This document shows positions 1 through 64,000 of a stretch of DNA of 64,000 nucleotides, one piece after another. The DNA is from Alphaproteobacteria bacterium. Its GTDB lineage: Bacteria; Pseudomonadota; Alphaproteobacteria; Rhizobiales; JAJFHR01. The translations under genes and the position numbers were made by a program. Below the pieces are notes generated by a model. It saw only the letters and a list, made by a program, of their open reading frames with translations. It did no database searches and was not told where the DNA came from. The stretch spans positions 1-64,000 of the forward strand of contig JAJRTY010000053.1 in the NCBI GenBank assembly GCA_024278055.1, read 5' to 3'. The number at the start of each line of letters is the position of its first letter. Within the stretch, counting starts at the first letter, position 1.

Positions 1-2
1 AG

Positions 3-758
3 CTGCTTGATCGCGGGTTTTCGGTGGCTGCCATGGATTGGCGCGGTCAAGGGCGCTCGCCGCGGGTGCTTGACAATCCACGCAAGGGTCATATTGAAAA
101 TTTTGATCAATATTATCATGATCTGGTGACCTTCGTCGAAACTGTAGTTCTGCCCGAATGTGCGCCACCGTTTTTTGTTCTGGCGCATTCGATGGGGGCC
201 AGTATTGTGCTAAAATCACTGTACCATCGTGAGTGGTTTAGCCGGGCGGTGCTGGTGTCACCGATGATCGGGTTCCCCACCCGCTGGGTTTTGAATAAAA
301 CCCTGACAACACTGGTCGATGCAGCCGTGAGACTGGGGTTTAAAGGCTCTTTTGTTCCCGGTGGCAAAAGCAGATCGGTGGAAGAAAGAGAGTTTGCAAA
401 TAACCGGCTGACGTCTGATCTGGGTCGGTTTGAGCGTACGCGAGCAATCCTAACGTCTGATCCAACACTTGGTGTGGGCTCGCCGACTTTTGGCTGGGTT
501 TCGGCAGCGTTAGATCATATGCAGGACCTGCAACAGGAAAAATTCGGCCAGACAGTGCTGGTGCCCACGCTGATTGTAGCGGGCGGGCATGAGCATGTTG
601 TCTCATACCTGGCAATAGAAACACTGTGCCGCAAAATGCCTAATGGCGCTTTGGTGACGATAGATGGTGCGCGTCATGAGATTATGATGGAGCGCGACAT
701 CTACCGCCAGCAACTGTGGGGGGCTTTTGATGCCTTTGTTCCTGGTGGTGGACCCTGA
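3..758 (+). CDS. Alpha/beta hydrolase, lysophospholipase-like, 5' end outside window
   Basis: The open frame runs in from the window edge without a start, so the N-terminus is missing; the GTG at 24 is internal, because a typical strand (RGFSVAAMDWRGQGRS) already spans it. The motif AHSMGAS gives the nucleophile elbow (Ser), and the His in GARHEIMMERD near the C-terminus fits the catalytic His. This is the layout of PldB-type lysophospholipases/monoglyceride lipases, serine hydrolases that act on acyl glycerides. The substrate cannot be read from sequence. The gene converges on hisN with 11 bases between the stops. The family call is firm and the lipid substrate is inferred. Confidence 0.85.
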   Translation: MLDRGFSVAAMDWRGQGRSPRVLDNPRKGHIENFDQYYHDLVTFVETVVLPECAPPFFVLAHSMGASIVLKSLYHREWFSRAVLVSPMIGFPTRWVLNKTLTTLVDAAVRLGFKGSFVPGGKSRSVEEREFANNRLTSDLGRFERTRAILTSDPTLGVGSPTFGWVSAALDHMQDLQQEKFGQTVLVPTLIVAGGHEHVVSYLAIETLCRKMPNGALVTIDGARHEIMMERDIYRQQLWGAFDAFVPGGGP

Positions 759-769
759 ACCAACTCCTT

Positions 770-1585
770 TTATCCTTGCAGCAATTGCAGGGTTGCTTCG
801 TGCAGTTCAGCGCACCCGGCAGCCATTATTCTGCCGCCGTCACTGGCCGGACTGCCTTCCCAGGTGGTGATAATGCCCCCGGCGTTTTCTACAATGGGAA
901 CGAGGGCTGCAATGTCGTAAGCATTGAGACCTGTTTCCACCACCAGATCAAGCTGACCGGCAGCAACCAGGCTGTAAAGATAGCAATCGCCACCAAAACG
1001 GGTTAGTTTCACGGCGCTCTTTACACGCTCGAAGGCTGCTAAATCCTCAGGCTTATCAAATATTTCCGGTGCTGTACTCCCCATCAATGCGTTACTCAAT
1101 TTGGCGCACCGGCGGGTTTTTAGCCGGGTTTCATGTCCGTCCTTGAGCACAATAGAGCCCTGGGGTGAGCCGAGAAACAGTTCTCCGATGTAGGGCTGGT
1201 TCATGGCCCCCATTAGTGCGCTGCCATTGAATGTCAGGCCTATCAGGGTTCCCCATAAGGGGATACCGGAAATAAATGAGCGCGTGCCATCGATGGGATC
1301 AAGGACCCAGCAATAAGGAGAGGTGCCGGATTTTTTGCCAAACTCCTCGCCAAAAATAGCATCATCGGGATAGGTTTCCTCAATCATCTTGCGGATAATC
1401 TCTTCACCGGCGCGATCGGCTTCTGTCACCGGGTCAAACCGGCCCTGGCCTTGCTTGTGATCAACGATCAAAGGTGAGCGAAAATACGGAAGTATGACGG
1501 TGGCACTTGCTTGCGTTGCGGAAATGATAAAAGCCAAACGGTCTTCGATATCTTTTTTACCGGGCCGGGAGAGGGGTGTGGACAT
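770..1585 (-). CDS. hisN: Histidinol-phosphatase, inositol monophosphatase family
   Basis: This 271-residue protein has the inositol monophosphatase fold signatures: GEEFG (metal-binding Glu), LDPIDGTRSFISGIP (Asp-x-Ile-Asp-Gly-Thr metal motif) and a C-terminal YDIAALVPIVENAGG block with the third metal-binding Asp. The sequence DGTRSFISGIPLWGTLIGL is typical of the HisN subgroup, which dephosphorylates histidinol phosphate in histidine synthesis, rather than of SuhB proper. Mg2+-dependent cytoplasmic enzyme. It starts at an ATG read on the minus strand. An sRNA of the suhB family lies just upstream in the divergent direction, an arrangement known in Rhizobiales. Activity on other small phosphomonoesters (inositol phosphate) cannot be excluded. 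Confidence 0.85.
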   Translation of the reverse strand: MSTPLSRPGKKDIEDRLAFIISATQASATVILPYFRSPLIVDHKQGQGRFDPVTEADRAGEEIIRKMIEETYPDDAIFGEEFGKKSGTSPYCWVLDPIDGTRSFISGIPLWGTLIGLTFNGSALMGAMNQPYIGELFLGSPQGSIVLKDGHETRLKTRRCAKLSNALMGSTAPEIFDKPEDLAAFERVKSAVKLTRFGGDCYLYSLVAAGQLDLVVETGLNAYDIAALVPIVENAGGIITTWEGSPASDGGRIMAAGCAELHEATLQLLQG

Positions 1586-1747
1586 AGGTGATTTAAGCTA
1601 CTTTGAACATTCAAAACCGGACAAGAGGCTCCTGGAACCTGTCTTGTTTACGGGTAGGTTATAGTCGTGAGAAAAAAAGAATGCATCTTTTAAAATTTTT
1701 TTTGAATTAGTGCTTGATTTTTGTGCGGCGCACACTTAATTATATTG

Positions 1748-1850
1748 CATCGCAGCAATAATTGTTCGCAATTATCGCTGCAGCCCTTAATCGGGCGTTT
1801 CCTCCCTAGACTTGGGCCGCTTGGACATTTGTTCGAGCGGCCCTTTTTTT
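1748..1850 (+). ncRNA. suhB/MmgR-type trans-acting sRNA
   Basis: Between hisN and the N-formylglutamate amidohydrolase gene lies a structured, non-coding stretch. A first hairpin (1752-1781) has 13-base arms with one mismatch closed by a TTCG tetraloop. A single-stranded linker follows with the pyrimidine motif CCTCCC (1801-1806), which could pair with ribosome binding sites. A second perfect hairpin (1814-1843, 13-base arms, ATTT loop) is followed by seven Ts. Two hairpins with an exposed anti-Shine-Dalgarno CCUCCC is the architecture I know for the suhB family (MmgR, alpha-r8 sRNAs) of Rhizobiales, some of which lie beside an inositol-monophosphatase-type gene. Family assignment is from memory, and the 5' end is estimated. 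Confidence 0.72.
1814..1850 (+). terminator. Rho-independent terminator of the suhB-type sRNA
   Basis: A 13-base stem (GGGCCGCTTGGAC against GTTCGAGCGGCCC, allowing G-T pairs) with an ATTT loop is followed directly by TTTTTTT. The T tract lies on the + strand side, so it terminates the sRNA and not the minus-strand neighbours. Confidence 0.88.
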
Positions 1851-1884
1851 GTTTAAATTTTTGTACCGTTGGCTGGTTTCCAGA

Positions 1885-2856
1885 TTATTCTGCCGCCCAT
1901 CTCGGGGCCATGAGCAGGTCGACGGTCAGGGCGGCGAGTTTTTCCATGACACTGATCAAATTGCTTCTTAATTCGTCAAAGCCATGGTGAAGTTCCAGCC
2001 GGGTTTCATCAAGATAAAGGGCCCGGTTGATTTCAATTTGAATGGCATGCTGGTTATTGTGGCCGATACCATATTTCTGGGTGATGAACCCACCGGCATA
2101 AGGTTTGTTGCGCACAACTGTATAACCCAGTTCGGTTAGTTTTTGCTCAAGAAAATCAGTGACATAACAGGGGCAGGTGCGGCCAAACCTGTCACCTAAC
2201 ACAAAATCAGGCCGGTTTTTACCGGCGGCACTTCCCGCTCGATCGGCGGATGAAAAAAGCGGGCGGCTTGATGGCATCGAATGACAATCGACGAGGAGGC
2301 TGGCGCCAAACCTTGCGTGGCTGGCTTTCAGCAGTTGTTCGAGCCTTGTATGATAGGGATAATACAGTGTACCTATGCGTTCTTCTGCTTCACTAAAGGT
2401 CAAAGAGCTCCGGTAAATCTCTTCGTTTTCACTGACGATGCGGGCGATTGTGCCCAGGCCGCCGGCGACACGCAAAGATCTTGTATTGACAAATGAGGGT
2501 AATCTGTCGCTGAACATTGCCGGATCGAGTTCATAGGGCTGGCGATTGACATCGACATAGGCGCGCGGAAATTTTGCCATTAAAAACGGCGCGCCGAGCT
2601 GTGGCACCTGGTCAAAAATGCGGTCAACAAAACAGTCCTCGGAAAGCCGCAATCGATGGGCATCGAGGCGTGATGAGGCGACAAAACTGTCTGGATATGT
2701 GCGACCGCTATGCGGTGAATTAAAGACCAGCGGTGTGGTAATTGTCTCAGGCGACAGGACTTCGAATGCCGGAGAAAAAAGTGTAGTGGAATGGTAGTCC
2801 CGTGAACCTGCCTCTCCCTCATTATGGTGCGCACCATTGTCGAAAAAATGTGCCAT
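1885..2856 (-). CDS. N-formylglutamate amidohydrolase family protein
   Basis: The 323-residue product has the marks of the N-formylglutamate amidohydrolase family: VFNSPHSGRTYP near the N-terminus (metal-binding His), FPRAYVDVNRQPYELD, and LLVDCHSMPS with a second His. The family hydrolyses N-formyl-L-glutamate to formate and glutamate in histidine breakdown, but many members are unassigned carboxypeptidase-like enzymes. I chose the ATG at 2856 because the extra 37 residues before it (from a GTG at 2967) are cysteine-rich and unlike the family. However, that GTG has a good ribosome site (AGAGGT, nine bases away), so the longer form is not excluded. It is divergent from cpdR. Confidence 0.78.
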   Translation of the reverse strand: MAHFFDNGAHHNEGEAGSRDYHSTTLFSPAFEVLSPETITTPLVFNSPHSGRTYPDSFVASSRLDAHRLRLSEDCFVDRIFDQVPQLGAPFLMAKFPRAYVDVNRQPYELDPAMFSDRLPSFVNTRSLRVAGGLGTIARIVSENEEIYRSSLTFSEAEERIGTLYYPYHTRLEQLLKASHARFGASLLVDCHSMPSSRPLFSSADRAGSAAGKNRPDFVLGDRFGRTCPCYVTDFLEQKLTELGYTVVRNKPYAGGFITQKYGIGHNNQHAIQIEINRALYLDETRLELHHGFDELRSNLISVMEKLAALTVDLLMAPRWAAE

Positions 2857-3055
2857 CTTCAATTGCAGCCTGATCTTAAGAAATGAATCGCACCCAAAAC
2901 AGTGCTTACCATGCCAAGAAAAACAACGCCTGTCCATGAATTGGTCAATTGACCCTGTGGCTTTCACAGGGTATTTACCTCTTTGTGCTTAAGTCACTGC
3001 GGTCACCGGTGGGAATAATCCGGTGGCGTTGAAAATAAACGGGGCATAAAGACAA

Positions 3056-3415
3056 ATGGCGAAAATACTTCTGGCGGAAGATGATGGCGATATGCGCCGG
3101 TTTTTGGAAAAAGCGTTGCAAAAAGCCGGTCACGAAGTTCTCTCTTTTGAAGAGGGCTTAAGTGCGTATGAACGCCTCAAGACAGAAGCCTACGATCTTC
3201 TTTTGACAGATATTGTCATGCCGGAGATGGATGGAATTGAGCTTGCCCGCAAGGCAGCTGAACTTGATCCTTCAATTAAAATCATGTTTATCACCGGCTT
3301 TGCCGCCGTGGCATTGAATCCGGATAATGATGCGCCTAAAGATGCCAAGGTCTTATCCAAACCGTTCCACCTGCGCGAGCTGGTGGATGAAGTTGAGCGC
3401 CTGATAGCCGCCTAG
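3056..3415 (+). CDS. cpdR: Response regulator CpdR
   Basis: This 119-residue single-domain receiver has the acidic pair at residues 9-10, the phosphoacceptor Asp52 in LLLTDIVMPEMDG and the conserved Lys in VLSKPFHLREL. There is no output domain. The stretch MFITGFAAVALNPDND and the C-terminal KVLSKPFHLRELVDEV are hallmarks of CpdR, the adaptor that in unphosphorylated form primes ClpXP for degradation of cell-cycle proteins, under the CckA-ChpT phosphorelay. The setting (hisN, N-formylglutamate amidohydrolase, cpdR, tRNA-Val) is familiar from Hyphomicrobiales. It implies a CtrA-type cell-cycle network. Confidence 0.93.
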   Translation: MAKILLAEDDGDMRRFLEKALQKAGHEVLSFEEGLSAYERLKTEAYDLLLTDIVMPEMDGIELARKAAELDPSIKIMFITGFAAVALNPDNDAPKDAKVLSKPFHLRELVDEVERLIAA

Positions 3416-3473
3416 GCGTCAAGCTGCTTTAAGCCTTGCGCCAACGATCCAATCCGGTTATACGAGTGCCGTT

Positions 3474-3500
3474 ATTCCAATTGATTTTCCGCATTGGAAT
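3474..3500. repeat. 8-bp inverted repeat between cpdR and tRNA-Val
   Basis: ATTCCAAT and ATTGGAAT are separated by 11 bases. There is no T run after it, so it is not a classic terminator. It lies where the tRNA promoter should be (TTGATT at 3481-3486, GTTATT at 3505-3510), so it may be an operator or a weak transcript end for cpdR. Confidence 0.4.
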
Positions 3501-3521
3501 ATGCGTTATTTAGCGCGTGAT

Positions 3522-3596
3522 GGGCGGTTAGCTCAGCGGGAGAGCACCTCGTTGACATCGAGGGGGTCACTGGTTCAATCCCAGTACCGCCCACCA
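3522..3596 (+). tRNA. tRNA-Val(GAC)
   Basis: A full cloverleaf can be folded by eye. The acceptor stem is GGGCGGT with ACCGCCC, the D arm is GCTC with GAGC, the anticodon stem is CCTCG with CGAGG around loop TTGACAT, and the T arm is ACTGG with CCAGT around TTCAATC. The anticodon GAC reads valine codons. CCA is encoded at 3594-3596. Confidence 0.96.
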
Positions 3597-3772
3597 TTTA
3601 AATTAATACCTTAGCTGAATTGCGAAATTTCTGAAGTTTGCCTGCTAAGCATTTTGTTGTAATGCGCAACTTCCAATGGCGTGAACTCATGATTTAATGC
3701 GGATTTGAAGGTTTTGGAAGTTTAATAATCGACGAAAATCCAACCTCACCAATAACAGGGATATTTTCAACG

Positions 3773-4993
3773 ATGGCAGGCGTTGACCACAGCAGTCAAA
3801 TTCGCACCCTTATTCTCACTCTGCAATATGATCACCGCGCATCATATTATAATGACTGGATAGAGGCTTACGAAAAATCCAGCTTGTTTAAATGTCAGGT
3901 TTTAAATCTGATGAAGATTGAGCCGGTCGATCTGTCAAGCCGCATCGAAGAATTCGACCTGATAATTTTGCTGCACAGCGCAACCGGCGATACGCTTGAC
4001 TATCTTACGCCGATAAAAGCTGTTTTGATGGACCGCAAGCGCCCGATACTTTTAGCCTTTGTCGGCAATGAGTTTAACTCACCTTATCAACCATTGTCAG
4101 ACAAAACCGCGATGTTGAAAAACATTCGCGCAGACATTATCGCAACCCAGCTGCTTGAAGAAGCCGGTCGGTATATTTACCAGAGGTGTGATGCAAAGAT
4201 TGTGTCGATTCCCCATGCTCTCAACCCGGAGGCATTCAATGCCGAAACGCCGTATGAGAACCGATCCATCGATATTGGCATGCGCAGTTATCGTTATCCA
4301 CCCCATCTGGGGGATGATGATCGCAATCGTATAATTGATTACTTTGTTGAACAATGCTCCGAACTTGGCCTGTCACACGACATCAGCACAACCCACCGGT
4401 TTACGCCGGAAAAATGGGGGGGATTTCTTGGCGGCTGCAAGGCTGTCCTGTCCACTGAAACCGGCAGCTGGTATCTGTCTCCTGATGACAGTTTGGTAAA
4501 TCGGGTCCATGCTTATTCCACCCAAAACCGCGCCGGGCTGGTGATTAGCGAAAAAAGCAGATTGCGCCGCCTGGTTCGCCATTTGCCTGCTGCGTTAAAG
4601 TCACCATTGATTTATGCGATGAAAAAAGGCCCAATCAAATATGGCGTTTTTGAAGATGAAAAACTTGATTTTGACGACATCTATCAGCGTTTTTTCAAAA
4701 CCGCACAGAAGTGCCCGGTCTATTCAAAAGCAATTTCATCGCGTAATTTTGATGCCATCGGTACACGCACCTGTCAGATCATGTTTCCCGGGCGGTATAA
4801 TGATATTCTGACGGCCGACGAACATTACATCTCTCTCGAACCGGATTTCTCCAATATATCAGAAGTAGTGGAAAAATTGAGAGACAAATCCTGTTGGCAG
4901 AAAATTGTTGATCAGGCGCATCATCTGGTTATGGAAAACCATACCTATGCTCACAGAGCCAGGCAAACCAGCGATATTTTTCAGGCACTTTAG
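3773..4993 (+). CDS. Glycosyltransferase-like protein (CgeB/Glyco_trans_1_2-type C-terminus)
   Basis: A 406-residue protein with a GT-B-like C-terminal half: DIGMRSYRYPP at about 165, an FLGGCKAVLSTETGSW segment, then TCQIMFPGRYNDIL, LEPDFSNISEVVEKLRD and a final HTYAHRARQ, as in the CgeB-like glycosyltransferase-1 domain. It is a clear paralogue of the protein at 26363-27748: both share an I-D-I-G opening of the C-half, a CKA-x-L-x-T-E-x-G motif and the same ending. Donor and acceptor are unknown. It stands alone on the + strand, separated from the main polysaccharide locus by two tail-type genes on the other strand, so it may be a detached part of that locus. Confidence 0.7.
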   Translation: MAGVDHSSQIRTLILTLQYDHRASYYNDWIEAYEKSSLFKCQVLNLMKIEPVDLSSRIEEFDLIILLHSATGDTLDYLTPIKAVLMDRKRPILLAFVGNEFNSPYQPLSDKTAMLKNIRADIIATQLLEEAGRYIYQRCDAKIVSIPHALNPEAFNAETPYENRSIDIGMRSYRYPPHLGDDDRNRIIDYFVEQCSELGLSHDISTTHRFTPEKWGGFLGGCKAVLSTETGSWYLSPDDSLVNRVHAYSTQNRAGLVISEKSRLRRLVRHLPAALKSPLIYAMKKGPIKYGVFEDEKLDFDDIYQRFFKTAQKCPVYSKAISSRNFDAIGTRTCQIMFPGRYNDILTADEHYISLEPDFSNISEVVEKLRDKSCWQKIVDQAHHLVMENHTYAHRARQTSDIFQAL

Positions 4994-5012
4994 TTGGCGG
5001 AGCCGGTGTTGT

Positions 5013-5483
5013 TTATGCCGAAGATCTTGATTGTGGTTGAGCTGGCCAGTGCTTGTCATCTGTATAGTCAGCTGGTGGTGTAATTTTCAACCTGTTAGAT
5101 GCTGTACGCACTGATTTAAGCCAACTCCAGTTTGCCTCAATGTCTGCAATCTCAGCTTGTTCACCGGTTGACCAATTGGCCTCACCCTTGCGGTAAAGTT
5201 CCAGCATACGCGACAGGTTATTGCGCTGTTTCCAGTCTGGAAAAACTGAAAGTATGCGTCGTTGCGCCTCGGCGCGAAAGTCTTCCTCTGTTGGCAATTG
5301 CGAGGCGGCATATGCCGCCGTCAGCTCGCCCAGGCTTGGCATTGGCGCTTTTTTGCCGTTTTCAAGCAAAATGTTCCATTTACTTATAAACGGCCCCTTG
5401 CCGTCACTTTCATCCATAACCTCAAAGTCTTCGAGTGGCCGGGCCCTGGGATATAGAAATTGAATTGCATCTGCGATATTCAT
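5013..5483 (-). CDS. Phage tail-fibre assembly-like protein (XkdW/YorD-like)
   Basis: The 156-residue product begins MNIADAIQFLYPRARPLEDFEV and continues with GPFISKWN, the opening typical of small XkdW/YorD-like phage proteins. The C-terminal helical part (NNLSRMLELYRKGEANWS to LKSVRTASNRL) resembles the chaperone-type end of tail-fibre assembly proteins. It starts one base after the end of the tail-type gene at 5485-6561, so the two are almost surely co-translated. The probable role is folding or attaching that fibre. No capsid, terminase or integrase is nearby. Similarity is judged by eye. Confidence 0.6.
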   Translation of the reverse strand: MNIADAIQFLYPRARPLEDFEVMDESDGKGPFISKWNILLENGKKAPMPSLGELTAAYAASQLPTEEDFRAEAQRRILSVFPDWKQRNNLSRMLELYRKGEANWSTGEQAEIADIEANWSWLKSVRTASNRLKITPPADYTDDKHWPAQPQSRSSA

Positions 5484-5484
5484 T

Positions 5485-6561
5485 TTAAACTCCTGCTTTG
5501 TACATGGTCATTATGCTGAAGGTGGTGACATCAATGGGGGTGCCTGCACTGTGCCATACTTGTCCTTCGACATAATCGTTGGCGGCAAGATCGGCGATTG
5601 TTGCAGTTAGTAGCTGATCCTGCCCGCCCAGGGTATTGGCAAAAAAGTTTGACCATAGTTGTGTGGCACCATTTTTACGAATTAGGAGCTGTCTGCCACC
5701 GGTGTTATTGCTTGAAAAAATAACGTTCATGAAGATCACATACTTGCCGGCCCTTCGGGCGGTCAGCCTTGAATTATTGGTGACAGTGTCGTGTATCGCA
5801 TCCGTGTCAAAGTTTTCAATATCCCAGGTTAAGGTGGTGATGGTGGCGTTAGCAATTGATTGAGTAGTGGATTTTGCCACTTGCACTGCCGGCAGCATTA
5901 GTGATGACATGCCGCTGTTGCGATCGATGTTAATTGCCTCATACCAACTGGTGCCATCGGGGCTGACTTTAAAGTGAAAATCATCATCTCCGGTAAGACC
6001 TATCTCGGCACGCCCCGAAAAACCGCTTTGATAAAGCTGGCTGGCTGTGTCGCCGGGTGTGTTCTTGTTTATCTTTTGCTGGTGGCCATTACCTTCGTGA
6101 TTAAACAGCGTGGCAGGTGAAGATACCGATAATCGGTTGGTGGTCGTGGCGGTTGCATTGATGCCGACCAACCCGCCATCAGCCGGGTTTAGAACAGTTG
6201 AACCACCTCCGCCTCCGCCACCACTGGAAACCTCACTCCACACGGTGCCGTCCCATGCCAGCAATTTATCCTCGTCTGCCACCCAGGCCAGCCAGCCTTC
6301 CTGCGGCACATAATAACTCCACGCATTGTCCTGCCAGGCCGCAATTTGCTGGTCTTTGCCAGCCCATGTGCCGGTGGCGGACGCAGCAACAATATAGCAT
6401 GCACCATCTCCAGGAGATAAAGGTGCGGTGGTCAGGTCGCGATCGTTGACACTGAGTTGCACAAGGGCGTCGAGGAGCCGCAACGCCTCGTTATGGGTGA
6501 CGTGTTTTTGTGCCTGGGCTGCTTCGATGTTGGGCATCTTCAGGTTGGGGGTATTGTTCAT
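5485..6561 (-). CDS. DUF2793 tail-fibre/receptor-binding protein with C1q-like C-terminus
   Basis: The N-terminal 115 residues match the DUF2793 pattern: NIEAAQAQKHVTHNEALRLLDALV, then GACYIVAASATGTWAG and QEGWLAWVADEDKLLAWDG. DUF2793 is found in prophage and gene-transfer-agent tail or head-spike proteins. A seven-glycine hinge follows at about residue 115-122. The C-terminal part is beta-rich and ends like a C1q/TNF-type trimeric knob (GKYVIFMNVIFSS, QLLIRKNG, FSIMTMYKAGV). I infer a trimeric fibre that binds cell-surface glycan. There is no signal peptide. It is followed by its likely assembly partner. It lies between a glycosyltransferase and the polysaccharide locus without other phage genes. 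Confidence 0.72.
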   Translation of the reverse strand: MNNTPNLKMPNIEAAQAQKHVTHNEALRLLDALVQLSVNDRDLTTAPLSPGDGACYIVAASATGTWAGKDQQIAAWQDNAWSYYVPQEGWLAWVADEDKLLAWDGTVWSEVSSGGGGGGGSTVLNPADGGLVGINATATTTNRLSVSSPATLFNHEGNGHQQKINKNTPGDTASQLYQSGFSGRAEIGLTGDDDFHFKVSPDGTSWYEAINIDRNSGMSSLMLPAVQVAKSTTQSIANATITTLTWDIENFDTDAIHDTVTNNSRLTARRAGKYVIFMNVIFSSNNTGGRQLLIRKNGATQLWSNFFANTLGGQDQLLTATIADLAANDYVEGQVWHSAGTPIDVTTFSIMTMYKAGV

Positions 6562-6672
6562 TACTTTGCTCTCGCTGCTGCAATCAGAAAAATTGCATCC
6601 TAAGACACCAGGCGAGGCCGGGGATTAATCGCTTATAGTTTCCAATTTACGCCAAAAGTGCCAGCAGCATAT

Positions 6673-6701
6673 TTGACAATTCGGCAATTTGCCGCCATAG
6701 C
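6673..6701 (+). promoter_or_regulatory. Candidate wecB promoter with palindrome in the spacer
   Basis: TTGACA (6673-6678) is a perfect -35; 17 bases later CATAGC (6696-6701) is a weak -10. The spacer holds a perfect palindrome, CGGCAA-T-TTGCCG (6682-6694), a good place for a repressor. The start of wecB lies about 35 bases downstream. Confidence 0.5.
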
Positions 6702-6736
6702 AGGCTTGGCTTCTGGCCCTGGCATTTTGAGGTAGT

Positions 6737-7783
6737 ATGAAAATAGTAAGCTTTGTTGGAGCGCGTCCCCAGTTTATCAAATGCGCCGTGGTCAGTCGTG
6801 CGATTGCCAATTTCGATGGTGGCACTATCGTTGAGGATATCATCCACACCGGTCAGCATTATGATGCCAATATGAGCGATGTGTTCTTTGAAGAACTGGA
6901 TATCCCAAAACCTGCGGTTAATCTGGAGATCGCAGGCGGCAAGCATGGACAGGCAACCGGACGCATGCTGGAGTTATGCGAACGTGAAATTGAAGCGCGC
7001 CAACCTGATCTGGTGCTGGTCTATGGTGACACCAACTCGACTCTGGCCGGTGCGCTCGCTGCAGCAAAGCTCCATATACCGATTGCTCATGTGGAGGCGG
7101 GCCTGAGAAGTTATAACCGGCGAATGCCCGAAGAAATCAACCGTGTTTTAACCGACCATGTTTCAACGCTTTTGTTTGTACCATCGGTGGCGGCTAAAGA
7201 TAATCTGGCGCTTGAAGGTATTACCGGCGGTGTCCATATGGTTGGCGATGTTATGTATGATGCCGTGCTTTATTATCGCGATCGAATAATAAGCAAAGAC
7301 AAAAAACCCTACGCGGTTTTAACAGTTCACAGAGCTGAAAACACCGATGATCCGGCCCGGCTGGCTGGAATTCTTCGCGGCATTGCCACAGCTGAGTTGC
7401 CGGTCAGATGGCCCATCCACCCGCGTACACGTAACGCTCTTGTCGCCCACGGTCTGGAGGCGCCGCAAAATGTCGAATTTTGTGATCCGGTATCTTATCT
7501 GGAGATGATCGCTCTGGTGGGCGGGGCATCCTTTGTGTTGACGGATTCCGGCGGCCTGCAAAAAGAGGCTTATTTTCTCGGCAAGCGCTGTGTCACGTTG
7601 CGCGATGAGACCGAGTGGACAGAGCTTGTCGAAACGGGCGTTAATCGCCTGACCGGGGCTGATCCCCTAAAGATTGCCGATGCGGTTAACTGGGCTGTGG
7701 CAGGCCAGGTGCCGGCAACTGAGCTTTATGGTGACGGCAATGCCGGTCGACGCATCACCGAAGTGCTGGCTGCGGTAATATAA
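6737..7783 (+). CDS. wecB: UDP-N-acetylglucosamine 2-epimerase (non-hydrolysing)
   Basis: The 348-residue protein opens with VSFVGARPQFIKCAVVSRAI and carries VYGDTNSTLAG, IAHVEAGLRSYNRRMPEEINR and LTDSGGLQKEA, all signatures of the WecB/MnaA family (GT-B fold). It interconverts UDP-GlcNAc and UDP-ManNAc in the cytoplasm and so feeds mannosamine or derived uronic acids into surface glycans. GAGGT lies just before the ATG. It is the first gene of the control cassette, followed after 151 bases by the winged-helix regulator. Length is a little short of the usual 370 but complete at both ends. Confidence 0.93.
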   Translation: MKIVSFVGARPQFIKCAVVSRAIANFDGGTIVEDIIHTGQHYDANMSDVFFEELDIPKPAVNLEIAGGKHGQATGRMLELCEREIEARQPDLVLVYGDTNSTLAGALAAAKLHIPIAHVEAGLRSYNRRMPEEINRVLTDHVSTLLFVPSVAAKDNLALEGITGGVHMVGDVMYDAVLYYRDRIISKDKKPYAVLTVHRAENTDDPARLAGILRGIATAELPVRWPIHPRTRNALVAHGLEAPQNVEFCDPVSYLEMIALVGGASFVLTDSGGLQKEAYFLGKRCVTLRDETEWTELVETGVNRLTGADPLKIADAVNWAVAGQVPATELYGDGNAGRRITEVLAAVI

Positions 7784-7892
7784 GATGAATTCCACCTGAA
7801 CCCGATAATTTCAGCTGAAAAAAGGCGTGCTGCAACGTAGCCGCAGCCTGTTGAAAAGCCTTGACTTTGGGGTGTTGACGACATCATTATTC

Positions 7893-7918
7893 TTCATGTT
7901 CAATTTATGAACGATGAA
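7893..7918. promoter_or_regulatory. Inverted repeat before the EPS regulator, candidate autoregulatory operator
   Basis: TTCATGTTCA and TGAAC-G-ATGAA flank a 5-base ATTTA centre: ten pairs with one bulged G. It ends 16 bases before the ATG at 7935. A TTGACG hexamer at 7875-7880 would place a -10 at about 7898-7903, inside the repeat, so a protein bound here would block transcription. Confidence 0.5.
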
Positions 7919-7934
7919 ATTATAGTGAAGTGTG

Positions 7935-8549
7935 ATGTCTGAAGAACGCATAGTACGAGAATTGCTGGTTGAGATTGAAAGGGACCCCGGAGTTTCCCAG
8001 CGCAGGCTTTCTGAAGCTCTCAGTGTTTCGGTAGGCACCATCAACTGGCATCTCAAGCGTTGTGTCAAAAAGGGGCTGGTTAAGCTTAGTCAGGTGCCCG
8101 TCAAACGCTATCTTTATTACCTCACGCCGGAAGGCTTTACGGAAAAATCCCGGCTAACAGCTGAATATCTGAGCACTTCTTTCGATATTTTTCGGGTCGG
8201 GCGTCAGCAATATGAGGCATTGTTCAACCTATGCCTCGCCAATGACTGGAAGAGCATTATTCTGGTTGGCGACAGTGAGCTTGCCGAATTGGCCATGCTG
8301 GTGTTGTCGCGAATTGATAATGTCACCGCCTATTGCGTTTTTGATGCTGCCTCCAAAAACAATACCTGCGCCGGGTTGCCGGTGAAATCCACAGCTGAAG
8401 ATGTTTTGGCCTGTGTTCCGGGCGGGCGTGTGGATGCTATCGTAGGCACGGGCCCGGATATCAAACTGCCTGAAAAATGTGATCTTGAAACGCTTTTGAC
8501 AAAACTCAACCTGCATCATTCCCAAGCATTGATCCCGGCCTTTATCTAG
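7935..8549 (+). CDS. EPS-associated winged-helix (MarR-type) transcriptional regulator
   Basis: The N-terminal 75 residues are a winged helix-turn-helix: VSQRRLSEALSVSVGTINWHLKRCVKKGLVKL, then the wing with KRYLYYLTPEGFTEK. The remainder (about 95-204) looks like a Rossmann-type or Toprim-like half with SIILVGDSELAELAMLVL. Such regulators of the EPS-associated MarR family sit at exopolysaccharide loci. The ATG at 7935 is preferred to the overlapping GTG at 7932. The stop overlaps the GGAG ribosome site of the NusG-like gene, so the two are coupled. A strong inverted repeat just upstream suggests autoregulation. The ligand is unknown; the C-terminal half could sense a sugar nucleotide, but this is speculation. 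Confidence 0.82.
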   Translation: MSEERIVRELLVEIERDPGVSQRRLSEALSVSVGTINWHLKRCVKKGLVKLSQVPVKRYLYYLTPEGFTEKSRLTAEYLSTSFDIFRVGRQQYEALFNLCLANDWKSIILVGDSELAELAMLVLSRIDNVTAYCVFDAASKNNTCAGLPVKSTAEDVLACVPGGRVDAIVGTGPDIKLPEKCDLETLLTKLNLHHSQALIPAFI

Positions 8550-8563
8550 GAGCCATCGAAGTC

Positions 8564-9058
8564 ATGTGGATTGCCGTTAACACTCACGCCAACGCCGAGG
8601 ATCTCGCTGTTGCCAATATTGAGCGTCAGGGATTTGAATGTTATTGCCCCAAGGTGATGACGGTGAGGCGCCATGCCCGCAAAACCACAACGGTTTTGCG
8701 GCCGTTTTTCCCCGGTTATCTGTTTGTCAGGATTGACCCGGATTGCGACCAGTGGCGCCCGATTGTTTATTCTCGCGGTGTGCGTGCTGTGGTGATGTTT
8801 TCAGACCAGCTCAGTCCTGTGCCCGATGAATTTGTTGCCGATTTGAAATCGCTTGAAAATGCGGGTGAATTAAAAATGCCCGCATCTCGCCAGCGTTTCA
8901 GCCCGGGTCAGAAAATCCGGTGTTATGGCACCGCATTTCATGATGCAATTGGCCAGATTGTCAAGATCGATGAGAAAGACCGTATTTGGACGCTGATGGA
9001 AATTCTGGGGAGAAAAGTTCGCGTTCGCATGCCGTCAAAAAGAGTGGTTGAAGCCTGA
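8564..9058 (+). CDS. NusG-family antitermination factor, RfaH-like paralogue
   Basis: This 164-residue protein has the NusG N-terminal domain: MWIAVNTHANAEDLAVANIERQG, FECYCPK, then the diagnostic LRPFFPGYLFVRID, and a C-terminal KOW-like part (FSPGQKIRCYGTAFHDAIGQIVKI). Its length and its place at a polysaccharide locus match specialised NusG paralogues (RfaH, UpxY, LoaP type) rather than housekeeping NusG, which sits near secE and rplK. Such factors load onto RNA polymerase at an ops element in the leader of a long operon and prevent early termination. An ops-like motif lies 111 bases after the stop (9170-9182). Confidence 0.88.
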   Translation: MWIAVNTHANAEDLAVANIERQGFECYCPKVMTVRRHARKTTTVLRPFFPGYLFVRIDPDCDQWRPIVYSRGVRAVVMFSDQLSPVPDEFVADLKSLENAGELKMPASRQRFSPGQKIRCYGTAFHDAIGQIVKIDEKDRIWTLMEILGRKVRVRMPSKRVVEA

Positions 9059-9099
9059 AACGCCGAGCTGGCATGGGGTTGGTGATCTGAAAAATGATA

Positions 9100-9127
9100 T
9101 TGACATTCAGCTTCTGAACACTCTAGT
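9100..9127 (+). promoter_or_regulatory. Candidate promoter of the long polysaccharide operon
   Basis: TTGACA (9100-9105) matches the -35 consensus fully; TCTAGT (9122-9127) is a four-of-six -10 at 16 bases. The spacer contains TTCAG-CTT-CTGAA (9106-9118), an inverted repeat that shares TTCA/TGAA half-sites with the repeat before the winged-helix gene. Transcription would begin near 9134, leaving a leader of about 200 bases before asnB. Confidence 0.5.
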
Positions 9128-9169
9128 CTGAAAGGCTCGTGCCGGGAATGTGATCATTCACCTTCCCCT

Positions 9170-9182
9170 GCGGTAGCCGTGG
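9170..9182 (+). promoter_or_regulatory. ops-like (JUMPstart-type) element in the operon leader
   Basis: GCGGTAGCCGTGG matches the enterobacterial ops core GGCGGTAGCGTG over the run GCGGTAGC, with one inserted C before GTG. It lies about 36 bases after the likely transcription start and 149 bases before the first gene. It comes directly after an RfaH-like gene and before 23 kb of co-directional polysaccharide genes, which is where ops elements act. A hairpin (GAATG-TGAT-CATTC, 9146-9159) lies just before it. Confidence 0.62.
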
Positions 9183-9330
9183 AAAAAGAAGTTTTTTCAA
9201 TTGCGATGCTTCTTGTCCGCAAGGAAATTTACGACAGTGAGCCTTGCCGTCCCTCAAACCATGAAATCAACACCAAAGCGTTTGTTAGTGTTACAGGTCT
9301 AACCGACCTGCGAAAGGGAGCCTTCTGCGA

Positions 9331-11244
9331 ATGTGTGGAATTGCCGGAATAGTCAGTATCAGCGGTCAGCCGATCAAGCACCTGCAGCGAAAGCTGCAAG
9401 TCATGGGCGAGATTATTGCTCATCGCGGACCCGATGGCGAGGGCGTATGGTGCGCTGATAAAGACCAGGCGGGGTTGGCGCACCGGCGATTGTCAATCAT
9501 TGACCTGACGGATACCGGCGCCCAGCCAATGAGCGCGCCCAACGGCTGCGTCATCGCCCATAATGGTGAAGTTTACAACTATGTGGAATTGCGCGAAGCA
9601 CTCAAAGGTGGCTGGCAGTTCAAGGGCTCTTCCGACACCGAGACCATTCTCGCCGCCTATGAGCGCTATGGTGACGACTTTACAACCCATCTGCGCGGTA
9701 TGTTCGCGTTCGCCATTTGGGATGAAAAACGCCAACGCCTGATTGCCGCACGCGATCGTTTTGGCATCAAGCCATTTTACTATGCCACGGTTGATGGTGT
9801 TTTTTACTTCGCCTCCGAACCCAAGGCGCTGATGCCGTTCCTGCCGGAGATTGACACTGAGCCCGAGGCGCTGGCGCAATATCTCACATTTCAATATTCA
9901 GTCGATGACCTCACTTTGTTCAAGGGTGTAAAGCAACTGATGCCTGGTCACCGGCTGGTGATTGAAAACAATCAATTGAGCATTCAGCGGTATTGGGACG
10001 TGGATTATAACATCGACTGGGATCATTCACCGCGCTATTTCTATAGTCGGCTGCGTGAACTCATGGAAGATTCGATCGATGTTCATTTGCGCGCTGATGT
10101 TCCCGTTGGCGGTTATATGTCAGGCGGCATTGATTCCAGCCTGACCTCAATTCTTGCGGCCCGGCACAACCAGCAAAACCGCCAGTTTTTTCATGGCAAA
10201 TTCACTGATTATAGTGGCTATGATGAAAGCGGATATGCCGAAATGGCCGCCGATGCGGCTAACGGCGAGCTTTTTCAATGCGACATACCCGCCAGTGATT
10301 TCGAAAGCAACATTCAAAAAGTCATTTATCATCTTGACTACCCGGTAGCCGGTCCGGGTTCATTCCCGCAATATATGGTTTCCGAACTTGCCGCGCGCCA
10401 CGTTAAGGTGGTGCTGGGCGGACAAGGCGGTGACGAGATTTTCGGCGGCTATGCCCGTTATCTGGTGGCTTATCTGGAACAATCCCTCAAAGCTGCACTC
10501 GATGGCACCTACAAAAATGGCAATTATATTGTTACCATTGAATCGATTGTGCCAAATCTCGGGGTATTGCGCGAATATAAACCAATGATGCAAATGCTGT
10601 GGAAGGAAGGCCTGTTCGGAGATCTGGACCAGCGCTATTTCCGCCTGATAGATCGCTCCAACGATCTGCAGGACGAAGTTGACTGGACCGGGCTCGACAA
10701 GGAAGGTGTGTTCGAACGTTTTGAAGCCATTTTCAACTCCACCGCCAATGTGCGCCAGGAAGCCTATTTTGATAAAATGACGCATTTTGATTTCAAGTGT
10801 CTGCTGCCAGCGCTGTTGCAGGTGGAAGATCGCATGAGCATGGCCCATGGTCTCGAAAGCCGGGTGCCGATGCTCGATCATCCGCTGATTGAGTTCGCTG
10901 CTAGCGTGCCCGCAGACGTTAAGTTTGAAAACGGCAACATGAAGCATATGCTCAAAACAGCCTACAGTGACGTTTTACCGGAAAATCTCTTGTCACGGCG
11001 CGATAAAATGGGTTTTCCGGTGCCCTTGAAAGAATGGTATGGCAATGAGCTCAAGGATTACATTCGTGATATTTTTTCCTCGCAAACAGCCAAAGCCCGT
11101 CCGTTCATGCGTTCTGACAAGGTTCTCGAGAGTTTCAATGCCGACAGCCGCTTTTCACGCAAAACCTGGGGGTTGTTGAGCCTCGAGCTGTGGCAGCAGG
11201 CGTTTCACGACAAGGCGGCTGAATGGCGTAGTATGGCTCCGTGA
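9331..11244 (+). CDS. asnB: Asparagine synthase-type glutamine amidotransferase (first copy)
   Basis: The 637-residue protein is a complete AsnB. Cys2 of MCGIAGIV is the glutaminase nucleophile, with HRGPDGEG and HNGEVYNY in the N-terminal glutaminase domain. The C-terminal synthetase domain has the ATP loop SGGIDSS and the block LPALLQVEDRMSMAHGLESRVPMLDHPLIE. It transfers ammonia from glutamine to an AMP-activated carboxylate. In polysaccharide loci such enzymes often amidate uronic acids (WbpS-type) instead of making free asparagine; with two copies here that role is likely but not proven. GGGAG lies before the ATG. First gene downstream of the ops-like leader. Confidence 0.92.
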   Translation: MCGIAGIVSISGQPIKHLQRKLQVMGEIIAHRGPDGEGVWCADKDQAGLAHRRLSIIDLTDTGAQPMSAPNGCVIAHNGEVYNYVELREALKGGWQFKGSSDTETILAAYERYGDDFTTHLRGMFAFAIWDEKRQRLIAARDRFGIKPFYYATVDGVFYFASEPKALMPFLPEIDTEPEALAQYLTFQYSVDDLTLFKGVKQLMPGHRLVIENNQLSIQRYWDVDYNIDWDHSPRYFYSRLRELMEDSIDVHLRADVPVGGYMSGGIDSSLTSILAARHNQQNRQFFHGKFTDYSGYDESGYAEMAADAANGELFQCDIPASDFESNIQKVIYHLDYPVAGPGSFPQYMVSELAARHVKVVLGGQGGDEIFGGYARYLVAYLEQSLKAALDGTYKNGNYIVTIESIVPNLGVLREYKPMMQMLWKEGLFGDLDQRYFRLIDRSNDLQDEVDWTGLDKEGVFERFEAIFNSTANVRQEAYFDKMTHFDFKCLLPALLQVEDRMSMAHGLESRVPMLDHPLIEFAASVPADVKFENGNMKHMLKTAYSDVLPENLLSRRDKMGFPVPLKEWYGNELKDYIRDIFSSQTAKARPFMRSDKVLESFNADSRFSRKTWGLLSLELWQQAFHDKAAEWRSMAP

Positions 11245-11284
11245 ACGATCTCATCGCTCATGGAAGGAAAAATCTGGAAGTATT

Positions 11285-12253
11285 ATGGAATTAAATGGTA
11301 AAAAAATTGTCGTGGTGGGCGGTGCGGGCCTTATCGGATCGCACCTTGTCGATCAGCTGGTTGCGACCGACGTTGGCGAAATTCTGATTTATGACAACTT
11401 CGTTCGCGGTCGAAACGAAAATCTTGAAGCGGCAATGAGGGATCCGCGGGTGAAGATTTTTGAAGCTGGTGGCGACATCCTGCAAAGCGATATTCTGGAG
11501 AGTGCGCTGGAAGGTGCCGATGGCGTTTTTCATCTGGCTGCACTGTGGCTGCTGCAATGCCATGAATATCCTCGCGCCGCATTCGACGTCAATGTGCGCG
11601 GTATGTTCAATGTGCTTGAAGCCTGCGTCGCCAAAGGTGTAAAGCGCCTGATTTACTCTTCCTCGGCCTCGGTATATGGCGATGCCGTGTCTGAACCCAT
11701 GACCGAAGACCATCCGTTCAACAACAAGAATTTTTATGGCGCCACCAAGATTTGTGGTGAAGCCATGGCGCGCGCCTTCCATCATCGTTATGGCCTCAAT
11801 TTTACCGGTCTCAGGTATATGAATGTTTACGGCCCGCGTCAGGACTACAAGGGTGCTTACATCGCCGTCATCATGAAAATGCTTGACGCCATAGACCGTG
11901 GTGAAGGGCCAACTATTCTGGGTGATGGCTCGGAAGCCTTTGATTTTGTCGCGGTTGAAGATTGTGCGCGCGCAAATCTTTGCGCCCTGCGCGCTGATAC
12001 GGTCGACCGCTTCTACAATGTCGGTACCGGCACGCGAACCTCACTCAAGGAACTGGCTGAAATTCTCTGTCAATTGACCGGCTGCAACCAGGAGATACAA
12101 TATGCCCCGCGCAGTGCGGCAACCCTGGTGCGCAATCGCATTGGCTGTCCTGAACTTGCTGCAAAAGAGATTGGCTTTACAGCTGGAATACCTTTGAAAG
12201 ATGGTCTCAAAAAACTCATTGCCTGGCGTCAGGCGGACAGGGTTACGAGCTGA
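11285..12253 (+). CDS. NAD-dependent sugar-nucleotide epimerase/dehydratase (first of four)
   Basis: The 322-residue extended SDR protein has the NAD motif GGAGLIG (residues 12-18), SSSASVYGD and the catalytic Y-x3-K in FYGATKICGEA, and ends with a substrate-binding half (NVYGPRQDYKGAYIAVIMKML). It resembles UDP-glucose 4-epimerase-like enzymes that modify UDP-sugars at C4. The exact sugar cannot be read. It lies 40 bases after asnB and ends five bases before the ATG of the next gene at 12258. Confidence 0.85.
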   Translation: MELNGKKIVVVGGAGLIGSHLVDQLVATDVGEILIYDNFVRGRNENLEAAMRDPRVKIFEAGGDILQSDILESALEGADGVFHLAALWLLQCHEYPRAAFDVNVRGMFNVLEACVAKGVKRLIYSSSASVYGDAVSEPMTEDHPFNNKNFYGATKICGEAMARAFHHRYGLNFTGLRYMNVYGPRQDYKGAYIAVIMKMLDAIDRGEGPTILGDGSEAFDFVAVEDCARANLCALRADTVDRFYNVGTGTRTSLKELAEILCQLTGCNQEIQYAPRSAATLVRNRIGCPELAAKEIGFTAGIPLKDGLKKLIAWRQADRVTS

Positions 12254-12257
12254 AGGT

Positions 12258-14198
12258 ATGAAGAATACTGGCCGCACAAGACAAAGCAGCTTGTCACCTA
12301 CCGATAGAATTCGTGTGTTCTATCTTCGGTTCAACCCGATGCGAAGAATCCGATTATGGAAAAACTTCGTCAACGTGATACTCGAAACATTGCGGCGTCA
12401 AGTGGATGAACTTCGGATTGCAAACGATAAATTATCCGGAGAGCTGGAGGAACACCGGGATGCATTTTGTGAAAGGTTTAAGGACGACCCTGTTTGGCAC
12501 AATCTGCTTTCGCGGGAAGAATGGGTTTTAGTTAATCGCCATAACCAGTCACTGCGAATTTTTATTATCGCTACAAATGCAGAGGTACCCGGGTGGATCA
12601 AACCCATGTCCGGCGAAAGGTTAAGCCTGGATATAATCCGTGGCCGGGTACAGCGGGTTATTGTTCAACGACTGGATGCAGAGGGCCGATTGAGCCCACC
12701 ACAGGAACGACCACAGCTTCTGGAATTCATTTGCAAGTATCCAAAAAGCTCAAGATATATTTTTGATGAATTGAATTCCCGCAAGGCAAGGGCGGACAGC
12801 GGTCGAGCAGATCCGCTCAGCAAAAATGGCAGCGAGATAGAGCAGCAGTTCTACAACGAAACCATTGATGTGCTGAAAAATGAGCCTGATCTCGTCTCCT
12901 CTATGGCTAAAAAGCAGGCGTCATGCTTACCGACGATTGCCGGAAGCAAATCAGGTTTACCGCTGCCTTTTGATAAAGCTGACAAGCTGCCCCGGCGGGT
13001 GCCTGCCCAGCCCAAATCGCGCTCTGTGGTGTTTCTGCATAATAATTATTATCATTTTAACACGCTGGCTGAGGCGTTGCGGCGGCGGGGCTGGGATGCC
13101 ATCACCGTATCCATCGAGTCTCGCAACAGTGCTCAAAGACAGTTCTATTTTGGTGAAGATATCAATCTTTACCATGATGATCCGGCGATCAGACACTTGC
13201 TGGTTCGAAATTTTTTCCAGACCGTGCCGGAACGCTTTGGCGCATTACACTTTTACGGCCAGTACCAACCCAGTTTTTTTCTGGAAAATTTTGACAATAC
13301 CAAGAACAGAACCAGACTACCCTGGGATTTTCTCGAGCTTCGCCGTCATCGCACAACCATTGGCTATGCTGCGAGCGGTTGTCTCGATGGAGCCAGGCAG
13401 TCCGAGATCAGGGATATTTCTGATAATGTCTGTGGGCGCTGTGTTTGGGAAAACCGACCGGATGTCTGCAGCGATGCCAAGAGCCAGGCCTGGGCGCGCA
13501 CTCTGGATGATATCTGTGACTGGGTAGCTATCGAAGGGGATTGGGCAGTTGGAGACCGCGTCGGGCCAAAATTTGTCCGCGGCCCGGTCACGTCTACGCT
13601 GGATCCGGACTACTGGGCACCGGACCTCGACGTGCCGGAGGAAATGCGAATTGAGCGTAAGCCCAATGAAATTCTCGTTTATCATGCGGTCGGCAATCTT
13701 GAAACCAGGCGAATTAACAATCGCGACATCAAGGGCAGCACCGCGATCGAAGCTGCTGTTGCCAGATTGCAGGCCGAAGGGGTGCCAATTAAGTTGTTCT
13801 TCGCCTCCAAATTGCCAATAACAGAGGTTCGCTATTACAAGGCGCAGGCCGATATTGTTGTCGATCAGTTGAATTACGGCCGGATAGGAGCCAACGGACG
13901 TGAAAGTTTTATGCAAGGCCTGCCGGTGATCACGCGCCTGATGCCTGAGCAGGGCGACGGCTTGCCCGAGCTTCGCCACATCGCTGAGGCTCCCGCTCTG
14001 AATGCAACGGAGCAGACAGTCGAGGATGTGTTGAGGCAGTTGGCAAGTGATCCGGAAAAACGGCAAGAAATGTCGCGTCAGTCACGGGAATACGCGCTCA
14101 AATGGTTCGCAGCCGATGTCTGTGCCCGGCGTTTTGAGATGGTGATTGATCGCGTTAAGCAAGGCCTGCCGGCTGATACAGATGAGCTTTATCCGTGA
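12258..14198 (+). CDS. Large glycosyltransferase-like protein with novel N-terminal region
   Basis: The 646-residue product starts at the ATG four bases after the upstream stop. Residues 25-70 look like a coiled coil (LRRQVDELRIANDKLSGELE). From about 265 a GT-B-like half begins (SVVFLHNNYYHFNTLAEALRRRGW) and ends with ADIVVDQLNYG, NGRESFMQGLPVITR and a terminal helix, the pattern of the family-1 glycosyltransferase acceptor end with its E-x-x-x-x-G-x-P motif. Between them is a cysteine cluster, CGRCVWENRPDVC, unusual in glycosyltransferases. Residues 70-250 show nothing I recognise. A glycan-assembly role is inferred from the C-terminal motif and neighbours; the acceptor is unknown. Confidence 0.68.
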   Translation: MKNTGRTRQSSLSPTDRIRVFYLRFNPMRRIRLWKNFVNVILETLRRQVDELRIANDKLSGELEEHRDAFCERFKDDPVWHNLLSREEWVLVNRHNQSLRIFIIATNAEVPGWIKPMSGERLSLDIIRGRVQRVIVQRLDAEGRLSPPQERPQLLEFICKYPKSSRYIFDELNSRKARADSGRADPLSKNGSEIEQQFYNETIDVLKNEPDLVSSMAKKQASCLPTIAGSKSGLPLPFDKADKLPRRVPAQPKSRSVVFLHNNYYHFNTLAEALRRRGWDAITVSIESRNSAQRQFYFGEDINLYHDDPAIRHLLVRNFFQTVPERFGALHFYGQYQPSFFLENFDNTKNRTRLPWDFLELRRHRTTIGYAASGCLDGARQSEIRDISDNVCGRCVWENRPDVCSDAKSQAWARTLDDICDWVAIEGDWAVGDRVGPKFVRGPVTSTLDPDYWAPDLDVPEEMRIERKPNEILVYHAVGNLETRRINNRDIKGSTAIEAAVARLQAEGVPIKLFFASKLPITEVRYYKAQADIVVDQLNYGRIGANGRESFMQGLPVITRLMPEQGDGLPELRHIAEAPALNATEQTVEDVLRQLASDPEKRQEMSRQSREYALKWFAADVCARRFEMVIDRVKQGLPADTDELYP

Positions 14199-14244
14199 TG
14201 ACGCACAAATACAGTGTTAAGGCAAAAGATCAGGTGAGATTATA

Positions 14245-15396
14245 ATGACTACACCACCATCATTTCTGCCAATAGCCAGGCCGGTCCTGGGTGAGGAGGA
14301 GCTGGAAGCCGTCCGCTCGGTGCTTGAATCCGGCTGGCTGACGCAAGGACCGTGGGTGCAGAAATTCGAGACGGCTTTTGCTGAACGTCACGGCGTCAAG
14401 CATGCACTGGCGACAACCTCATGCACAACAGCCCTGCATCTGGCGCTTATTGTAGCGGGAGTAGGGCCGGGTGATGAAGTTATTGTGCCGGCCTTTACCT
14501 GGGTGGCCACTGCCAATGTAGTTGTTCAGTGCGGTGCTACACCAGTATTTGTCGATATCTGCGCTGATACCTATAATATCGACCCGGAAGCTGTCGCCCG
14601 CGTCGTAACTTCCCACACCAAAGCGATCATTCCGGTGCATCTGTTCGGGCTGGCTGCGGATATGGATGCTTTGGCAGCAGTTTTGCCGGAGCATGTTGTC
14701 GTGATCGAGGATGCAGCCTGCGCTGCCGGGGCGGCCTATAAAGATCGACCGGCAGGCTCACTCGGCCATATCGGCTGTTTTTCGCTACATCCACGCAAAT
14801 CCATTACCTGCGGTGAGGGCGGCGTTGTCACAACCAACGATGATAATCTTGCCGCCAGAGTGGATATGTATCGCAATCATGGCGCCAGCATTTCTGAAGA
14901 AGTGCGCCATCGAGGTCCCAAACCCTATGAGCTGCCGGATTTCACGGTCTTTGGCTTTAACTATCGCATGACCGATATTCAGGCAGCAGTCGCTACCATT
15001 CAACTTGGTAAGCTTGACCGCTTTATTGCCGAGCGCCGGGCGCTTGCGGATTTATATGACGAGCGCCTGAAAAAATTAAACTGGATTACACCACTGCTCA
15101 GGGCCCAGGACTATGACCACGCATTACAGGCCTATGTTGTGATGGTTGATGATGTCGCCGGTGTTCCCCGCCGCAATGATATTCTTCAACACCTCCAGGA
15201 CAGTGGCATTGCCGGACGGCCGGGTACCCATTCAGTCGTTGGATTGAAAGTCTACCGCGAAACTTTTGCTACTGATCCTGCGGATTATCCGGTGGCAACG
15301 CGGGTCGAGGCCCAAAGCATCGCCCTGCCCCTGCACAACCACATGGGGGCTGAAGATGTGGATCGTGTTGTTACCGCTCTGGGGAAGCTTCGATGA
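14245..15396 (+). CDS. DegT/DnrJ/EryC1/StrS aminotransferase (first copy)
   Basis: The 383-residue PLP enzyme has TTSCTTALHLAL for cofactor phosphate binding, Asp156 in VIEDAACAAGA and the Schiff-base Lys185 in SLHPRKSITCGEGG. The end FNYRMTDIQAAVATIQLGKL is typical of DegT aminotransferases that aminate a keto-sugar nucleotide with glutamate as donor, often after a 4,6-dehydratase or epimerase. The neighbours fit production of an amino sugar that could then be acylated or formylated. The stop overlaps an ATG (ATGA at 15393-15396), but the frame so opened is only 38 codons long. Confidence 0.92.
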   Translation: MTTPPSFLPIARPVLGEEELEAVRSVLESGWLTQGPWVQKFETAFAERHGVKHALATTSCTTALHLALIVAGVGPGDEVIVPAFTWVATANVVVQCGATPVFVDICADTYNIDPEAVARVVTSHTKAIIPVHLFGLAADMDALAAVLPEHVVVIEDAACAAGAAYKDRPAGSLGHIGCFSLHPRKSITCGEGGVVTTNDDNLAARVDMYRNHGASISEEVRHRGPKPYELPDFTVFGFNYRMTDIQAAVATIQLGKLDRFIAERRALADLYDERLKKLNWITPLLRAQDYDHALQAYVVMVDDVAGVPRRNDILQHLQDSGIAGRPGTHSVVGLKVYRETFATDPADYPVATRVEAQSIALPLHNHMGAEDVDRVVTALGKLR

Positions 15397-15509
15397 ACAT
15401 TCTATGGCTTGAAAATCCGCCGGGCCGACTAAGTGCGGGCAAAACCACAGGAGAAGATTTTGACAAGTGTACGTTGTTGGTTTGCATGGCTGCTGTAACG
15501 TGGTTGTGA
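15393..15509 (+). other. Short ORF overlapping DegT stop, possible gene remnant or leader peptide
   Basis: An ATGA overlap opens a 38-codon frame beginning MNILWLENPPGRL, which reads like the start of a cytoplasmic glycosyltransferase or carbohydrate enzyme. It then runs out of frame and stops at 15509, overlapping the start of the transglutaminase-fold gene at 15467. Either the start of a decayed gene, a coupling peptide, or a frameshift in this assembly that joins it to the next frame. Confidence 0.3.
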
Positions 15510-16099
15510 CACCTGTTCATCTGGCCGAGGAAGCCTATCAGATCGCTCGCGACATTTCCCAGAAAGTTATTTTCGGAGACAGCGACAACCATCTTCGTGA
15601 CAAAATCAGCGCTATGTCAAAACAGAAAATCAGATTCCAATGTGGTGCTACAAGTGAGTTGGCTCAGACGATATTTGAAAAAGCTGGTTTCTCCACACGG
15701 GTGGTGCGCGTATTGACGGCAGATGAGCCAAATAATTTCGATGACGGGCATGTGATGATAGAAGTGAAAATATGTGATCACTGGTGCCTGTTTGACCTTT
15801 CTCTCCACAGGTATTTCAGACGGCACGGATATCATATCAGTCTATCGGAATTCGTCGAGGGCGGCTATGATGAAGTCGTGATCATGGCCGATCTGGCTAC
15901 TGCTGATGACAAAGCCGGTCGCTGGGCTGCGGCGAACCTGAAATCTATCGAACAACAACGTGTCTGGACGAAACGAATTTTTCAGATCTATGGCTACGAT
16001 CAACCATCGGGCAAAACAATTTTTGTTCTCCCGCCCGGCACCGAATCAAGAAAGGCCTGGGTTGAGAGTTTAAGCCCGATGTTCAGTGTTCGGCAATGA
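15467..16099 (+). CDS. Transglutaminase-fold protein of unknown role
   Basis: The 210-residue frame begins at a GTG; AGGAGA lies about 12 bases upstream. A papain-like transglutaminase triad can be read: Cys59 in RFQCGATSELAQTIFEKAGF, His95 in FDDGHVMIEVKI and Asp110 in WCLFDLSLHRYF. Proteins of this fold cleave or form amide bonds, or are inactive binding proteins. There is no signal peptide, so it acts in the cytoplasm. In a glycan operon it may transfer or remove an amino-acid substituent, but this is a guess. Because the frame before it (15393) looks truncated, the true N-terminus is uncertain. Confidence 0.62.
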   Translation: MYVVGLHGCCNVVVTPVHLAEEAYQIARDISQKVIFGDSDNHLRDKISAMSKQKIRFQCGATSELAQTIFEKAGFSTRVVRVLTADEPNNFDDGHVMIEVKICDHWCLFDLSLHRYFRRHGYHISLSEFVEGGYDEVVIMADLATADDKAGRWAAANLKSIEQQRVWTKRIFQIYGYDQPSGKTIFVLPPGTESRKAWVESLSPMFSVRQ

Positions 16100-16152
16100 A
16101 GTTTACGGATTTAATAGAAAACCAATTCTAGAGACCATCCAAGGTATCGTTT

Positions 16153-18048
16153 ATGTGTGGCATAGTCGGCATTTTCAATTTTGATGGCGCACCAGTTGAA
16201 GATCAGGTGTTGATAGCCATGCGCGATGCGTTGGCTCATCGCGGGCCTGATGACAAAGGGGTTTATGTCAATGGCACTCTTGGGCTGGGCCATCAAAGAT
16301 TGTCGATCATTGATCTGTCTGATGCCGCCCACCAGCCGATGAAATCACCGGATGGGCGCATCGTCATTGTCTACAATGGTGAGATCTACAATTTCCGGGA
16401 ATTACGGCGGGAGCTGGAAAAGGCAGGCTGGACCTTCAGGAGCCGTTCCGACACTGAAGTTTTGATCGCCGGTTATGCGATCTGGGGCATTCAGGAACTG
16501 GCGCGCCGGATAGATGGCATGGCCGCCTTTGCGCTGTGGGACGCCCGCGACAAGCGTTTGTTTCTTGTGCGTGACCGCTACGGTGTCAAGCCGCTTTATT
16601 TGTGGCGGAGGCGGAACAGCCTGATGTTCGCTTCTGAGATCAAGGCGTTCATGAAGCATCCCGATTTTGCCGTCCAGGTCAATGATGCAGCCCTTCGCGA
16701 ATATTTTACATTCCAAAACCTCTTCCGCAATCACACGCTGTTTTCCGGTGTGGAAAATCTTCCGCCAGCATCCATACTTTCTATTGATGCGCAAGGTGAG
16801 CGGCTTGAGACCTATTGGGACTATGATTTTTCGCAAACCGAGCCGATTGACGCCGAAGAAGGTGTTGCCACTTTGGAGCGACTGATGGCCGAGGCCGTGG
16901 AGCGACAACTGGTTTCAGACGTTCCTGTCGGTGCCTATCTGTCCGGTGGTATGGATTCAGGCTCGATTGTTGCTCTTGCCGGCCGTCGTCTGCCCCGCAT
17001 GCAGACTTTTACTGCGGGTTTTGAGTTGTCGAAAGTCGAAGGCATCGAAGCCAGTTTTGATGAGCGCCGCGCAGCCGAGCTGATGGCCTACACCTACAAA
17101 ACAGAGCATTATGAGCAGGTGATGAATGCCGGTGACATTCGCTGGTCGCTGCCCAGGGTCATCTGGCATCTGGAAGACCTGCGATTGGGTATGAGTTACC
17201 CCAACTATTACATCGCCCGACTGGCGTCAAAATTCGTTAAAGTCTGCCTGTCTGGAGCGGGCGGCGATGAATTGTTCGGTGGCTATCCATGGCGCTACTA
17301 CCGTATTTTTCGCTCACTCGACAAACAGAATTTTCTGGAGAACTACTACGGCTTCTGGCAACGGCTTACCACGGGGCAGGAGCGCAAGGAATTGTTTCGT
17401 TCCGGTGTCGACGACAAAGATGAGATGTTTGGCGTATTCGCCGACGTATTCTCCAATGCCGGAAATATCGGTTTTGAAACACCAGAGGAACAAATTTCGG
17501 CATCGCTTTATTTCGAGTGCCGGACATTTCTCCCCGGCCTGCTCATTGTCGGCGACAAGCTGGCAATGGCCAGCGGGCTTGAGGAGCGGTTCCCCTTCCT
17601 TGATAATGCGCTTGTCGATTTTGCCATGCGCCTGCCGGTAGAACAAAAACTGGCAGACCTGAAGCACATGCTTAAAATTGATGAAAGCGAGGTCCGGAAA
17701 AAGCTTATCGCCCAGGATGCATTTTCTGGTGGCAAAAGCTGTTTGCGCCAGGCCATGGCGCATCTGCTGCCGCGTGAAGTCATGCAACGGCGCAAACAGG
17801 GCTTCTCATCGCCTGAGGCTTCATGGTATCGTGGCGAGAATGCGGATTATGTGCGCGAGACGCTTCTGTCGAAAGACCTTGCCTCGGCAGATTATCTTAA
17901 CCCCGACTTCATTCGCGAAACAGTCGAAGAACATATGTCAAAAAAAGCCAACCACAGGCTGCTGATCTGGTCATTCCTGAGTTTCGAGCAATGGTGCCGG
18001 GTGTTTCTGGGTGGAGACTACCTTCAATTCGCGGCGGGCGCGGCATGA
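16153..18048 (+). CDS. asnB: Asparagine synthase-type glutamine amidotransferase (second copy)
   Basis: The 631-residue protein has the intact glutaminase nucleophile Cys2 (MCGIVGIF), AHRGPDDKG, VYNGEIYNF, the ATP loop SGGMDSG and the block LIVGDKLAMASGLEERFPFLDN. It is a paralogue of the first asnB but clearly diverged, so a different substrate is likely. In glycan loci such enzymes amidate a sugar carboxylate or an amino-acid side group. The stop overlaps the next start as ATGA (18045-18048), giving translational coupling to the second aminotransferase. Confidence 0.92.
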   Translation: MCGIVGIFNFDGAPVEDQVLIAMRDALAHRGPDDKGVYVNGTLGLGHQRLSIIDLSDAAHQPMKSPDGRIVIVYNGEIYNFRELRRELEKAGWTFRSRSDTEVLIAGYAIWGIQELARRIDGMAAFALWDARDKRLFLVRDRYGVKPLYLWRRRNSLMFASEIKAFMKHPDFAVQVNDAALREYFTFQNLFRNHTLFSGVENLPPASILSIDAQGERLETYWDYDFSQTEPIDAEEGVATLERLMAEAVERQLVSDVPVGAYLSGGMDSGSIVALAGRRLPRMQTFTAGFELSKVEGIEASFDERRAAELMAYTYKTEHYEQVMNAGDIRWSLPRVIWHLEDLRLGMSYPNYYIARLASKFVKVCLSGAGGDELFGGYPWRYYRIFRSLDKQNFLENYYGFWQRLTTGQERKELFRSGVDDKDEMFGVFADVFSNAGNIGFETPEEQISASLYFECRTFLPGLLIVGDKLAMASGLEERFPFLDNALVDFAMRLPVEQKLADLKHMLKIDESEVRKKLIAQDAFSGGKSCLRQAMAHLLPREVMQRRKQGFSSPEASWYRGENADYVRETLLSKDLASADYLNPDFIRETVEEHMSKKANHRLLIWSFLSFEQWCRVFLGGDYLQFAAGAA

Positions 18049-19073
18049 TTGCTCATTCCAGCCCCTGGATTGGAGAGCGCGAGATTGACGCTGTCGTTAA
18101 TGTCCTGCAATCGGGCATGCTTGTTGGCGGTGATCGAGGCGGAGAATTCAGCCATGCTCTCAAAAAATTTACAGGGGGCAGGCAGGAGGTTGCTCTTTTT
18201 TCCAGTGGTCGAGCGGCTATCAGTGCGGCGTTGAAAGCGCTCGATCTGCCGTTATGTTCAAGCATAGTTGTTCAGAGCTATGTTTGTGAGGCAGTGTTAT
18301 GGGCAATCCGTGATGCGGGTCATCGGCCTGTGCTTTGCGATATCGGCGAGGGGTGGGTTGCAAATGTTGAACAGATGGAAGCGAAGTTTACATCCGATTG
18401 CCAAGCAATCATTCTGGCGCCGCCGTTCGGATTTAGGCAGACGGCCACCGACTTTCGCCGGTTCAGGGTTCCAATTGTTCACGATCTTTGCCAGGCTTCA
18501 CCGCAAACACTCATCGATACGTCTTCGGAGGCGATTGGCGATATAGTCAGTTTTTCGTTTCACCCGACCAAATATCTGTGTGCAGGTGGCGGTGGTGCCG
18601 CTATTGAAATGACCGGGCGATATGGAAAAAACCTGCGCGAACTGGAAAGAGTTTGTTGCGGACCGGCTCCCTTCTCCGATATTCAGGCAGCGATTGGCCT
18701 AATACAACTTGAACGAATTGAAGAGTTTAAAGCTGGTCGGGCCAAGTTGTATGATCTTTATTTGGCTGGTGTCCACAAGTCGCTGACAGCACGACTACGG
18801 AAATCAATTGATGTACCATCAGGAGCCATGTTCCGCTTTCCTCTCGATCTGAGCCAAGGCGAAGCGAAGGACCTGTTTCCTGTTCTGGCAAATTTCGGGA
18901 TAACAGCCCGTCATGGCGTAGATCAGCCTGCACATCGTGTTCTTGGTCTGGATGACAGACTATTCCCGAACACAGTTCGAGCCTTTGAGAAAACTATATC
19001 CCCACCGTTTTATCCCGCGCTTGGCGAAAGTGATGCTCGACTTGTGGCAGACAGGATTGCAGCATTGCAATGA
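18045..19073 (+). CDS. DegT/DnrJ/EryC1/StrS-type aminotransferase (second, divergent)
   Basis: The 342-residue protein starts at the ATG of the ATGA overlap. It has SSGRAAISAAL for phosphate binding, Asp147 in IVHDLCQASP and a probable PLP Lys176 in SFHPTKYLCAGGGGA, so the fold-I aminotransferase core is intact. It differs much from the first copy: the SFHPTKYL loop and the shorter C-terminal part suggest another keto-sugar or even a non-sugar carbonyl substrate. It is coupled at both ends (ATGA to asnB before and to the FemAB protein after). Confident in the fold, unsure of the substrate. Confidence 0.85.
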   Translation: MIAHSSPWIGEREIDAVVNVLQSGMLVGGDRGGEFSHALKKFTGGRQEVALFSSGRAAISAALKALDLPLCSSIVVQSYVCEAVLWAIRDAGHRPVLCDIGEGWVANVEQMEAKFTSDCQAIILAPPFGFRQTATDFRRFRVPIVHDLCQASPQTLIDTSSEAIGDIVSFSFHPTKYLCAGGGGAAIEMTGRYGKNLRELERVCCGPAPFSDIQAAIGLIQLERIEEFKAGRAKLYDLYLAGVHKSLTARLRKSIDVPSGAMFRFPLDLSQGEAKDLFPVLANFGITARHGVDQPAHRVLGLDDRLFPNTVRAFEKTISPPFYPALGESDARLVADRIAALQ

Positions 19074-20128
19074 GTATAACGGTTAATAAATTAACGAGTG
19101 CCGACAGGTTGATATATAACCAGCATGTCGAAAATTGCGATACGAGCCTTATGTTTCATACGTCGGGGTATATGGATGTACTGGCAGAGATATCACCGGA
19201 CAGTGAACTAATTATCCTCGCGGCATACGAAGGGTCACAAATAGTAGGAACTTTGCCGACTTTCCTGCAAAGTAACGATAATGGTGCTGTTTTAAATTCT
19301 CTGCCCTATTTCGGAAGTCATGGCGATTTTCTCCTCGCCGACGATGCAAATGATCCACAGGTAACAACAAAAGCCTTGGTTGATGGTTTGAAAGACGTTT
19401 GTCACCAACGTTCGATTGGAGCGGTTAATATTGTCTCGCATCCGCTGACACCCGGCATCGAAAGCCTGGCAGATAAGGCTGGGCTGGCTCCGTGGGATTT
19501 ACGCATAGGTCAAATCTCGCATTTACCTGTTGCACCAAAGCGTGAAAAAGCTCTTGAGGAGGTTTTGGCATCCTGTCTTCAAAAAACCCGAAATCTGGTC
19601 CGCAAAGGCTTGCGTCAGGATTTTACGATTGAAGTCTCCACAGCGGATGAAGACTGGCAGCAAATGCAACACCACCATCACCTTGGAATGAAAAGCATTG
19701 GCGGCCGCCCCAAATATGCACGTGAGTTTGCCGCAATTCGCGATAATCTGGAAGCAAAAGGGGCCTGTCGGCTCTATGTTGCAAAGCATGATGGGGCGTT
19801 TGCCGGTGCGCTCCTCAATCTTTATCACCGCCAATGGGTAGAGTATTTTACCCCGGTTGCTGTCGCATCGTTTCGCAATAGACAGGTTCTGTCTGCATTA
19901 ATTGCAACAGCGATGTGCGATGCCATTGTGGAGGGGCGGACCCTGTGGAATTGGGGAGGAACGTGGTCGACGCAGGCTGGAGTTCATCATTTCAAACGAG
20001 GGTGGGGTGCAATTGATCATGTCTACCGGTATATTGGAGCAGTATGGGATGCCCGGCTGAAGGAGAGGGAGCCCAAAAAGCTTCTTGAACAGTTTCCATT
20101 TTTTTATGTCAGACCATTCAGCAATTGA
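19070..20128 (+). CDS. FemAB/GNAT-like acyl- or aminoacyltransferase
   Basis: The 352-residue product has the two-lobe GNAT look of FemAB-type proteins: SLMFHTSGYMDVLAEI near the start, GTLPTFLQ and LNSLPYFGSHGDFL, then in the second lobe CRLYVAKHDGAFAGALLNLYH and LWNWGGTWSTQAGVHHFKRGWG. This family moves an amino acid from aminoacyl-tRNA, or an acyl group, onto an amino group, and is common in exopolysaccharide loci. Here it could place an amino acid or acyl on the amino sugar made by the aminotransferases. The ATG overlaps the previous stop (ATGA). Confidence 0.8.
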   Translation: MSITVNKLTSADRLIYNQHVENCDTSLMFHTSGYMDVLAEISPDSELIILAAYEGSQIVGTLPTFLQSNDNGAVLNSLPYFGSHGDFLLADDANDPQVTTKALVDGLKDVCHQRSIGAVNIVSHPLTPGIESLADKAGLAPWDLRIGQISHLPVAPKREKALEEVLASCLQKTRNLVRKGLRQDFTIEVSTADEDWQQMQHHHHLGMKSIGGRPKYAREFAAIRDNLEAKGACRLYVAKHDGAFAGALLNLYHRQWVEYFTPVAVASFRNRQVLSALIATAMCDAIVEGRTLWNWGGTWSTQAGVHHFKRGWGAIDHVYRYIGAVWDARLKEREPKKLLEQFPFFYVRPFSN

Positions 20129-20144
20129 ATCTTGAGGAAATTTA

Positions 20145-20909
20145 ATGAGTCTTGATTTGTACTATTTCAGCGGAGGGCCGCGTGAGCGTGTACTCCAGGC
20201 AGTGTTGGAGGCTGGCCATCGTGTGCGTCATGTGTTCGTCAATTGTCCGCAAAGGTGGCCAAAAGTAACCCGCACAATTGAAATCGCGCAAAGCCTGGGG
20301 CTGCCTGTCACAGTCGTTGAACGTAAATCAGACCTCGATGGTGTGGTGGAAACGGTGGCCGATGGCCTTTGTCTGTCTGCTGGGTTTGCTTATCTTTTTC
20401 CAAAGCTGTTTCTTGATCGGGTTTCGACCTGTATCAATGTGCATGGCTCGCTTTTGCCCAACTATGCCGGGGCAAGAACGCTGTCATGGGTGATTGAAAA
20501 TGGTGAAATTGAAAGCGGAGTGACCGTTCATCTTGTTGACGAAGGTATCGATACCGGAGATATTCTGTTGCAGCGAACATTTCCTCTTTCGTCGTTTGAG
20601 ACGACGGCCAGCCTTGCCCGAAAAACCGGTGATCTTGAGCCACAGGTGGTAGTGGATGCCCTGGAAAGATTTGAGAAGAGCGGCCTTGAAGGTGGCAGGC
20701 CTCAACTGGAACCACCGCCATCTATCCTTCCCAATCGTGTTCCGGAGCACTCCCGGATAGACCCGGCTCTTCCACTTCTCGATCTGATCAATAAAATAAG
20801 AGCTGCAAACGTTGTTCATTATCCGGCATATTTCTATTTGAACGGAGAAAAAGTCTGTATTCAGCTTTGGCGTCCGGACAAGCCGGTGGATGAAGCGGAT
20901 TTGATCTGA
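20145..20909 (+). CDS. Sugar N-formyltransferase
   Basis: The 254-residue protein matches the catalytic half of methionyl-tRNA formyltransferase: INVHGSLLPNYAGA holds Asn98 and His100, and DEGIDTGDIL holds Asp136, the N-H-D triad that moves a formyl group from N10-formyltetrahydrofolate. Too short for Fmt (about 310), it fits the sugar N-formyltransferases (VioF, QdtF, WbtJ type) that formylate a sugar amine in O-antigens. The two DegT aminotransferases upstream would provide the amine. GAGGA precedes the ATG. The C-terminal 60 residues are family-specific. Confidence 0.88.
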   Translation: MSLDLYYFSGGPRERVLQAVLEAGHRVRHVFVNCPQRWPKVTRTIEIAQSLGLPVTVVERKSDLDGVVETVADGLCLSAGFAYLFPKLFLDRVSTCINVHGSLLPNYAGARTLSWVIENGEIESGVTVHLVDEGIDTGDILLQRTFPLSSFETTASLARKTGDLEPQVVVDALERFEKSGLEGGRPQLEPPPSILPNRVPEHSRIDPALPLLDLINKIRAANVVHYPAYFYLNGEKVCIQLWRPDKPVDEADLI

Positions 20910-20912
20910 TCA

Positions 20913-22076
20913 ATGGCACAGTCTATCGCAGTTACCTGCCAGGGGGTTTCAAAGAGCTTTGCTCTTGCTGATCAGAACAATGCCTGGCGGTTGTTGTTCG
21001 GGGCCGCTTCCGGCCTGCCGGTTTTCGATGCGCTCACGGACGTTTCCTTCGATGTCCCCAAAGGTCAGTTTGTCGGTATCCTGGGGCGTAATGGTGCCGG
21101 CAAATCGACGCTGCTGCGCGTAATTGGTGGCGTTCATGTCTGCGATCAGGGGCAAGTGGCTGTTAATGGCGCCTTTTCAGGGCTTCACGAGCTTGGTTTT
21201 GCCGGACACTCGGATCTTACCGGGCGTCAGTATGCTGAGCGTCTGTTGATGGTCAATGGGTTCGAAAAAAGTGAGCAGGCAGCCATGATAGCGGATATCC
21301 ACGATTTCTCCGAACTGGAGGACCGCTTTGACGATCCCGTCCTTACCTATTCGGCGGGCATGAGCGCGCGGTTGTTTTTTTCCACCGCTACTGCTGGTCA
21401 TTATGATGTTTACCTGCTGGACGAAGTCTTGTCGGTCGGTGATCAGCATTTCCGCTCCAAATGCTGGCGACGGTTGCGCGATCGGGTATCAGGCGGGGCG
21501 TCGGGAATTCTTGTTACCCATGACTGGGCTGCTGTTGTTAAACTGTGCGAGACCGCACATGTTCTCGACAAGGGTCGCATCATTTTTACCGGGCCGGCCG
21601 AAAAGGCCGCGCGTCACTATCTCTATGGAGAAAGTGCAAAGGAAAACCTCCATACCGGAGTTGCCCGTTTCGTTGGTATGCCGCAGTTTCCTGCAAGGCC
21701 CAGGCCTGGTGAGGATTTCATTTTAACGACTGAAGTTGAGATTGAAACAGCAGCGAAGGTCGGTGCGGTGATGGTCATTGAGCGGCTGCAACCGGGGTTC
21801 GGCTGGGAAACCGCATTGATGTCGCGCGAGATGACAACCGTTGGTGAGGAGCCCGGGCGCTACGAAGTGAAAATCACGGTCCCCCATCTGCCGCTGGAAC
21901 CGGGCAGCTATCAGATCAGCCTGCATCTTGCAATACCCGATCCTGAGTTCCCTGGTCGGCGCGTGGCGCTTGATGGATTTGGCTGGCTGAGCGGCACAGG
22001 GTTGCCGATCGAAGTTACCGGAGAGCCGGGACAGGGGCTTGCACTTGCATCGAGATGGGAGGTAAAAAGCCAATGA
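20913..22076 (+). CDS. ABC exporter ATPase, Wzt-like (first of two)
   Basis: The 387-residue protein has Walker A GRNGAGKST, an ABC signature YSAGMSARL, Walker B VYLLDEVLSVGD and an H-loop VTHDW, so ATPase function looks intact. Residues from about 240 form a beta-rich C-terminal domain as in Wzt proteins, where it recognises the capped end of the glycan. It pairs with the permease at 23293. A second, different ATPase follows with an ATGA overlap, so two ATPases serve one permease. Confidence 0.88.
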   Translation: MAQSIAVTCQGVSKSFALADQNNAWRLLFGAASGLPVFDALTDVSFDVPKGQFVGILGRNGAGKSTLLRVIGGVHVCDQGQVAVNGAFSGLHELGFAGHSDLTGRQYAERLLMVNGFEKSEQAAMIADIHDFSELEDRFDDPVLTYSAGMSARLFFSTATAGHYDVYLLDEVLSVGDQHFRSKCWRRLRDRVSGGASGILVTHDWAAVVKLCETAHVLDKGRIIFTGPAEKAARHYLYGESAKENLHTGVARFVGMPQFPARPRPGEDFILTTEVEIETAAKVGAVMVIERLQPGFGWETALMSREMTTVGEEPGRYEVKITVPHLPLEPGSYQISLHLAIPDPEFPGRRVALDGFGWLSGTGLPIEVTGEPGQGLALASRWEVKSQ

Positions 22077-23293
22077 GCGCCTCAGTTAAAGTAAACGGTC
22101 TTACCAAGGTCTTTACCCTTGCACCGGGTGGTGGCCGGCCAGTGTCGTTATTTGAGGCCTTGCGTCTTGGTAAACCCCAGGCGAACATACGCGAGGTGCG
22201 CGCACTTGACGATGTCAGCTTCTCGATTGTCGAAGGTGAACGCGTGGGCATTATTGGTCCCAACGGGGCTGGCAAAACGACGCTCCTGTCTCTGCTGGCC
22301 GGCATTACGGAGCCTACCTCGGGCACTTTCGAGATTGACGGCGACGTACATGCGATGCTCACCATTGGTGCGGTTTTGAATAATATGATGACGGGTCGCG
22401 AGAACATTTATCTTGATGCAACCGTACACGGGCGTTCCAAAGAGCAGATAGATGCTGTAGTTGAGGAAATTATCGAGTTTGCTGAACTGGGCGAGTATAT
22501 CGAACGACCGGTGTTTACCTATTCGTCCGGAATGAGGGCGCGGCTGGCATTTTCCATGGGTGTCTTCATTGACCCGGATATCCTGATCCTGGATGAGACA
22601 TTGTCGGTTGGCGACGCTTTTTTTGCGCAAAAGGCCGGTCGCCGTATGAAAGAAGTGGCCGCGAAGGGCCGCATCGTCATTCTGGTTACTCATTCCACCG
22701 GTGCTGTCGTTGATATGTGTACACGATGCCTGTGGTTCGAAAATGGCCGGATCGTTATGGATGGTGATCCAAAGAAAGTCACCTCGGCTTATGAAGCATC
22801 CGTCAGGCAGACAGATGAAGCAGCGCTGAAGCGCAAGTTCGGTACCGATCATAATGTAGAAACCCGGCCGGAAGTTGGTGTGATCGAACGTGTTGACATT
22901 GTGCAAGGTGGCGAGAAGTGCAAGGCAGGCGTGGCAGCCTTCGCTCCGGTAAGCTTTCAGATTTCCGGAGCACTGGGCCAACAGGTAAACGACTGCGATA
23001 TACAGATCACCATGTTGCGTGTTGACGGTCGAAAAATCTGGCACTCAGGTCTGCGGCAATCCGGGCAAAGCCTGCCTGCCCATGGGGACTTCAATGTGGA
23101 GGTAACACTTGATCCCTTCATTCTTGGTGCTGATCTTTACCGCCTGGATGTCAGTCTTGTCGACAGTCTGGGTGTGTGTTGTGCCGCCTCGCGGGTTTTC
23201 GAGGTGGTTGACGAGGAGGGACAGATAGGCGGTGTGCCGCTTTTATTTTACCCTCCGGAAATCATAACCCGGCGAATTGAGGATACAAACTGA
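22073..23293 (+). CDS. wzt: ABC exporter ATPase, Wzt-like (second of two)
   Basis: The 406-residue product starts at the ATG of the ATGA overlap, with GGAGGT nine bases before it. Walker A is GPNGAGKTT, signature YSSGMRARLAFS, Walker B ILILDETLSVGDAFF and H-loop VTHST, the exact wording of O-antigen/capsule Wzt ATPases. The C-terminal half (from about 250) is a Wzt-C-like beta domain. It differs from the first ATPase in nearly every loop except the core, so this is an old duplication or a heterodimer, not a recent copy. It overlaps the permease start by one base. Confidence 0.92.
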   Translation: MSASVKVNGLTKVFTLAPGGGRPVSLFEALRLGKPQANIREVRALDDVSFSIVEGERVGIIGPNGAGKTTLLSLLAGITEPTSGTFEIDGDVHAMLTIGAVLNNMMTGRENIYLDATVHGRSKEQIDAVVEEIIEFAELGEYIERPVFTYSSGMRARLAFSMGVFIDPDILILDETLSVGDAFFAQKAGRRMKEVAAKGRIVILVTHSTGAVVDMCTRCLWFENGRIVMDGDPKKVTSAYEASVRQTDEAALKRKFGTDHNVETRPEVGVIERVDIVQGGEKCKAGVAAFAPVSFQISGALGQQVNDCDIQITMLRVDGRKIWHSGLRQSGQSLPAHGDFNVEVTLDPFILGADLYRLDVSLVDSLGVCCAASRVFEVVDEEGQIGGVPLLFYPPEIITRRIEDTN

Positions 23294-24084
23294 TGACATT
23301 CATCGGATTTAACAAGCGCGATCTGGCGATGATGAAAAATCTTTTTCAGATGACCCTCAGAGATCGATTTCTCGGTTCGCGTCTGGGGTTGATCTGGGCC
23401 GGGCTCTCTCCTCTTATGCTGATGGGTATTTTTGTCTTTGTGTTCACCTTCGTGTTCCCCGGGCGCTTGCCTGGTCGCGAAGGGTCGCTGCCATTTGTGA
23501 TCTGGCTGATAAGCGGATACGGGCCGTGGCTGGCACTCAGTGAAGGGCTGGTTGCCTCAACCATGTCAGTTATAGCCAATTCAGGGGTTGTCAAGAATAT
23601 TACCTTCAAATCCGAGCTTCTGCCCATAGTAGGCGCAATGCTTGGAGTAGTGCCGTTGCTGGTCTCCTTTGTTATCATTTTTTCACTGCAACTGATCTCG
23701 GGTGAATTGCCGACAGCGGCGGTTTTGATACTCCCGTTTTCAGTGCTGCTGTTGCTGGTTTTCGTCTCAGGCGTTGGCTTTTTTCTCAGCTCGATCAATG
23801 TTTTCGTCCGCGATGTCTCGCTCGCCCTGCCGAATATATTGATGCTGTTTCTTTTCTCCTCTCCAATCTTCTATCCCCTGAGCGTATATCCCGAGGCAAT
23901 CCAGCCAATCCTGCAATTCAATCCGTTCTACGTCCTGGCCGAATTCTTCCGCGCACCCATATTGTACGGTGAATTGCCGCCGCTTTGGATGTTTATCTAC
24001 ATGCCGATTGTGTCCGGCCTGATTTTCTTTGTCGGACTAAGGTGGTTCCGCCACCTGAAATCATTCTTCGATGCCAGACTTTGA
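23293..24084 (+). CDS. wzm: ABC-2 type polysaccharide export permease
   Basis: The 263-residue inner-membrane protein has about six hydrophobic segments and the typical start LFQMTLRDRFLGSRLGLIWAGLSPL, followed by the conserved VNVFVRD-like motif (SSINVFVRDVSLALPNILML) and FLFSSPIFYPLSVYPE. It is the Wzm/KpsM/TagG family, which moves an undecaprenyl-linked glycan across the inner membrane. GAGGA lies before the ATG. With the two ATPases it forms the ABC-dependent export route; no wzx or wzy is visible. Confidence 0.93.
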   Translation: MTFIGFNKRDLAMMKNLFQMTLRDRFLGSRLGLIWAGLSPLMLMGIFVFVFTFVFPGRLPGREGSLPFVIWLISGYGPWLALSEGLVASTMSVIANSGVVKNITFKSELLPIVGAMLGVVPLLVSFVIIFSLQLISGELPTAAVLILPFSVLLLLVFVSGVGFFLSSINVFVRDVSLALPNILMLFLFSSPIFYPLSVYPEAIQPILQFNPFYVLAEFFRAPILYGELPPLWMFIYMPIVSGLIFFVGLRWFRHLKSFFDARL

Positions 24085-24106
24085 GCCATTATAGAAAAAC
24101 TTGATC

Positions 24107-24808
24107 ATGCTAGTTGCCATTCACCAGCCCAACTTTTTCCCCTGGCTTGGCTATTTCGACAAGATCCGGCGGGCCGACGTTTTTGTGTTTCTCGATGCTG
24201 TCGATTACCCGCGCTCAGGCTCCGGTTCCATGGGGTCGTGGACAAACCGGGTGAAGCTGGCAATTCAGGGTGAAGCGCGCTGGATGACATGTCCTGTCAA
24301 ACGCATGCCGCTTGGCTGCCCCGTCCTTGAGGCAGAGATCAATGATATTCAACCCTGGCGGACCAAATTATTGAAAACACTTGATGCCAACTACCGCAAG
24401 TCTGATTGTTACGACGAAGCATTGGCGCTACTTGAGCCTTTGATCAGATCGCCGCAAGCTAATCTTGCCAGCTTCAACATTTCGGCAATCAAGGCGATAG
24501 CAGCAAGGCTCGGAATTTCGACCCCGATGGTTCGCCAATCCGAATTGCCGCACGAAGGACAGGCGACCGAACTGCTGATCTCGCTGGTAAAGGCCGCTGG
24601 CGGCGATGCCTATCTGGCCGGTGGCGGTGCCGGCGGTTATCAGCAGGATGATTTGTTCTCTGCCCGTGGTATCTCACTTGTCTATCAGAGCTATGAGCCT
24701 GTGTCCTATGGACCAGCGGACCGTTTTATCCCCGGTCTTTCGGTCATCGACTACCTGATGCATGAAGGCTGCCAGCTTGCCGAAGTTTTTGAGGGTGGCA
24801 AAACATGA
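24107..24808 (+). CDS. WbqC-like family protein
   Basis: The 233-residue protein begins MLVAIHQPNFFPWLGYFDKI, the near-invariant opening of the WbqC family, and has WTNRVKL and AFLAGGGAGGYQQ-type motifs further on. WbqC proteins occur in O-antigen and capsule loci and in some cofactor clusters; their reaction is not established. Their conserved His-Gln-Pro and Asn near the N-terminus suggest a catalytic site. I start at the ATG at 24107 and not at the TTG two codons earlier. The stop overlaps the next start as ATGA. Confidence 0.85.
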   Translation: MLVAIHQPNFFPWLGYFDKIRRADVFVFLDAVDYPRSGSGSMGSWTNRVKLAIQGEARWMTCPVKRMPLGCPVLEAEINDIQPWRTKLLKTLDANYRKSDCYDEALALLEPLIRSPQANLASFNISAIKAIAARLGISTPMVRQSELPHEGQATELLISLVKAAGGDAYLAGGGAGGYQQDDLFSARGISLVYQSYEPVSYGPADRFIPGLSVIDYLMHEGCQLAEVFEGGKT

Positions 24809-26217
24809 CAAAAACCATCGTTCTTTTAACGCCTGTGACCGGCGCTCCGCTTGAGCGTCTGGAGGCAATCTTCAGGGACCGGGCCAGAGTGGTTGTCGCA
24901 ACCTGTCTCGCGGACCTTGAGGCTTTCGAATTTGAAGCGGAGACAACGCTGTTGAGTTTTGGCAGCGGCGTTATCGTTCCAGGGGAGTTTCTCTCGAAGC
25001 TGGCAACACCTGCTTATAATCTCCATGCGGCCTCGCCGGAATTTCCCGGTCGCGATCCTCACCATCATGCCATTTACCGGGGCGCAAAAACCTATGGTGC
25101 AACCCTTCATATCATGACATCTCTGGTAGACGCCGGGCCGATCGTTGGCGTTGAAATGTTTGCGGTGGAACCTGGTGATGCGCCTTTAGATTTGCTTGCC
25201 CGTGCAAATGAAGCCGGCATGATCCTGCTGGAACGGCATGGGACCCGGCTGCTCGCCTCTCGTTCGCTTGCCGAACTCGACAATGTCTGTTGGGGGAAAA
25301 CAAAGACAACCCGCGCCGACCTGACCCGTCTGAGTGAAATCACGCCCCTGATCGACGAGATTGAGTTTGAACGGCGCTACCGCTCATTTGATGGTGGTGA
25401 TCATGACAACCTCGCCTTGCAGCTCCATGGTAAAACATTCAGGATCGATAAGAAAAAGCCGCTGCCGCTGCGTGACAGAGCCTCCTTTAGCGGCTTCACT
25501 GAGACTGCCTTCAGTGATCTTCTGCATCAGTTGAAAGATGGCGGTTATCGCTTTGCGCGCTATGGAGACGGTGGCGAAGACAGACATGTGATCTGGCGCC
25601 ATGACGTAGATATTTCAATGCACCGCGCGGTCAGGCTTGCCGAAATAGAAGCCAAATCAGGTGTCCTCGCCACTTACTTTATCAATCCACGGTGTGCTTT
25701 TTATAATCTTATGGAGCCGGAAATTGAGGCGCTGTTGCACCGCATCCGCGATTTTGGCCACGAGATCGGACTGCATTTTGATGCCAGCGCCTATGATGTA
25801 AGGCTTTGGACCGGCGAGGCTTTGGAGCGCGCCCTGGCCCGGGAAAAATTACTGCTTGAACTTATCCTCCAAAAAACTGTCCATGCGGTAAGCTGGCACA
25901 ACCCGGATTGTTCCAACCTGCTCGACTTCGAGGCAGAAGAGATTGGCGGGCTGTTCAACGCTTATAGTGCCCGCTTGAAGCGCGATTACATCTACTGCTC
26001 GGATTCAAACGGTTACTGGCGCTTCAAGCCGATGCCTGAAGTCATCGCCCAAAGCCACCCACGCCTGCACCTGCTCACCCATCCGGCCTGGTGGACACCT
26101 GAGCGGATGTCATCCTCGCAGCGCATTGATCGTGCCATTTTGGGCCGTGCCCGCAAAATTCGCCGCGATTATGACGATCAGCTTGTGAAGGGCAATCGAA
26201 AGGATGTTTCTGATTGA
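24805..26217 (+). CDS. Fusion of formyltransferase-like and NodB-like deacetylase domains
   Basis: Residues 1-150 look like a formyltransferase: YNLHAASPEFPG gives Asn72 and His74, and SLVDAGPIVG gives Asp109, so the N-H-D triad is kept although the frame is diverged. Residues 225-450 look like a polysaccharide-deacetylase (NodB) domain: VIWRHDVDISMHRA with His266, Asp267 and Asp269, then FGHEIGLHFD with His319 and His324 as the zinc-type motif. One protein could thus remove an acetyl from a sugar and place a formyl on the freed amine. Both domains have intact-looking active sites. ATGA overlap with the WbqC-like gene. No signal peptide, so it acts on a cytoplasmic intermediate. Confidence 0.8.
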   Translation: MTKTIVLLTPVTGAPLERLEAIFRDRARVVVATCLADLEAFEFEAETTLLSFGSGVIVPGEFLSKLATPAYNLHAASPEFPGRDPHHHAIYRGAKTYGATLHIMTSLVDAGPIVGVEMFAVEPGDAPLDLLARANEAGMILLERHGTRLLASRSLAELDNVCWGKTKTTRADLTRLSEITPLIDEIEFERRYRSFDGGDHDNLALQLHGKTFRIDKKKPLPLRDRASFSGFTETAFSDLLHQLKDGGYRFARYGDGGEDRHVIWRHDVDISMHRAVRLAEIEAKSGVLATYFINPRCAFYNLMEPEIEALLHRIRDFGHEIGLHFDASAYDVRLWTGEALERALAREKLLLELILQKTVHAVSWHNPDCSNLLDFEAEEIGGLFNAYSARLKRDYIYCSDSNGYWRFKPMPEVIAQSHPRLHLLTHPAWWTPERMSSSQRIDRAILGRARKIRRDYDDQLVKGNRKDVSD

Positions 26218-26362
26218 AAATCAGATTTTATTTCAGTTTACAAATCAAATTTTGCCAACTAATCGTACAGTAAATTTACGATACTATCGTTATGATTGAA
26301 CAGGATTTTTTCGCCAACGCCAGGAGCGCCTTGATATCTTTGATTATGTTGGAGCAGTGTAA

Positions 26363-27748
26363 ATGAATCTCTTGTTGTTGTGCGCCGGTATGGCGCGGCA
26401 CACGGGAACTGTGGATGTCCATATCAGGGCATTTAAGGACTACAGCCGACATAATGTGGTTACGCTTGATTCCGGGGATGCCGGAAAAACAGGCGTTGAT
26501 GTCAGCCTGTTTGATGCCATTATTTTTCACTATTCAATAGTCATCTCTCATCCACGGCACCTTTCTGAAGAGTTGACACAAAAGATAGCCTCCTTTGAGG
26601 GGCCCAAGGTGCTGTTTATCCAGGACGAGTTTCGCTGGGTCGACCGCACCTCAAAGGCTGCTGAAAAACTGGGAATTTCTGTTATCTTTACGGTGGTCAA
26701 CAAGGATGTAATCCGTAAGATTTATCGCTATGATTACTTTGACAACGTCCGGTTTGAGCAGACATTAACCGGCTTTGTTGCCGAAGACCTGCTTACCAGG
26801 CAGGTGCCTGAATTCAATGACCGCCCGATCGATATTGGATACCGGGCCAGAAAACTGCCGGGCTGGTGTGGTTCGTTTGCGCTGCAAAAGTGGCAGATTG
26901 GCGAAGAAATACTTAACAAGGCAAATAAGTACGGTCTGAACTGCGATATTTCGATGTCCGAGAACAGTCGTATTTATGGCGAAGACTGGATTGATTTTAT
27001 GAGTTCCTGCAAGGCAACGCTCGGAACCGAAAGCGGGGCCAGTTTTGTTGATTATACCGGGCTGGTGTATCAGGAGATCGACAGATACGAAGCAGCCAAT
27101 CCCAATGCCTCCTTTGAGGAAGTCAGGGAGAAATTCCTTGAGGGACGCGATAACGAAGTGATAATCCACGTCATATCCCCACGGGTTTTTGAGGCAGCGG
27201 CCTTGCGCGTGCTGATGATCCTCTACCCAGGCACTTACTCGGGTGTAATTATTCCCGGACGTCATTATGTTGAGCTTAAGCGCGATCATTCCAACATTGA
27301 CGAAGTCATTGGTGTTTTACGCAATCCCGAAAAGGCCGGGGAAATAATCAAAAACGCCTATGAAGAAGTTGCCTGTTCACCTGCCTGGACACACAAATCC
27401 TTTATTGAGCATTTTGACAGTGTTGTAGATGAAGAGATGCTCAAATATGCAGGAGCGTCCGGGGCGCAGCAAATCAATTCTGTCGAAATGGATCCAGACG
27501 AAGTTGAGAAGAAAATGGCTGCCAAACTCGCCGAATTTGAACGGATGGCAGCGGCAAGTGCTTCGGCTTTGGTAAAGGCCCAAAAAAAGATGCGAACTCT
27601 CTTGTTTTTAAAAAAAATATGGGGGGCAAGCCGTGAATTAATTATAAAATACTTGCCTGAGTTTATTTCTCGTCCCCTGTTATCACTGGCGCAAAAAATT
27701 ATAAACATCACAAAACGCGTACTGAAAAAATTTATCTTTAACGTGTGA
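26363..27748 (+). CDS. Glycosyltransferase-like protein, paralogue of 3773-4993
   Basis: The 461-residue product begins LLLLCAGMARHTGTVDVHI and shares with the protein at 3773 the C-half landmarks IDIGYRARKLPG, CKATLGTESGAS, LYPGTYSGVIIPGRHYVELKRDHSNIDEV and the closing helix, so both are family-1 type GT-B-like proteins. A coiled stretch (VEKKMAAKLAEFERMAAASASALVKAQKKMRTL) and a basic tail follow, unlike the shorter paralogue. A gap of 145 AT-rich bases separates it from the upstream gene, so it may have its own promoter. Sugar and acceptor are unknown. Confidence 0.7.
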   Translation: MNLLLLCAGMARHTGTVDVHIRAFKDYSRHNVVTLDSGDAGKTGVDVSLFDAIIFHYSIVISHPRHLSEELTQKIASFEGPKVLFIQDEFRWVDRTSKAAEKLGISVIFTVVNKDVIRKIYRYDYFDNVRFEQTLTGFVAEDLLTRQVPEFNDRPIDIGYRARKLPGWCGSFALQKWQIGEEILNKANKYGLNCDISMSENSRIYGEDWIDFMSSCKATLGTESGASFVDYTGLVYQEIDRYEAANPNASFEEVREKFLEGRDNEVIIHVISPRVFEAAALRVLMILYPGTYSGVIIPGRHYVELKRDHSNIDEVIGVLRNPEKAGEIIKNAYEEVACSPAWTHKSFIEHFDSVVDEEMLKYAGASGAQQINSVEMDPDEVEKKMAAKLAEFERMAAASASALVKAQKKMRTLLFLKKIWGASRELIIKYLPEFISRPLLSLAQKIINITKRVLKKFIFNV

Positions 27749-27902
27749 GTGGTTGTTGTTCGGCAAACCAATTCAGTATACTGGAAAAACACCTGACGGT
27801 CAGGACGGATTGGATTTGTGGGTGAGACGGAATCATCCTGATTGTTGAAAGCCGGTTTCAGATGTTTCATAAGCAATAGGCAATGCGAAAGGCCAGCGTG
27901 CA

Positions 27903-28742
27903 ATGAACAATCATGTAAAGCAGTCCCAACAGGATATAGATGGCAAAAATGCGGCTTTTTGGGATACCCTGTGCGGCAGTCTTTTGGCGCAGGAACTTGG
28001 CATCAGTGACGATTCGGAACAAAGCCTGAAAAAGTTTGATGACTGGTACTTTGAATTTTACCCTTATCTTTTTACTCATATCCCGTTTGCGGAAATGAAA
28101 GAAAAACGGGTTTTAGAAGTCGGTCTTGGCTATGGCACCGTTGCTCAGAAAATCGCAGAAGCCGGTGCTGATTACAAGGGGCTGGATATCGCTGCCGGAC
28201 CGGTTGATATGGTCAACCTGCGTCTTGGGCGGGGACAGCTAAAGGGTGAAGCTGTTCAGGGTAGTATTCTGCAATCTCCCTTTGAGGATGAATTTTTTGA
28301 CTGGGTAGTGACCATTGGCTGCCTGCATCATACCGGAGACCTTGCTGCTGCAATAAATCAGGTCCATAGGCTGCTGAAGCCGGGCGGGGAGGCCATGATT
28401 ATGGTCTATAATGCCTGTTCTTACCGTCAGTTCCAGACCTCGCCGATAAAGACACTAAAGCGTTGGTTGGCAAAACCGGATGGTATTGAAGATATTGGTG
28501 CCAAGTCTGGCGACAGGCACTCACGCGCTGCTTACGACACCAATCCAGATGGTGATGCGGCACCGCAGACAGAATTTGTTACTTTAGGCGAACTGGCTGT
28601 AATGTGTCGAAAATTTTCCGCTTGTTCTATTGTGAAGGAAAATATCGGTCAGGATGGCATGTTTCGATTAGTGTCGCGCGACCACGCTTTGAGGTACGGT
28701 AAGCTGCTGGGCCTTGATCTTTATTGCCGACTTAAAAAATAA
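27903..28742 (+). CDS. SAM-dependent methyltransferase (first of two)
   Basis: The 279-residue class I methyltransferase has motif I LEVGLGYGTVAQKI, the acidic loop ADYKGLDIA and motif IV-V FFDWVVTIGCLHHTGD followed by LKPGGEAMIMVYN. The core is complete. It is a paralogue of the methyltransferase at 30825 with the same order of motifs, including a tyrosine-rich segment after the core. O- or N-methylation of a sugar is inferred from the locus. It lies 154 bases after the glycosyltransferase and 170 before the next gene. Confidence 0.83.
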   Translation: MNNHVKQSQQDIDGKNAAFWDTLCGSLLAQELGISDDSEQSLKKFDDWYFEFYPYLFTHIPFAEMKEKRVLEVGLGYGTVAQKIAEAGADYKGLDIAAGPVDMVNLRLGRGQLKGEAVQGSILQSPFEDEFFDWVVTIGCLHHTGDLAAAINQVHRLLKPGGEAMIMVYNACSYRQFQTSPIKTLKRWLAKPDGIEDIGAKSGDRHSRAAYDTNPDGDAAPQTEFVTLGELAVMCRKFSACSIVKENIGQDGMFRLVSRDHALRYGKLLGLDLYCRLKK

Positions 28743-28912
28743 CCGGTGTTCAGCAATCATTATCAATCGGCTTTTCTTTTCCGGTACGGTAATTTGAAAG
28801 CAAGAAAAATATGTCATGCCAAATTGGATGGTGATATAAGGTCCAGAAAGAGCTGAGACCTGCAGTCTTCCGGCCTTCAATTATCAACCAACAAGCATCA
28901 AGTGGAACAAAA

Positions 28913-29866
28913 ATGAAAGTATTTATCAGCGGTGGCTGCGGCCAGGTTGGCAGTCATGTGGCCGAACTTCATCTGGCGCGTGGCGACGAGGTGCTGGCAG
29001 TAGATAATTTTGAAACCGGCCGCCGACTTCATTTGCCGGAAATGCACGACAAGCTCACCTTTGTCGAAGGTTCCATCGCCGACAGGCCGCTGGTTGACCG
29101 GCTTATTGGCGATTTCAAGCCCGATGTGCTGATACATACCGCCGTTTCCTACAAGGACCCGGAAGACTGGTACAATGATTGTCTGGTGAACGCGGCGGGC
29201 GGTGCTGCCCTCATCCGTGCTGCCATGGACAACAAGGTTGGCCGTTTCATCTATTTTCAGACCGCCCTTTGCTATGGTATCAAGCCACAGGAGCAGCCGA
29301 TTACTCTGGGGCACCCGATTTTACCAGGAGATTCAAGCTATTCCATCTCCAAGACGCCAACCGAGCAGTATCTGGCCCTGTCGGGGCTTGACTGGGTGTC
29401 GTTCCGGCTTGCCAATGTGGTTGGCCCGCGCAATGTCTCGGGGCCGCTGCCTATTTTTTATGAACGTCTGAAGGCGGACAAGAAATGCTTTGTCACCGAA
29501 TCCCGCCGCGACTTCGTCCTGGCCCGGGATCTGGCAAAAACCGTGATCAAGGCCGCTGACGGCATCGGGTCCGGTGCCTATCATTTCTCGTCGGGTACGG
29601 ACATCGCCATCATCGAGCTTTATGATGCCGTAGTCAAAGCCCTCAAACTCAACAATTATCCCGAACCTGATGTCAAGCCGCTGGGTGAAGATGATGTGCC
29701 CTCGATTCTGCTTGATCCTTCCCGCACTTATCAGGATTTTGGCGAGGTTGAATTTACACCTCTGGAGGAAACAGTGCGCCTTGCTGTGGAGTATTTTGAC
29801 AAATACGGTGTGCATGGCGGCTATACTCACCTCAAGCACGAGGAAAAAGCGGGTGACAAAGAGTAA
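28913..29866 (+). CDS. NAD-dependent epimerase/dehydratase (second of four)
   Basis: The 317-residue extended SDR has the NAD motif GGCGQVG (residues 7-13), the acid end DNFETG, FQTALCYG and the Y-x3-K in YSISKTPTEQY. The motif CYG with QTA in place of the usual SSSAVYG marks a separate subgroup. It is followed by a closely related gene with a one-base overlap; both share the IVEGSIAD and FQTALCYG wording, so they are a tandem pair. The reaction may be epimerisation or dehydration of a sugar nucleotide. The ATG is preceded by GTGGAA. Confidence 0.83.
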   Translation: MKVFISGGCGQVGSHVAELHLARGDEVLAVDNFETGRRLHLPEMHDKLTFVEGSIADRPLVDRLIGDFKPDVLIHTAVSYKDPEDWYNDCLVNAAGGAALIRAAMDNKVGRFIYFQTALCYGIKPQEQPITLGHPILPGDSSYSISKTPTEQYLALSGLDWVSFRLANVVGPRNVSGPLPIFYERLKADKKCFVTESRRDFVLARDLAKTVIKAADGIGSGAYHFSSGTDIAIIELYDAVVKALKLNNYPEPDVKPLGEDDVPSILLDPSRTYQDFGEVEFTPLEETVRLAVEYFDKYGVHGGYTHLKHEEKAGDKE

Positions 29867-30825
29867 TGACATCGAAAATGCGCATACTCATCACCGGTGG
29901 TGCGGGCTGTCTTGGCTCCAACCTGATTGAGCGCTATCTGCCCCGGGGCCACGAGGTTCTGGCGATCGACAATTTTGCCACCGGCAATCGCCAGGTGGTG
30001 CCAGAGGGCATAGATGGCCTCACGGTGGTGGAGGGTTCAATCGCTGACAAGGCACTGGTCGATCAGTGCTTTGCCAGTTTTAAACCAACTCATGTTATCC
30101 ATTCGGCTGCCGCCTATAAGGACTTGAATGACTGGGCCGAGGATACCGCAACCAACGTTACCGGCTCCATTCATGTGGCTCGCGCAGCGGAAAGCGCCGG
30201 GGTGAAACGGATTGTCAATTTCCAGACTGCTCTGTGCTACGGTCGTCCCGATACGGTGCCTATTCCGGTGGATGCGCCAGCCCGCCCCTTTACCAGCTAC
30301 GGCATTTCAAAAACTGCCGGTGAGCAGTTTATGATGATGGGATCTGTGCTAACGGTTTCGCTGCGGCTGGCCAATATTACCGGGCCACGCCTTGCCATCG
30401 GACCGATCCCGACTTTTTATACCCGCCTGAAAGAAGGCAAAAGCTGTTTTTGCAGTGATACGCAGCGTGATTTCCTCGATATGGAGGATTTTTTCACGGT
30501 TATGGATATCGTGCTTGGTGAAGATGCCCCTACCGGTATTTTCAATATCTCCACAGGAGAGGGCAAGAGCATCAAGGATGTGTTCGAAGCGGTAGCTGCT
30601 TATCTGGGGGTTGATGCCGGTGAGGTGCCGATCGTGCCGCCCGGCGATGATGATGTCCCCGCCGTGGTGCTTGATCCTGCAGAGACAAAAAACCGGCTGG
30701 GCTGGAGTGCGGAAATCGGCTTTGAAGACACCATCAACCGCATGCTTGCCTGGTACGACCGCCATGGCGTTTCGGCGATTTACTCTCACCTGGCCACACC
30801 AGGGCAGGCTTCGGATGGGCAGTGA
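29866..30825 (+). CDS. NAD-dependent epimerase/dehydratase (third of four)
   Basis: The 319-residue protein is the tandem paralogue of the preceding gene: GGAGCLG NAD motif, DNFATGN, VEGSIADKALVDQCF, NFQTALCYGRP and Y-x3-K in SYGISKTAGEQF. The final third with DDDVPAVVLDPAET also matches its neighbour (EDDVPSILLDPSRT). The two may act in sequence or as a heterodimer on one sugar nucleotide. The start ATG shares one base with the previous stop (TAATG), and the stop shares one base with the next ATG. Confidence 0.83.
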   Translation: MTSKMRILITGGAGCLGSNLIERYLPRGHEVLAIDNFATGNRQVVPEGIDGLTVVEGSIADKALVDQCFASFKPTHVIHSAAAYKDLNDWAEDTATNVTGSIHVARAAESAGVKRIVNFQTALCYGRPDTVPIPVDAPARPFTSYGISKTAGEQFMMMGSVLTVSLRLANITGPRLAIGPIPTFYTRLKEGKSCFCSDTQRDFLDMEDFFTVMDIVLGEDAPTGIFNISTGEGKSIKDVFEAVAAYLGVDAGEVPIVPPGDDDVPAVVLDPAETKNRLGWSAEIGFEDTINRMLAWYDRHGVSAIYSHLATPGQASDGQ

Positions 30826-31664
30826 TGTCCGGCTCTAAACCTGAAATCCAAGACGTTCGTCACTACTGGAATGCAAACCCGGTAGCAACGGAAGGTATCG
30901 CCGAGCAGGCAGGCTCCGCTGAATTCTTTTCGGCCTTTGACGCCATTCGCGAGGCCGAAAATTGCGAACCTTATGCCTATTCCGATCTGATACATGGCTA
31001 TTCTGCATCACAGGGCAAACGTGTGCTCGATGTCGGGTGCGGCAATGGTTATGTGCTGTCGCGGTACGCCCGTAAAGGGGCTGATGTCACAGGTGTTGAT
31101 CTGACTGCAAAGGCGATTGAGCTGAGCCGTCGCCGCTTTGAACTGGAGGGTTTGAGCGGTGATTTTGAGCAGATCGACGGTGTTCACCTGCCATACCCTG
31201 ACAATGAGTTCGACATCGTCTGCTCGATGGGGGTGTTGCATCATATCCCTGACCCGGGGCCGACTGTTAATGAAATCTATCGTGTGCTGAAGCCCGGTGG
31301 CAAGGTCATCATCATGCTCTATTACCGCTACAGCTACAATAATATGGTGGTCTTGCCTCTCAAACGCCTGTTTGACCGGCGTTATAAGGGCATGTCACAT
31401 CAAGATGCGCTCAACCGCAACGACGGTGCCGGCTGTCCGCTGGTGATGGTCTATTCCAGACCTCAGGCCCACAAACTGCTGCACCGTTTCAAAGACCATG
31501 ATTTTCGCCTCAACCTTCTGTCCTGGCGGCAATTGTTCCTGCTGCCCCACAAGGCCGCAGCGATTGCGGGCCGAATTCTCGGCAGTCCCAGCGATACCTG
31601 GCTGGCGCGGCGGTTGGGCTGGAACCTCTATGTCACCGCCACAAAACCGGAGCAGAGCCAATGA
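30825..31664 (+). CDS. SAM-dependent methyltransferase (second of two)
   Basis: The 279-residue class I methyltransferase has motif I LDVGCGNGYVLSRYA, GVDLTAKAIELS, FDIVCSMGVLHHIPDPG and LKPGGKVIIMLYYR. The N-terminal DVRHYWNANPVATEG is typical of a group of small-molecule methyltransferases. It lies inside the tandem epimerase region, coupled on both sides (TGATG before, ATGA after). It likely methylates the sugar made by its neighbours. I prefer the ATG at 30825 to the GTG at 30822. Confidence 0.85.
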   Translation: MSGSKPEIQDVRHYWNANPVATEGIAEQAGSAEFFSAFDAIREAENCEPYAYSDLIHGYSASQGKRVLDVGCGNGYVLSRYARKGADVTGVDLTAKAIELSRRRFELEGLSGDFEQIDGVHLPYPDNEFDIVCSMGVLHHIPDPGPTVNEIYRVLKPGGKVIIMLYYRYSYNNMVVLPLKRLFDRRYKGMSHQDALNRNDGAGCPLVMVYSRPQAHKLLHRFKDHDFRLNLLSWRQLFLLPHKAAAIAGRILGSPSDTWLARRLGWNLYVTATKPEQSQ

Positions 31665-32725
31665 ATTCAAATTTTTCCAAAGCCAAAATCCTGATTGTCG
31701 GCGGCGCCGGTTTTGTCGGCTCCAATCTGGCCCACATGCTGGTTCGCGAAGGGCCGGAAAAACTTGTCATTGTCGATAATTTACTGTCCTCCGATGTTGT
31801 CAATCTGCCGGAGCATGAGGCGGTTGAGTTTATCTTCGGCTCGATTACCAGTGAGCAGGTGTTGCGCCAGTTGCCCGACGATCTCGATTATGTCTGGCAT
31901 CTGTCATGCTACCACGGCAACCAGTCGTCGATACATGATCCGCTGGCTGATCATGAAAACAACACGCTGACCACGCTCAAGCTGTTCGACCACCTCAAGG
32001 GTTGCAAGAGCCTGAAGAAGGTGGTCTATGCGGCAGCCGGCTGTGCTGTGGCCGAGAAAACCTATGATGAAGCTGAAGCGACCCGCGAAGATGCGCCGAT
32101 TTCACTGTTTCATGACAGCCCTTATTCCATCTCTAAAATTATCGGTGAACTTTACGGCAATTATTATTTCCAGCAGTATGGCTTTCCCTTCGTCAAGGCA
32201 CGCTTTCAAAACGTCTATGGCCCGCGTGAAATTCTTGGTGCCGGGCGCTGGCGCGGTACGGCGCATACGGTATGGCGCAATGTCACGCCGACCTTGATTT
32301 TCAAATCTTTGATGGGCGAGGCGCTGCCGCTTGATAATGCCGGTAATGCCAGCCGCGATTTCATCTTTGTTGAAGATATGGCGCGCGGTCTGATGGCTGC
32401 TGCAAGCCACGGTGAGCCTGGCGGCGTCTATAATCTGGCATCGGGCCGCGAGACCACCATCCGCGAACTGGCCGAGACTATTAATGCTATCACCGGCAAT
32501 AAAACGCCCGTCGATCTAAAACCTGCCCGCGACTGGGATCGTTCCGGCAGGCGTTTCGGTGACCCGGCCAAATCACGCGAGAAACTCGGTTTTAGTGCTG
32601 ACGTGGAAATTCACGATGGCCTCGAGCGCACCATCGCCTGGACCCATGACAACCTGCCGGAGATACGTCGTTGTATGGCTCAGCATCGCCAGTTTTTGCC
32701 TGATGTGCAAAAATACCTGGAATAA
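31661..32725 (+). CDS. NAD-dependent epimerase/dehydratase (fourth of four)
   Basis: The 354-residue extended SDR begins ILIVGGAGFVGSNLAHML, with VDNLLSSDV, AAAGCAVAEKTYDEAEATRED and Y-x3-K in PYSISKIIGELYGNYY. The C-terminal half has NVYGPREILGAGRWRGT and SREKLGFSADVEI. It resembles UDP-glucose epimerase and CDP-sugar type enzymes. It is the last co-directional gene of the locus; 231 bases follow to the next gene and no clear terminator is seen there. The ATG overlaps the previous stop as ATGA. Confidence 0.83.
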   Translation: MNSNFSKAKILIVGGAGFVGSNLAHMLVREGPEKLVIVDNLLSSDVVNLPEHEAVEFIFGSITSEQVLRQLPDDLDYVWHLSCYHGNQSSIHDPLADHENNTLTTLKLFDHLKGCKSLKKVVYAAAGCAVAEKTYDEAEATREDAPISLFHDSPYSISKIIGELYGNYYFQQYGFPFVKARFQNVYGPREILGAGRWRGTAHTVWRNVTPTLIFKSLMGEALPLDNAGNASRDFIFVEDMARGLMAAASHGEPGGVYNLASGRETTIRELAETINAITGNKTPVDLKPARDWDRSGRRFGDPAKSREKLGFSADVEIHDGLERTIAWTHDNLPEIRRCMAQHRQFLPDVQKYLE

Positions 32726-32889
32726 ACCGATAGGTACATCGAAGCTTGGCGAATGACACATTGTTGCTTACGTCAACGTCTGTTTCTCGTCGGCTGGCCC
32801 CGTCAGCTCACTCACCTTTACCATTTTGGTTCTCTACCACTTTTGATCATATGCAATGTGGTTTCTGCGTTCTGATTAAATGCTGATTG

Positions 32890-32903
32890 ATGATTCAGAT
32901 CAA
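32890..32903 (+). promoter_or_regulatory. FNR/FixK-type box before small ORF
   Basis: ATGATTCAGATCAA differs in one base from the TTGAT-N4-ATCAA anaerobox and has the same core as the perfect site at 47812-47825. A GATAAG -10-like hexamer at 32923-32928 puts the box at about -38 to -41, a class II position. It lies 54 bases before the ATG at 32957. Confidence 0.55.
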
Positions 32904-32956
32904 AGAAATCTGTTAGTTGTGAGATAAGGTGGAGAGGTAACAATGGAGGTGCCGTG

Positions 32957-33160
32957 ATGGCCTTTGATCAGCTTATAGCCGAAATTAATATGCTGCTGTC
33001 TGAAATGGAAAATCAGCCGCGTGATCAGTGGGAACTGCACGAGGTGATTTTAGAAAAACTCAATGAGTTGCGAGCACTGGGCCTGCCGGTGCCACAAGAC
33101 CTTGAGCAACTGGAAGAAAGGCTTTCGAGCGAGTTGAAGATAGCAGGCAGGCGAAGATAA
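32957..33160 (+). CDS. Small hypothetical protein, possibly oxygen-regulated
   Basis: The 67-residue product (MAFDQLIAEINMLLSEMENQ, then LHEVILEKLNELRALGLPVP and a basic RRR end) is acidic and helical without a signal or membrane segment. GGAGGT lies six bases before the ATG, so translation is well supported; an overlapping GTG at 32954 is less likely. I do not recognise the family. The FNR-type box upstream suggests induction at low oxygen. It converges on bfr with two bases between the stops. Confidence 0.72.
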   Translation: MAFDQLIAEINMLLSEMENQPRDQWELHEVILEKLNELRALGLPVPQDLEQLEERLSSELKIAGRRR

Positions 33161-33162
33161 TT

Positions 33163-33642
33163 TTACTCCGCCGCAGCATCTGCCTGCAACTGGCCGTAAT
33201 TTTCTATACCAATTTTATTGAGCAGATCGATCTGGGTTTCGAGCCAGTCGATGTGGCCTTCTTCGTCACGGATGAGGCTTTCAAACAGGTTCATTGAAGC
33301 ATAATCATTATGCTGATTGCAGACACTGCGGGCTTCCTGGTAGAGCGCACGCGCACTGTATTCGGCCTTTAGATCGCTGTTGAGGACTTCTTCGAGATTT
33401 TGGCCAATCATCAATGCATCGAGATTTTGCATGTTCGGAAAGCCCTCAAGAAACAGAATTCGTTCAATCAGGCTGTCGGCGTGCTGCATTTCTTCCAGCG
33501 CTTCTTCTTTTGATTTTCTGGCGAGCTTGGTAAACCCCCAATCATCCAGCATACGATAATGCAGCCAATATTGACTGACGGCGGTCAACTCATGTTTGAG
33601 CGCCTTGTTAAGATACTCTAAAACCTGTTCGTTACCCTTCAT
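33163..33642 (-). CDS. bfr: Bacterioferritin
   Basis: The 159-residue protein has the full ferroxidase set: Glu18 in [12 protein letters not shown], Glu51 and His54 in LEEMQHAD, and the later Glu and Glu-x2-His in [15 protein letters not shown]. Met52 is the haem axial ligand, and [12 protein letters not shown] is the usual dimer motif. It stores iron as a 24-mer with haem between subunits. GGAG lies before the ATG. A clear TTGACA promoter and an Irr-like palindrome lie upstream, and its partner ferredoxin gene follows that region. Confidence 0.95.
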
Positions 33643-33677
33643 GGCCAGTCTCCATAGTTGGAAAAAATCTTAAGCCT

Positions 33678-33725
33678 ACATATGGGTGATCAGCCGGTTT
33701 TGTCAATACATTATAATTATTCTAA
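33678..33725 (-). promoter_or_regulatory. bfr promoter with ICE-like (Irr) palindrome
   Basis: Read on the minus strand, TTGACA (33706-33701) and ATATGT (33683-33678) are spaced by 17. Just upstream of the -35 lies TTATAA-TTA-TTCTAA (33711-33725 on the + strand), which differs in one base from the ICE consensus core TTAGAA-N3-TTCTAA bound by the haem-dependent regulator Irr in Rhizobiales. This suggests iron control of bfr. Confidence 0.5.
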
Positions 33726-33734
33726 TGTAGGAAT

Positions 33735-33929
33735 TTACAATATCCAGGTATCTTGTTCCCGCATTATTTTTGTAATGCCGGTGATGCAGCTGCCACATTT
33801 TGGCTGCCGCCCCAGGGATTTGAAAATCAGATCGGGGGTTATTGTCAATTGAGGGAATTCTTCCTTCAGTTCATCCAGGGCCCGCTTAATTTCGCCATCT
33901 GAAATAACATTGCAGGAACAGATAATCAT
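33735..33929 (-). CDS. bfd: Bacterioferritin-associated ferredoxin
   Basis: The 64-residue protein has the (2Fe-2S) ligand pattern of Bfd: Cys4 and Cys6 in MIICSCNVIS, and Cys45 and Cys48 in PKCGSC. It gives electrons to bacterioferritin so that stored iron is released. The spacing between the two Cys pairs is about seven residues longer than in the Escherichia coli protein, as far as I recall. It lies upstream of bfr on the same strand with 92 bases between, which hold the bfr promoter. Confidence 0.9.
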   Translation of the reverse strand: MIICSCNVISDGEIKRALDELKEEFPQLTITPDLIFKSLGRQPKCGSCITGITKIMREQDTWIL

Positions 33930-33975
33930 TTTTCTCTACTCAACAGCCTGGTGTGATCATTCCATGGCCCGGAAA

Positions 33976-34641
33976 TTATGCAAACATTGCATCAACATCA
34001 TCCTGAGAATTGGTTTCTTCTTCGATTTCAAACACGTCCTCGGCGCCAGCTTTAGATTTGCTGGTATCAACATCCTTGTTGCCGGCTGTATCATCTGGCG
34101 TATCATCGCCATCCATATCCATGCCATCAAGGGCATCGAAGGGGTCTATGTCGGCTACACGTTTTTCGGGTCCGCGATAATTATCATCAGAACGCCGACG
34201 TCGATCAGGTCCGAAGTATGACCCCATTTTGACAAAGGATCGCGGGTGTTCAACTACTTCGATAATGCGTTTATACAGGTCCGTTGCACAGATCGGCTTG
34301 CACAGGAATTCGGTGATCCCGGCATCGCGGGCTTCTTCAACCCGGTATCTTTCGGAATGAGCCGTCAGCATGATAATCGGCAGATAAGGGTTGGGTGAAT
34401 CTTTGGCGGTGCGCACCAGTTGGGCGAATTCTATACCGTCCAGCGTATCAAGTGCGTAGTCCAGTATAATGACATCGACGTGGGTGGCTCTGATTTCCTC
34501 GAATGCATCGGCGGCATCTGTGGCTTCATGAATGCGGCGGATGCCAAAGCCCTTCAGCAAGGTTTTGATGATCGACAACATATGTGTATTGTCATCAACA
34601 ACGATGAACGAAAGTTCGGTCAGGTCATAGTTTTTCTTCAT
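33976..34641 (-). CDS. Response regulator with acidic C-terminal tail
   Basis: From the ATG at 34641 the protein has 221 residues. Residues 10-130 are a receiver: LSFIVVDDNTHML, phosphoacceptor Asp61 in VIILDYALDTLDG, IIMLTAHSE and the Lys in FLCKPICATDLYKRI. No DNA-binding or enzyme domain follows. Instead come GPDRRRRSDD and a long acidic, low-complexity tail (DMDGDDTPDDT, IEEETNSQDDVDAMFA). A TTG at 34689 would add 16 residues, but GAAGAG nine bases before the ATG favours the shorter form. No kinase lies beside it. Such receivers act as phosphorelay partners or bind other proteins. Confidence 0.75.
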   Translation of the reverse strand: MKKNYDLTELSFIVVDDNTHMLSIIKTLLKGFGIRRIHEATDAADAFEEIRATHVDVIILDYALDTLDGIEFAQLVRTAKDSPNPYLPIIMLTAHSERYRVEEARDAGITEFLCKPICATDLYKRIIEVVEHPRSFVKMGSYFGPDRRRRSDDNYRGPEKRVADIDPFDALDGMDMDGDDTPDDTAGNKDVDTSKSKAGAEDVFEIEEETNSQDDVDAMFA

Positions 34642-34767
34642 TTGGCGGTACTCTTCAGGCGACGCAACTGATACTGAACTGGCTGTCAATGCACAATTAC
34701 CAGGCTTGAAAATGCTAACACAAGGGAGATAAAATAGTATTAAATTGACAATTCGCGTCTAGCCCGG

Positions 34768-34796
34768 TTGACACTTGGCAGATGTACAACTATGTT
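34768..34796 (+). promoter_or_regulatory. Promoter of rpmJ
   Basis: TTGACA (34768-34773), a 17-base spacer and TATGTT (34791-34796) form one of the best vegetative promoters in the window, about 53 bases before the L36 start. Confidence 0.7.
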
Positions 34797-34855
34797 CGCG
34801 GCGCACTCAGGAAATGAGCCTGTATATTGTTCACCACGTGTTGTGAGAAGACCAA

Positions 34856-34981
34856 ATGAAAGTCCGTAATTCACTGAAATCATTACGCAAGCGCCACCGC
34901 GATAACAGAATCGTGCGCCGCAAAGGTCGTCTGTACGTGATTAACAAGACAAACCCGCGGTTTAAAGCTCGCCAGGGCTAA
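34856..34981 (+). CDS. rpmJ: Ribosomal protein L36, cysteine-free (C-minus, YkgO) type
   Basis: The 41-residue product ([20 protein letters not shown], then [20 protein letters not shown]) is L36 (bL36) of the large ribosomal subunit. The zinc-binding Cys-x2-Cys and Cys/His ligands of the usual form are absent, so this is the C-minus paralogue type. In many Hyphomicrobiales it is the only L36. GAGAAG precedes the ATG, and a strong promoter lies upstream. Confidence 0.95.
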
Positions 34982-35128
34982 GATTTCTGCGGTAAATAAC
35001 GCTATTATTCTTTGACACTTAACCTCCATGTCTGCACGACACTGGAGCTTTTGGTGTTTCCTGTTCATGATTTTGTGACCAGAAACCCTTTGACGAACCT
35101 TGCTGCCGCTCCTAGTCTTCAAGGCCTG

Positions 35129-35791
35129 ATGAATGTTTTTTTGCCCATATATATGTACCGGCGATTTGCTGCGGTTTTATTGTTATCCGGCGTCATGACT
35201 GGATTTATGGCGATTGGGGCAGCGGTTGCTCAAACGCAGCCACCGGGTGCGGTAATACCGGGCTCTGATCCTGATTTAAAGCTACAGCTTGAAAACCAGA
35301 CGGCGCGTAACAAGTTATTGCTGTCGTCTTTGTTGGGGCGTTTGCGGGTATCGGAAGACGCAGAAAATGCGCAAGTGCTTGAAGGGGCTATCTGGAAGGT
35401 CTGGCTGAAATCCGGCAGTCCAACCATCGATTTACTGATGCAGCAGGTGATAAGATCGATGTCACGCGGTGATTATTCACGGGCATTGAAACTGCTTGAT
35501 CATATTGTTGAACTGGCACCGGAATTTTCAGAAGCCTGGAACAAGCGCGCTACAGTTCTTTACCTGACTGGAAACTTTGAGGCCTCACTTGAAGATATTG
35601 AACGGGTTCTGGAACTTGAGCCGCGCCACTTTGGAGCCCTGAGCGGTATGGGTCTGGTCCTGCAGCAACTGGGCGACAAAAAAGGGGCCTTAAGTGCTTT
35701 TCGCCGGGCTTTGAGCGTGCATCCATTTCTGCCCAATGCCAACCGGGCGGTTAAGGTTTTGCAAGAAGAAGTTGAAGGCAAGGGTATTTGA
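35129..35791 (+). CDS. Periplasmic tetratricopeptide-repeat protein
   Basis: The 220-residue product starts with a signal peptide: RRFAAVLLLSGVMTGFMAIG with cleavage likely after AVA (GAAVAQTQ). The mature part carries two to three TPR units, for example RGDYSRALKLLDHIVELAPE, EAWNKRATVLYLTGNFEASL and GMGLVLQQLGDKKGALSAF. TPRs mediate protein-protein contact. I start at 35129 (AAGG a little upstream); 35153 is an alternative that gives a tighter signal peptide. It converges on pyk. No partner can be named from the neighbours. Confidence 0.78.
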   Translation: MNVFLPIYMYRRFAAVLLLSGVMTGFMAIGAAVAQTQPPGAVIPGSDPDLKLQLENQTARNKLLLSSLLGRLRVSEDAENAQVLEGAIWKVWLKSGSPTIDLLMQQVIRSMSRGDYSRALKLLDHIVELAPEFSEAWNKRATVLYLTGNFEASLEDIERVLELEPRHFGALSGMGLVLQQLGDKKGALSAFRRALSVHPFLPNANRAVKVLQEEVEGKGI

Positions 35792-35833
35792 AGTAAGAGG
35801 GATTTTTTAGTGACGCTCAAGCACTTTCAAAGA

Positions 35834-37270
35834 CTAAAGACTGTCTTTTTTGTTTTGGCCGACGAAAGCCACGCGCAGCATATTTGTGGCACCGGGGGTG
35901 CCGATGGGGATGCCGGCTGAAATAAGGATGCGGGTGCCTGCGGCGGCATAGCCTTCCTGAAAGGCAATCTGGCAGGCTTTGTCGACCATGTCTTCCAGGT
36001 TCACGCAATCTTCACTCAGGACACAGTGTAAGCCCCAGACCAGGGACAGGCGGCGACCGGTTGCGGCAATCGGTGTCAAAGCTATGATAGGCGAATGCGG
36101 GCGTTCTCGTGCGGCTCTGAGCCCGGTGGTGCCGGAAGATGTATAACAGACGATGGCCGCCAGATTGAGGGTCTCGGCAATTGTTCGTGCTGCGGCTGTA
36201 ATGGCATCGGCGGCTGTGGGTTCAGGTGCCGGGTCATTGGCATGCAGAATGGTGAGGTAATTTTCATCACACTCTATTTGCTGGGCAATCTGATCCATCA
36301 TTGTCACAGCTTCGACCGGGTAATCTCCGGCGGCCGATTCAGCCGATAACATCACCGCATCAGCACCTTCATAGACCGCCGTTGCCACGTCCGACACTTC
36401 GGCTCTGGTGGGCACCGGGCTGTCAATCATTGATTCCAGCATCTGGGTTGCCACCACAACCGGAATGCCGGCATTGCGTGCTGCTGTAATGATTCGCTTT
36501 TGAGCACCGGGAACCTTTTCAACCGGCATTTCGACACCAAGATCGCCCCGCGCCACCATAATACCATCGGTGAGCTCGACAATTTCATCCAACTGGCTCA
36601 GAGCAGAAGGTTTTTCCAACTTGACCATGATGGCCGCCTGACCGCGTACCAGGGCCTTGGCTTCGGAGACATCTTCAGGCCGCTGTACAAAAGACAGGGC
36701 AATCCAGTCGACACCGAGTTTGAGTGCGCAATCCAGATCTTCGCGGTCTTTTTTGGTCATGGCCGAAACAGGAATCAGGGTGTCAGGCAGACTAACACCT
36801 TTACGATTGGAAATTGCGCCGCCAACTTCAATGCGTGTTTCCAGATTATCAGGTGTCGCCTTGATAAGAGTCAGCCTGATTTTGCCATCGTTTATTAGCA
36901 ACCGGTCGCCCGGTTTAATGCTTTTGAAGATTTCAGGATGGGGTAATTTTACCCGGGTCTCGTCGCCGGGTGTATCATTGAGGTCAAGATTGAAAATCTT
37001 GCCGACGGTGAGTTCGACGCTGCCGTTTTCAAATTCTCCCACCCGCAGTTTGGGGCCCTGAAGATCGACCAGAATGCCAATTGGCCGACCGTAATCGCCT
37101 TCGACTTTTTTAATTGATGTATGTAACTCGAGCAGTTTTTTGTGCGAGGTGTGGCTCATATTGATGCGGAAAACATCAACGCCACATTCGAACAATTCGC
37201 CAATTTTTTCTCGAGTGGATGATGAAGGGCCCAGGGTCGCAACTATTTTAACGCGCCTGTTTCTTTTCAC
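35834..37270 (-). CDS. pyk: Pyruvate kinase
   Basis: The 478-residue protein has the whole pyruvate-kinase sequence: KIVATLGPSS, FRINMSHTSH, LVDLQGPKLRVG, the active-site IMVKLEKPSAL, MVARGDLGVEMP, KRIITAARNAG and VMLSAESAAGDYP with the catalytic residues in place. It converts phosphoenolpyruvate and ADP to pyruvate and ATP in the cytoplasm. The start ATG (37270) overlaps the stop of the DUF1036 gene (ATGA), so it is translationally coupled to that gene. Confidence 0.96.
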   Translation of the reverse strand: MKRNRRVKIVATLGPSSSTREKIGELFECGVDVFRINMSHTSHKKLLELHTSIKKVEGDYGRPIGILVDLQGPKLRVGEFENGSVELTVGKIFNLDLNDTPGDETRVKLPHPEIFKSIKPGDRLLINDGKIRLTLIKATPDNLETRIEVGGAISNRKGVSLPDTLIPVSAMTKKDREDLDCALKLGVDWIALSFVQRPEDVSEAKALVRGQAAIMVKLEKPSALSQLDEIVELTDGIMVARGDLGVEMPVEKVPGAQKRIITAARNAGIPVVVATQMLESMIDSPVPTRAEVSDVATAVYEGADAVMLSAESAAGDYPVEAVTMMDQIAQQIECDENYLTILHANDPAPEPTAADAITAAARTIAETLNLAAIVCYTSSGTTGLRAARERPHSPIIALTPIAATGRRLSLVWGLHCVLSEDCVNLEDMVDKACQIAFQEGYAAAGTRILISAGIPIGTPGATNMLRVAFVGQNKKDSL

Positions 37271-37725
37271 TGAGCCTTGACCTTACTTGTTTGTGGGCCC
37301 GACAGTGAGATAGTCCAGTCTTTTTCTTCGCCCGTATCAACTTCAAAATATCCGGTTTTCTGGTATCCCCGCTCCTCGCACCCTTTGTTGGCGCGAATAG
37401 TGAAGACTTTGTCGCGGGTACACATATAAGCCTTGCCGCCCCAGGAGCCGCCGAGATCATAATCTACGGCATATATATAATAATATCGCGCAATCAGCGG
37501 ACCTTCCAAAAGGATTTCGCAAGTGTTGGCCTCAAGGTTCCACCAACCCTCACTGGCCCAGCCCTTAGTATCTTTATATCCCAGTGCCACACCGATACGG
37601 CTGACTGTCTTGTTACACAGCTTTAAATTTGCCTGGGCCGGAGTGGGTTGGAAAAATGTGAGTGTGCTAACAAAAAATGTTGCGGCAAGCAAAACTGGAA
37701 ATTTCATATTAAATCTACTTAACAT
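37267..37725 (-). CDS. DUF1036 secreted protein
   Basis: The 152-residue protein has a signal peptide (MKFPVLLAATFFVSTLTFF, cleavage near AQA) and then the DUF1036 body: LKLCNKTVSRIGVALGYKD, WASEGWWNLEANTCEILLEG and YYIYAVDYDLGG, with four cysteines (CNKT, TCEI, YMCTR, GCEE) that can form disulfides in the periplasm. Function unknown. There are two ATGs, 37725 and 37707, without a clear ribosome site; the second gives the better signal peptide. The stop overlaps pyk, an odd partner for a secreted protein, but a pairing I recall in Hyphomicrobiales. Confidence 0.85.
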   Translation of the reverse strand: MLSRFNMKFPVLLAATFFVSTLTFFQPTPAQANLKLCNKTVSRIGVALGYKDTKGWASEGWWNLEANTCEILLEGPLIARYYYIYAVDYDLGGSWGGKAYMCTRDKVFTIRANKGCEERGYQKTGYFEVDTGEEKDWTISLSGPQTSKVKAQ

Positions 37726-37992
37726 ATTTTAATTGTCGACAAAAACTCGGTGCAGGCAATTTTTTATCGCCAAATTGGATTATTGTCAAAAACGAACCAC
37801 ATTTTTATCAATTTAGTGAGGAGAATATATAACCTAAAATGATTTGCTGTGCTACAAAAAGCTTGATTGGTCACAGCCAAGTGTCTGGAAAAAATTTGTC
37901 ACGGTGGCCAGCAGACACAAAAAGCGGGAAAAGCCCGTGAAAGCCATTTTTCCTTATGGTACGCAGGTCCCGGCGCATTTATATTCCTGGTC

Positions 37993-38829
37993 ATGTATAT
38001 TGAAAATGTTGGTTCATCCTCACAGGCCGGCGATGGGGCTGAAGCTGAGATGCCGGATAAATTGTCCTATGAACTGGTGGCTGGAAACTCACATGCGCCC
38101 GTGATTTTCCTGTGCGATCACGCCAGCAACTATGTTCCCCCGGAACTGGCCGGCCTTGGCTTGAGTAAGCATGTTTTCGACCGCCATATTGCCTATGATA
38201 TTGGCGTGGCGGAATTAACCCGTGGATTGGCTGCTCATTTTGACGCGCCAGCTGTGTTGTCGAAGTTTTCAAGATTGCTTATAGACCCCAATCGTGGCGA
38301 GGATGATCCAACCCTGATTATGCGTCTTTCGGATGGTGCGGTCATCCCGGCAAACTCGCGACTTGATGAGGCCGCTGGAAAAGACAGGCTGGAGCAATTC
38401 TACCATCCGTATCATCGGGCAATATCGCGGGTTATTGAACAGGCATTGTCTTGTGAGATAGTACCTGTGCTGGTTTCTATTCACAGTTTTACCCCGGCCT
38501 GGAAGGGAATGCCAAGACCGTGGCATGCGGGTATTCTGTGGGACAAAGACCCGCGTTTTGCACAGCCTTTGATTGCGGCATTTAAGGCACAGCGCGGTAT
38601 TACTGTAGGTGATAATCAACCCTACAGTGGAGCACTGAAAGGCGATTGTCTTTATCGACATGGTACCAGCCGTGGTCTGGCGCACGCGCTGGTGGAAGTG
38701 CGACAGGATCTTATAGGTGATAGCAACGGGATTGAGGAATGGCTGGAGCGGCTTGCACGTGCCATTAAAAAAGCCATGACGGCAAAAGACCTGCATAAAA
38801 TTATACACTATGGATCGTATTCGGATTAG
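37993..38829 (+). CDS. N-formylglutamate amidohydrolase family protein (second)
   Basis: From the ATG at 37993 the product has 278 residues, the usual size of this family; the open frame extends back to 37867, but those residues are unlike the family. Landmarks are VIFLCDHASNYVP (metal-binding His), LLIDPNRGEDDPTLI, HPYHRAISRVIEQ and PVLVSIHSFTPAW. It is a different subgroup from the protein at 1885. Typical company of this subgroup, DUF1244 and GapR, follows directly. An amidohydrolase/peptidase activity is likely, the substrate unknown. An in-frame ATG at 38050 is a further possible start. Confidence 0.82.
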   Translation: MYIENVGSSSQAGDGAEAEMPDKLSYELVAGNSHAPVIFLCDHASNYVPPELAGLGLSKHVFDRHIAYDIGVAELTRGLAAHFDAPAVLSKFSRLLIDPNRGEDDPTLIMRLSDGAVIPANSRLDEAAGKDRLEQFYHPYHRAISRVIEQALSCEIVPVLVSIHSFTPAWKGMPRPWHAGILWDKDPRFAQPLIAAFKAQRGITVGDNQPYSGALKGDCLYRHGTSRGLAHALVEVRQDLIGDSNGIEEWLERLARAIKKAMTAKDLHKIIHYGSYSD

Positions 38830-38872
38830 GTTAGTAGAAAGATCCACCGGTATTGAAAGGGAGTTGACGGTA

Positions 38873-39169
38873 ATGGACGAGAAGATAAGAATTGAGCTTG
38901 AAGCTGCAGCGTTTCGGCGGTTGGTAAACCACTTGCGTGAGCGCTCCGATGTGCAAAATATCGACCTGATGGAACTAGGTGGATTTTGCCGCAATTGTCT
39001 TTCCAACTGGTACCGTGATGCGGCCGAGGAAAAAGGCATTGAAATGTCAAAAGATGAGGCGCGCAAAACTGTTTATGGCATGGCTTATGCAGATTGGAAG
39101 GCGAAAAATCAAACACCGGCAAGCCCGGAAAAACTGAAAAAACATGATGAGATTATGAAGGGGCACTAA
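38873..39169 (+). CDS. DUF1244 protein
   Basis: The 98-residue product begins [20 protein letters not shown], with AGGGAG nine bases before the ATG, and has [19 protein letters not shown] with a Cys-x2-Cys pair and [19 protein letters not shown]. This is the DUF1244 family, common in alphaproteobacteria, function unknown. The frame extends upstream but would overlap the previous gene, so the shorter start is taken. It lies 43 bases after the amidohydrolase-family gene and 68 before gapR. Confidence 0.9.
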
Positions 39170-39237
39170 AATTCACCCCCCCCTTAAGCTCAGCACCCGG
39201 AATTGAAGTTTCAAGAACCCAGAAAGGAATTGCATAC

Positions 39238-39495
39238 ATGGCCGACACTGGCGGTATAGCACAAGATCAGTTGCGTTCGATTGTGGCTCGTATTGAGCGT
39301 CTCGAAGAAGAAAAAACGGTTTTGGCAACAGATATCAAAGAAGTCTATGCTGAAGCCAAGGGGAATGGTTTTGATGTCAAAATTTTACGTAAAATTGTGC
39401 GCCTGAGAAAACAGGAACAATCAGAACGCCTGGAAGAAGAAGAAATTACAGATTTATATATGCATGCCCTGGGTATGCTGACGACGCCGGAATAA
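39238..39495 (+). CDS. gapR: GapR nucleoid-associated protein (DUF2312)
   Basis: The 85-residue protein reads [40 protein letters not shown] and [17 protein letters not shown], the invariant core of the DUF2312/GapR family. GapR is an essential-type nucleoid protein that binds AT-rich and overtwisted DNA ahead of replication and transcription, known from Caulobacter. It converges on the DUF882 gene with four bases between the stops. With CpdR this supports a Caulobacter-like cell-cycle network. Confidence 0.94.
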
Positions 39496-39499
39496 TTTT

Positions 39500-40978
39500 C
39501 TATCTGCGTTTAAGCGGTTGGCGGTCGCCAGAGAACATAGGAAAGAGCGCTGACAACAGCCCGAAAGGGCGAGGATCTTCCTGTGGTTTTTTCTCCCCGG
39601 ATTGTCTGCCTTGCACGGAGCCGGTAACCTTGGGTGCTCCAAGTCTGCTTGCCAGCTGTATGCGCGTGCCGGTTTTTCTTGAGGCAGTTTGGTAGAACAG
39701 TCGATCACCTTTTAAAGACCGGTTTACTTTCATCAGGTCAAGAGAAGCCAGAGGCCGTCTGTTGGCTTTGATGGCTGATGCAACACGTCTGGAAATTGGG
39801 TCGTCGTTGAAATTGCCCTTGGGAGCGAGACTGGCAAACCCAAATAGTCCGCGTTTTTGTCTGGCAGGTTGCAAAGGCCGCGCTGTAATCACTTCAACTG
39901 CGTTTCTGAGCGGGCGGGCGACAACCTCTTCTTCTTTAGTAATACCTGCAAGCGGAGAGGAGGCTATTGCAGCAGATGCCACAACTATTTCGGGTGCCCT
40001 GGGTGGTTTTGGCACTTCAGGTGCTGGCGTACTCAAGGCGGCTAAACGGAACTGGACATTTGGTTTTGCGCGAGGCAGCGGTACAGCTGCCCGCAAAATT
40101 GGTTGTACCGTAGTGACAGCCACAGGTTTGGTGCGAGGTATGGGGACAAAGCGGGCCAGTCGTATGGCAGGTTTTTGGTTTTTTTCTGGCTTGCGCTTTC
40201 TGGATGGTTTTCGTGATGCAAATTGCACCTGAGACGGGGTAACAATGCGCGCTGGCGCTCTGCCGCGAACAACACCGGCGGGTGCCGAGGCGACGACAAC
40301 GGGTCGTGGCATGGCGCGCGGAGCTGATTTGCGCGCGCCTCCCCTGATGTGTGGAGACCTGCCATTGGGAAACAGTTTTGCCAGCTGGCGTTTGGACATG
40401 CGCGGCCAGTGTCGTACCGTTCCCACATCAACATGAACAAAGCTGCCGCGATAATATCCCACTCCGCCGCGTTGTCTCAGCATGGCGGAATTGCGTAATC
40501 TTTCCAGAGAAATATCAGGAAAACGCACATCAGCTGCCATGCCGAACATGTGACGGCTAAAACGGCTAACCCCACGGCTGCGGCGGCGGAGCATGGCATT
40601 GGTTTTCTGGGAGCGGAAGCCCGACAGAACGTGGATGGGCTTGCGGGAGCCCAGGTTTTTATGAATCTCCCACAGAAGATCCACCAATTTGGGATCCATG
40701 CGCACAACCTGGTCCGTGCGCCAGTCGCGTAAAATGTAATTGATTTTGCGCATGGCAGCAGGAATATACTGGCCATAACGCTTGTAAGTAACGGTAACGC
40801 TTTGCTTGGTGTGCGGGCTAAAAAACGAGATGGTTCTGGCACCGGGAACAGCGGTCGCGTTGTTGGCCACCAAAGTACCAAGTGCGACGACAGTTGACGC
40901 AAGCACAGCCAAAAACGCCAAAGTCCGACCGGACATTTTGCGTTTCAGGGATTTTGTACTTGCTTTTCTGTCCGGCAC
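39500..40978 (-). CDS. DUF882 cell-wall amidase/peptidase with long basic Pro/Ala tail
   Basis: After a basic N-terminus and one membrane-anchor helix (TLAFLAVLASTVVALGTLV), a DUF882/M15-type domain follows: IHVLSGFRSQKTNAML, SRHMFGMAADVRF and SFVHVDVG, with His, Asp and His as zinc ligands, suited to cleave peptidoglycan peptides in the periplasm. The remaining 280 residues are low-complexity, rich in Ala, Pro, Arg and Lys, without a domain I recognise. The frame is open back to a TTG at 41062; a GTG at 40978 is chosen because it gives a short basic lead before the anchor. The exact start is uncertain. Confidence 0.75.
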   Translation of the reverse strand: MPDRKASTKSLKRKMSGRTLAFLAVLASTVVALGTLVANNATAVPGARTISFFSPHTKQSVTVTYKRYGQYIPAAMRKINYILRDWRTDQVVRMDPKLVDLLWEIHKNLGSRKPIHVLSGFRSQKTNAMLRRRSRGVSRFSRHMFGMAADVRFPDISLERLRNSAMLRQRGGVGYYRGSFVHVDVGTVRHWPRMSKRQLAKLFPNGRSPHIRGGARKSAPRAMPRPVVVASAPAGVVRGRAPARIVTPSQVQFASRKPSRKRKPEKNQKPAIRLARFVPIPRTKPVAVTTVQPILRAAVPLPRAKPNVQFRLAALSTPAPEVPKPPRAPEIVVASAAIASSPLAGITKEEEVVARPLRNAVEVITARPLQPARQKRGLFGFASLAPKGNFNDDPISRRVASAIKANRRPLASLDLMKVNRSLKGDRLFYQTASRKTGTRIQLASRLGAPKVTGSVQGRQSGEKKPQEDPRPFGLLSALFPMFSGDRQPLKRR

Positions 40979-41168
40979 AAATTTACCCGCTTTACTTCGG
41001 GTCCGTGCAATTTCTACCAATTGCCACTCCCGCGTTACTGCCGACGATATACTAACCCACAATCCTTGTGGTGTAGTATGTTTTACCCGAAAAAACTATT
41101 GGCGGGGAAAACTGCCGATATCCCATTTCACAATAATGTAGTTAACAGGCCGTAAATAAAGGTTATTT

Positions 41169-41218
41169 TATGGCACGGTGCCATAGATCATGATCGCTCC
41201 TATTTTTGTTGCGATCAT
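41169..41218. repeat. Palindrome and hairpin in the 364-base gap upstream of the DUF882 gene
   Basis: Between the DUF882 gene and the NtrC-type gene no gene is visible. The gap holds a perfect palindrome, TATGGCAC-G-GTGCCATA (41169-41185), and five bases later an 8-base inverted repeat, ATGATCGC with GCGATCAT (41190-41197 and 41211-41218, 13-base loop). Neither is followed by a T run on either strand. They may be operators of the DUF882 promoter, which must lie in this gap. Confidence 0.5.
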
Positions 41219-41342
41219 AAACATTATAATAAAAATGCAAAACCGCGCAGATTGTCAACCCATCTGGTGAAATAAGCCGACGGCAGGCACATTTTGTCCC
41301 GTGACTTAAATTTTATCAACAATGTTCAGGTTGAGAAGCGTT

Positions 41343-42839
41343 CTAGGAGGCGAATTCTTCCAGTCCCATATCGCGTACTTTGCGATAAAGGGTTGAGCGG
41401 CCGATACCCAGTTTCCTGGCGACCTGCGACATGTGACCGCGATAACGTTCCAGCGCCAGCCTGATCATGTCGGCTTCGATTTCATCGAGACGCCGCATGT
41501 GGCCGTCTTCAAGTGTTGCCGGTATGCCAAGCGAGCTGCCATTGGCCGTGTGGGTTGGAATGATGGCAGGCAAATCTCCGCCTATTATGGCGGGGCCTTC
41601 AGGCAGTTTTACTTCAACCGGTTTTGGTGCAGCCGGCACGTCCACTTCGAAACCGTCGACCAAAGCGGCGATTTGCGGGAATTCGCTTAAATTCAGGCAA
41701 TCACCGTCGCACAGAACAATGGCTCTGAAAATTGTGTTTTCCAACTGCCGCACATTGCCGGGCCACTGATACGTGCATAACAACTCCAGAGCCTGTTCAG
41801 ATATGGCGCTGATCTTGCGGCCTTCTTCGATCGAGAATCTGGAGATGAAGTGATTTACCAGGGGGACGATATCTTCTTTTCTCTCTGTCAGGGGAGGCAC
41901 AAATATCGGAAATACATTGAGGCGATAATATAGGTCTTCACGGAATTTTCCTTGCGTGACCATGTCAATCATATTGCGGTTGGTGGCTGAAATCAGGCGG
42001 ATGTCAACTTTGACCGGTTTTTTTGCACCAACAGGATCGATCTCACCTTCCTGCAATGCGCGCAGTAGTTTAACCTGGACGTGGGGGGCAAGTTCGCCTA
42101 CTTCATCAAGAAACAAAGTGCCGCCACTGGCTTCCTGGAACTTGCCCATATGTTTTTGGGAGGCACCGGTGAAAGAACCTTTTTCATGGCCGAATAAAAT
42201 ACTCTCCACCAGGTTTTCCGGCAAAGCTCCGCAATTGACTGAGACGAACGGTTTGCCTTTTCTGTCACTGCAGCCCTGAATTGCCCGGGCGACGACTTCT
42301 TTGCCAACACCGCTTTGGCCTTCAATCAGGATGGGGATATTTGATTTTGCTGCGCGTTCACCAAGACGTATGACATTGGTCATTCCGGCACTATGGGCAA
42401 TCATATCTTCGAAGGTAAAGACACCTCCGGTTTTATTTTTAATGCGGGTAATCTCACCGACCAGAGCATTGGCTTTAAGCGCGTTTTTGATGGAGACCTG
42501 CAGGCGCTCGGGGCTTACTGGTTTAACAACAAAATCATCGGCGCCGGCGCGCATGGCGCTGACCACGGTATCAATGCCGCCGTGAGCGGTCTGTACGATA
42601 ATGGGCAGATTGCCGAATTCGGGTTTGATTCGTTCCAGAACCCCCATGCCATCAAGATCAGGCATTACCAGATCGAGGATCATCAGTGATATCTGGGACC
42701 CGCTTTCACCGGTTAGAATATCAACCGCTTTTTGGCCACTTTCTACGCTCAGTGTGGCATAGCCGGATCTATTGATGATTTCTTCCAGTATTCTGCGTTG
42801 TACGGGATCATCGTCCACGATCAGGACTGTTTGAGACAT
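41343..42839 (-). CDS. NtrC-family sigma-54-dependent response regulator
   Basis: The 498-residue protein has three parts: a receiver (Asp56 in LMILDLVMPDLDG), an AAA+ sigma-54 activation domain from about 145 to 375 (Walker A EGQSGVGKE, GSFTGA at 221-226, GGTLFLDEVGEL, RFREDLYYRLNVF-like REDLYYRLN), and a Fis-type helix-turn-helix at the end (MSQVARKLGIGRSTLYRKV). The usual GAFTGA loop reads GSFTGA, a variant of the sigma-54 contact. No kinase gene lies beside it. Its target is unknown. Ribosome site AGAAGAG precedes the ATG. Confidence 0.9.
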   Translation of the reverse strand: MSQTVLIVDDDPVQRRILEEIINRSGYATLSVESGQKAVDILTGESGSQISLMILDLVMPDLDGMGVLERIKPEFGNLPIIVQTAHGGIDTVVSAMRAGADDFVVKPVSPERLQVSIKNALKANALVGEITRIKNKTGGVFTFEDMIAHSAGMTNVIRLGERAAKSNIPILIEGQSGVGKEVVARAIQGCSDRKGKPFVSVNCGALPENLVESILFGHEKGSFTGASQKHMGKFQEASGGTLFLDEVGELAPHVQVKLLRALQEGEIDPVGAKKPVKVDIRLISATNRNMIDMVTQGKFREDLYYRLNVFPIFVPPLTERKEDIVPLVNHFISRFSIEEGRKISAISEQALELLCTYQWPGNVRQLENTIFRAIVLCDGDCLNLSEFPQIAALVDGFEVDVPAAPKPVEVKLPEGPAIIGGDLPAIIPTHTANGSSLGIPATLEDGHMRRLDEIEADMIRLALERYRGHMSQVARKLGIGRSTLYRKVRDMGLEEFAS

Positions 42840-42970
42840 ATACGCAACTCTTCTTTACTCTTTTACAGCACACAGGAAGCCGGTATTATCCCAACTCTTT
42901 ACTGCGCCCCCAAAAACCCCAAAGTCGGCAGGATTATTGCTTTGATTTGCCTCATTGTGACGCAAAACGT

Positions 42971-42985
42971 TTAAGACGACCTTAA
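42971..42985. promoter_or_regulatory. TTAA-N7-TTAA site, possible CtrA box
   Basis: TTAAGACGACCTTAA lies in the divergent gap, 62 bases before pepF and 131 before the NtrC-type gene. It matches the CtrA half-site spacing, but a match of eight fixed bases is expected about once by chance in a window of this size. Confidence 0.25.
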
Positions 42986-43047
42986 AGCTGAAATGTGTTA
43001 GAAACGCTTGAGTTAACCACTTGAAATTATGAAAACGGAGTTTGAAT

Positions 43048-44907
43048 GTGAGTAAAACCGGTTGTTTTTTCTTCCCGGCATTTGAGACAGCAGTTGAAAA
43101 ATCAGCAGACAAAGAAGCTGATGTTCTTGGTAAACTGCCGCAATGGAATCTCGATGATCTTTATCCCGGTATGACTTGTGACGCGCTGGAAAAAGATTTT
43201 GATCAATGTGATGAAGATGCGCAGAATTTTCAAAAGACCTATAAAGGCAAACTTGAGGAACTGATAAAGTCTTCTGATGGTGGCGTTAAAATAGCCGGTG
43301 CCATCAAGGCTTTTGAAGCTTTGCAGGAAGGGCTTGGCCGGATTATTTCCTATGCCGGACTGTTGCACGCGGGCGATACGGTTGATCCTGAAATCTCAAA
43401 GTTTTACAGTGATATACGTGATCGCATGACGCAGATCAGCACCAACCTGTTATTTTTCTCGCTGGAATTAAACCGTATTGAAGATGCGGATTTTGAATCC
43501 GCACTGAAAAGCCCGGACCTCAAATACTATGAACCGTGGCTGATTGAGTTGCGCAAACAGCGGCCGTTTCAGCTCGATGATGAAATCGAGCGTCTGTTTC
43601 ATGAAAAAAATGTTACCGGTCGGGCCTCGTGGAGCCGCCTGTTTAATGAGACAATCAATGATTTGAGGTTCGAAGTCGAAGGTGAGGACGAACCGTTGCC
43701 GATTGAGCGGACGCTCAATATTCTGCTTGAATCTGACGGTCTTCGCCGCAAGAAAGCTTCAGACGCACTGGCGGCAACGTTCAAGAAAAACACGCGTATT
43801 TTTGCGCTCATCACCAACACGCTGGCCAAAGACAACGAGATATCGGACCAGTGGCGCGGGTTTGAGGATGTGGCTGATTCGCGCCATTTGGCCAACAGTG
43901 TTGAACGCGAAGTTGTCGATGCTCTGGAAACGGCTGTCAGAAGCGCTTATCCGCGCATCTCCCATCGTTATTACGCTCTCAAGGCCAAATGGATGGGCAC
44001 CGAGACATTGATGCACTGGGACCGTAACGCGCCGTTGCCTGAACGTGATGACACAAAAGTCACCTGGGATGAAGCCCGCGATACTATTCTCAGTGCCTAT
44101 GGTGGATTTTCACCGCAGATGTCAGATATAGCGGCGCGGTTTTTTGATCGCAACTGGATTGATGCGCAAGTGAGGCCGGGGAAATCTCCCGGCGCGTTTT
44201 CGCACTCAACAGTGCCAAGCGTGCATCCTTATGTATTGATGAATTATCAGGGCTCGGCCCGTGATGTTATGACCCTGGCGCACGAGCTTGGCCATGGCGT
44301 GCATCAGGTGCTGGCCGGCAAGCAGGGGGCATTGATGGCCTCAACGCCGCTGACGCTGGCGGAAACCGCAAGTGTGTTTGGCGAAATGCTGACCTTTCGC
44401 TCGATGCTGGCCGAGAGCAAAGATCCGGCAGCGCGCAAGGCCCTGCTGGCACAAAAAGTCGAAGACATGATCAACACGGTGGTGCGCCAGATAGCGTTTT
44501 ATTCGTTTGAGCGCAAAGTGCATACCGAGCGTCGCAGTGGTGGTGAGGTAACAGTTGAGCGGCTCGGCGAAATCTGGATGGAAATTCAAAAAGAAAGCTT
44601 AGGGGATGCTGTCACCTGTGGTGAGGGCTATGAGAATTTCTGGGTCTATATCCCGCATTTCATTCACGCGCCGTTTTATGTTTATGCCTATGCGTTTGGC
44701 GATTGCCTGGTGAACTCGCTCTATGCGGTCTATGAGGAACAACCCGATGGCTTTGTCGAAAAATATTTCGACATGCTCAAAGCCGGTGGCTCCAAACACC
44801 ATAGTGAATTACTCAAACCTTTTGGCCTTGATGCATCCGACCCTGAATTCTGGAACCGGGGGCTGGGGGTCATCGAGCGCTTTATTGATGAGTTGGAAAC
44901 TTTGTAG
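43048..44907 (+). CDS. pepF: Oligoendopeptidase F, M3 family
   Basis: The 619-residue protein carries the zinc motif HELGHGVHQ with the downstream Glu in LTLAETASVFGEM, and the N-terminal helical part typical of PepF (LPQWNLDDLYPG, GLGRIISYAG). It is a cytoplasmic metallopeptidase that trims short peptides. A GTG at 43048 with GGAG seven bases upstream is chosen; the frame is also open to a TTG two codons earlier. The length is normal. The ABC1 kinase gene follows after three bases, so the two form a unit. Confidence 0.92.
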   Translation: MSKTGCFFFPAFETAVEKSADKEADVLGKLPQWNLDDLYPGMTCDALEKDFDQCDEDAQNFQKTYKGKLEELIKSSDGGVKIAGAIKAFEALQEGLGRIISYAGLLHAGDTVDPEISKFYSDIRDRMTQISTNLLFFSLELNRIEDADFESALKSPDLKYYEPWLIELRKQRPFQLDDEIERLFHEKNVTGRASWSRLFNETINDLRFEVEGEDEPLPIERTLNILLESDGLRRKKASDALAATFKKNTRIFALITNTLAKDNEISDQWRGFEDVADSRHLANSVEREVVDALETAVRSAYPRISHRYYALKAKWMGTETLMHWDRNAPLPERDDTKVTWDEARDTILSAYGGFSPQMSDIAARFFDRNWIDAQVRPGKSPGAFSHSTVPSVHPYVLMNYQGSARDVMTLAHELGHGVHQVLAGKQGALMASTPLTLAETASVFGEMLTFRSMLAESKDPAARKALLAQKVEDMINTVVRQIAFYSFERKVHTERRSGGEVTVERLGEIWMEIQKESLGDAVTCGEGYENFWVYIPHFIHAPFYVYAYAFGDCLVNSLYAVYEEQPDGFVEKYFDMLKAGGSKHHSELLKPFGLDASDPEFWNRGLGVIERFIDELETL

Positions 44908-44910
44908 GCA

Positions 44911-46278
44911 ATGAGTTCTTCTGACGAAGCCAACCGTCTGGGTGGCCGCCTGAAACGCTACGCCGCTGTCGGCACCAATGTGGGCGGGGTGGCCGCGCGG
45001 CTGGCGGGGGCGAAGCTTTTTGGCGCCACCCGCGATCATGGCAAGGAAGCTGAACATCTACGCATAGCCTTAGGCGGCCTCAAAGGCCCGTTAATGAAAG
45101 TTGCTCAGCTTTTGGCTTCTATTCCCGATGCATTGCCACCGGAGTATACCGCTGAGTTGATGCAGCTTCAGGCCAATGCCCCGGCCATGGGGTGGCCGTT
45201 TGTGCGCCGTCGCATGGCCGCCGAGCTGGGGGCTGACTGGCAATCAAAATTTGCGAGTTTTGAACGCAACGCTGCTGCTGCGGCCTCGCTGGGTCAGGTC
45301 CATCGCGCTACCTCACTGGACGGCAAAAAGCTGGCCTGCAAGCTGCAATACCCTGAAATGCAATCTGCTGTCGAAGCAGATTTGCAACAGCTCAAGCTGA
45401 TTTTTGCCATTCACCGGCGCATGGACCCGGTGATTGATACGTCTCAGATTGTCGAAGAAATTGGTGCGCGGTTGCGCGAGGAACTTGACTATGAACGCGA
45501 GGCCTCGCACATCAGGCTCTATGCCCACATGCTTGATACAATACCGTCAATAGTTGTACCCGAAATTTTTGCGGAAAATTCCACCTCGCGCCTGTTGACC
45601 ATGAGCTGGCTCGAAGGCCGGCCTTTGCTCGATTTCAAGGACAGCTCTCTGGAGGCACGCAATTCAATTGCTGAAAATATGTTCAAGGCCTGGTGGCTGC
45701 CGTTTTGCCGCTTTGGGGTTATTCACGGGGATCCGCATCTGGGAAATTATACCGTGCGCACCAATAAATCGGGTGATCCGCAGGGCATCAACCTTCTGGA
45801 TTATGGTTGCATCCGCATTTTCCCCGCAGCCTTTGTCGGCGGAGTGGTTGACCTTTACCATGGGCTGCGAACAGACAATCGCGAGTTGATCGTCCACGCC
45901 TATGAGACCTGGGGCTTTCGCAATCTGGACAATGAACTCATCGACATTCTTAACATCTGGGCCAATTTTATCTACGGCCCGTTGCTTGAAGACCGGGTGC
46001 GGGCAATTGCCGATGGCATCAACCCGACTGAGTACGGCCGCAAGCAGGCCTTTAGCGTGCATCAGGCGTTAAAGAAAAAAGGCCCGGTAACCCTGCCCAG
46101 AGAGTTCGTCTTCATGGACCGCGCCGCAATCGGCCTGGGTGGCGTTTTTCTGCACTTGCGCGCAGAGCTGAATTTTTACCGCCTGTTCAATGAAGCGCTT
46201 GAGGGTTTTTCATGCGAGGCGTTGTTGGAAAAACAACGCGATGCGCTGGGAAAAGCAGGCATTACCTGTCACGTTTGA
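44911..46278 (+). CDS. ABC1 (ADCK/UbiB-like) kinase family protein
   Basis: The 455-residue product has the ABC1 landmarks: GPLMKVAQLLASIPDALP (the KxGQ-like motif, here K-V-A-Q), AAASLGQVHRA, the ion-pair Lys in LACKLQYP, and HGDPHLGNY with the catalytic Asp, then LLDYGCIR. There are no C-terminal membrane helices like those in UbiB, so it is closer to soluble ABC1 proteins. Family members act as atypical ATPases in quinone or lipid metabolism. The change of KxGQ to KVAQ deserves note. It starts three bases after pepF. Confidence 0.87.
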   Translation: MSSSDEANRLGGRLKRYAAVGTNVGGVAARLAGAKLFGATRDHGKEAEHLRIALGGLKGPLMKVAQLLASIPDALPPEYTAELMQLQANAPAMGWPFVRRRMAAELGADWQSKFASFERNAAAAASLGQVHRATSLDGKKLACKLQYPEMQSAVEADLQQLKLIFAIHRRMDPVIDTSQIVEEIGARLREELDYEREASHIRLYAHMLDTIPSIVVPEIFAENSTSRLLTMSWLEGRPLLDFKDSSLEARNSIAENMFKAWWLPFCRFGVIHGDPHLGNYTVRTNKSGDPQGINLLDYGCIRIFPAAFVGGVVDLYHGLRTDNRELIVHAYETWGFRNLDNELIDILNIWANFIYGPLLEDRVRAIADGINPTEYGRKQAFSVHQALKKKGPVTLPREFVFMDRAAIGLGGVFLHLRAELNFYRLFNEALEGFSCEALLEKQRDALGKAGITCHV

Positions 46279-46346
46279 GTGTTTCGATACGATTGAAAAA
46301 AAACCTGTCGGGGAGTTCAGGAATTATGGATCAATTGGCATGATTG

Positions 46347-46382
46347 CCGGAACGCTAAAGTGGTGCCACCAAAGCGTTCCGG
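46347..46382. terminator. Strong hairpin between convergent genes
   Basis: CCGGAACGCT and AGCGTTCCGG form a 10-base perfect stem around a 16-base loop that itself holds GTGG/CCAC. No T run follows on either strand. It lies just between the ABC1 kinase stop and the stop of the minus-strand membrane gene, so it may serve as a two-way transcription block. Confidence 0.55.
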
Positions 46383-46391
46383 TACTTTCCT

Positions 46392-46712
46392 TCAGGCAAT
46401 GAAAAAACCGGCGATAATCAATCCGCTCACAATGGTAGAGCCAACCACCGATGCAATCAAAGTGTTGCCACTCACGCCTGTGTCGCGGCGGCTTAATATA
46501 GCACCCAGCACCACGAACAGGAGTACAGCAAGCAACCCATGGGTTACCCAGTGATGGCCGGTGAGAGACACCATTAGCTGCAGTACGCTCTCGTTGCTTT
46601 CCTTGAGAATAACAAGGAGGGCGCTTAATATGCTGGTGATAGCATAGGAAATTCCATATCCGGTTACTTTTGCGCTGGCAATATCAGTCATATCAGTTTG
46701 ATGTGTCGTCAT
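46392..46712 (-). CDS. Small membrane protein of FNR-boxed operon (third gene)
   Basis: A 106-residue protein with about three membrane helices (residues 18-36, 58-74 and 84-105), a soluble loop SLTGHHWVTHG with three His, and a short polar start (MTTHQTDMTDIASAKVTG). I do not recognise the family. It is the last of three minus-strand membrane genes, 12 bases after the second. The His cluster in the loop could bind metal or haem, but this is only a guess. Confidence 0.7.
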   Translation of the reverse strand: MTTHQTDMTDIASAKVTGYGISYAITSILSALLVILKESNESVLQLMVSLTGHHWVTHGLLAVLLFVVLGAILSRRDTGVSGNTLIASVVGSTIVSGLIIAGFFIA

Positions 46713-46724
46713 AATCTTTACTCC

Positions 46725-47189
46725 TTAAATCAGTTTGGCGAGCAGCGCGACTTTAACACCCATGCCGATTATTGCGCCTGCCCCTTCCATTGCCAGGCCC
46801 ATCAAAACCACCAGTGCGGATGTCCACAGAACCAGTTTTCGTGTGACTTTTTTCCTGACAACATCACCGTAAGCGGCGACTGGCAGGAATGTACCCAGCA
46901 GCAACAGCGTCAGGAAAAGATGTTCTTTGGTTTCCATGACGAAACCATGGGCGAATGGCCAGGGGCCGGCTTTTATCAGGGCTTTGTCGCCACCATAATA
47001 GATGACGTACCAGTAACCGCCAACAATATAGGCTAGCCAGAGCAGAACGGCTGCCAGCACACTGACCTGGCGAAGGCGGGAAATATTTCCATCGTTTGCG
47101 TTTAAAGCTTCAACGAACACCCAGACTGCTGCAATCATGGCAAGAACACCGAATGTGGGATGGAGCATTAAAATCATTTCTTTAGACAT
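46725..47189 (-). CDS. Membrane protein of FNR-boxed operon (second gene)
   Basis: A 154-residue protein with four membrane helices. His residues sit at helix ends (MLHPTFGVLAMIAA at the start; PWPFAHGFVMETKEHLFLTLLL in the middle), a pattern as in small haem-binding or quinone-linked membrane proteins. YIVGGYWYVIYYGGDKA is a conspicuous aromatic loop. No family recognised. The start overlaps the first gene by eight bases, so translation is coupled. Confidence 0.7.
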   Translation of the reverse strand: MSKEMILMLHPTFGVLAMIAAVWVFVEALNANDGNISRLRQVSVLAAVLLWLAYIVGGYWYVIYYGGDKALIKAGPWPFAHGFVMETKEHLFLTLLLLGTFLPVAAYGDVVRKKVTRKLVLWTSALVVLMGLAMEGAGAIIGMGVKVALLAKLI

Positions 47190-47709
47190 GTTTTATCTCC
47201 TTTCTGTTTTTCCCGTCAGCGTGTGAAGTGCTGTCCAGGAATTTGAATACCAACGCTGCAGCGGCGCCAAACAATACCTTGGAAATCAGACTGGTGGTGT
47301 AGGGAACCAGAGTGACGAAAGCCGGATTTAGTGCTGGTAAAATGATGAAAAAGTTCAAAGTCCAGACGCCAACGAGCAATCCAACCACGACAACAGGTTC
47401 AACTGCTGGGGGCAGAGTGGGCGGCAGGATAGAACGCACAAGTACGAAAATTGCGATGCCAAGCACAATCGCAAGTCCCAGATGTATGGCAATGCCAAGC
47501 GGCACAGTTGCACCTGATGTTATCAATTGCGGAAAAACCGTTTGGGTAACACCGCGCGCTACCGCAGAGGCCTCGCCGCCGGAAAGGTTTGCGTAGATGG
47601 CAATCCATAAGATTTCCGCGGCACCACCGGCCAGGCCTGCTATGGCACCTGTTGACCAGAATTTTGAAACATCGGGTAGGCTTGATTTGTTGGGTTTAGA
47701 AAATAGCAT
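47182..47709 (-). CDS. Membrane protein of FNR-boxed operon (first gene)
   Basis: From the ATG at 47709 (AGAGGTG nine bases before it) the product has 175 residues with four membrane helices; the frame also extends to 47754. The first helix region is GAIAGLAGGAAEILWIAIYA; later come GIAIHLGLAIVLGIAIFVLV and VVVGLLVGVWTLNFFIILP. The C-terminal tail is charged (HADGKNRKEIKHV). No family recognised. A perfect FNR/FixK-type box lies 103 bases upstream at a class II spacing from a -10 hexamer, so low oxygen likely turns on the three-gene operon. Confidence 0.72.
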   Translation of the reverse strand: MLFSKPNKSSLPDVSKFWSTGAIAGLAGGAAEILWIAIYANLSGGEASAVARGVTQTVFPQLITSGATVPLGIAIHLGLAIVLGIAIFVLVRSILPPTLPPAVEPVVVVGLLVGVWTLNFFIILPALNPAFVTLVPYTTSLISKVLFGAAAALVFKFLDSTSHADGKNRKEIKHV

Positions 47710-47783
47710 TTCATTAATCACCTCTCGATTTTGCGCTTGCAAAGCCGTTGGCAATACCAGCGGAGGATACCCCCACAGGTTTT

Positions 47784-47825
47784 TCTATATCGCGGTAATC
47801 TCCGGGTCTTATTGATTCAGATCAA
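47784..47825 (-). promoter_or_regulatory. Perfect FNR/FixK box and -10 of the membrane operon
   Basis: TTGATTCAGATCAA (47812-47825) matches the TTGAT-N4-ATCAA consensus fully. On the minus strand TATAGA (47789-47784) lies so that, with transcription start at about 47777, the box centre is at -41.5, the classic class II activator place. No good -35 is present, as expected for such promoters. Confidence 0.8.
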
Positions 47826-47864
47826 AAAGACTAATCATACCTGCTATGTGGAGAATGCAGCGCT

Positions 47865-48833
47865 TTAGCGCCGGGCGGATACTCTCAAGCCCGGAGCCGG
47901 GCGTTCCTGCAGCACTTCGCGGCGGAAGGAAAACAGCGAGGCCGGCCTGCCGCCGGTGGTGGTCGACATGGTGCCGGTGGCTTCGACCAGACCGCCCTTT
48001 TCGACCAGGCGGCGGAAATTCTGCTTGTGCAGATGACGACCGGAAATGGCTTCGACGCTGCGCTGAAGTTCAAATAAGGTGAATTCCGGCGGCATTAGTT
48101 CGAAGATTACCGGGCGGTATTTAAGTTTGCCGCGCAATCTCCCCATGGCGGTGGCCAGAATGCGGCGATGATCATGGTTCATCTGCTGGCCCATGTGCCG
48201 GGCAAGCGTGGCTTTGGCCTGATGACGGCCCTTGCGTGCGGCTTCGGCTACAAGCCCGGCCTCATAGAGAAGTTCATAACGCTCCAGGGTTTTTTCTTCA
48301 TCCCAGGCAAGGCCGCTTAAACCAAAGCACAGGTTAATGCGCTCGTGCGCGCGTTGTTGTGTGTTCGGGTTTTGTGATTTGTCGGCCCAGTCCTCCAGTG
48401 CGGGAACAATAATGTCGTCGATGATCGGCGGCTTGTTTCTGCGCCAGTCTTCCCACGGGAAAAAATCATACCAGTTGCACCAGCGCCCCTGTGAGGTTTG
48501 TTGCTCATCGGTCTGGCGGCGCGTCAAGGCAAGGTAACCAACCGACACATGGGCAACGCCGGGCTGATCGGGCAAAGAGTGACGGCCCTGGTCACCAAAA
48601 GTGTAAAGCTGTTCGACATAGCCGAGGCTCAGTTTTGTTTGCTCACGTACCCAGGCGCGTAAACCGCGCTCTAAAGTCAGGTGGTTTTCAGGCTCGAACG
48701 GTCCATAAGGCAGGCTGCGGTCTGAGGCGTCAACAGGTCTCACCACAAAGATTGCGGCTTCATCCACATCGACTGTGACGATAGCCGCATTGAGGCTGAT
48801 GACGATATTGCTGCCGGGGTGGAGTTCGGTCAA
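47865..48833 (-). CDS. NrtR-like regulator (Nudix domain plus winged helix)
   Basis: The 322-residue protein has an N-terminal Nudix-like fold (IVISLNAAIVTVDVDEAAIFVV, then PENHLTLERGLRAWVREQT in place of the full Nudix box, so hydrolase activity is probably lost). The C-terminal part is a winged helix (FELMPPEFTLFELQRSVEAI, HLHKQNFRRLVEKGGLVE). This is the NrtR architecture, which senses ADP-ribose and controls NAD metabolism genes. It ends just before the FNR promoter region. The phosphatase gene follows after three bases. Confidence 0.8.
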   Translation of the reverse strand: MTELHPGSNIVISLNAAIVTVDVDEAAIFVVRPVDASDRSLPYGPFEPENHLTLERGLRAWVREQTKLSLGYVEQLYTFGDQGRHSLPDQPGVAHVSVGYLALTRRQTDEQQTSQGRWCNWYDFFPWEDWRRNKPPIIDDIIVPALEDWADKSQNPNTQQRAHERINLCFGLSGLAWDEEKTLERYELLYEAGLVAEAARKGRHQAKATLARHMGQQMNHDHRRILATAMGRLRGKLKYRPVIFELMPPEFTLFELQRSVEAISGRHLHKQNFRRLVEKGGLVEATGTMSTTTGGRPASLFSFRREVLQERPAPGLRVSARR

Positions 48834-48836
48834 TTG

Positions 48837-49346
48837 TCAGACCTTTATCGGCAGCGAAAACACCGCCCCCTGCCAGGCCGAAGCGCCGCGCCCGATGGCT
48901 TCAATGGCGTCGATCATACGCCCGTTACGGCCAAGCATATTATCGGCGAGATGGACAATCAGGCGGTTGGGTGTGGCCGATGGTGAGGCATCGCGCAAAA
49001 ATTGTGCAAGGGTGTTTTCGTCCGTTTCGGGATTGTTGAGACACAGGGTTATATAGGCGGCCGCAGTTGAGCGGCTGATACCTGCCCAGCAGTGGATCAG
49101 CATCGGTGAGCTTTGCGGCCAGTTCTGTACAAAGTTGATCAGCCTTTCAACATGAGCCTCGCCCGGGGTCACATAGCCTGCTTGTGGGGCTGAGATGTCA
49201 TTCATGGAGAGTTTTAAATGATTGTCGCCGGTTATTGCATCAGGCGTTTCAATCATTGATTCGTGACCCAGCAGGGAAATGAGATGGCTGGGATTATGTT
49301 CTGTGATTGTGGCGTCGAGCGCGTTAAGTGAACAGACAAGAATCAT
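48837..49346 (-). CDS. Tyrosine/dual-specificity protein phosphatase-like
   Basis: The 169-residue protein has the Cys-x5-Arg loop in LIHCWAGISRSTAAAYI (Cys86, Arg92) and possible general acid Asp50. The size fits small dual-specificity phosphatases of alphaproteobacteria. Substrate unknown. It lies between the NrtR-like regulator and the HD gene on one strand, in what looks like a five-gene unit from ygfZ to nrtR. Confidence 0.82.
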   Translation of the reverse strand: MILVCSLNALDATITEHNPSHLISLLGHESMIETPDAITGDNHLKLSMNDISAPQAGYVTPGEAHVERLINFVQNWPQSSPMLIHCWAGISRSTAAAYITLCLNNPETDENTLAQFLRDASPSATPNRLIVHLADNMLGRNGRMIDAIEAIGRGASAWQGAVFSLPIKV

Positions 49347-49363
49347 TCTTCAATTTCCCCGGG

Positions 49364-49966
49364 TTAAATTAATTGATTGAAACGGTCGACAAATTTTGCC
49401 TGGGCACTGTGAGCGGCAAGAGGTTCAAGTTGATAGAATTCCCCGGTCCCCGAAAGCCCGGTGGGGCGGGTGAAAAAACGAGAGGCTTCTTCGATACTGA
49501 AACCTGCCAGTTGGGTGGCTTCAAGAAAGGCTGAGGCCTTGTCAGCGCGCTTGATGAGTTTTTTGACGGGGGCGGGCAATGTCGGCGGCAGACCAAAGCG
49601 CCGGTGGATGGCGACCATGAGGTCATCTTCAAAACTGTTGTAATCAAGGCCAAGGGCTGCCTTGAACGGGCTGATCATATCGCCGACCACATATTCAGCG
49701 GCATCATGCAGCAGGGCGGCGAGTTGCCATCTGGGCTCGAATTTTGGTTTGAAATGAAGGCAGATTTCATCAACCAGCAGGGAATGCTGAGCAACAGAAA
49801 AAGCATGGTCACCAAGTGTCTGCCCGTTCCAGCGTGCGACCCGGGCGAGGCCGTGTGCAATATCGTCGATTTCGATGTCAAGCGGTGAAGGATCGAGCAG
49901 ATCAAGACGTCTGCCGCTCAACATGCGTTGCCAGGCACGCGGGGGATCGGACTTCTTTGGCTTCAT
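49364..49966 (-). CDS. HD-domain hydrolase (YfbR-like)
   Basis: The 200-residue protein begins MKPKKSDPPRAWQRMLSGRR, and its HD core reads FSVAQHSLLVDEI (His61), LAALLHDAAEYVVGDM (His87-Asp88) and FLEATQ. This is the YfbR-like 5'-nucleotidase or HD phosphohydrolase type. The ATG overlaps the stop of tag as ATGA, so the upstream frame to 50014 is not used. Role likely in nucleotide turnover. Confidence 0.82.
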   Translation of the reverse strand: MKPKKSDPPRAWQRMLSGRRLDLLDPSPLDIEIDDIAHGLARVARWNGQTLGDHAFSVAQHSLLVDEICLHFKPKFEPRWQLAALLHDAAEYVVGDMISPFKAALGLDYNSFEDDLMVAIHRRFGLPPTLPAPVKKLIKRADKASAFLEATQLAGFSIEEASRFFTRPTGLSGTGEFYQLEPLAAHSAQAKFVDRFNQLI

Positions 49967-50556
49967 GGTTTGGATTTTCTGGCCAGGGCCACGCATTCTT
50001 TGTGTCTGAAGCAATCGGTGGTGTGATCGTTGATCATGCCAACGGCCTGCATGAAGGCATAGACAATTGTTGGACCAACGAAGGTAAAGCCGCGCGATTT
50101 CAGGTCTTTTGAAATCCGCTGGCTTAGTTCTGTTTGCGCTGGAATATCAGAAAAACTGGCAAAATTATTTTGCAGCGGCTCACCGTCGAGAAAACCCCAT
50201 AGGTAATTGGAAAACCCGGTTTCTTCCTGAATAGCCAGATACCCGCGTGCGTTTTTTACAGTGCCTTCAATCTTCAAACGATTGCGAACGATGCCGGTGT
50301 CCTGCATCAGGGTCTCGATTTTCTCCGGTGTAAACCTGACGATTTTTTCGGGGTCGAAACCTTCGAAAACCTCAATGAAGCGATCGCGCTTGCGCAGGAT
50401 TGTGATCCATGAAAGCCCGGCCTGAAAGCCGTCCAGTATCAGCTTTTCAAATAAAGCCTGATCCTCATAGATAGGCACCCCCCATTCTTCGTCATGATAG
50501 GCTATATAAAGTTCATCTTCGCCGGGCCAGGTGCAGCGGGTGGCTGTGTCATTCAT
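49963..50556 (-). CDS. tag: DNA-3-methyladenine glycosylase I
   Basis: The 197-residue protein has TRCTWPGEDELYIAYHDEEWGVP, FEKLILDGFQAGLSWITIL and GPTIVYAFMQAVGMINDHTTDCFRH. The Cys and His at the two ends are the zinc ligands known for Tag, and the central helix carries the methyladenine pocket. It excises 3-methyladenine in base excision repair. The ATG (50556) shares one base with the ygfZ stop (TAATG), which fixes the start. Confidence 0.93.
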   Translation of the reverse strand: MNDTATRCTWPGEDELYIAYHDEEWGVPIYEDQALFEKLILDGFQAGLSWITILRKRDRFIEVFEGFDPEKIVRFTPEKIETLMQDTGIVRNRLKIEGTVKNARGYLAIQEETGFSNYLWGFLDGEPLQNNFASFSDIPAQTELSQRISKDLKSRGFTFVGPTIVYAFMQAVGMINDHTTDCFRHKECVALARKSKP

Positions 50557-51449
50557 TATCGGTTTTCTCCCGGAAATGCGAAATTTGCCCAATCTGGTTT
50601 GATCAGCGTGATGGCGGTGCCGTCGATGGTTATCTCGTCTCCTGCCGCTATTGCTGCATCAGCCTTGTCAAGACGAAGAACTGCCAGTGCATTGGTGCCG
50701 GTGGTGGTTAAAACTTCGCCGATGGATTTGTCATTTGCCGTGATGGCCGTGCCGGATGCAAGCTGGCGGGGGGCGGATATGGGAAGGATGCGTTTGCGCG
50801 CGGCCTGTTTATGATGCATGCGCGATACTACTTCCTGACCGACATAACAGCCCTTGGTAAAATCGACACCGTTGGTCATGTCGAGATTGCACTCATGCAC
50901 AAAGCGCTGTGATGAGCCGATGTCCTGATCGCTGTCGGCAAGACCCAGTTCTACCCGGTGAGCGGTATAGGCGCTTTCGTCAACCAGATTGCCGGCATCT
51001 GGTGAAACGTCCGTGGCGGCAATTATTCGCAAACCGGCTTTGGGTGTTCTGGGATCAACATAGCCATACCCACCCAGGATGTTCCCCACCTGTCTGTCTG
51101 CAAGCAGATCATTTGCACCTTTACCCCAGAGGCAGGTTAGCTTGTGATCGTCGCTTAAGGTTGCGATAGTGACATCAGCGCGTAACTTGTAAAATGTCAG
51201 CCGTTTGGCCAGATCAGCGCTTTGTTGGCGGCTGCATTCAAGCCAGTACGTACCGGGTTGGGGTTGGCTGACAAAAAAATCAAACAGGATTTTTCCCTGC
51301 GGTGTCAGCAAAGCTGCATAGATTGCCTGACCCGGATTAACGGTAGAAATATTGTTGGTTATCAGCCCCTGAAGAAAGTCCTGCGCATCGCTGCCGGTGA
51401 TTTCGATAACGTTGCGGCAATTAAGGGTGCAAAAATTGAGGATAGTCAT
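50556..51449 (-). CDS. ygfZ: Folate-binding protein YgfZ
   Basis: The 297-residue protein has the diagnostic KGCYVGQEVVSRMHH and QDFLQGLITNNI, with the body of a glycine-cleavage T-like fold. YgfZ binds tetrahydrofolate and helps to repair or build iron-sulfur clusters of enzymes such as MiaB. It is the first gene of the minus-strand unit ygfZ-tag-HD-phosphatase-nrtR and is divergent from the dihydroorotase-type gene with 72 bases between. Confidence 0.93.
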   Translation of the reverse strand: MTILNFCTLNCRNVIEITGSDAQDFLQGLITNNISTVNPGQAIYAALLTPQGKILFDFFVSQPQPGTYWLECSRQQSADLAKRLTFYKLRADVTIATLSDDHKLTCLWGKGANDLLADRQVGNILGGYGYVDPRTPKAGLRIIAATDVSPDAGNLVDESAYTAHRVELGLADSDQDIGSSQRFVHECNLDMTNGVDFTKGCYVGQEVVSRMHHKQAARKRILPISAPRQLASGTAITANDKSIGEVLTTTGTNALAVLRLDKADAAIAAGDEITIDGTAITLIKPDWANFAFPGENR

Positions 51450-51521
51450 TGCGATTAAACTCTGCCAGTCTAAAATTGAAATATTAACTCATGCAATCAC
51501 CATCCGGGAACACACCCATAT

Positions 51522-52841
51522 ATGTCATCCATGTTCGATCTCATTCTTAAAGGGGGAAACGTTGTCAATCAAGATGGTATCGGTGAGCGCGATATTGCTG
51601 TGCGCGATGGCACAATAGCAGATATCGGTTTTTTTGATGCCTCACAAAGCGATAATGTGATTGATGTGACCGGCCTGCATGTGCTGCCCGGTGTCATCGA
51701 CACTCAGGTGCATTTTCGTGAACCCGGCGGAGAACATAAAGAAGATCTCGAAAGCGGTAGCCGTGCCGCTGTTATGGGCGGTGTTACCGCAGTTTTCGAA
51801 ATGCCCAATACGTCGCCTACCACAACGAACGAAGCAGCGTTGGCCGATAAGGTGTCGCGGGCGCATCACCGGATGTATTGTGACTTTGCCTTTTACATGG
51901 GGGGGACGCGCGAAAATGTTGATGATCTTGCGGATTTTGAGCGCTTGCCGGGATGTTGCGGCATCAAGGTGTTTGCGGGATCGTCCACCGGCAATCTTCT
52001 GGTCGATGATGATGACAGTCTTGAGCGGATTCTAAGCACGATCCAGCGGCGTGCGGCTTTTCATTCGGAAGATGAGCAAAGACTGGTTGAACGCATGGAC
52101 GTGCGCCGCCACAATGATCCTCACAGTCATACCGAGTGGCGTGATAATGAGGCGGCCTTAAAATGCACCAGGCGGCTGGTCAATCTGGCCTATAAAACCG
52201 GTGCAAATGTACATATTCTGCATATCTCGACGGCGCAGGAAATTGAGTTCTTACGTGACCACAAGCAAGTGGTAACTGTTGAAATGACACCGTCTCACCT
52301 GACGTTGTTCACGCCTGATGCTTACGATCAACTCGGCACATATGCACAGTTAAATCCGCCGATACGCGATTTATCGAACCAGAAAATACTGTGGTGGGGT
52401 CTCAATGCCGGTATCACCGATGTTCTGGGGTCGGATCATTCCCCGCATACGCGCGAAGAAAAAGACCAGCCCTATCCCAATTCTCCCTCGGGCATGCCGG
52501 GAGTTCAGACCCTGGTGCCGGTGATGCTCGATCATGTTAATGCCGGCCGTCTGTCGCTCGAACGCTTTGTCGATCTTACCAGCCATGGTCCCCAGAGAAT
52601 TTTTGGAATTGCCGGCAAAGGCCGTATTGCGGCAGGCTATGATGCCGATTTCACCATTGTCGACATGACGGCGACACGGACAATCGAAGAAGACTGGATC
52701 GAAAGCACCTGTGGCTGGACACCGGTTGCGGGCCGCCACGTGAAAGGCTGGGTGCGCGGCACCATTATTCGCGGGCACCGGGTGATGTGGGACGATGAGT
52801 TGATTGGTGCGGCTGGTGGTGAAACGGTAAAATTCTGGTGA
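51522..52841 (+). CDS. Dihydroorotase-type amidohydrolase
   Basis: The 439-residue protein has the dihydroorotase pattern: PGVIDTQVHFREPGGEHKED, FEMPNTSPTT, the possible carboxy-Lys in GIKVFAGSSTGNLL, FHSEDEQRL, VHILHIST and VLGSDHSPHT. The usual first metal motif His-x-His is here Gln-x-His (DTQVHF), so the metal centre differs. This variant is found in many alphaproteobacteria annotated as dihydroorotase, the third step of pyrimidine synthesis, but a hydantoinase or other cyclic amidase role is possible. A BKACE gene follows after 12 bases. Confidence 0.8.
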   Translation: MSSMFDLILKGGNVVNQDGIGERDIAVRDGTIADIGFFDASQSDNVIDVTGLHVLPGVIDTQVHFREPGGEHKEDLESGSRAAVMGGVTAVFEMPNTSPTTTNEAALADKVSRAHHRMYCDFAFYMGGTRENVDDLADFERLPGCCGIKVFAGSSTGNLLVDDDDSLERILSTIQRRAAFHSEDEQRLVERMDVRRHNDPHSHTEWRDNEAALKCTRRLVNLAYKTGANVHILHISTAQEIEFLRDHKQVVTVEMTPSHLTLFTPDAYDQLGTYAQLNPPIRDLSNQKILWWGLNAGITDVLGSDHSPHTREEKDQPYPNSPSGMPGVQTLVPVMLDHVNAGRLSLERFVDLTSHGPQRIFGIAGKGRIAAGYDADFTIVDMTATRTIEEDWIESTCGWTPVAGRHVKGWVRGTIIRGHRVMWDDELIGAAGGETVKFW

Positions 52842-52853
52842 GGATTTTTGATC

Positions 52854-53732
52854 ATGGCAACTAAAACCGTCATCACCTGTGCTTTGACCGGGGGCATGGA
52901 AAATGCCCACATGAACCCGGCCATTCCGGTGACACCGGCGCAAATTGTGCAATCAGCGCTTGAGGCGGAACGTGCCGGGGCGGCCATTGCTCATATTCAT
53001 GTGCGCGATCCCGAAACCGCAAAACCATCGATGGAGCTGTCGCTTTATCGCGACGTCACGGAAGGGTTGAAACAAGCCAACTCAAAACTCATTATAAACC
53101 TTACCACGGGTGCCGGTGCGCGATATGCGCCGGGAGATGATGATAATCCATCAGCACCGGGCGAAGGCACAACCTTGACCAGTCCGCAAAACCGCGTGGT
53201 CCACATTGAGGAGTTGCGACCGGAGGTCTGTACGCTCGATATCGCCACCTTGAATTTTGGCGAGTATGTTTTTATGAACACGCCGGAACATTTGCGCCAG
53301 ATGGCCAAACGCATTCGCAAAGCCGGTACAAAGCCCGAGCTGGAAGTGTTTGAGCCCGGGCATTTGCGACTTGCCCTGAAGATGATTGCAGACGGGTTGA
53401 TTGATCCTCCGCCAATGTTTCAATTGTGTTTGGGCATACCGTGGGGTGCGCCGGCAACGCCTGAAACGGTTTTGTATATGAAATCGATGTTGCCGGAAAA
53501 TACTGCGTGGTCGGGCTTTGGTATTGCGGCTACACAATTTCCCATGGCAGCCCAGGTGTGTATCGCCGGTGGGCATGTGCGCGTCGGGCTTGAAGATAAT
53601 CTCTATCTGTCACGTGGCGAACTGGCCACCAGCAATGCGGTTCTGGTTGAGCGGGCGGTAACAATTGTCGAAGCGGTTGGCGGCCACGTTGCCAGCCCTG
53701 ATGAGGCACGCAAGATTTTTGGCCTAGTGTAA
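52854..53732 (+). CDS. BKACE-family beta-keto acid cleavage enzyme
   Basis: The 292-residue TIM-barrel protein has VITCALTGGMENAHMNPAIP, AAIAHIHVRDPETAKPS (zinc His pair), NLTTGAGARY and LEVFEPGHLRLALKMIADG. The BKACE (DUF849, Kce-type) family condenses a beta-keto acid with acetyl-CoA to give acetoacetate and a new CoA ester. Substrate unknown. GAGGA overlaps the stop of the dihydroorotase-type gene and lies nine bases before the ATG, which fixes the start. Its 3' end overlaps usg by nine bases. Confidence 0.88.
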   Translation: MATKTVITCALTGGMENAHMNPAIPVTPAQIVQSALEAERAGAAIAHIHVRDPETAKPSMELSLYRDVTEGLKQANSKLIINLTTGAGARYAPGDDDNPSAPGEGTTLTSPQNRVVHIEELRPEVCTLDIATLNFGEYVFMNTPEHLRQMAKRIRKAGTKPELEVFEPGHLRLALKMIADGLIDPPPMFQLCLGIPWGAPATPETVLYMKSMLPENTAWSGFGIAATQFPMAAQVCIAGGHVRVGLEDNLYLSRGELATSNAVLVERAVTIVEAVGGHVASPDEARKIFGLV

Positions 53733-53987
53733 CGTGAAAGAGCAGTCGAAATAACGCAGGTCAACCGGTGACATGATGCCTTTTGAGGCCACTCTTACCG
53801 AATGCAGGGGGCCATCGAGTTCCTGCTGCCAGAAGGTTAAAAACCGGTTCAAAACCGGGAATTCCGGTTGCATATCCAGTTCCTGCCAGATGTAGCTTTG
53901 CAGAACAGTGGGATAATCCGGTAAATGGTAGAGGATCTCGGCTGTCGTGAGGCGGAATTTTTCAACAGCCACGCTTGGCTCAATCAT
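53724..53987 (-). CDS. usg: Usg family protein
   Basis: The 87-residue product reads RLTTAEILYHLPDYPTVLQS, then YIWQELDMQPEFPVLNRFL and FWQQELDGPLHSVRVA, which matches the Usg family first seen near tryptophan genes of alphaproteobacteria; the function is unknown. GGAGAGAG lies before the ATG. Here it has no trp neighbour. The stop (TAG) lies inside the end of the BKACE gene in the opposite direction. Confidence 0.88.
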   Translation of the reverse strand: MIEPSVAVEKFRLTTAEILYHLPDYPTVLQSYIWQELDMQPEFPVLNRFLTFWQQELDGPLHSVRVASKGIMSPVDLRYFDCSFTLH

Positions 53988-54121
53988 ATCTCTCTCCTTT
54001 TCGGCTTAAATCATATCCTTCATTTTTTTGGCCTGTAGCGGCGGCCTCATTGATATCGTTAACAAATTATTGCTACCTGCTTTATTAGTATGGCGAATTG
54101 ATCGTGATTTGGGAAGGCTGA

Positions 54122-54772
54122 ATGATAATCGAGTGGCAGCTGGTATTAACCGGAATAGTGATTGGTGTGGCTGTTGCCGCCCCCATCGGTCCGATAAATA
54201 TTATGTGTATTCAGCGCAGCCTGAAACAGGGCTTCAGAGCCGGATTGCTTACCGGCATGGGAGCTGTGTTGGGTGATGGCATGTTTGCGGCCATTGCCGC
54301 TTTTTCCATTACGTCAGTTTCAGGGTTATTAATTGGTTACAGCAACTGGATTGAATTTGCTGGCGGCGTTTTTTTAATTGGATTGGGCCTGCGCACTTTG
54401 CTGGGTGAAACCGCGCGGGTGCCTGATCGCGAAAGTGCCGGTATTATTGGCAATGCTGCACTGGTGGGAACAACTTTTTTCATGACCATCACCAACCCGG
54501 CGATGATACTGGGGTTTGCCGCATTTTTTGGCAGCGCTGGAGGCTGGGTTGATTTGCCAAGTACTTACTGGCAGGCTTTGGCGCTGGTGGCGGCAGTCAT
54601 GGCGGGCAGTTTTTTGTGGTGGCTGTTTTTGGCCGGCACCATACATGGCTTTCGTCACAGGATCGGTGAAAACGCCATCGCCACCGTCAACCGTATTTCA
54701 GGATGTATCTTTGTTGTGTTCGGGATGGCGGTTTTATTGCGGGTGATTACTGCAGAATACGGTCAATGGTGA
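54122..54772 (+). CDS. LysE/RhtB family amino-acid exporter
   Basis: The 216-residue inner-membrane protein has about six helices and the family start TGIVIGVAVAAPIGPINIMCI, followed by RSLKQGFRAGLLTGMGAVLGDGMF and FFMTITNPAMILGFAAFF. It exports amino acids or related small molecules; the substrate cannot be read. Its last 26 bases overlap the end of the opposite-strand gene at 54747. Confidence 0.88.
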   Translation: MIIEWQLVLTGIVIGVAVAAPIGPINIMCIQRSLKQGFRAGLLTGMGAVLGDGMFAAIAAFSITSVSGLLIGYSNWIEFAGGVFLIGLGLRTLLGETARVPDRESAGIIGNAALVGTTFFMTITNPAMILGFAAFFGSAGGWVDLPSTYWQALALVAAVMAGSFLWWLFLAGTIHGFRHRIGENAIATVNRISGCIFVVFGMAVLLRVITAEYGQW

Positions 54773-55007
54773 ATTCACCGTTTTTGATGCGCTGAGACAG
54801 GCCGTCGGTCATATCGGCAACAGCGTCTTCGCCGTAAGTTGCAACCATATCGCTCAAAGCGGTAAAAATGGCAGCAGACGAGAGCACATCGGGGTGAACG
54901 CCATCATAGACAGCTTCTTCCCAGGCATCGAGAAGGTAGCGCAAGGCGGCTTGCTTATCTTTTTTAATTCTTTTTTCGTCGGTAATACCGGACAACTGGC
55001 TCGACAT
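54747..55007 (-). CDS. Conserved small hypothetical protein
   Basis: From the ATG at 55007 the product has 86 residues (KDKQAALRYLLDAWEEAVYD, GVHPDVLSSAAIFTALSDMV and a C-terminal LSQRIKNGEFTIDRILQ), helical and acidic, without membrane segment. A GTG at 55034 would add nine residues. I do not recognise a named family; proteins of this look are common in Hyphomicrobiales. A TTAA-N7-TTAA site (55046-55060) lies 39 bases upstream, so cell-cycle control by CtrA is possible. Confidence 0.68.
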   Translation of the reverse strand: MSSQLSGITDEKRIKKDKQAALRYLLDAWEEAVYDGVHPDVLSSAAIFTALSDMVATYGEDAVADMTDGLSQRIKNGEFTIDRILQ

Positions 55008-55045
55008 ACTCACAAACTCACTTAAACTTGTCACACAACAATTAC

Positions 55046-55060
55046 TTAACAGAACATTAA
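55046..55060. promoter_or_regulatory. TTAA-N7-TTAA site, possible CtrA box
   Basis: TTAACAGAACATTAA has both TTAA halves and the C that usually follows the first half in CtrA sites (TTAAC). It lies just upstream of the small gene at 54747-55007. It is a better match than the one at 42971, but one such site is expected by chance in the window. Confidence 0.35.
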
Positions 55061-55182
55061 TCCGTAACGCCGACGAAATACAGATTTTTTCGGGTGGCCA
55101 GGAAGTAATAGAAAAGTTTTAGCACAGGCTGTCTGTGCATGTGCCAAGAAAATAACAAAAGGTTAACGCTGCTAAAAATGGC

Positions 55183-55596
55183 TTAATTGGCGGCTTTTTC
55201 GCGTGCCCTGGCAATCGTTGTGGCTAATGCGGCGCCTTCCTTGACAAATTTTCTGATCCTGGCCGCCGCTTTTTTTGTGCAGGTTGGAAATGTCAGCTGA
55301 TGACTGCGATACCCCTGGTTGAACTGATCGACCAAAAGGGCGCGACGCTGAGGTGTCGGGGCTTCGGTTTCCAGCAATTCCACCATTTTTTTGCGCCAGA
55401 GCTGGCCTTCGTTGGCATTGCAGATTTCACGCAGATGGTGGATAGCACCCAGTATCTGCGATAACCTGTGCAGATTGCGCTCGTAACTGCGTGAGCCGGG
55501 ACCCTGATGGCTGGCGGCCTGAACAAAAGGAACAAAAGAGGTCAGCGCAATTGCCAGGCACAAAAAGCAGATTATTTTTTTGGCAGATGAAAACAT
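55183..55596 (-). CDS. TIGR02301 family secreted protein
   Basis: From the ATG at 55596 the product has 137 residues: a signal peptide (IICFLCLAIALTSFVPFVQA), then YERNLHRLSQILGAIHHLRE, ICNANEGQLWRKKMVELLET and RALLVDQFNQGYRSHQLTFP with two Cys that may pair. This is the TIGR02301 family (DUF2385) of alphaproteobacteria, function unknown. The frame is also open to 55629. It lies 88 bases from the next gene upstream on the strand. Confidence 0.87.
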   Translation of the reverse strand: MFSSAKKIICFLCLAIALTSFVPFVQAASHQGPGSRSYERNLHRLSQILGAIHHLREICNANEGQLWRKKMVELLETEAPTPQRRALLVDQFNQGYRSHQLTFPTCTKKAAARIRKFVKEGAALATTIARAREKAAN

Positions 55597-55683
55597 CACA
55601 CAGGTCCGCAGCGAAAAGGCGTTCAGCACACACTTCTTTTATAACGCCTGTTCAGGCGGGTCGAGTGCGCTTTGGCAAAAGCC

Positions 55684-56688
55684 TTAATTCTGCTGAATTT
55701 TGACGTCCGGGTAAAATGCCTTGACCACAAATGCAAAGGTGACATCGTAGACAATATCGCGAGGTCCATCGGCATTTTCAGCCTGTACCACTACATTGCC
55801 AATATCGCGGCCTTCACTGATCTGGCGTGAATCAAGGGCGGAATTTTGTCCGGCAGACCAGCTCAATGTCACATTTGATACTTTGACTTTTTTTCTGTCA
55901 TTAAGCAGCTTCATGGCAACTGCGTATCTTTTTCCCGATGTTTCAAAGACAACGACCCGGGCCATGGGTTCGATGTCTGTTGGCAATTCCCCGGTAAACA
56001 TAAACGGTCGCGGCATGGTGTCATAGCCGGCATACGGGGTGGCACCATAATTGCGCATGGAGGTATTATTGGGAATGAGGATTTTGCCCTGGGGAAAACG
56101 GTTTTTGAAATTCTCGAATGATTCAATGCGTGACGGGATCATCGTTAGCCGGGTTTTCAGCAAAGTTCCGACAATTGCTTCGCCGGTAAATTGCTGCCAC
56201 CAGCTTTGTGTCTGGCGGTCATACATAACCAGATCGGAATTGCGCAACATGCCAGTAGTGCCGAAATCTAGGATCCTGTCGCCGACGCGGCGATCAAAAA
56301 CAATGGAGGAGTTACACAAAGGGCAGAAAGTAACAGTTACCGGAATATCGCCAAATCTGTCATTGACAATTTCATGCCAGATCAACACGCGCAAAGGATA
56401 AGCGCGGGCTTCATCACCTATACTTAAAGTGATGACGGGTTCTTTCGGGCCGATGTTTTTGGCATCGGACAAGGGGGTGAATTCCGGCTTGTCAATCGCC
56501 GGGATGCCATCTTTTGGCGGCCCACCCTGCTGGATTTCGCTGAAGTCTATAATTGTTTTGGTGAAATCAGTCTGCTCCCATCCGGCGCGTTTCCAGCGCT
56601 CCGGATTGGCGAAAGACGGCAGGGCCCCCAGCCCCATGAAGATTAAAGCGGCAAAAACAGTAAGGGAAAAACCAATTCTATTGTTCAT
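55684..56688 (-). CDS. DUF3179 domain secreted protein
   Basis: The 334-residue protein has a signal peptide (IGFSLTVFAALIFMGLGALP), then the DUF3179 body: RAYPLRVLIWHEIVND, VTVTFCPLCNSSIVFDR with a Cys-x2-Cys pair, GMLRNSDLVMYDRQTQSWW and FTGEAIVG. The Cys pair may bind metal or form a disulfide in the periplasm. Function unknown. It stands 69 bases after the Nudix gene on the same strand. Confidence 0.88.
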   Translation of the reverse strand: MNNRIGFSLTVFAALIFMGLGALPSFANPERWKRAGWEQTDFTKTIIDFSEIQQGGPPKDGIPAIDKPEFTPLSDAKNIGPKEPVITLSIGDEARAYPLRVLIWHEIVNDRFGDIPVTVTFCPLCNSSIVFDRRVGDRILDFGTTGMLRNSDLVMYDRQTQSWWQQFTGEAIVGTLLKTRLTMIPSRIESFENFKNRFPQGKILIPNNTSMRNYGATPYAGYDTMPRPFMFTGELPTDIEPMARVVVFETSGKRYAVAMKLLNDRKKVKVSNVTLSWSAGQNSALDSRQISEGRDIGNVVVQAENADGPRDIVYDVTFAFVVKAFYPDVKIQQN

Positions 56689-56757
56689 GAAACTGATTGT
56701 GCCCGTGATTTTCAGTAAACTCCAATCAAACTCCTGTGAGACGGACCGTTTTCAGTT

Positions 56758-57213
56758 TCAGGAAGTGCCTTCAATCCAGTCTTTAAAGGCCCTGGCGATC
56801 AGATCAGCTGTGCCTGTTGTCATGTGCAATTGCGCCAGTTCAGATAAATCAAACCAGCGGGCTTGTGCAGCGTCATCACCTGCTTTTATTCTGCCGTGAC
56901 TAAGTCGGCCGACGAACATGGCGATGACAAAATGATATTTAATGGTGTCGCCATCGCGCTTTATAACTTCAACCCAATCGGCCAGTCCCAGAATATCCGC
57001 ACCCAGGCTGGTTTCCTCATAAAGTTCGCGCGCCGCTGCCTGGTGCAGGGTTTCTCCTACTTCAACCAGTCCGCCGGGCAAAGACCACAGGCCTTGTTTG
57101 GGCGGATTGGAGCCCAAAACCAGTAACACCTTGCCGCGATCAAAAACGCAGGCACTGGCGCCAAGCAGAGGTGTTTGGGGATATGATCTGCTGGTATTGT
57201 CAGTGGAATTCAC
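56758..57213 (-). CDS. Nudix hydrolase
   Basis: The 151-residue protein has the full Nudix box GGLVEVGETLHQAAARELYE followed by ETSLG, so the pattern G-x5-E-x7-R-E-x2-E-E holds, and the preceding VLLVLGSNPPKQGLWSLP is typical of ADP-ribose/NADH-type pyrophosphatases. It hydrolyses nucleoside diphosphates linked to another group; substrate unknown. The start GTG (57213) overlaps the stop of the SnoaL-like gene as GTGA. Confidence 0.9.
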   Translation of the reverse strand: MNSTDNTSRSYPQTPLLGASACVFDRGKVLLVLGSNPPKQGLWSLPGGLVEVGETLHQAAARELYEETSLGADILGLADWVEVIKRDGDTIKYHFVIAMFVGRLSHGRIKAGDDAAQARWFDLSELAQLHMTTGTADLIARAFKDWIEGTS

Positions 57214-57608
57214 ACGCCCTCGGCGATTTGGCGTTCATATTCGGTTGCATCGAACCAGCCCAGGGATGATTTTACCAGCATGTTGTCATCAAGGTCCCAT
57301 TCTTCCCATCCGCCAACTTTGACATGGTTTTTCGTCTCCGCATGGTGACCTTCGAGTGTCCAGGCAAAGATTGCATGATCACCTGCTGTGCGAACATCGT
57401 CGCAGTGGACAACAAGATCGGGAAATTCAGCATAAAACCCGGCGGCCATTGCGGCAATGGCTTCGCGTCCCTGGATGAAATCGCCACAATTAATACTGAT
57501 CTGGCCATCTGGCGCATAATGGGAGGCTACTGCCTCAGGAGACCCGGAACTCCACGCCTTGGAGTATTCCATTGCCTTTTGTTTCAGATCTTCAGGGTTT
57601 GATGTCAT
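57210..57608 (-). CDS. SnoaL/NTF2-like fold protein
   Basis: The 132-residue product begins MTSNPEDLKQKAMEYSKAWS, with GGAG nine bases before the ATG, and shows the NTF2-like pattern: HYAPDGQISINCGDFIQGRE, MAAGFYAEFPDLVVHCDDV and HAIFAWTLEGHHA. Such proteins are polyketide-cyclase-like or small-molecule-binding; the role here is unknown. The frame runs back to 57650, but the shorter start has the good ribosome site. It is coupled to the Nudix gene. Confidence 0.83.
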   Translation of the reverse strand: MTSNPEDLKQKAMEYSKAWSSGSPEAVASHYAPDGQISINCGDFIQGREAIAAMAAGFYAEFPDLVVHCDDVRTAGDHAIFAWTLEGHHAETKNHVKVGGWEEWDLDDNMLVKSSLGWFDATEYERQIAEGV

Positions 57609-57706
57609 TGCGAATTTCTCCAAAAAATAATAGCAATATTGAAACATCACCGAAATGATAGTGTCAATCTGTCCTTGTCATCGTTGATTTAACAAGAGGT
57701 TCGCAA

Positions 57707-58591
57707 TTGAAGAAAATAGCTCTTAATATCGTCAATGAATATGATCGGCTGACCCATGTGGTGGTGGGAACTGCACGGGGGTATCACAGAGATGCAACTC
57801 AGGTGGAAGTTGTTAATGAAACCCAGAAAGATACTTTTGCCGCAGGGGCGTTTCCAACTGAAAAATCCCTCATTCCCGAATTTAACTCGTTCAAAACGGT
57901 GCTGGCGGAAAATGGTGTCCATGTGTATGAGCCAAAGCTGGCGCCGGAAACAGTTCAGGACCAGACATGTCCACGTGATATTGGTTTCGTGATTGGCGAT
58001 GTAGTGGTCATTTCTGCGATGCACGATCACAGTCGAAAAGAGGAATTTGCAGGTGTTTCACACCTGCTTGAGCTTTGGCAGGCAAGCGTTTTGCAAGCTC
58101 CTGAAGGCGTGTTTTTAGAAGGTGGCGACGTTGTCATAGATCAGGGGTGCATATTTGTTGGAATAGGCCAGCGAAGTGACCGCGGCGGATTTGAATTTTT
58201 GAAGAGCCATTTTGGTGATAAATTCAATGTTGTCCCCATGCCCTGCAGGTCGGTTTTGGATGGCGAGAACGTTCTTCATCTTGATTGCACTTTTCAACCA
58301 CTCGGCCTTGGCCATGCCCTGATATACAAAGAGGGGCTTGAGGTTATTCCAGCGGAAATTACAGACAGGTATTCTCTCATCCCGGTGGATCGTTTTGAGG
58401 CCGATGCGCTGGCCACCAATATCCTGTCCATCAGGCCCGACACACTCATCGCCAGATCAGCGCCTGAATGTGCAAGAGTGAATGCGGAATTGCGAAAATC
58501 AGGATATCAGGTAATCGAAGTTAAATTCGACCTCGTCCCCAGCACCGGCGGGTCGTTCCGCTGTGCGACCTTGCCTGTGCGGAGAATTTAA
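57707..58591 (+). CDS. Amidinotransferase/dimethylargininase-family protein
   Basis: The 294-residue protein has the penta-fold (GME superfamily) landmarks: TCPRDIGFVIGD, FLEGGDVVIDQG (Glu138, Asp141), NVLHLDCTFQPLG (His191) and the catalytic Cys286 in GGSFRCATLPV near the end. Enzymes of this fold act on guanidino groups: arginine deiminase, dimethylarginine hydrolase or glycine amidinotransferase. The short form resembles dimethylargininase-type. The start is a TTG, with AAGAGGT six bases before it and no ATG near. The stop shares a TTAA with the opposite-strand HAD gene. Confidence 0.85.
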   Translation: MKKIALNIVNEYDRLTHVVVGTARGYHRDATQVEVVNETQKDTFAAGAFPTEKSLIPEFNSFKTVLAENGVHVYEPKLAPETVQDQTCPRDIGFVIGDVVVISAMHDHSRKEEFAGVSHLLELWQASVLQAPEGVFLEGGDVVIDQGCIFVGIGQRSDRGGFEFLKSHFGDKFNVVPMPCRSVLDGENVLHLDCTFQPLGLGHALIYKEGLEVIPAEITDRYSLIPVDRFEADALATNILSIRPDTLIARSAPECARVNAELRKSGYQVIEVKFDLVPSTGGSFRCATLPVRRI

Positions 58592-59199
58592 AGCGGCAGA
58601 AGCCCTTCAAGCTTATCTCTTGTATTATCGGTGAAATGCATGGTCTGCCAGCCAAAGGCTTTGGCTGCGCTTATGTTTTCTGCCAGATCATCAATGAACA
58701 GGATTTCGTTGGCACCAACCTGGAGTTTCGTTGAGACTGACCTGAAATATTCTGTGTCCGGTTTGGCAACCCCCATGCGACCGGAGGCGAAAATGTGCTC
58801 GACCCTGGCGCCAAAGCCCAGGTGATTTTCGATGTAAGTTGCGCGGCGGTTTTCATTGTTGGTGGTCAAGACCTGACGCAGACCTTTTTGAGCGATGCGA
58901 TCCATCAGGCCAAGTGTCATCGGGTCGAGGATTGCGTCTTTTTTGAACCAGTATTCCAGCAGGGCGTCAGGGCCGGGTGCATAGCCAACCGATTTTGCCC
59001 AGGCCTCTACCCGGTCGCGAAGGTCTTGCCTGCCGGTAAGGATTGCATCGAGATCGCGGCCAAAAATAAACTCCTCGAAAATCTCTCTTGATTGCCCGGT
59101 GTCGGCTTCAAAATCGTCGGCCCAGATAAAGCGACCATCGACAATATTGCGGGTGAGAACGCCGTCAAAATCCCAGGCGATGACTTTGATATCCGTCAT
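58588..59199 (-). CDS. HAD-family hydrolase
   Basis: The 203-residue protein begins MTDIKVIAWDFDGVLTRN with the two catalytic Asp of HAD motif I, then VLTTNNENRR (motif II), GVAKPDTEYF (Lys, motif III) and ILFIDDLAENISAAKAFGW (motif IV). It is a phosphatase or dehalogenase-type hydrolase with a helical cap; substrate unknown. The frame is open back to 59232, but the family starts at this ATG. Tail-to-tail overlap of four bases with the amidinotransferase gene. Confidence 0.88.
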   Translation of the reverse strand: MTDIKVIAWDFDGVLTRNIVDGRFIWADDFEADTGQSREIFEEFIFGRDLDAILTGRQDLRDRVEAWAKSVGYAPGPDALLEYWFKKDAILDPMTLGLMDRIAQKGLRQVLTTNNENRRATYIENHLGFGARVEHIFASGRMGVAKPDTEYFRSVSTKLQVGANEILFIDDLAENISAAKAFGWQTMHFTDNTRDKLEGLLPL

Positions 59200-59364
59200 A
59201 GTAAGTGTGCTCCAGTCTGCTTGCCCCGGCATTAATGTTTTCTGGTAGGTATCTGATTCATGGTGTGATTTAAAGCTGGTACTGACGAAAATATTACTGG
59301 TAATTCAGTCGGTTCTCGTTCATCTATAAAGCTTCTGATATCAAGAGCAAACCCTGGAAGCCCT

Positions 59365-60105
59365 ATGATTGAGCAGCTTACTCTGTTTGGCGTGTTATTC
59401 GCCGGGATATTGAGTTTTCTGTCACCTTGTGTATTGCCGCTGGTGCCGCCTTATTTGTGTTTTCTTACCGGCACCTCGCTGGAACAGCTGGAAAACGGGG
59501 ATGAGGAAGATCCGGCTCTGTCGCGCCGCGTGATGCTGTCGTCGGGCCTGTTTGTGATGGGGTTTACGACTATTTTTGTCATGCTCGGGGCGAGCGCCAG
59601 TTTTGTCGGCCAGTTCATCCTGTCCAATGCTGAATTTCTTTCCAAGGTTGCCGGGGTGATTGTCATTGGATTTGGCCTGCATTTCCTCGGTGTTTTTAAA
59701 CTTGCTCTGGTCAACCGGGAAGTGCGCTATCACCATGATAAAAAGCCGCCGGGAATTCTTGGCGCCTATCTCGTTGGGGTGGCCTTCGCTTTTGGCTGGA
59801 CACCGTGTATCGGACCGGTGCTGGCGGTGGTGCTGGCGGTTGCCAGTACCCAGGATACGCTGGCCCAGGGCGCCGGGTTGTTGATGGTCTATTCCTTAGG
59901 CCTCGGCATCCCCTTTATGCTGGCCTCATTGGGGGTAAAGCCGCTTTTGCGTTTTATGGCGCGCTTCCGTCAGCATATTGGCAAAGTGGAGAAAGTCATG
60001 GGCGGCGTGATGGTCATTGTCGGCGTTATGTTCATCAACGGCAGTTTTACCACCATGTCATACTGGTTTTTGGAAACCTTTCCCAGCCTTGCAACAATCG
60101 GTTAA
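59365..60105 (+). CDS. ccdA: Cytochrome c biogenesis protein CcdA
   Basis: The 246-residue membrane protein has six helices and the two redox Cys of CcdA: Cys22 in LSFLSPCVLPLVPPY and Cys148 in FAFGWTPCIGPVLAV. It carries electrons from thioredoxin across the inner membrane to the apocytochrome c or other periplasmic thiol proteins. The length is right for CcdA and not for the larger DsbD. The next gene, the Na+/H+ antiporter, follows after 51 bases. Confidence 0.93.
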   Translation: MIEQLTLFGVLFAGILSFLSPCVLPLVPPYLCFLTGTSLEQLENGDEEDPALSRRVMLSSGLFVMGFTTIFVMLGASASFVGQFILSNAEFLSKVAGVIVIGFGLHFLGVFKLALVNREVRYHHDKKPPGILGAYLVGVAFAFGWTPCIGPVLAVVLAVASTQDTLAQGAGLLMVYSLGLGIPFMLASLGVKPLLRFMARFRQHIGKVEKVMGGVMVIVGVMFINGSFTTMSYWFLETFPSLATIG

Positions 60106-60156
60106 AGTGATCAGTAGGCGTTTGAGAATTACTTTGTAAGTCTTTGGGAACATCAC

Positions 60157-61410
60157 ATGACAATTTTTGACATTGCCGCTGTTTTGCTCGGGCTTTCTGC
60201 CTTGTTTGGCTTTCTCAACCATCGCTTCTTGCACCTGCCCCACACTATCGGTCTGGTGGTTATTGCGCTTGTGTCGTCCGGGGCGGTGGTGCTGATTGAT
60301 CTGGCTTTTCCAACCCTCGGCATTGCCCTGACTGTTACTGGCGCATTGTCACAAATAGATTTTTATAAAACTGTAATGCACGGCATGTTGTCGGTGTTGC
60401 TTTTTGCCGGTGCTGTCCATGTGAATTTTGCTGATCTGGCGGCACGGAAATGGGCCATTGGCCTGCTTGCAACAGCCGGACTTTTGACGTCTACCGTGCT
60501 TGTGGCCACTGTTCTGTGGCTGGCGATAGCTGCGTTCAGTGAGCCCATTCCTTTTATCTGGGCATTGTTACTGGGTGCGCTTATTTCCCCAACGGATCCG
60601 GTAGCTGTGCTGGGCATACTAAAAACCGTAACCATACCGGAATCACTGAAAGCTAAAATTGCCGGTGAAAGCCTGTTTAACGATGGCGTTGGCGTGGTGG
60701 TTTTCACCATTGTTCTGGCGATTGCAGTGGGTGGCGACAATGGCAGTGTGGGCGTTGGCGATGTGGCTTACCTGTTTGTGACCGAGGCTGGAGGCGGGGC
60801 GCTTTTGGGGATGGTTGCAGGCTATCTTGCCTATCGTGCCATGCGCAGCATAGACGAGCCTAATCTCGAAGTGCTCATCACTTTGGCGCTGGTGCTGTGT
60901 ACCTACTCTATTGCCATCCATCTCAAATTGAGCGGTCCTATTGCGGTTGTCATTGCCGGGTTGTTTATTGGCAATCATGGTGCGCGTTTTGCCATGAGCG
61001 AGAAAACCCGCGCCCATGTTTTTCAGTTCTGGGAAGTAAGTGACGAGATTTTTAATTCTGTATTGTTCCTGCTTATAGGCCTTGAGGTTTTGGTGGTGAG
61101 TTTCCGGCCTGACCTTGTCGGGGTTGCTTTGCTGGCAATACCTGTTGTTCTCGTTGCCCGCTGGATAAGCGTAGCCGGGCCGATTACCGCGCTAAGATTT
61201 GGCAACGAGTTCAGCGATGGTGCCATTACTATACTGACCTGGGGGGGCTTGCGCGGCGGCATTTCCGTAGCCCTGGCGCTGTCGCTGCCGGACAATGAAT
61301 ACAAAGCTCCGATCCTGACAATCACTTACGCGGTTGTGGTGTTTTCCATCATCTTTCAAGGCCTGACCATGAAGGCTGTAGTGGCGCGGTTTATCAAAAC
61401 CGCTGATTAA
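60157..61410 (+). CDS. Na+/H+ antiporter, CPA1 family
   Basis: The 417-residue protein has about twelve helices. Typical motifs are LLGALISPTDPVAVLGIL with the ion-binding Asp, AGESLFNDGVGVVVFTIVL with the Asn-Asp pair of CPA1 exchangers and TWGGLRGGISVALALSLP. It exchanges Na+ (or K+) for H+ in the inner membrane. The stop shares TTAA with the opposite-strand gene at 61407. Confidence 0.92.
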   Translation: MTIFDIAAVLLGLSALFGFLNHRFLHLPHTIGLVVIALVSSGAVVLIDLAFPTLGIALTVTGALSQIDFYKTVMHGMLSVLLFAGAVHVNFADLAARKWAIGLLATAGLLTSTVLVATVLWLAIAAFSEPIPFIWALLLGALISPTDPVAVLGILKTVTIPESLKAKIAGESLFNDGVGVVVFTIVLAIAVGGDNGSVGVGDVAYLFVTEAGGGALLGMVAGYLAYRAMRSIDEPNLEVLITLALVLCTYSIAIHLKLSGPIAVVIAGLFIGNHGARFAMSEKTRAHVFQFWEVSDEIFNSVLFLLIGLEVLVVSFRPDLVGVALLAIPVVLVARWISVAGPITALRFGNEFSDGAITILTWGGLRGGISVALALSLPDNEYKAPILTITYAVVVFSIIFQGLTMKAVVARFIKTAD

Positions 61411-62627
61411 CCACCGCTGAAGCGGTTGTCCCGGTCATAACGATAAGGCGTGTCCTGCATTTCAAGGTGCAGGGCGATGCCGGTGTAAGGGTGGGCGCGG
61501 GCGACTTCTTCATCGAGGACAACGCCCAATCCCGGCTCTTTGGAGGGAATGACAAAGCCGTCCTGCCATTGGATCGGTTTTTCGAGCAATTCGGCGTGAA
61601 ATCCACCAAAGGTTTGAATGCTTTCCAGTATCAGAAAATTTGGAATGCACGTCGCTAGTTGAATGTTGGCGGCTGCTTCTATGGGGCCGCAATAAAGATG
61701 CGGTGCTATTTGCGCATAGAAAGCCTCGGCCATGCCGGCTATTTTTTTGGCTTCCAGTATGCCGCCAACCCGGCCCAAAGCGGGTTGCAGAATTGAAGCT
61801 GCACCGGTCGATAACACGCGGGCGAATTCATATTTCGTCGTCAGCCGTTCACCGGTGGCAATGGGTATTGTGCAACTGGCGGCAACGCGGGCCATTTGTT
61901 CAGGCATTTCAGGCGGTACCGGTTCTTCGAACCACAGGGGTTCATATGCCTCAATGCGCTGGCCCATGCGGATGGCACCTGATGGGGTGAACTGGCCATG
62001 GGTGCCGAACAGAATATCGGCGCGGGTGCCAATGGCTGCGCGAATTTCCCGGCAGAAGGCTTCAGCCCTTGCAAGATCAGCCATGGCAGGTTGATGGGGG
62101 TCATAGATCGTATAGGCTCCAGCGGGATCGAATTTTATTGCCGTAGAACCCTGGTCCACATATTCCACAGCCCGTTGGGCCGACAGTGTTGCACTATTGT
62201 AAAATTCAGCCGGGTCCTGGTCTGGTGTGGGATAAAGATAGGTGTATGAGCGCAGCTTTTCATGCACCTGACCGCCCATGAGTTCATAGACCGGCTTGTC
62301 GAGGGATTTGCCGATCAAGTCCCAGCAGGCCATTTCAATGGCGCTGAAAGCTCCCATGACAGTGGGGTCGGGGCGCTGGGAAAAGCCGGATGAATGAAAG
62401 CGGCGAAACAGTTTTTCGATGGCAAACGGGCTTGTGCCTTCGACATGGCGGGCAAACATGTCTTTGATTACAGCGACCATGGCCTCGGGGCCAATGCTGG
62501 CGGCGTAAGCCTCGCCATAACCGATAATATTGTCATCTGTGATCAGCTTGACAAAGATGAAATAGCGGCCACCAAAACCCGGTGGTGGATTGCTAACGAC
62601 GAAGGTTTCGAGATCAACAAGTTTCAT
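61407..62627 (-). CDS. Enolase-superfamily (mandelate racemase/muconate lactonizing type) enzyme
   Basis: The 406-residue protein has an N-terminal lid domain (VKLITDDNIIGYGEAYAAS) and a barrel with AIKFDPAGAYTIYD, FGTHGQFTPSGAIRMGQ, LWFEEPVPPEMPE and PIATGERLTT (two metal-binding Glu). Where galactonate dehydratases have an Asp as first metal ligand, this one reads GTHGQ, a recurrent variant. Such enzymes dehydrate sugar acids. It lies 15 bases after the alcohol dehydrogenase gene, so both may act in one catabolic path. Confidence 0.85.
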   Translation of the reverse strand: MKLVDLETFVVSNPPPGFGGRYFIFVKLITDDNIIGYGEAYAASIGPEAMVAVIKDMFARHVEGTSPFAIEKLFRRFHSSGFSQRPDPTVMGAFSAIEMACWDLIGKSLDKPVYELMGGQVHEKLRSYTYLYPTPDQDPAEFYNSATLSAQRAVEYVDQGSTAIKFDPAGAYTIYDPHQPAMADLARAEAFCREIRAAIGTRADILFGTHGQFTPSGAIRMGQRIEAYEPLWFEEPVPPEMPEQMARVAASCTIPIATGERLTTKYEFARVLSTGAASILQPALGRVGGILEAKKIAGMAEAFYAQIAPHLYCGPIEAAANIQLATCIPNFLILESIQTFGGFHAELLEKPIQWQDGFVIPSKEPGLGVVLDEEVARAHPYTGIALHLEMQDTPYRYDRDNRFSGG

Positions 62628-62642
62628 CTCATCTGCTCTTTC

Positions 62643-63722
62643 CTAAAACACGATAATATTGCGCAAGGCTTCACCACGCTTGACCGCTGCGATGGCCTCA
62701 TTGATGCGCTCGAGCGGGTAACGCGCAGTGATGAGTTCATCAAGTTTGAGCTTGCCCTGCTTATACAATGCGACAAGATCTGGAATATCCACATGGGTGT
62801 TGGATGCGCCCATTTTTGAGCCGATGATGGATATGCAGTCATTGGCTATTGTGCCCGGGTCTATCTCGGATATGACACCGGTTGCGGGCATGCCCACCAG
62901 AATGATTTTGCCGCCACGAGCGACCAGCGAGGGCGCCTGATCAAATGCCTGTTTGGCTCCAACTGTGACGAAAACATAATCGGCACCATAGCCGCCGGTC
63001 AGGTCTTTGACCGCCTGAGCGACATTTTCTGATTTGGCATCCAACCCGTGAGTGGCTCCGAACAGCTTTGCTGCTTCAATCTTTGTATCGGACACATCTA
63101 TGGCAATAATCGTGGCAGCGCCGCTAAGAGCTGCACCCTGTACGGTGTTCAGCCCGACACCGCCGGTGCCGATAATTGCGACACTTGCGCCCGGCCTGAC
63201 TTTGGCTGAATTTTTCACCGCACCAAAGCCGGTAATGACGCCGCAGGCCAAAAGACACGCCACATCAAAAGAAATATCTTTGGCAATGGCAACCACCTGG
63301 GATGCTTCCACCACCACATATTCAGCAAAGGCAGCCGTGCGAAGTCCATGCATAATGGGCGAGCCGTTTGATGCTGTCAGCGGGGTTTTTTCATCGAGTG
63401 CGAAGGTTTCAAGACATGAGCCGTGATAGCCTTGCGCACAGCACGAACATTGACCACACGAGCGCACCAGGCTCACCACCACATGATCGCCCGGCTGGAT
63501 ATTGCGTATACCGTCACCTGTGGCCTCGACAATGCCGGAGGCCTCATGGCCGTAAATTGCGGGCAAATCGCCGCCCCAGCCGCCATCGGCAAAGAGAATA
63601 TCACTGTGGCAAATGGCACAGGCAGCAAGTTTGACCTTCACTTCACCGGCATTGGGTTCAGCAATGGCCACATCTTCAATAATGAGAGGACTTCCGAACT
63701 GACGGCAGACCGCAGCTTTCAT
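62643..63722 (-). CDS. Zinc-dependent alcohol dehydrogenase (MDR family)
   Basis: The 359-residue protein has CAICHSDILFADGGWGGDLP (catalytic Cys), YGHEASGIVEATGDG (His), the structural zinc Cys set in SCGQCSCCAQGYHGSC and the NAD motif IIGTGGVGLNTVQGAALSGA. It is a class III-like or aryl/allyl alcohol dehydrogenase of the medium-chain family. The substrate cannot be read. It is followed by the enolase-superfamily gene and preceded by another gene that enters from the window edge, 12 bases away. Confidence 0.93.
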   Translation of the reverse strand: MKAAVCRQFGSPLIIEDVAIAEPNAGEVKVKLAACAICHSDILFADGGWGGDLPAIYGHEASGIVEATGDGIRNIQPGDHVVVSLVRSCGQCSCCAQGYHGSCLETFALDEKTPLTASNGSPIMHGLRTAAFAEYVVVEASQVVAIAKDISFDVACLLACGVITGFGAVKNSAKVRPGASVAIIGTGGVGLNTVQGAALSGAATIIAIDVSDTKIEAAKLFGATHGLDAKSENVAQAVKDLTGGYGADYVFVTVGAKQAFDQAPSLVARGGKIILVGMPATGVISEIDPGTIANDCISIIGSKMGASNTHVDIPDLVALYKQGKLKLDELITARYPLERINEAIAAVKRGEALRNIIVF

Positions 63723-63734
63723 TGGCTGTGCTTT

Positions 63735-64000
63735 CTAGTAAAAGGGATCGATGACCTTTTTTTCCGTGAGTGAAATTATCAGTGCATCGAGATCTGCTGA
63801 GGATGTTTGTTCGAAGGCTGCGGCCATTGTTTTGGTATCGAAATGATCGCGGGCCAGAATCCATTCCACCATGGGCTGGACGTCGGCGGCGATGGTATGA
63901 TCTTGGCGGGTAGTTGACAGACGCCAGTCAGAGCCGCGCCGCTTCAGTTTTACGCCGAGGCCGAGTACGCGAAATCGTTTGAGAGGTTCGGGGCCGGGAA
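63735..64000 (-). CDS. Partial gene at the window edge, C-terminal part only
   Basis: An open minus-strand frame enters from beyond base 64000 and ends at a TAG at 63735. The visible 87 residues include LKRFRVLGLGVKLKRRGSDW, then DHTIAADVQPMVEWILARDH and a C-terminal LDALIISLTEKKVIDPFY. The start lies outside. I recognise no family; a winged-helix-like or regulatory C-terminal piece is possible. It lies 12 bases upstream of the alcohol dehydrogenase gene, so they may be co-transcribed. Confidence 0.65.
   Translation of the reverse strand, partial: PGPEPLKRFRVLGLGVKLKRRGSDWRLSTTRQDHTIAADVQPMVEWILARDHFDTKTMAAAFEQTSSADLDALIISLTEKKVIDPFY

Follow-up and report, generated by a model that had tools for sequence, protein, structure and literature searches.

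A rare pair of small membrane proteins behind a putative FNR promoter, with a possible role in low-oxygen redox metabolism

What might three small membrane proteins contribute to an uncultured alphaproteobacterium that seems to make them when oxygen is scarce? The question is raised by an operon (genes G1, G2 and G3; Table 1) in the window, that is, the whole 64,000-nucleotide stretch of DNA analysed here. An earlier note, made from the letters of this DNA, had described three reading frames of 175, 154 and 106 residues coupled by overlap or short gaps, with about four, four and three helices. This layout was confirmed: the start of G2 runs 8 nt into the end of G1, G2 and G3 are spaced by 12 nt, hydropathy yields the same numbers of transmembrane (TM) segments, and the AlphaFold2 models of G2 and G3 agree with them. 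Compared with four relatives, all three genes are under purifying selection, with dN/dS (w) between 0.06 and 0.25 (G1, 0.13–0.25; G2, 0.06–0.09; G3, 0.11–0.21), and the constraint is strongest on G2.

Table 1. Features of the operon, in positions of the window
Feature	Position	Strand	Description
G1	47182..47709	(-)	175 aa, 4 TM, optional partner
G2	46725..47189	(-)	154 aa, 4-helix membrane protein, core
G3	46392..46712	(-)	106 aa, 3 TM, core
5′ leader	47710..47811	(-)	conserved, possible hairpins (e.g. TTTGC-AAGC-GCAAA), Shine-Dalgarno GAGAGGTGA
FNR/ANR-type box TTGATCTGAATCAA	47812..47825	(-)	exact palindrome, TATAGA -10-like hexamer 22 bases downstream

None of the three proteins scored above the cut-off in Pfam, NCBIfam or PADLOC, none matched a PDB sequence, and nothing on the G2–G3 family was found in the literature. 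The profile search called for in the earlier note thus upheld its view that they belong to no known family: they lie outside the described families of the searched libraries, but the way they are regulated and the sort of task they probably perform are familiar. Several candidates were considered and rejected. Like YagU/DUF1440 (PF07274), G1 has four TM segments, the first of them rich in glycine and the second containing a His, but the profile comparison gave only 1–3%, against 98.1% for a control within DUF1440. HemJ (UPF0093, PF03653) is, like G2, a small protein with four TM segments and a conserved His; however, G2 did not match PF03653, reached 0.3% in the hhalign profile comparison and does not carry the HemJ signature AGLxYLPR. 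As a side observation, the 97%-complete host genome has no match to PF03653 itself, and sampled relatives of its order and class have HemJ. G3 shows local similarity to the YdjM inner membrane family (PF04307) around TGHHWVTHGLL in 4 of 16 members (best E 0.0025), but the protein of the window scored 16.2 bits against a cut-off of 29 and covered only 30 of the 176 profile positions. Its similarity to NADH dehydrogenase subunit J (NCBIfam E 4e-4, 20 bits vs 157; two of the 16 members) was a match of TM composition. A defence system was rejected, as PADLOC gave no match.

Homologues of G2 and G3 were aligned from 16 distinct loci in Hyphomicrobiales, Pseudomonas, Vibrio and Verrucomicrobia, among them a distant pair that sits amid vanadium-nitrogenase genes, and G3 directly follows G2 in every one of them. 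One of the pairs is 36% (G2) and 32% (G3) identical to that of the window. G1 was present in six of the 16 loci, exclusively of the Hyphomicrobiales type, and a sample of 240 genomes of the class yielded no further one. Co-occurrence across genomes, the check that the earlier note had wanted for its three-gene module, therefore bears out G2 and G3 as a unit and not G1, which is not obligate. Counts of genomes with G2 homologues, which include the query genomes, were low throughout: 3 of 398 in the Pseudomonadota, 3 of 385 in the class (one of them a marginal short match), 3 of 195 genomes from the phylum to which the Verrucomicrobia match belongs, 1 of 148 from the Pseudomonas family and 2 of 150 from the Vibrio family, that is, roughly 1% of the sampled genomes carry the pair. 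By these sequence comparisons, G2–G3 is a rare, patchy core pair, to which G1 is an optional partner. Copies of high identity occur scattered in different phyla, which suggests that the pair has moved horizontally. Cargo of phages or plasmids was rejected, as G2 occurs in no phage or plasmid record; the only plasmid trace of the pair is a decayed copy in Cupriavidus sp. P-10 (L095:5758-6243), a broken G3 beside an IS element and without G2, as would be expected if G3 is useless alone.

As the mark of FNR control we took the palindrome TTGAT-N4-ATCAA, spaced from a -10 hexamer as in class II promoters. Upstream of G1 there is an exact site with a conserved -10-like hexamer at the correct spacing, and the arrangement is retained in relatives: four other G1–G2–G3 loci have the box at nearly equal distance from G1, exact in L009 (from the host's own genus) and L011 and with one mismatch in L010 and L012. 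A TATA(G/T)A hexamer about 22 bases past the box, a distance that we take to be typical of FNR promoters of class II, is conserved in L009 and L010. The 3.57-Mb host genome holds 17 exact palindromes, against none of the reversed control pattern. Other copies adjoin ccoN of the cbb3 oxidase, a metal P-type ATPase gene with katG, cydB (bd oxidase) with a universal stress protein (Usp) gene, and genes for a hemN-type radical-SAM protein, a Crp-family regulator, Hsp20 and hemerythrin, a set that is the usual micro-oxic regulon. The FNR-type box proposed in the earlier note thus stands at the level of sequence, and the data support placing the operon under putative FNR control, as a member of this regulon. 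No box was found within 300 bp of the pair in L014–L018, L040, L045 and L046, among which L018 has a diverged G1.

The presence of Hsp20, Usp and katG among the regulon mates also accommodates an explanation without any catalytic site, in which G2–G3 would be a membrane stress pair that low oxygen induces along with Hsp20 and universal stress proteins and that confers tolerance to acid, NO or envelope stress. The pair in L018, which adjoins genes for a phosphoketolase and a beta-CASP RNase, fits this as well. However, invariant His, Glu and Lys residues in or near the membrane exceed the needs of a structural role, and the very low w of G2 also speaks against such a pair, so that we regard it as improbable.

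Between the box and the start codon of G1, the leader of the window is 81% identical to that of L010, whereas the identity is 44% at the fourfold-degenerate sites of the three genes and 40% in the 100 nt above the box. Constraint on this stretch thus extends past the promoter. It can form short hairpins, one of which adjoins the Shine-Dalgarno sequence. Folding exceeded that of shuffled sequences only modestly (z-scores -2.1, -1.1 and -0.9), almost no covariation could be counted in just three sequences, and searches in Rfam and in viral contigs gave no match. A known riboswitch was rejected on the Rfam result and the z-scores; the leader is possibly structured or protein-binding. It was not recognisable in L011 and L012.

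In the alignment of the 16 members, H10, W23, R38, Y61, Y65, H81, E86, K88, E89, H90, R117 and G138 of G2 are invariant, and E135 is kept in nearly all of them. In G3, K37, H54, W55 and H58 are invariant and H53 is nearly so, forming the motif GHHWxxH. The earlier note had pointed to His residues in both proteins, and those of the window (H10, H81 and H90 in G2; H53, H54 and H58 in G3) are, with the near-exception of H53, among these invariant positions. According to the positive-inside rule, the Arg/Lys residues at positions 38–40 and 112–118 of G2 and 75–76 of G3 place the conserved His residues, and with them the invariant Glu and Lys of G2 and Lys of G3, on the predicted periplasmic side. 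Cys is absent from all three proteins of the window and none is conserved in the family, which makes thiol or Fe-S chemistry unlikely.

The residue pattern, the obligate pairing, the regulon and some of the genomic contexts described below lead us to a reading as a low-oxygen membrane redox pair with a periplasmic-side haem, metal or quinone site, which we prefer tentatively and at somewhat less than an even chance. In it, G2 and G3 would be the two obligate subunits of a so far undescribed redox module of the inner membrane, which FNR would switch on when oxygen is low; in Hyphomicrobiales, G1 would assist them as an accessory subunit or in assembly. The invariant His, Glu and Lys residues of G2 (at the start of TM1, in the periplasmic half of TM3 and in TM4) and the helix start of G3 at GHHWxxH would come together in a single site within the periplasmic half of the membrane. 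This site could hold a cofactor (b-type haem or a metal) or a quinone, and through it the pair may relay electrons or protons from the quinone pool to a partner or back when O2 runs low. Several points count against this proposal: the loci named above have no FNR box near the pair, G2 and G3 are not linked by sequence to any family of redox or haem proteins, and the conservation of His is also compatible with ion transport or with metal binding that involves no redox chemistry.

The single-chain AlphaFold2 models are confident, with four long helices in G2 (pLDDT 92.8) and three long helices plus a short one in G3 (pLDDT 91.6). In Foldseek, the top membrane-protein matches of G2 in the PDB came almost without exception from subunit III of bo3, aa3 and actinobacterial oxidases, the four-helix membrane core of COX3 (PF00510; CyoC, CtaE, NorE) superposing on G2 with TMq up to 0.67, an rmsd of about 3.6–3.8 and prob 1.00. 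G2 could accordingly be a remote structural counterpart of subunit III of heme-copper oxidases (CyoC, NorE) and G3, with three TM segments and the size of CyoD, a small accessory (CyoD, NorF), the two assembling with an existing terminal oxidase or NO reductase and tuning it at low oxygen; that oxidases are under FNR co-regulation agrees with this. However, the best E value was a non-significant 0.18, and the designed soluble four-helix bundle KABLE came nearly as close (TMq 0.63), revealing a high helical-bundle background. By sequence, COX3 was ruled out for G2: none of the 16 members matched PF00510 at E 10, and hhalign gave 1.6%, compared to 99.9% for a COX3/NorE control. The G3 model found no credible structural match in the PDB, and neither an oxidase subunit I gene nor any other oxidase gene adjoins G2–G3 in the neighbourhoods read. 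Any resemblance of G2 to subunit III would be weak and confined to the fold, and we consider a role beside an oxidase or NO reductase unlikely.

The neighbouring genes vary by locus. In Pseudomonas (L014), narH and moaA are followed by genes for an NqrF-like FAD/2Fe-2S reductase (Fer2, FAD and NAD domains) and a MenA/UbiA-type prenyltransferase and then by G2 and G3, the last four consecutive on one strand (L014:5566-8785), with a cNMP-binding regulator after them on the opposite strand. In an alphaproteobacterium (L040:1064-6472), vnfD, vnfG and vnfK (NCBIfam VNFD, vnfG and vnfK above cut-off) and a nifX-like gene directly precede the distant pair, and in Vibrio (L013) cytochrome b561 and an SCO4226-like gene lie near the Vibrio pair. 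Apart from these and from L018, the neighbourhoods were uninformative. That G2 and G3 always occur together, and sometimes beside genes of nitrate respiration or vanadium nitrogenase, speaks for an undescribed low-oxygen redox complex in the membrane, and the conserved His, Glu and Lys together with such neighbours render redox work plausible. L015, L016 and L048 have no redox neighbours, and this, like the variation from one locus to the next, counts against the redox reading.

The same contexts can be read differently. As a channel, carrier or sensor, G2–G3 might handle an ion or a small metabolite of anaerobic growth (proton, metal, nitrite or NO) by means of a polar His/Glu/Lys site, and would then not be a redox enzyme. 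Small size, the absence of Cys and invariant charged residues near one membrane face would suit it, as would the metallo-enzyme neighbours (nar/moaA, vnf) and the SCO4226-like nickel-responsive gene upstream in Vibrio. No transporter family was similar at a credible score, however, and the oxidoreductase and quinone-type genes among the neighbours argue against it; we hold this explanation to be rather unlikely.

Further genes were observed near the pair. The two Verrucomicrobia loci (L017:8829-9611 and L045:4920-5651) have similar predicted outer-membrane proteins beside G2–G3 in differing arrangements, the latter just passing PF13557. In the window, the operon is preceded by a gene for an NrtR-like NAD regulator (47865-48833, minus strand), and quinolinate synthase nadA is found near the pair in L010 (4385-5470) and L017 (6869-7885); a tie to NAD synthesis was too inconsistent for an argument.

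The alphaproteobacterial low-oxygen regulon is well charted, yet this strictly co-inherited pair with its invariant polar residues has no family entry. It is conceivable, if rather doubtful, that with G2–G3 a new class of small membrane redox complexes comes into view, independent of Cys, induced at low oxygen, spread horizontally between nitrate respirers and diazotrophs and equipped in some Hyphomicrobiales with a conserved regulatory leader. That the pair turns up repeatedly next to genes of nitrate reductase and vanadium nitrogenase suggests that it has a general role in the redox metabolism of anaerobic growth, which is testable in culturable hosts of the pair such as Vibrio proteolyticus and Pseudomonas sp. 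MMS21 TM103.
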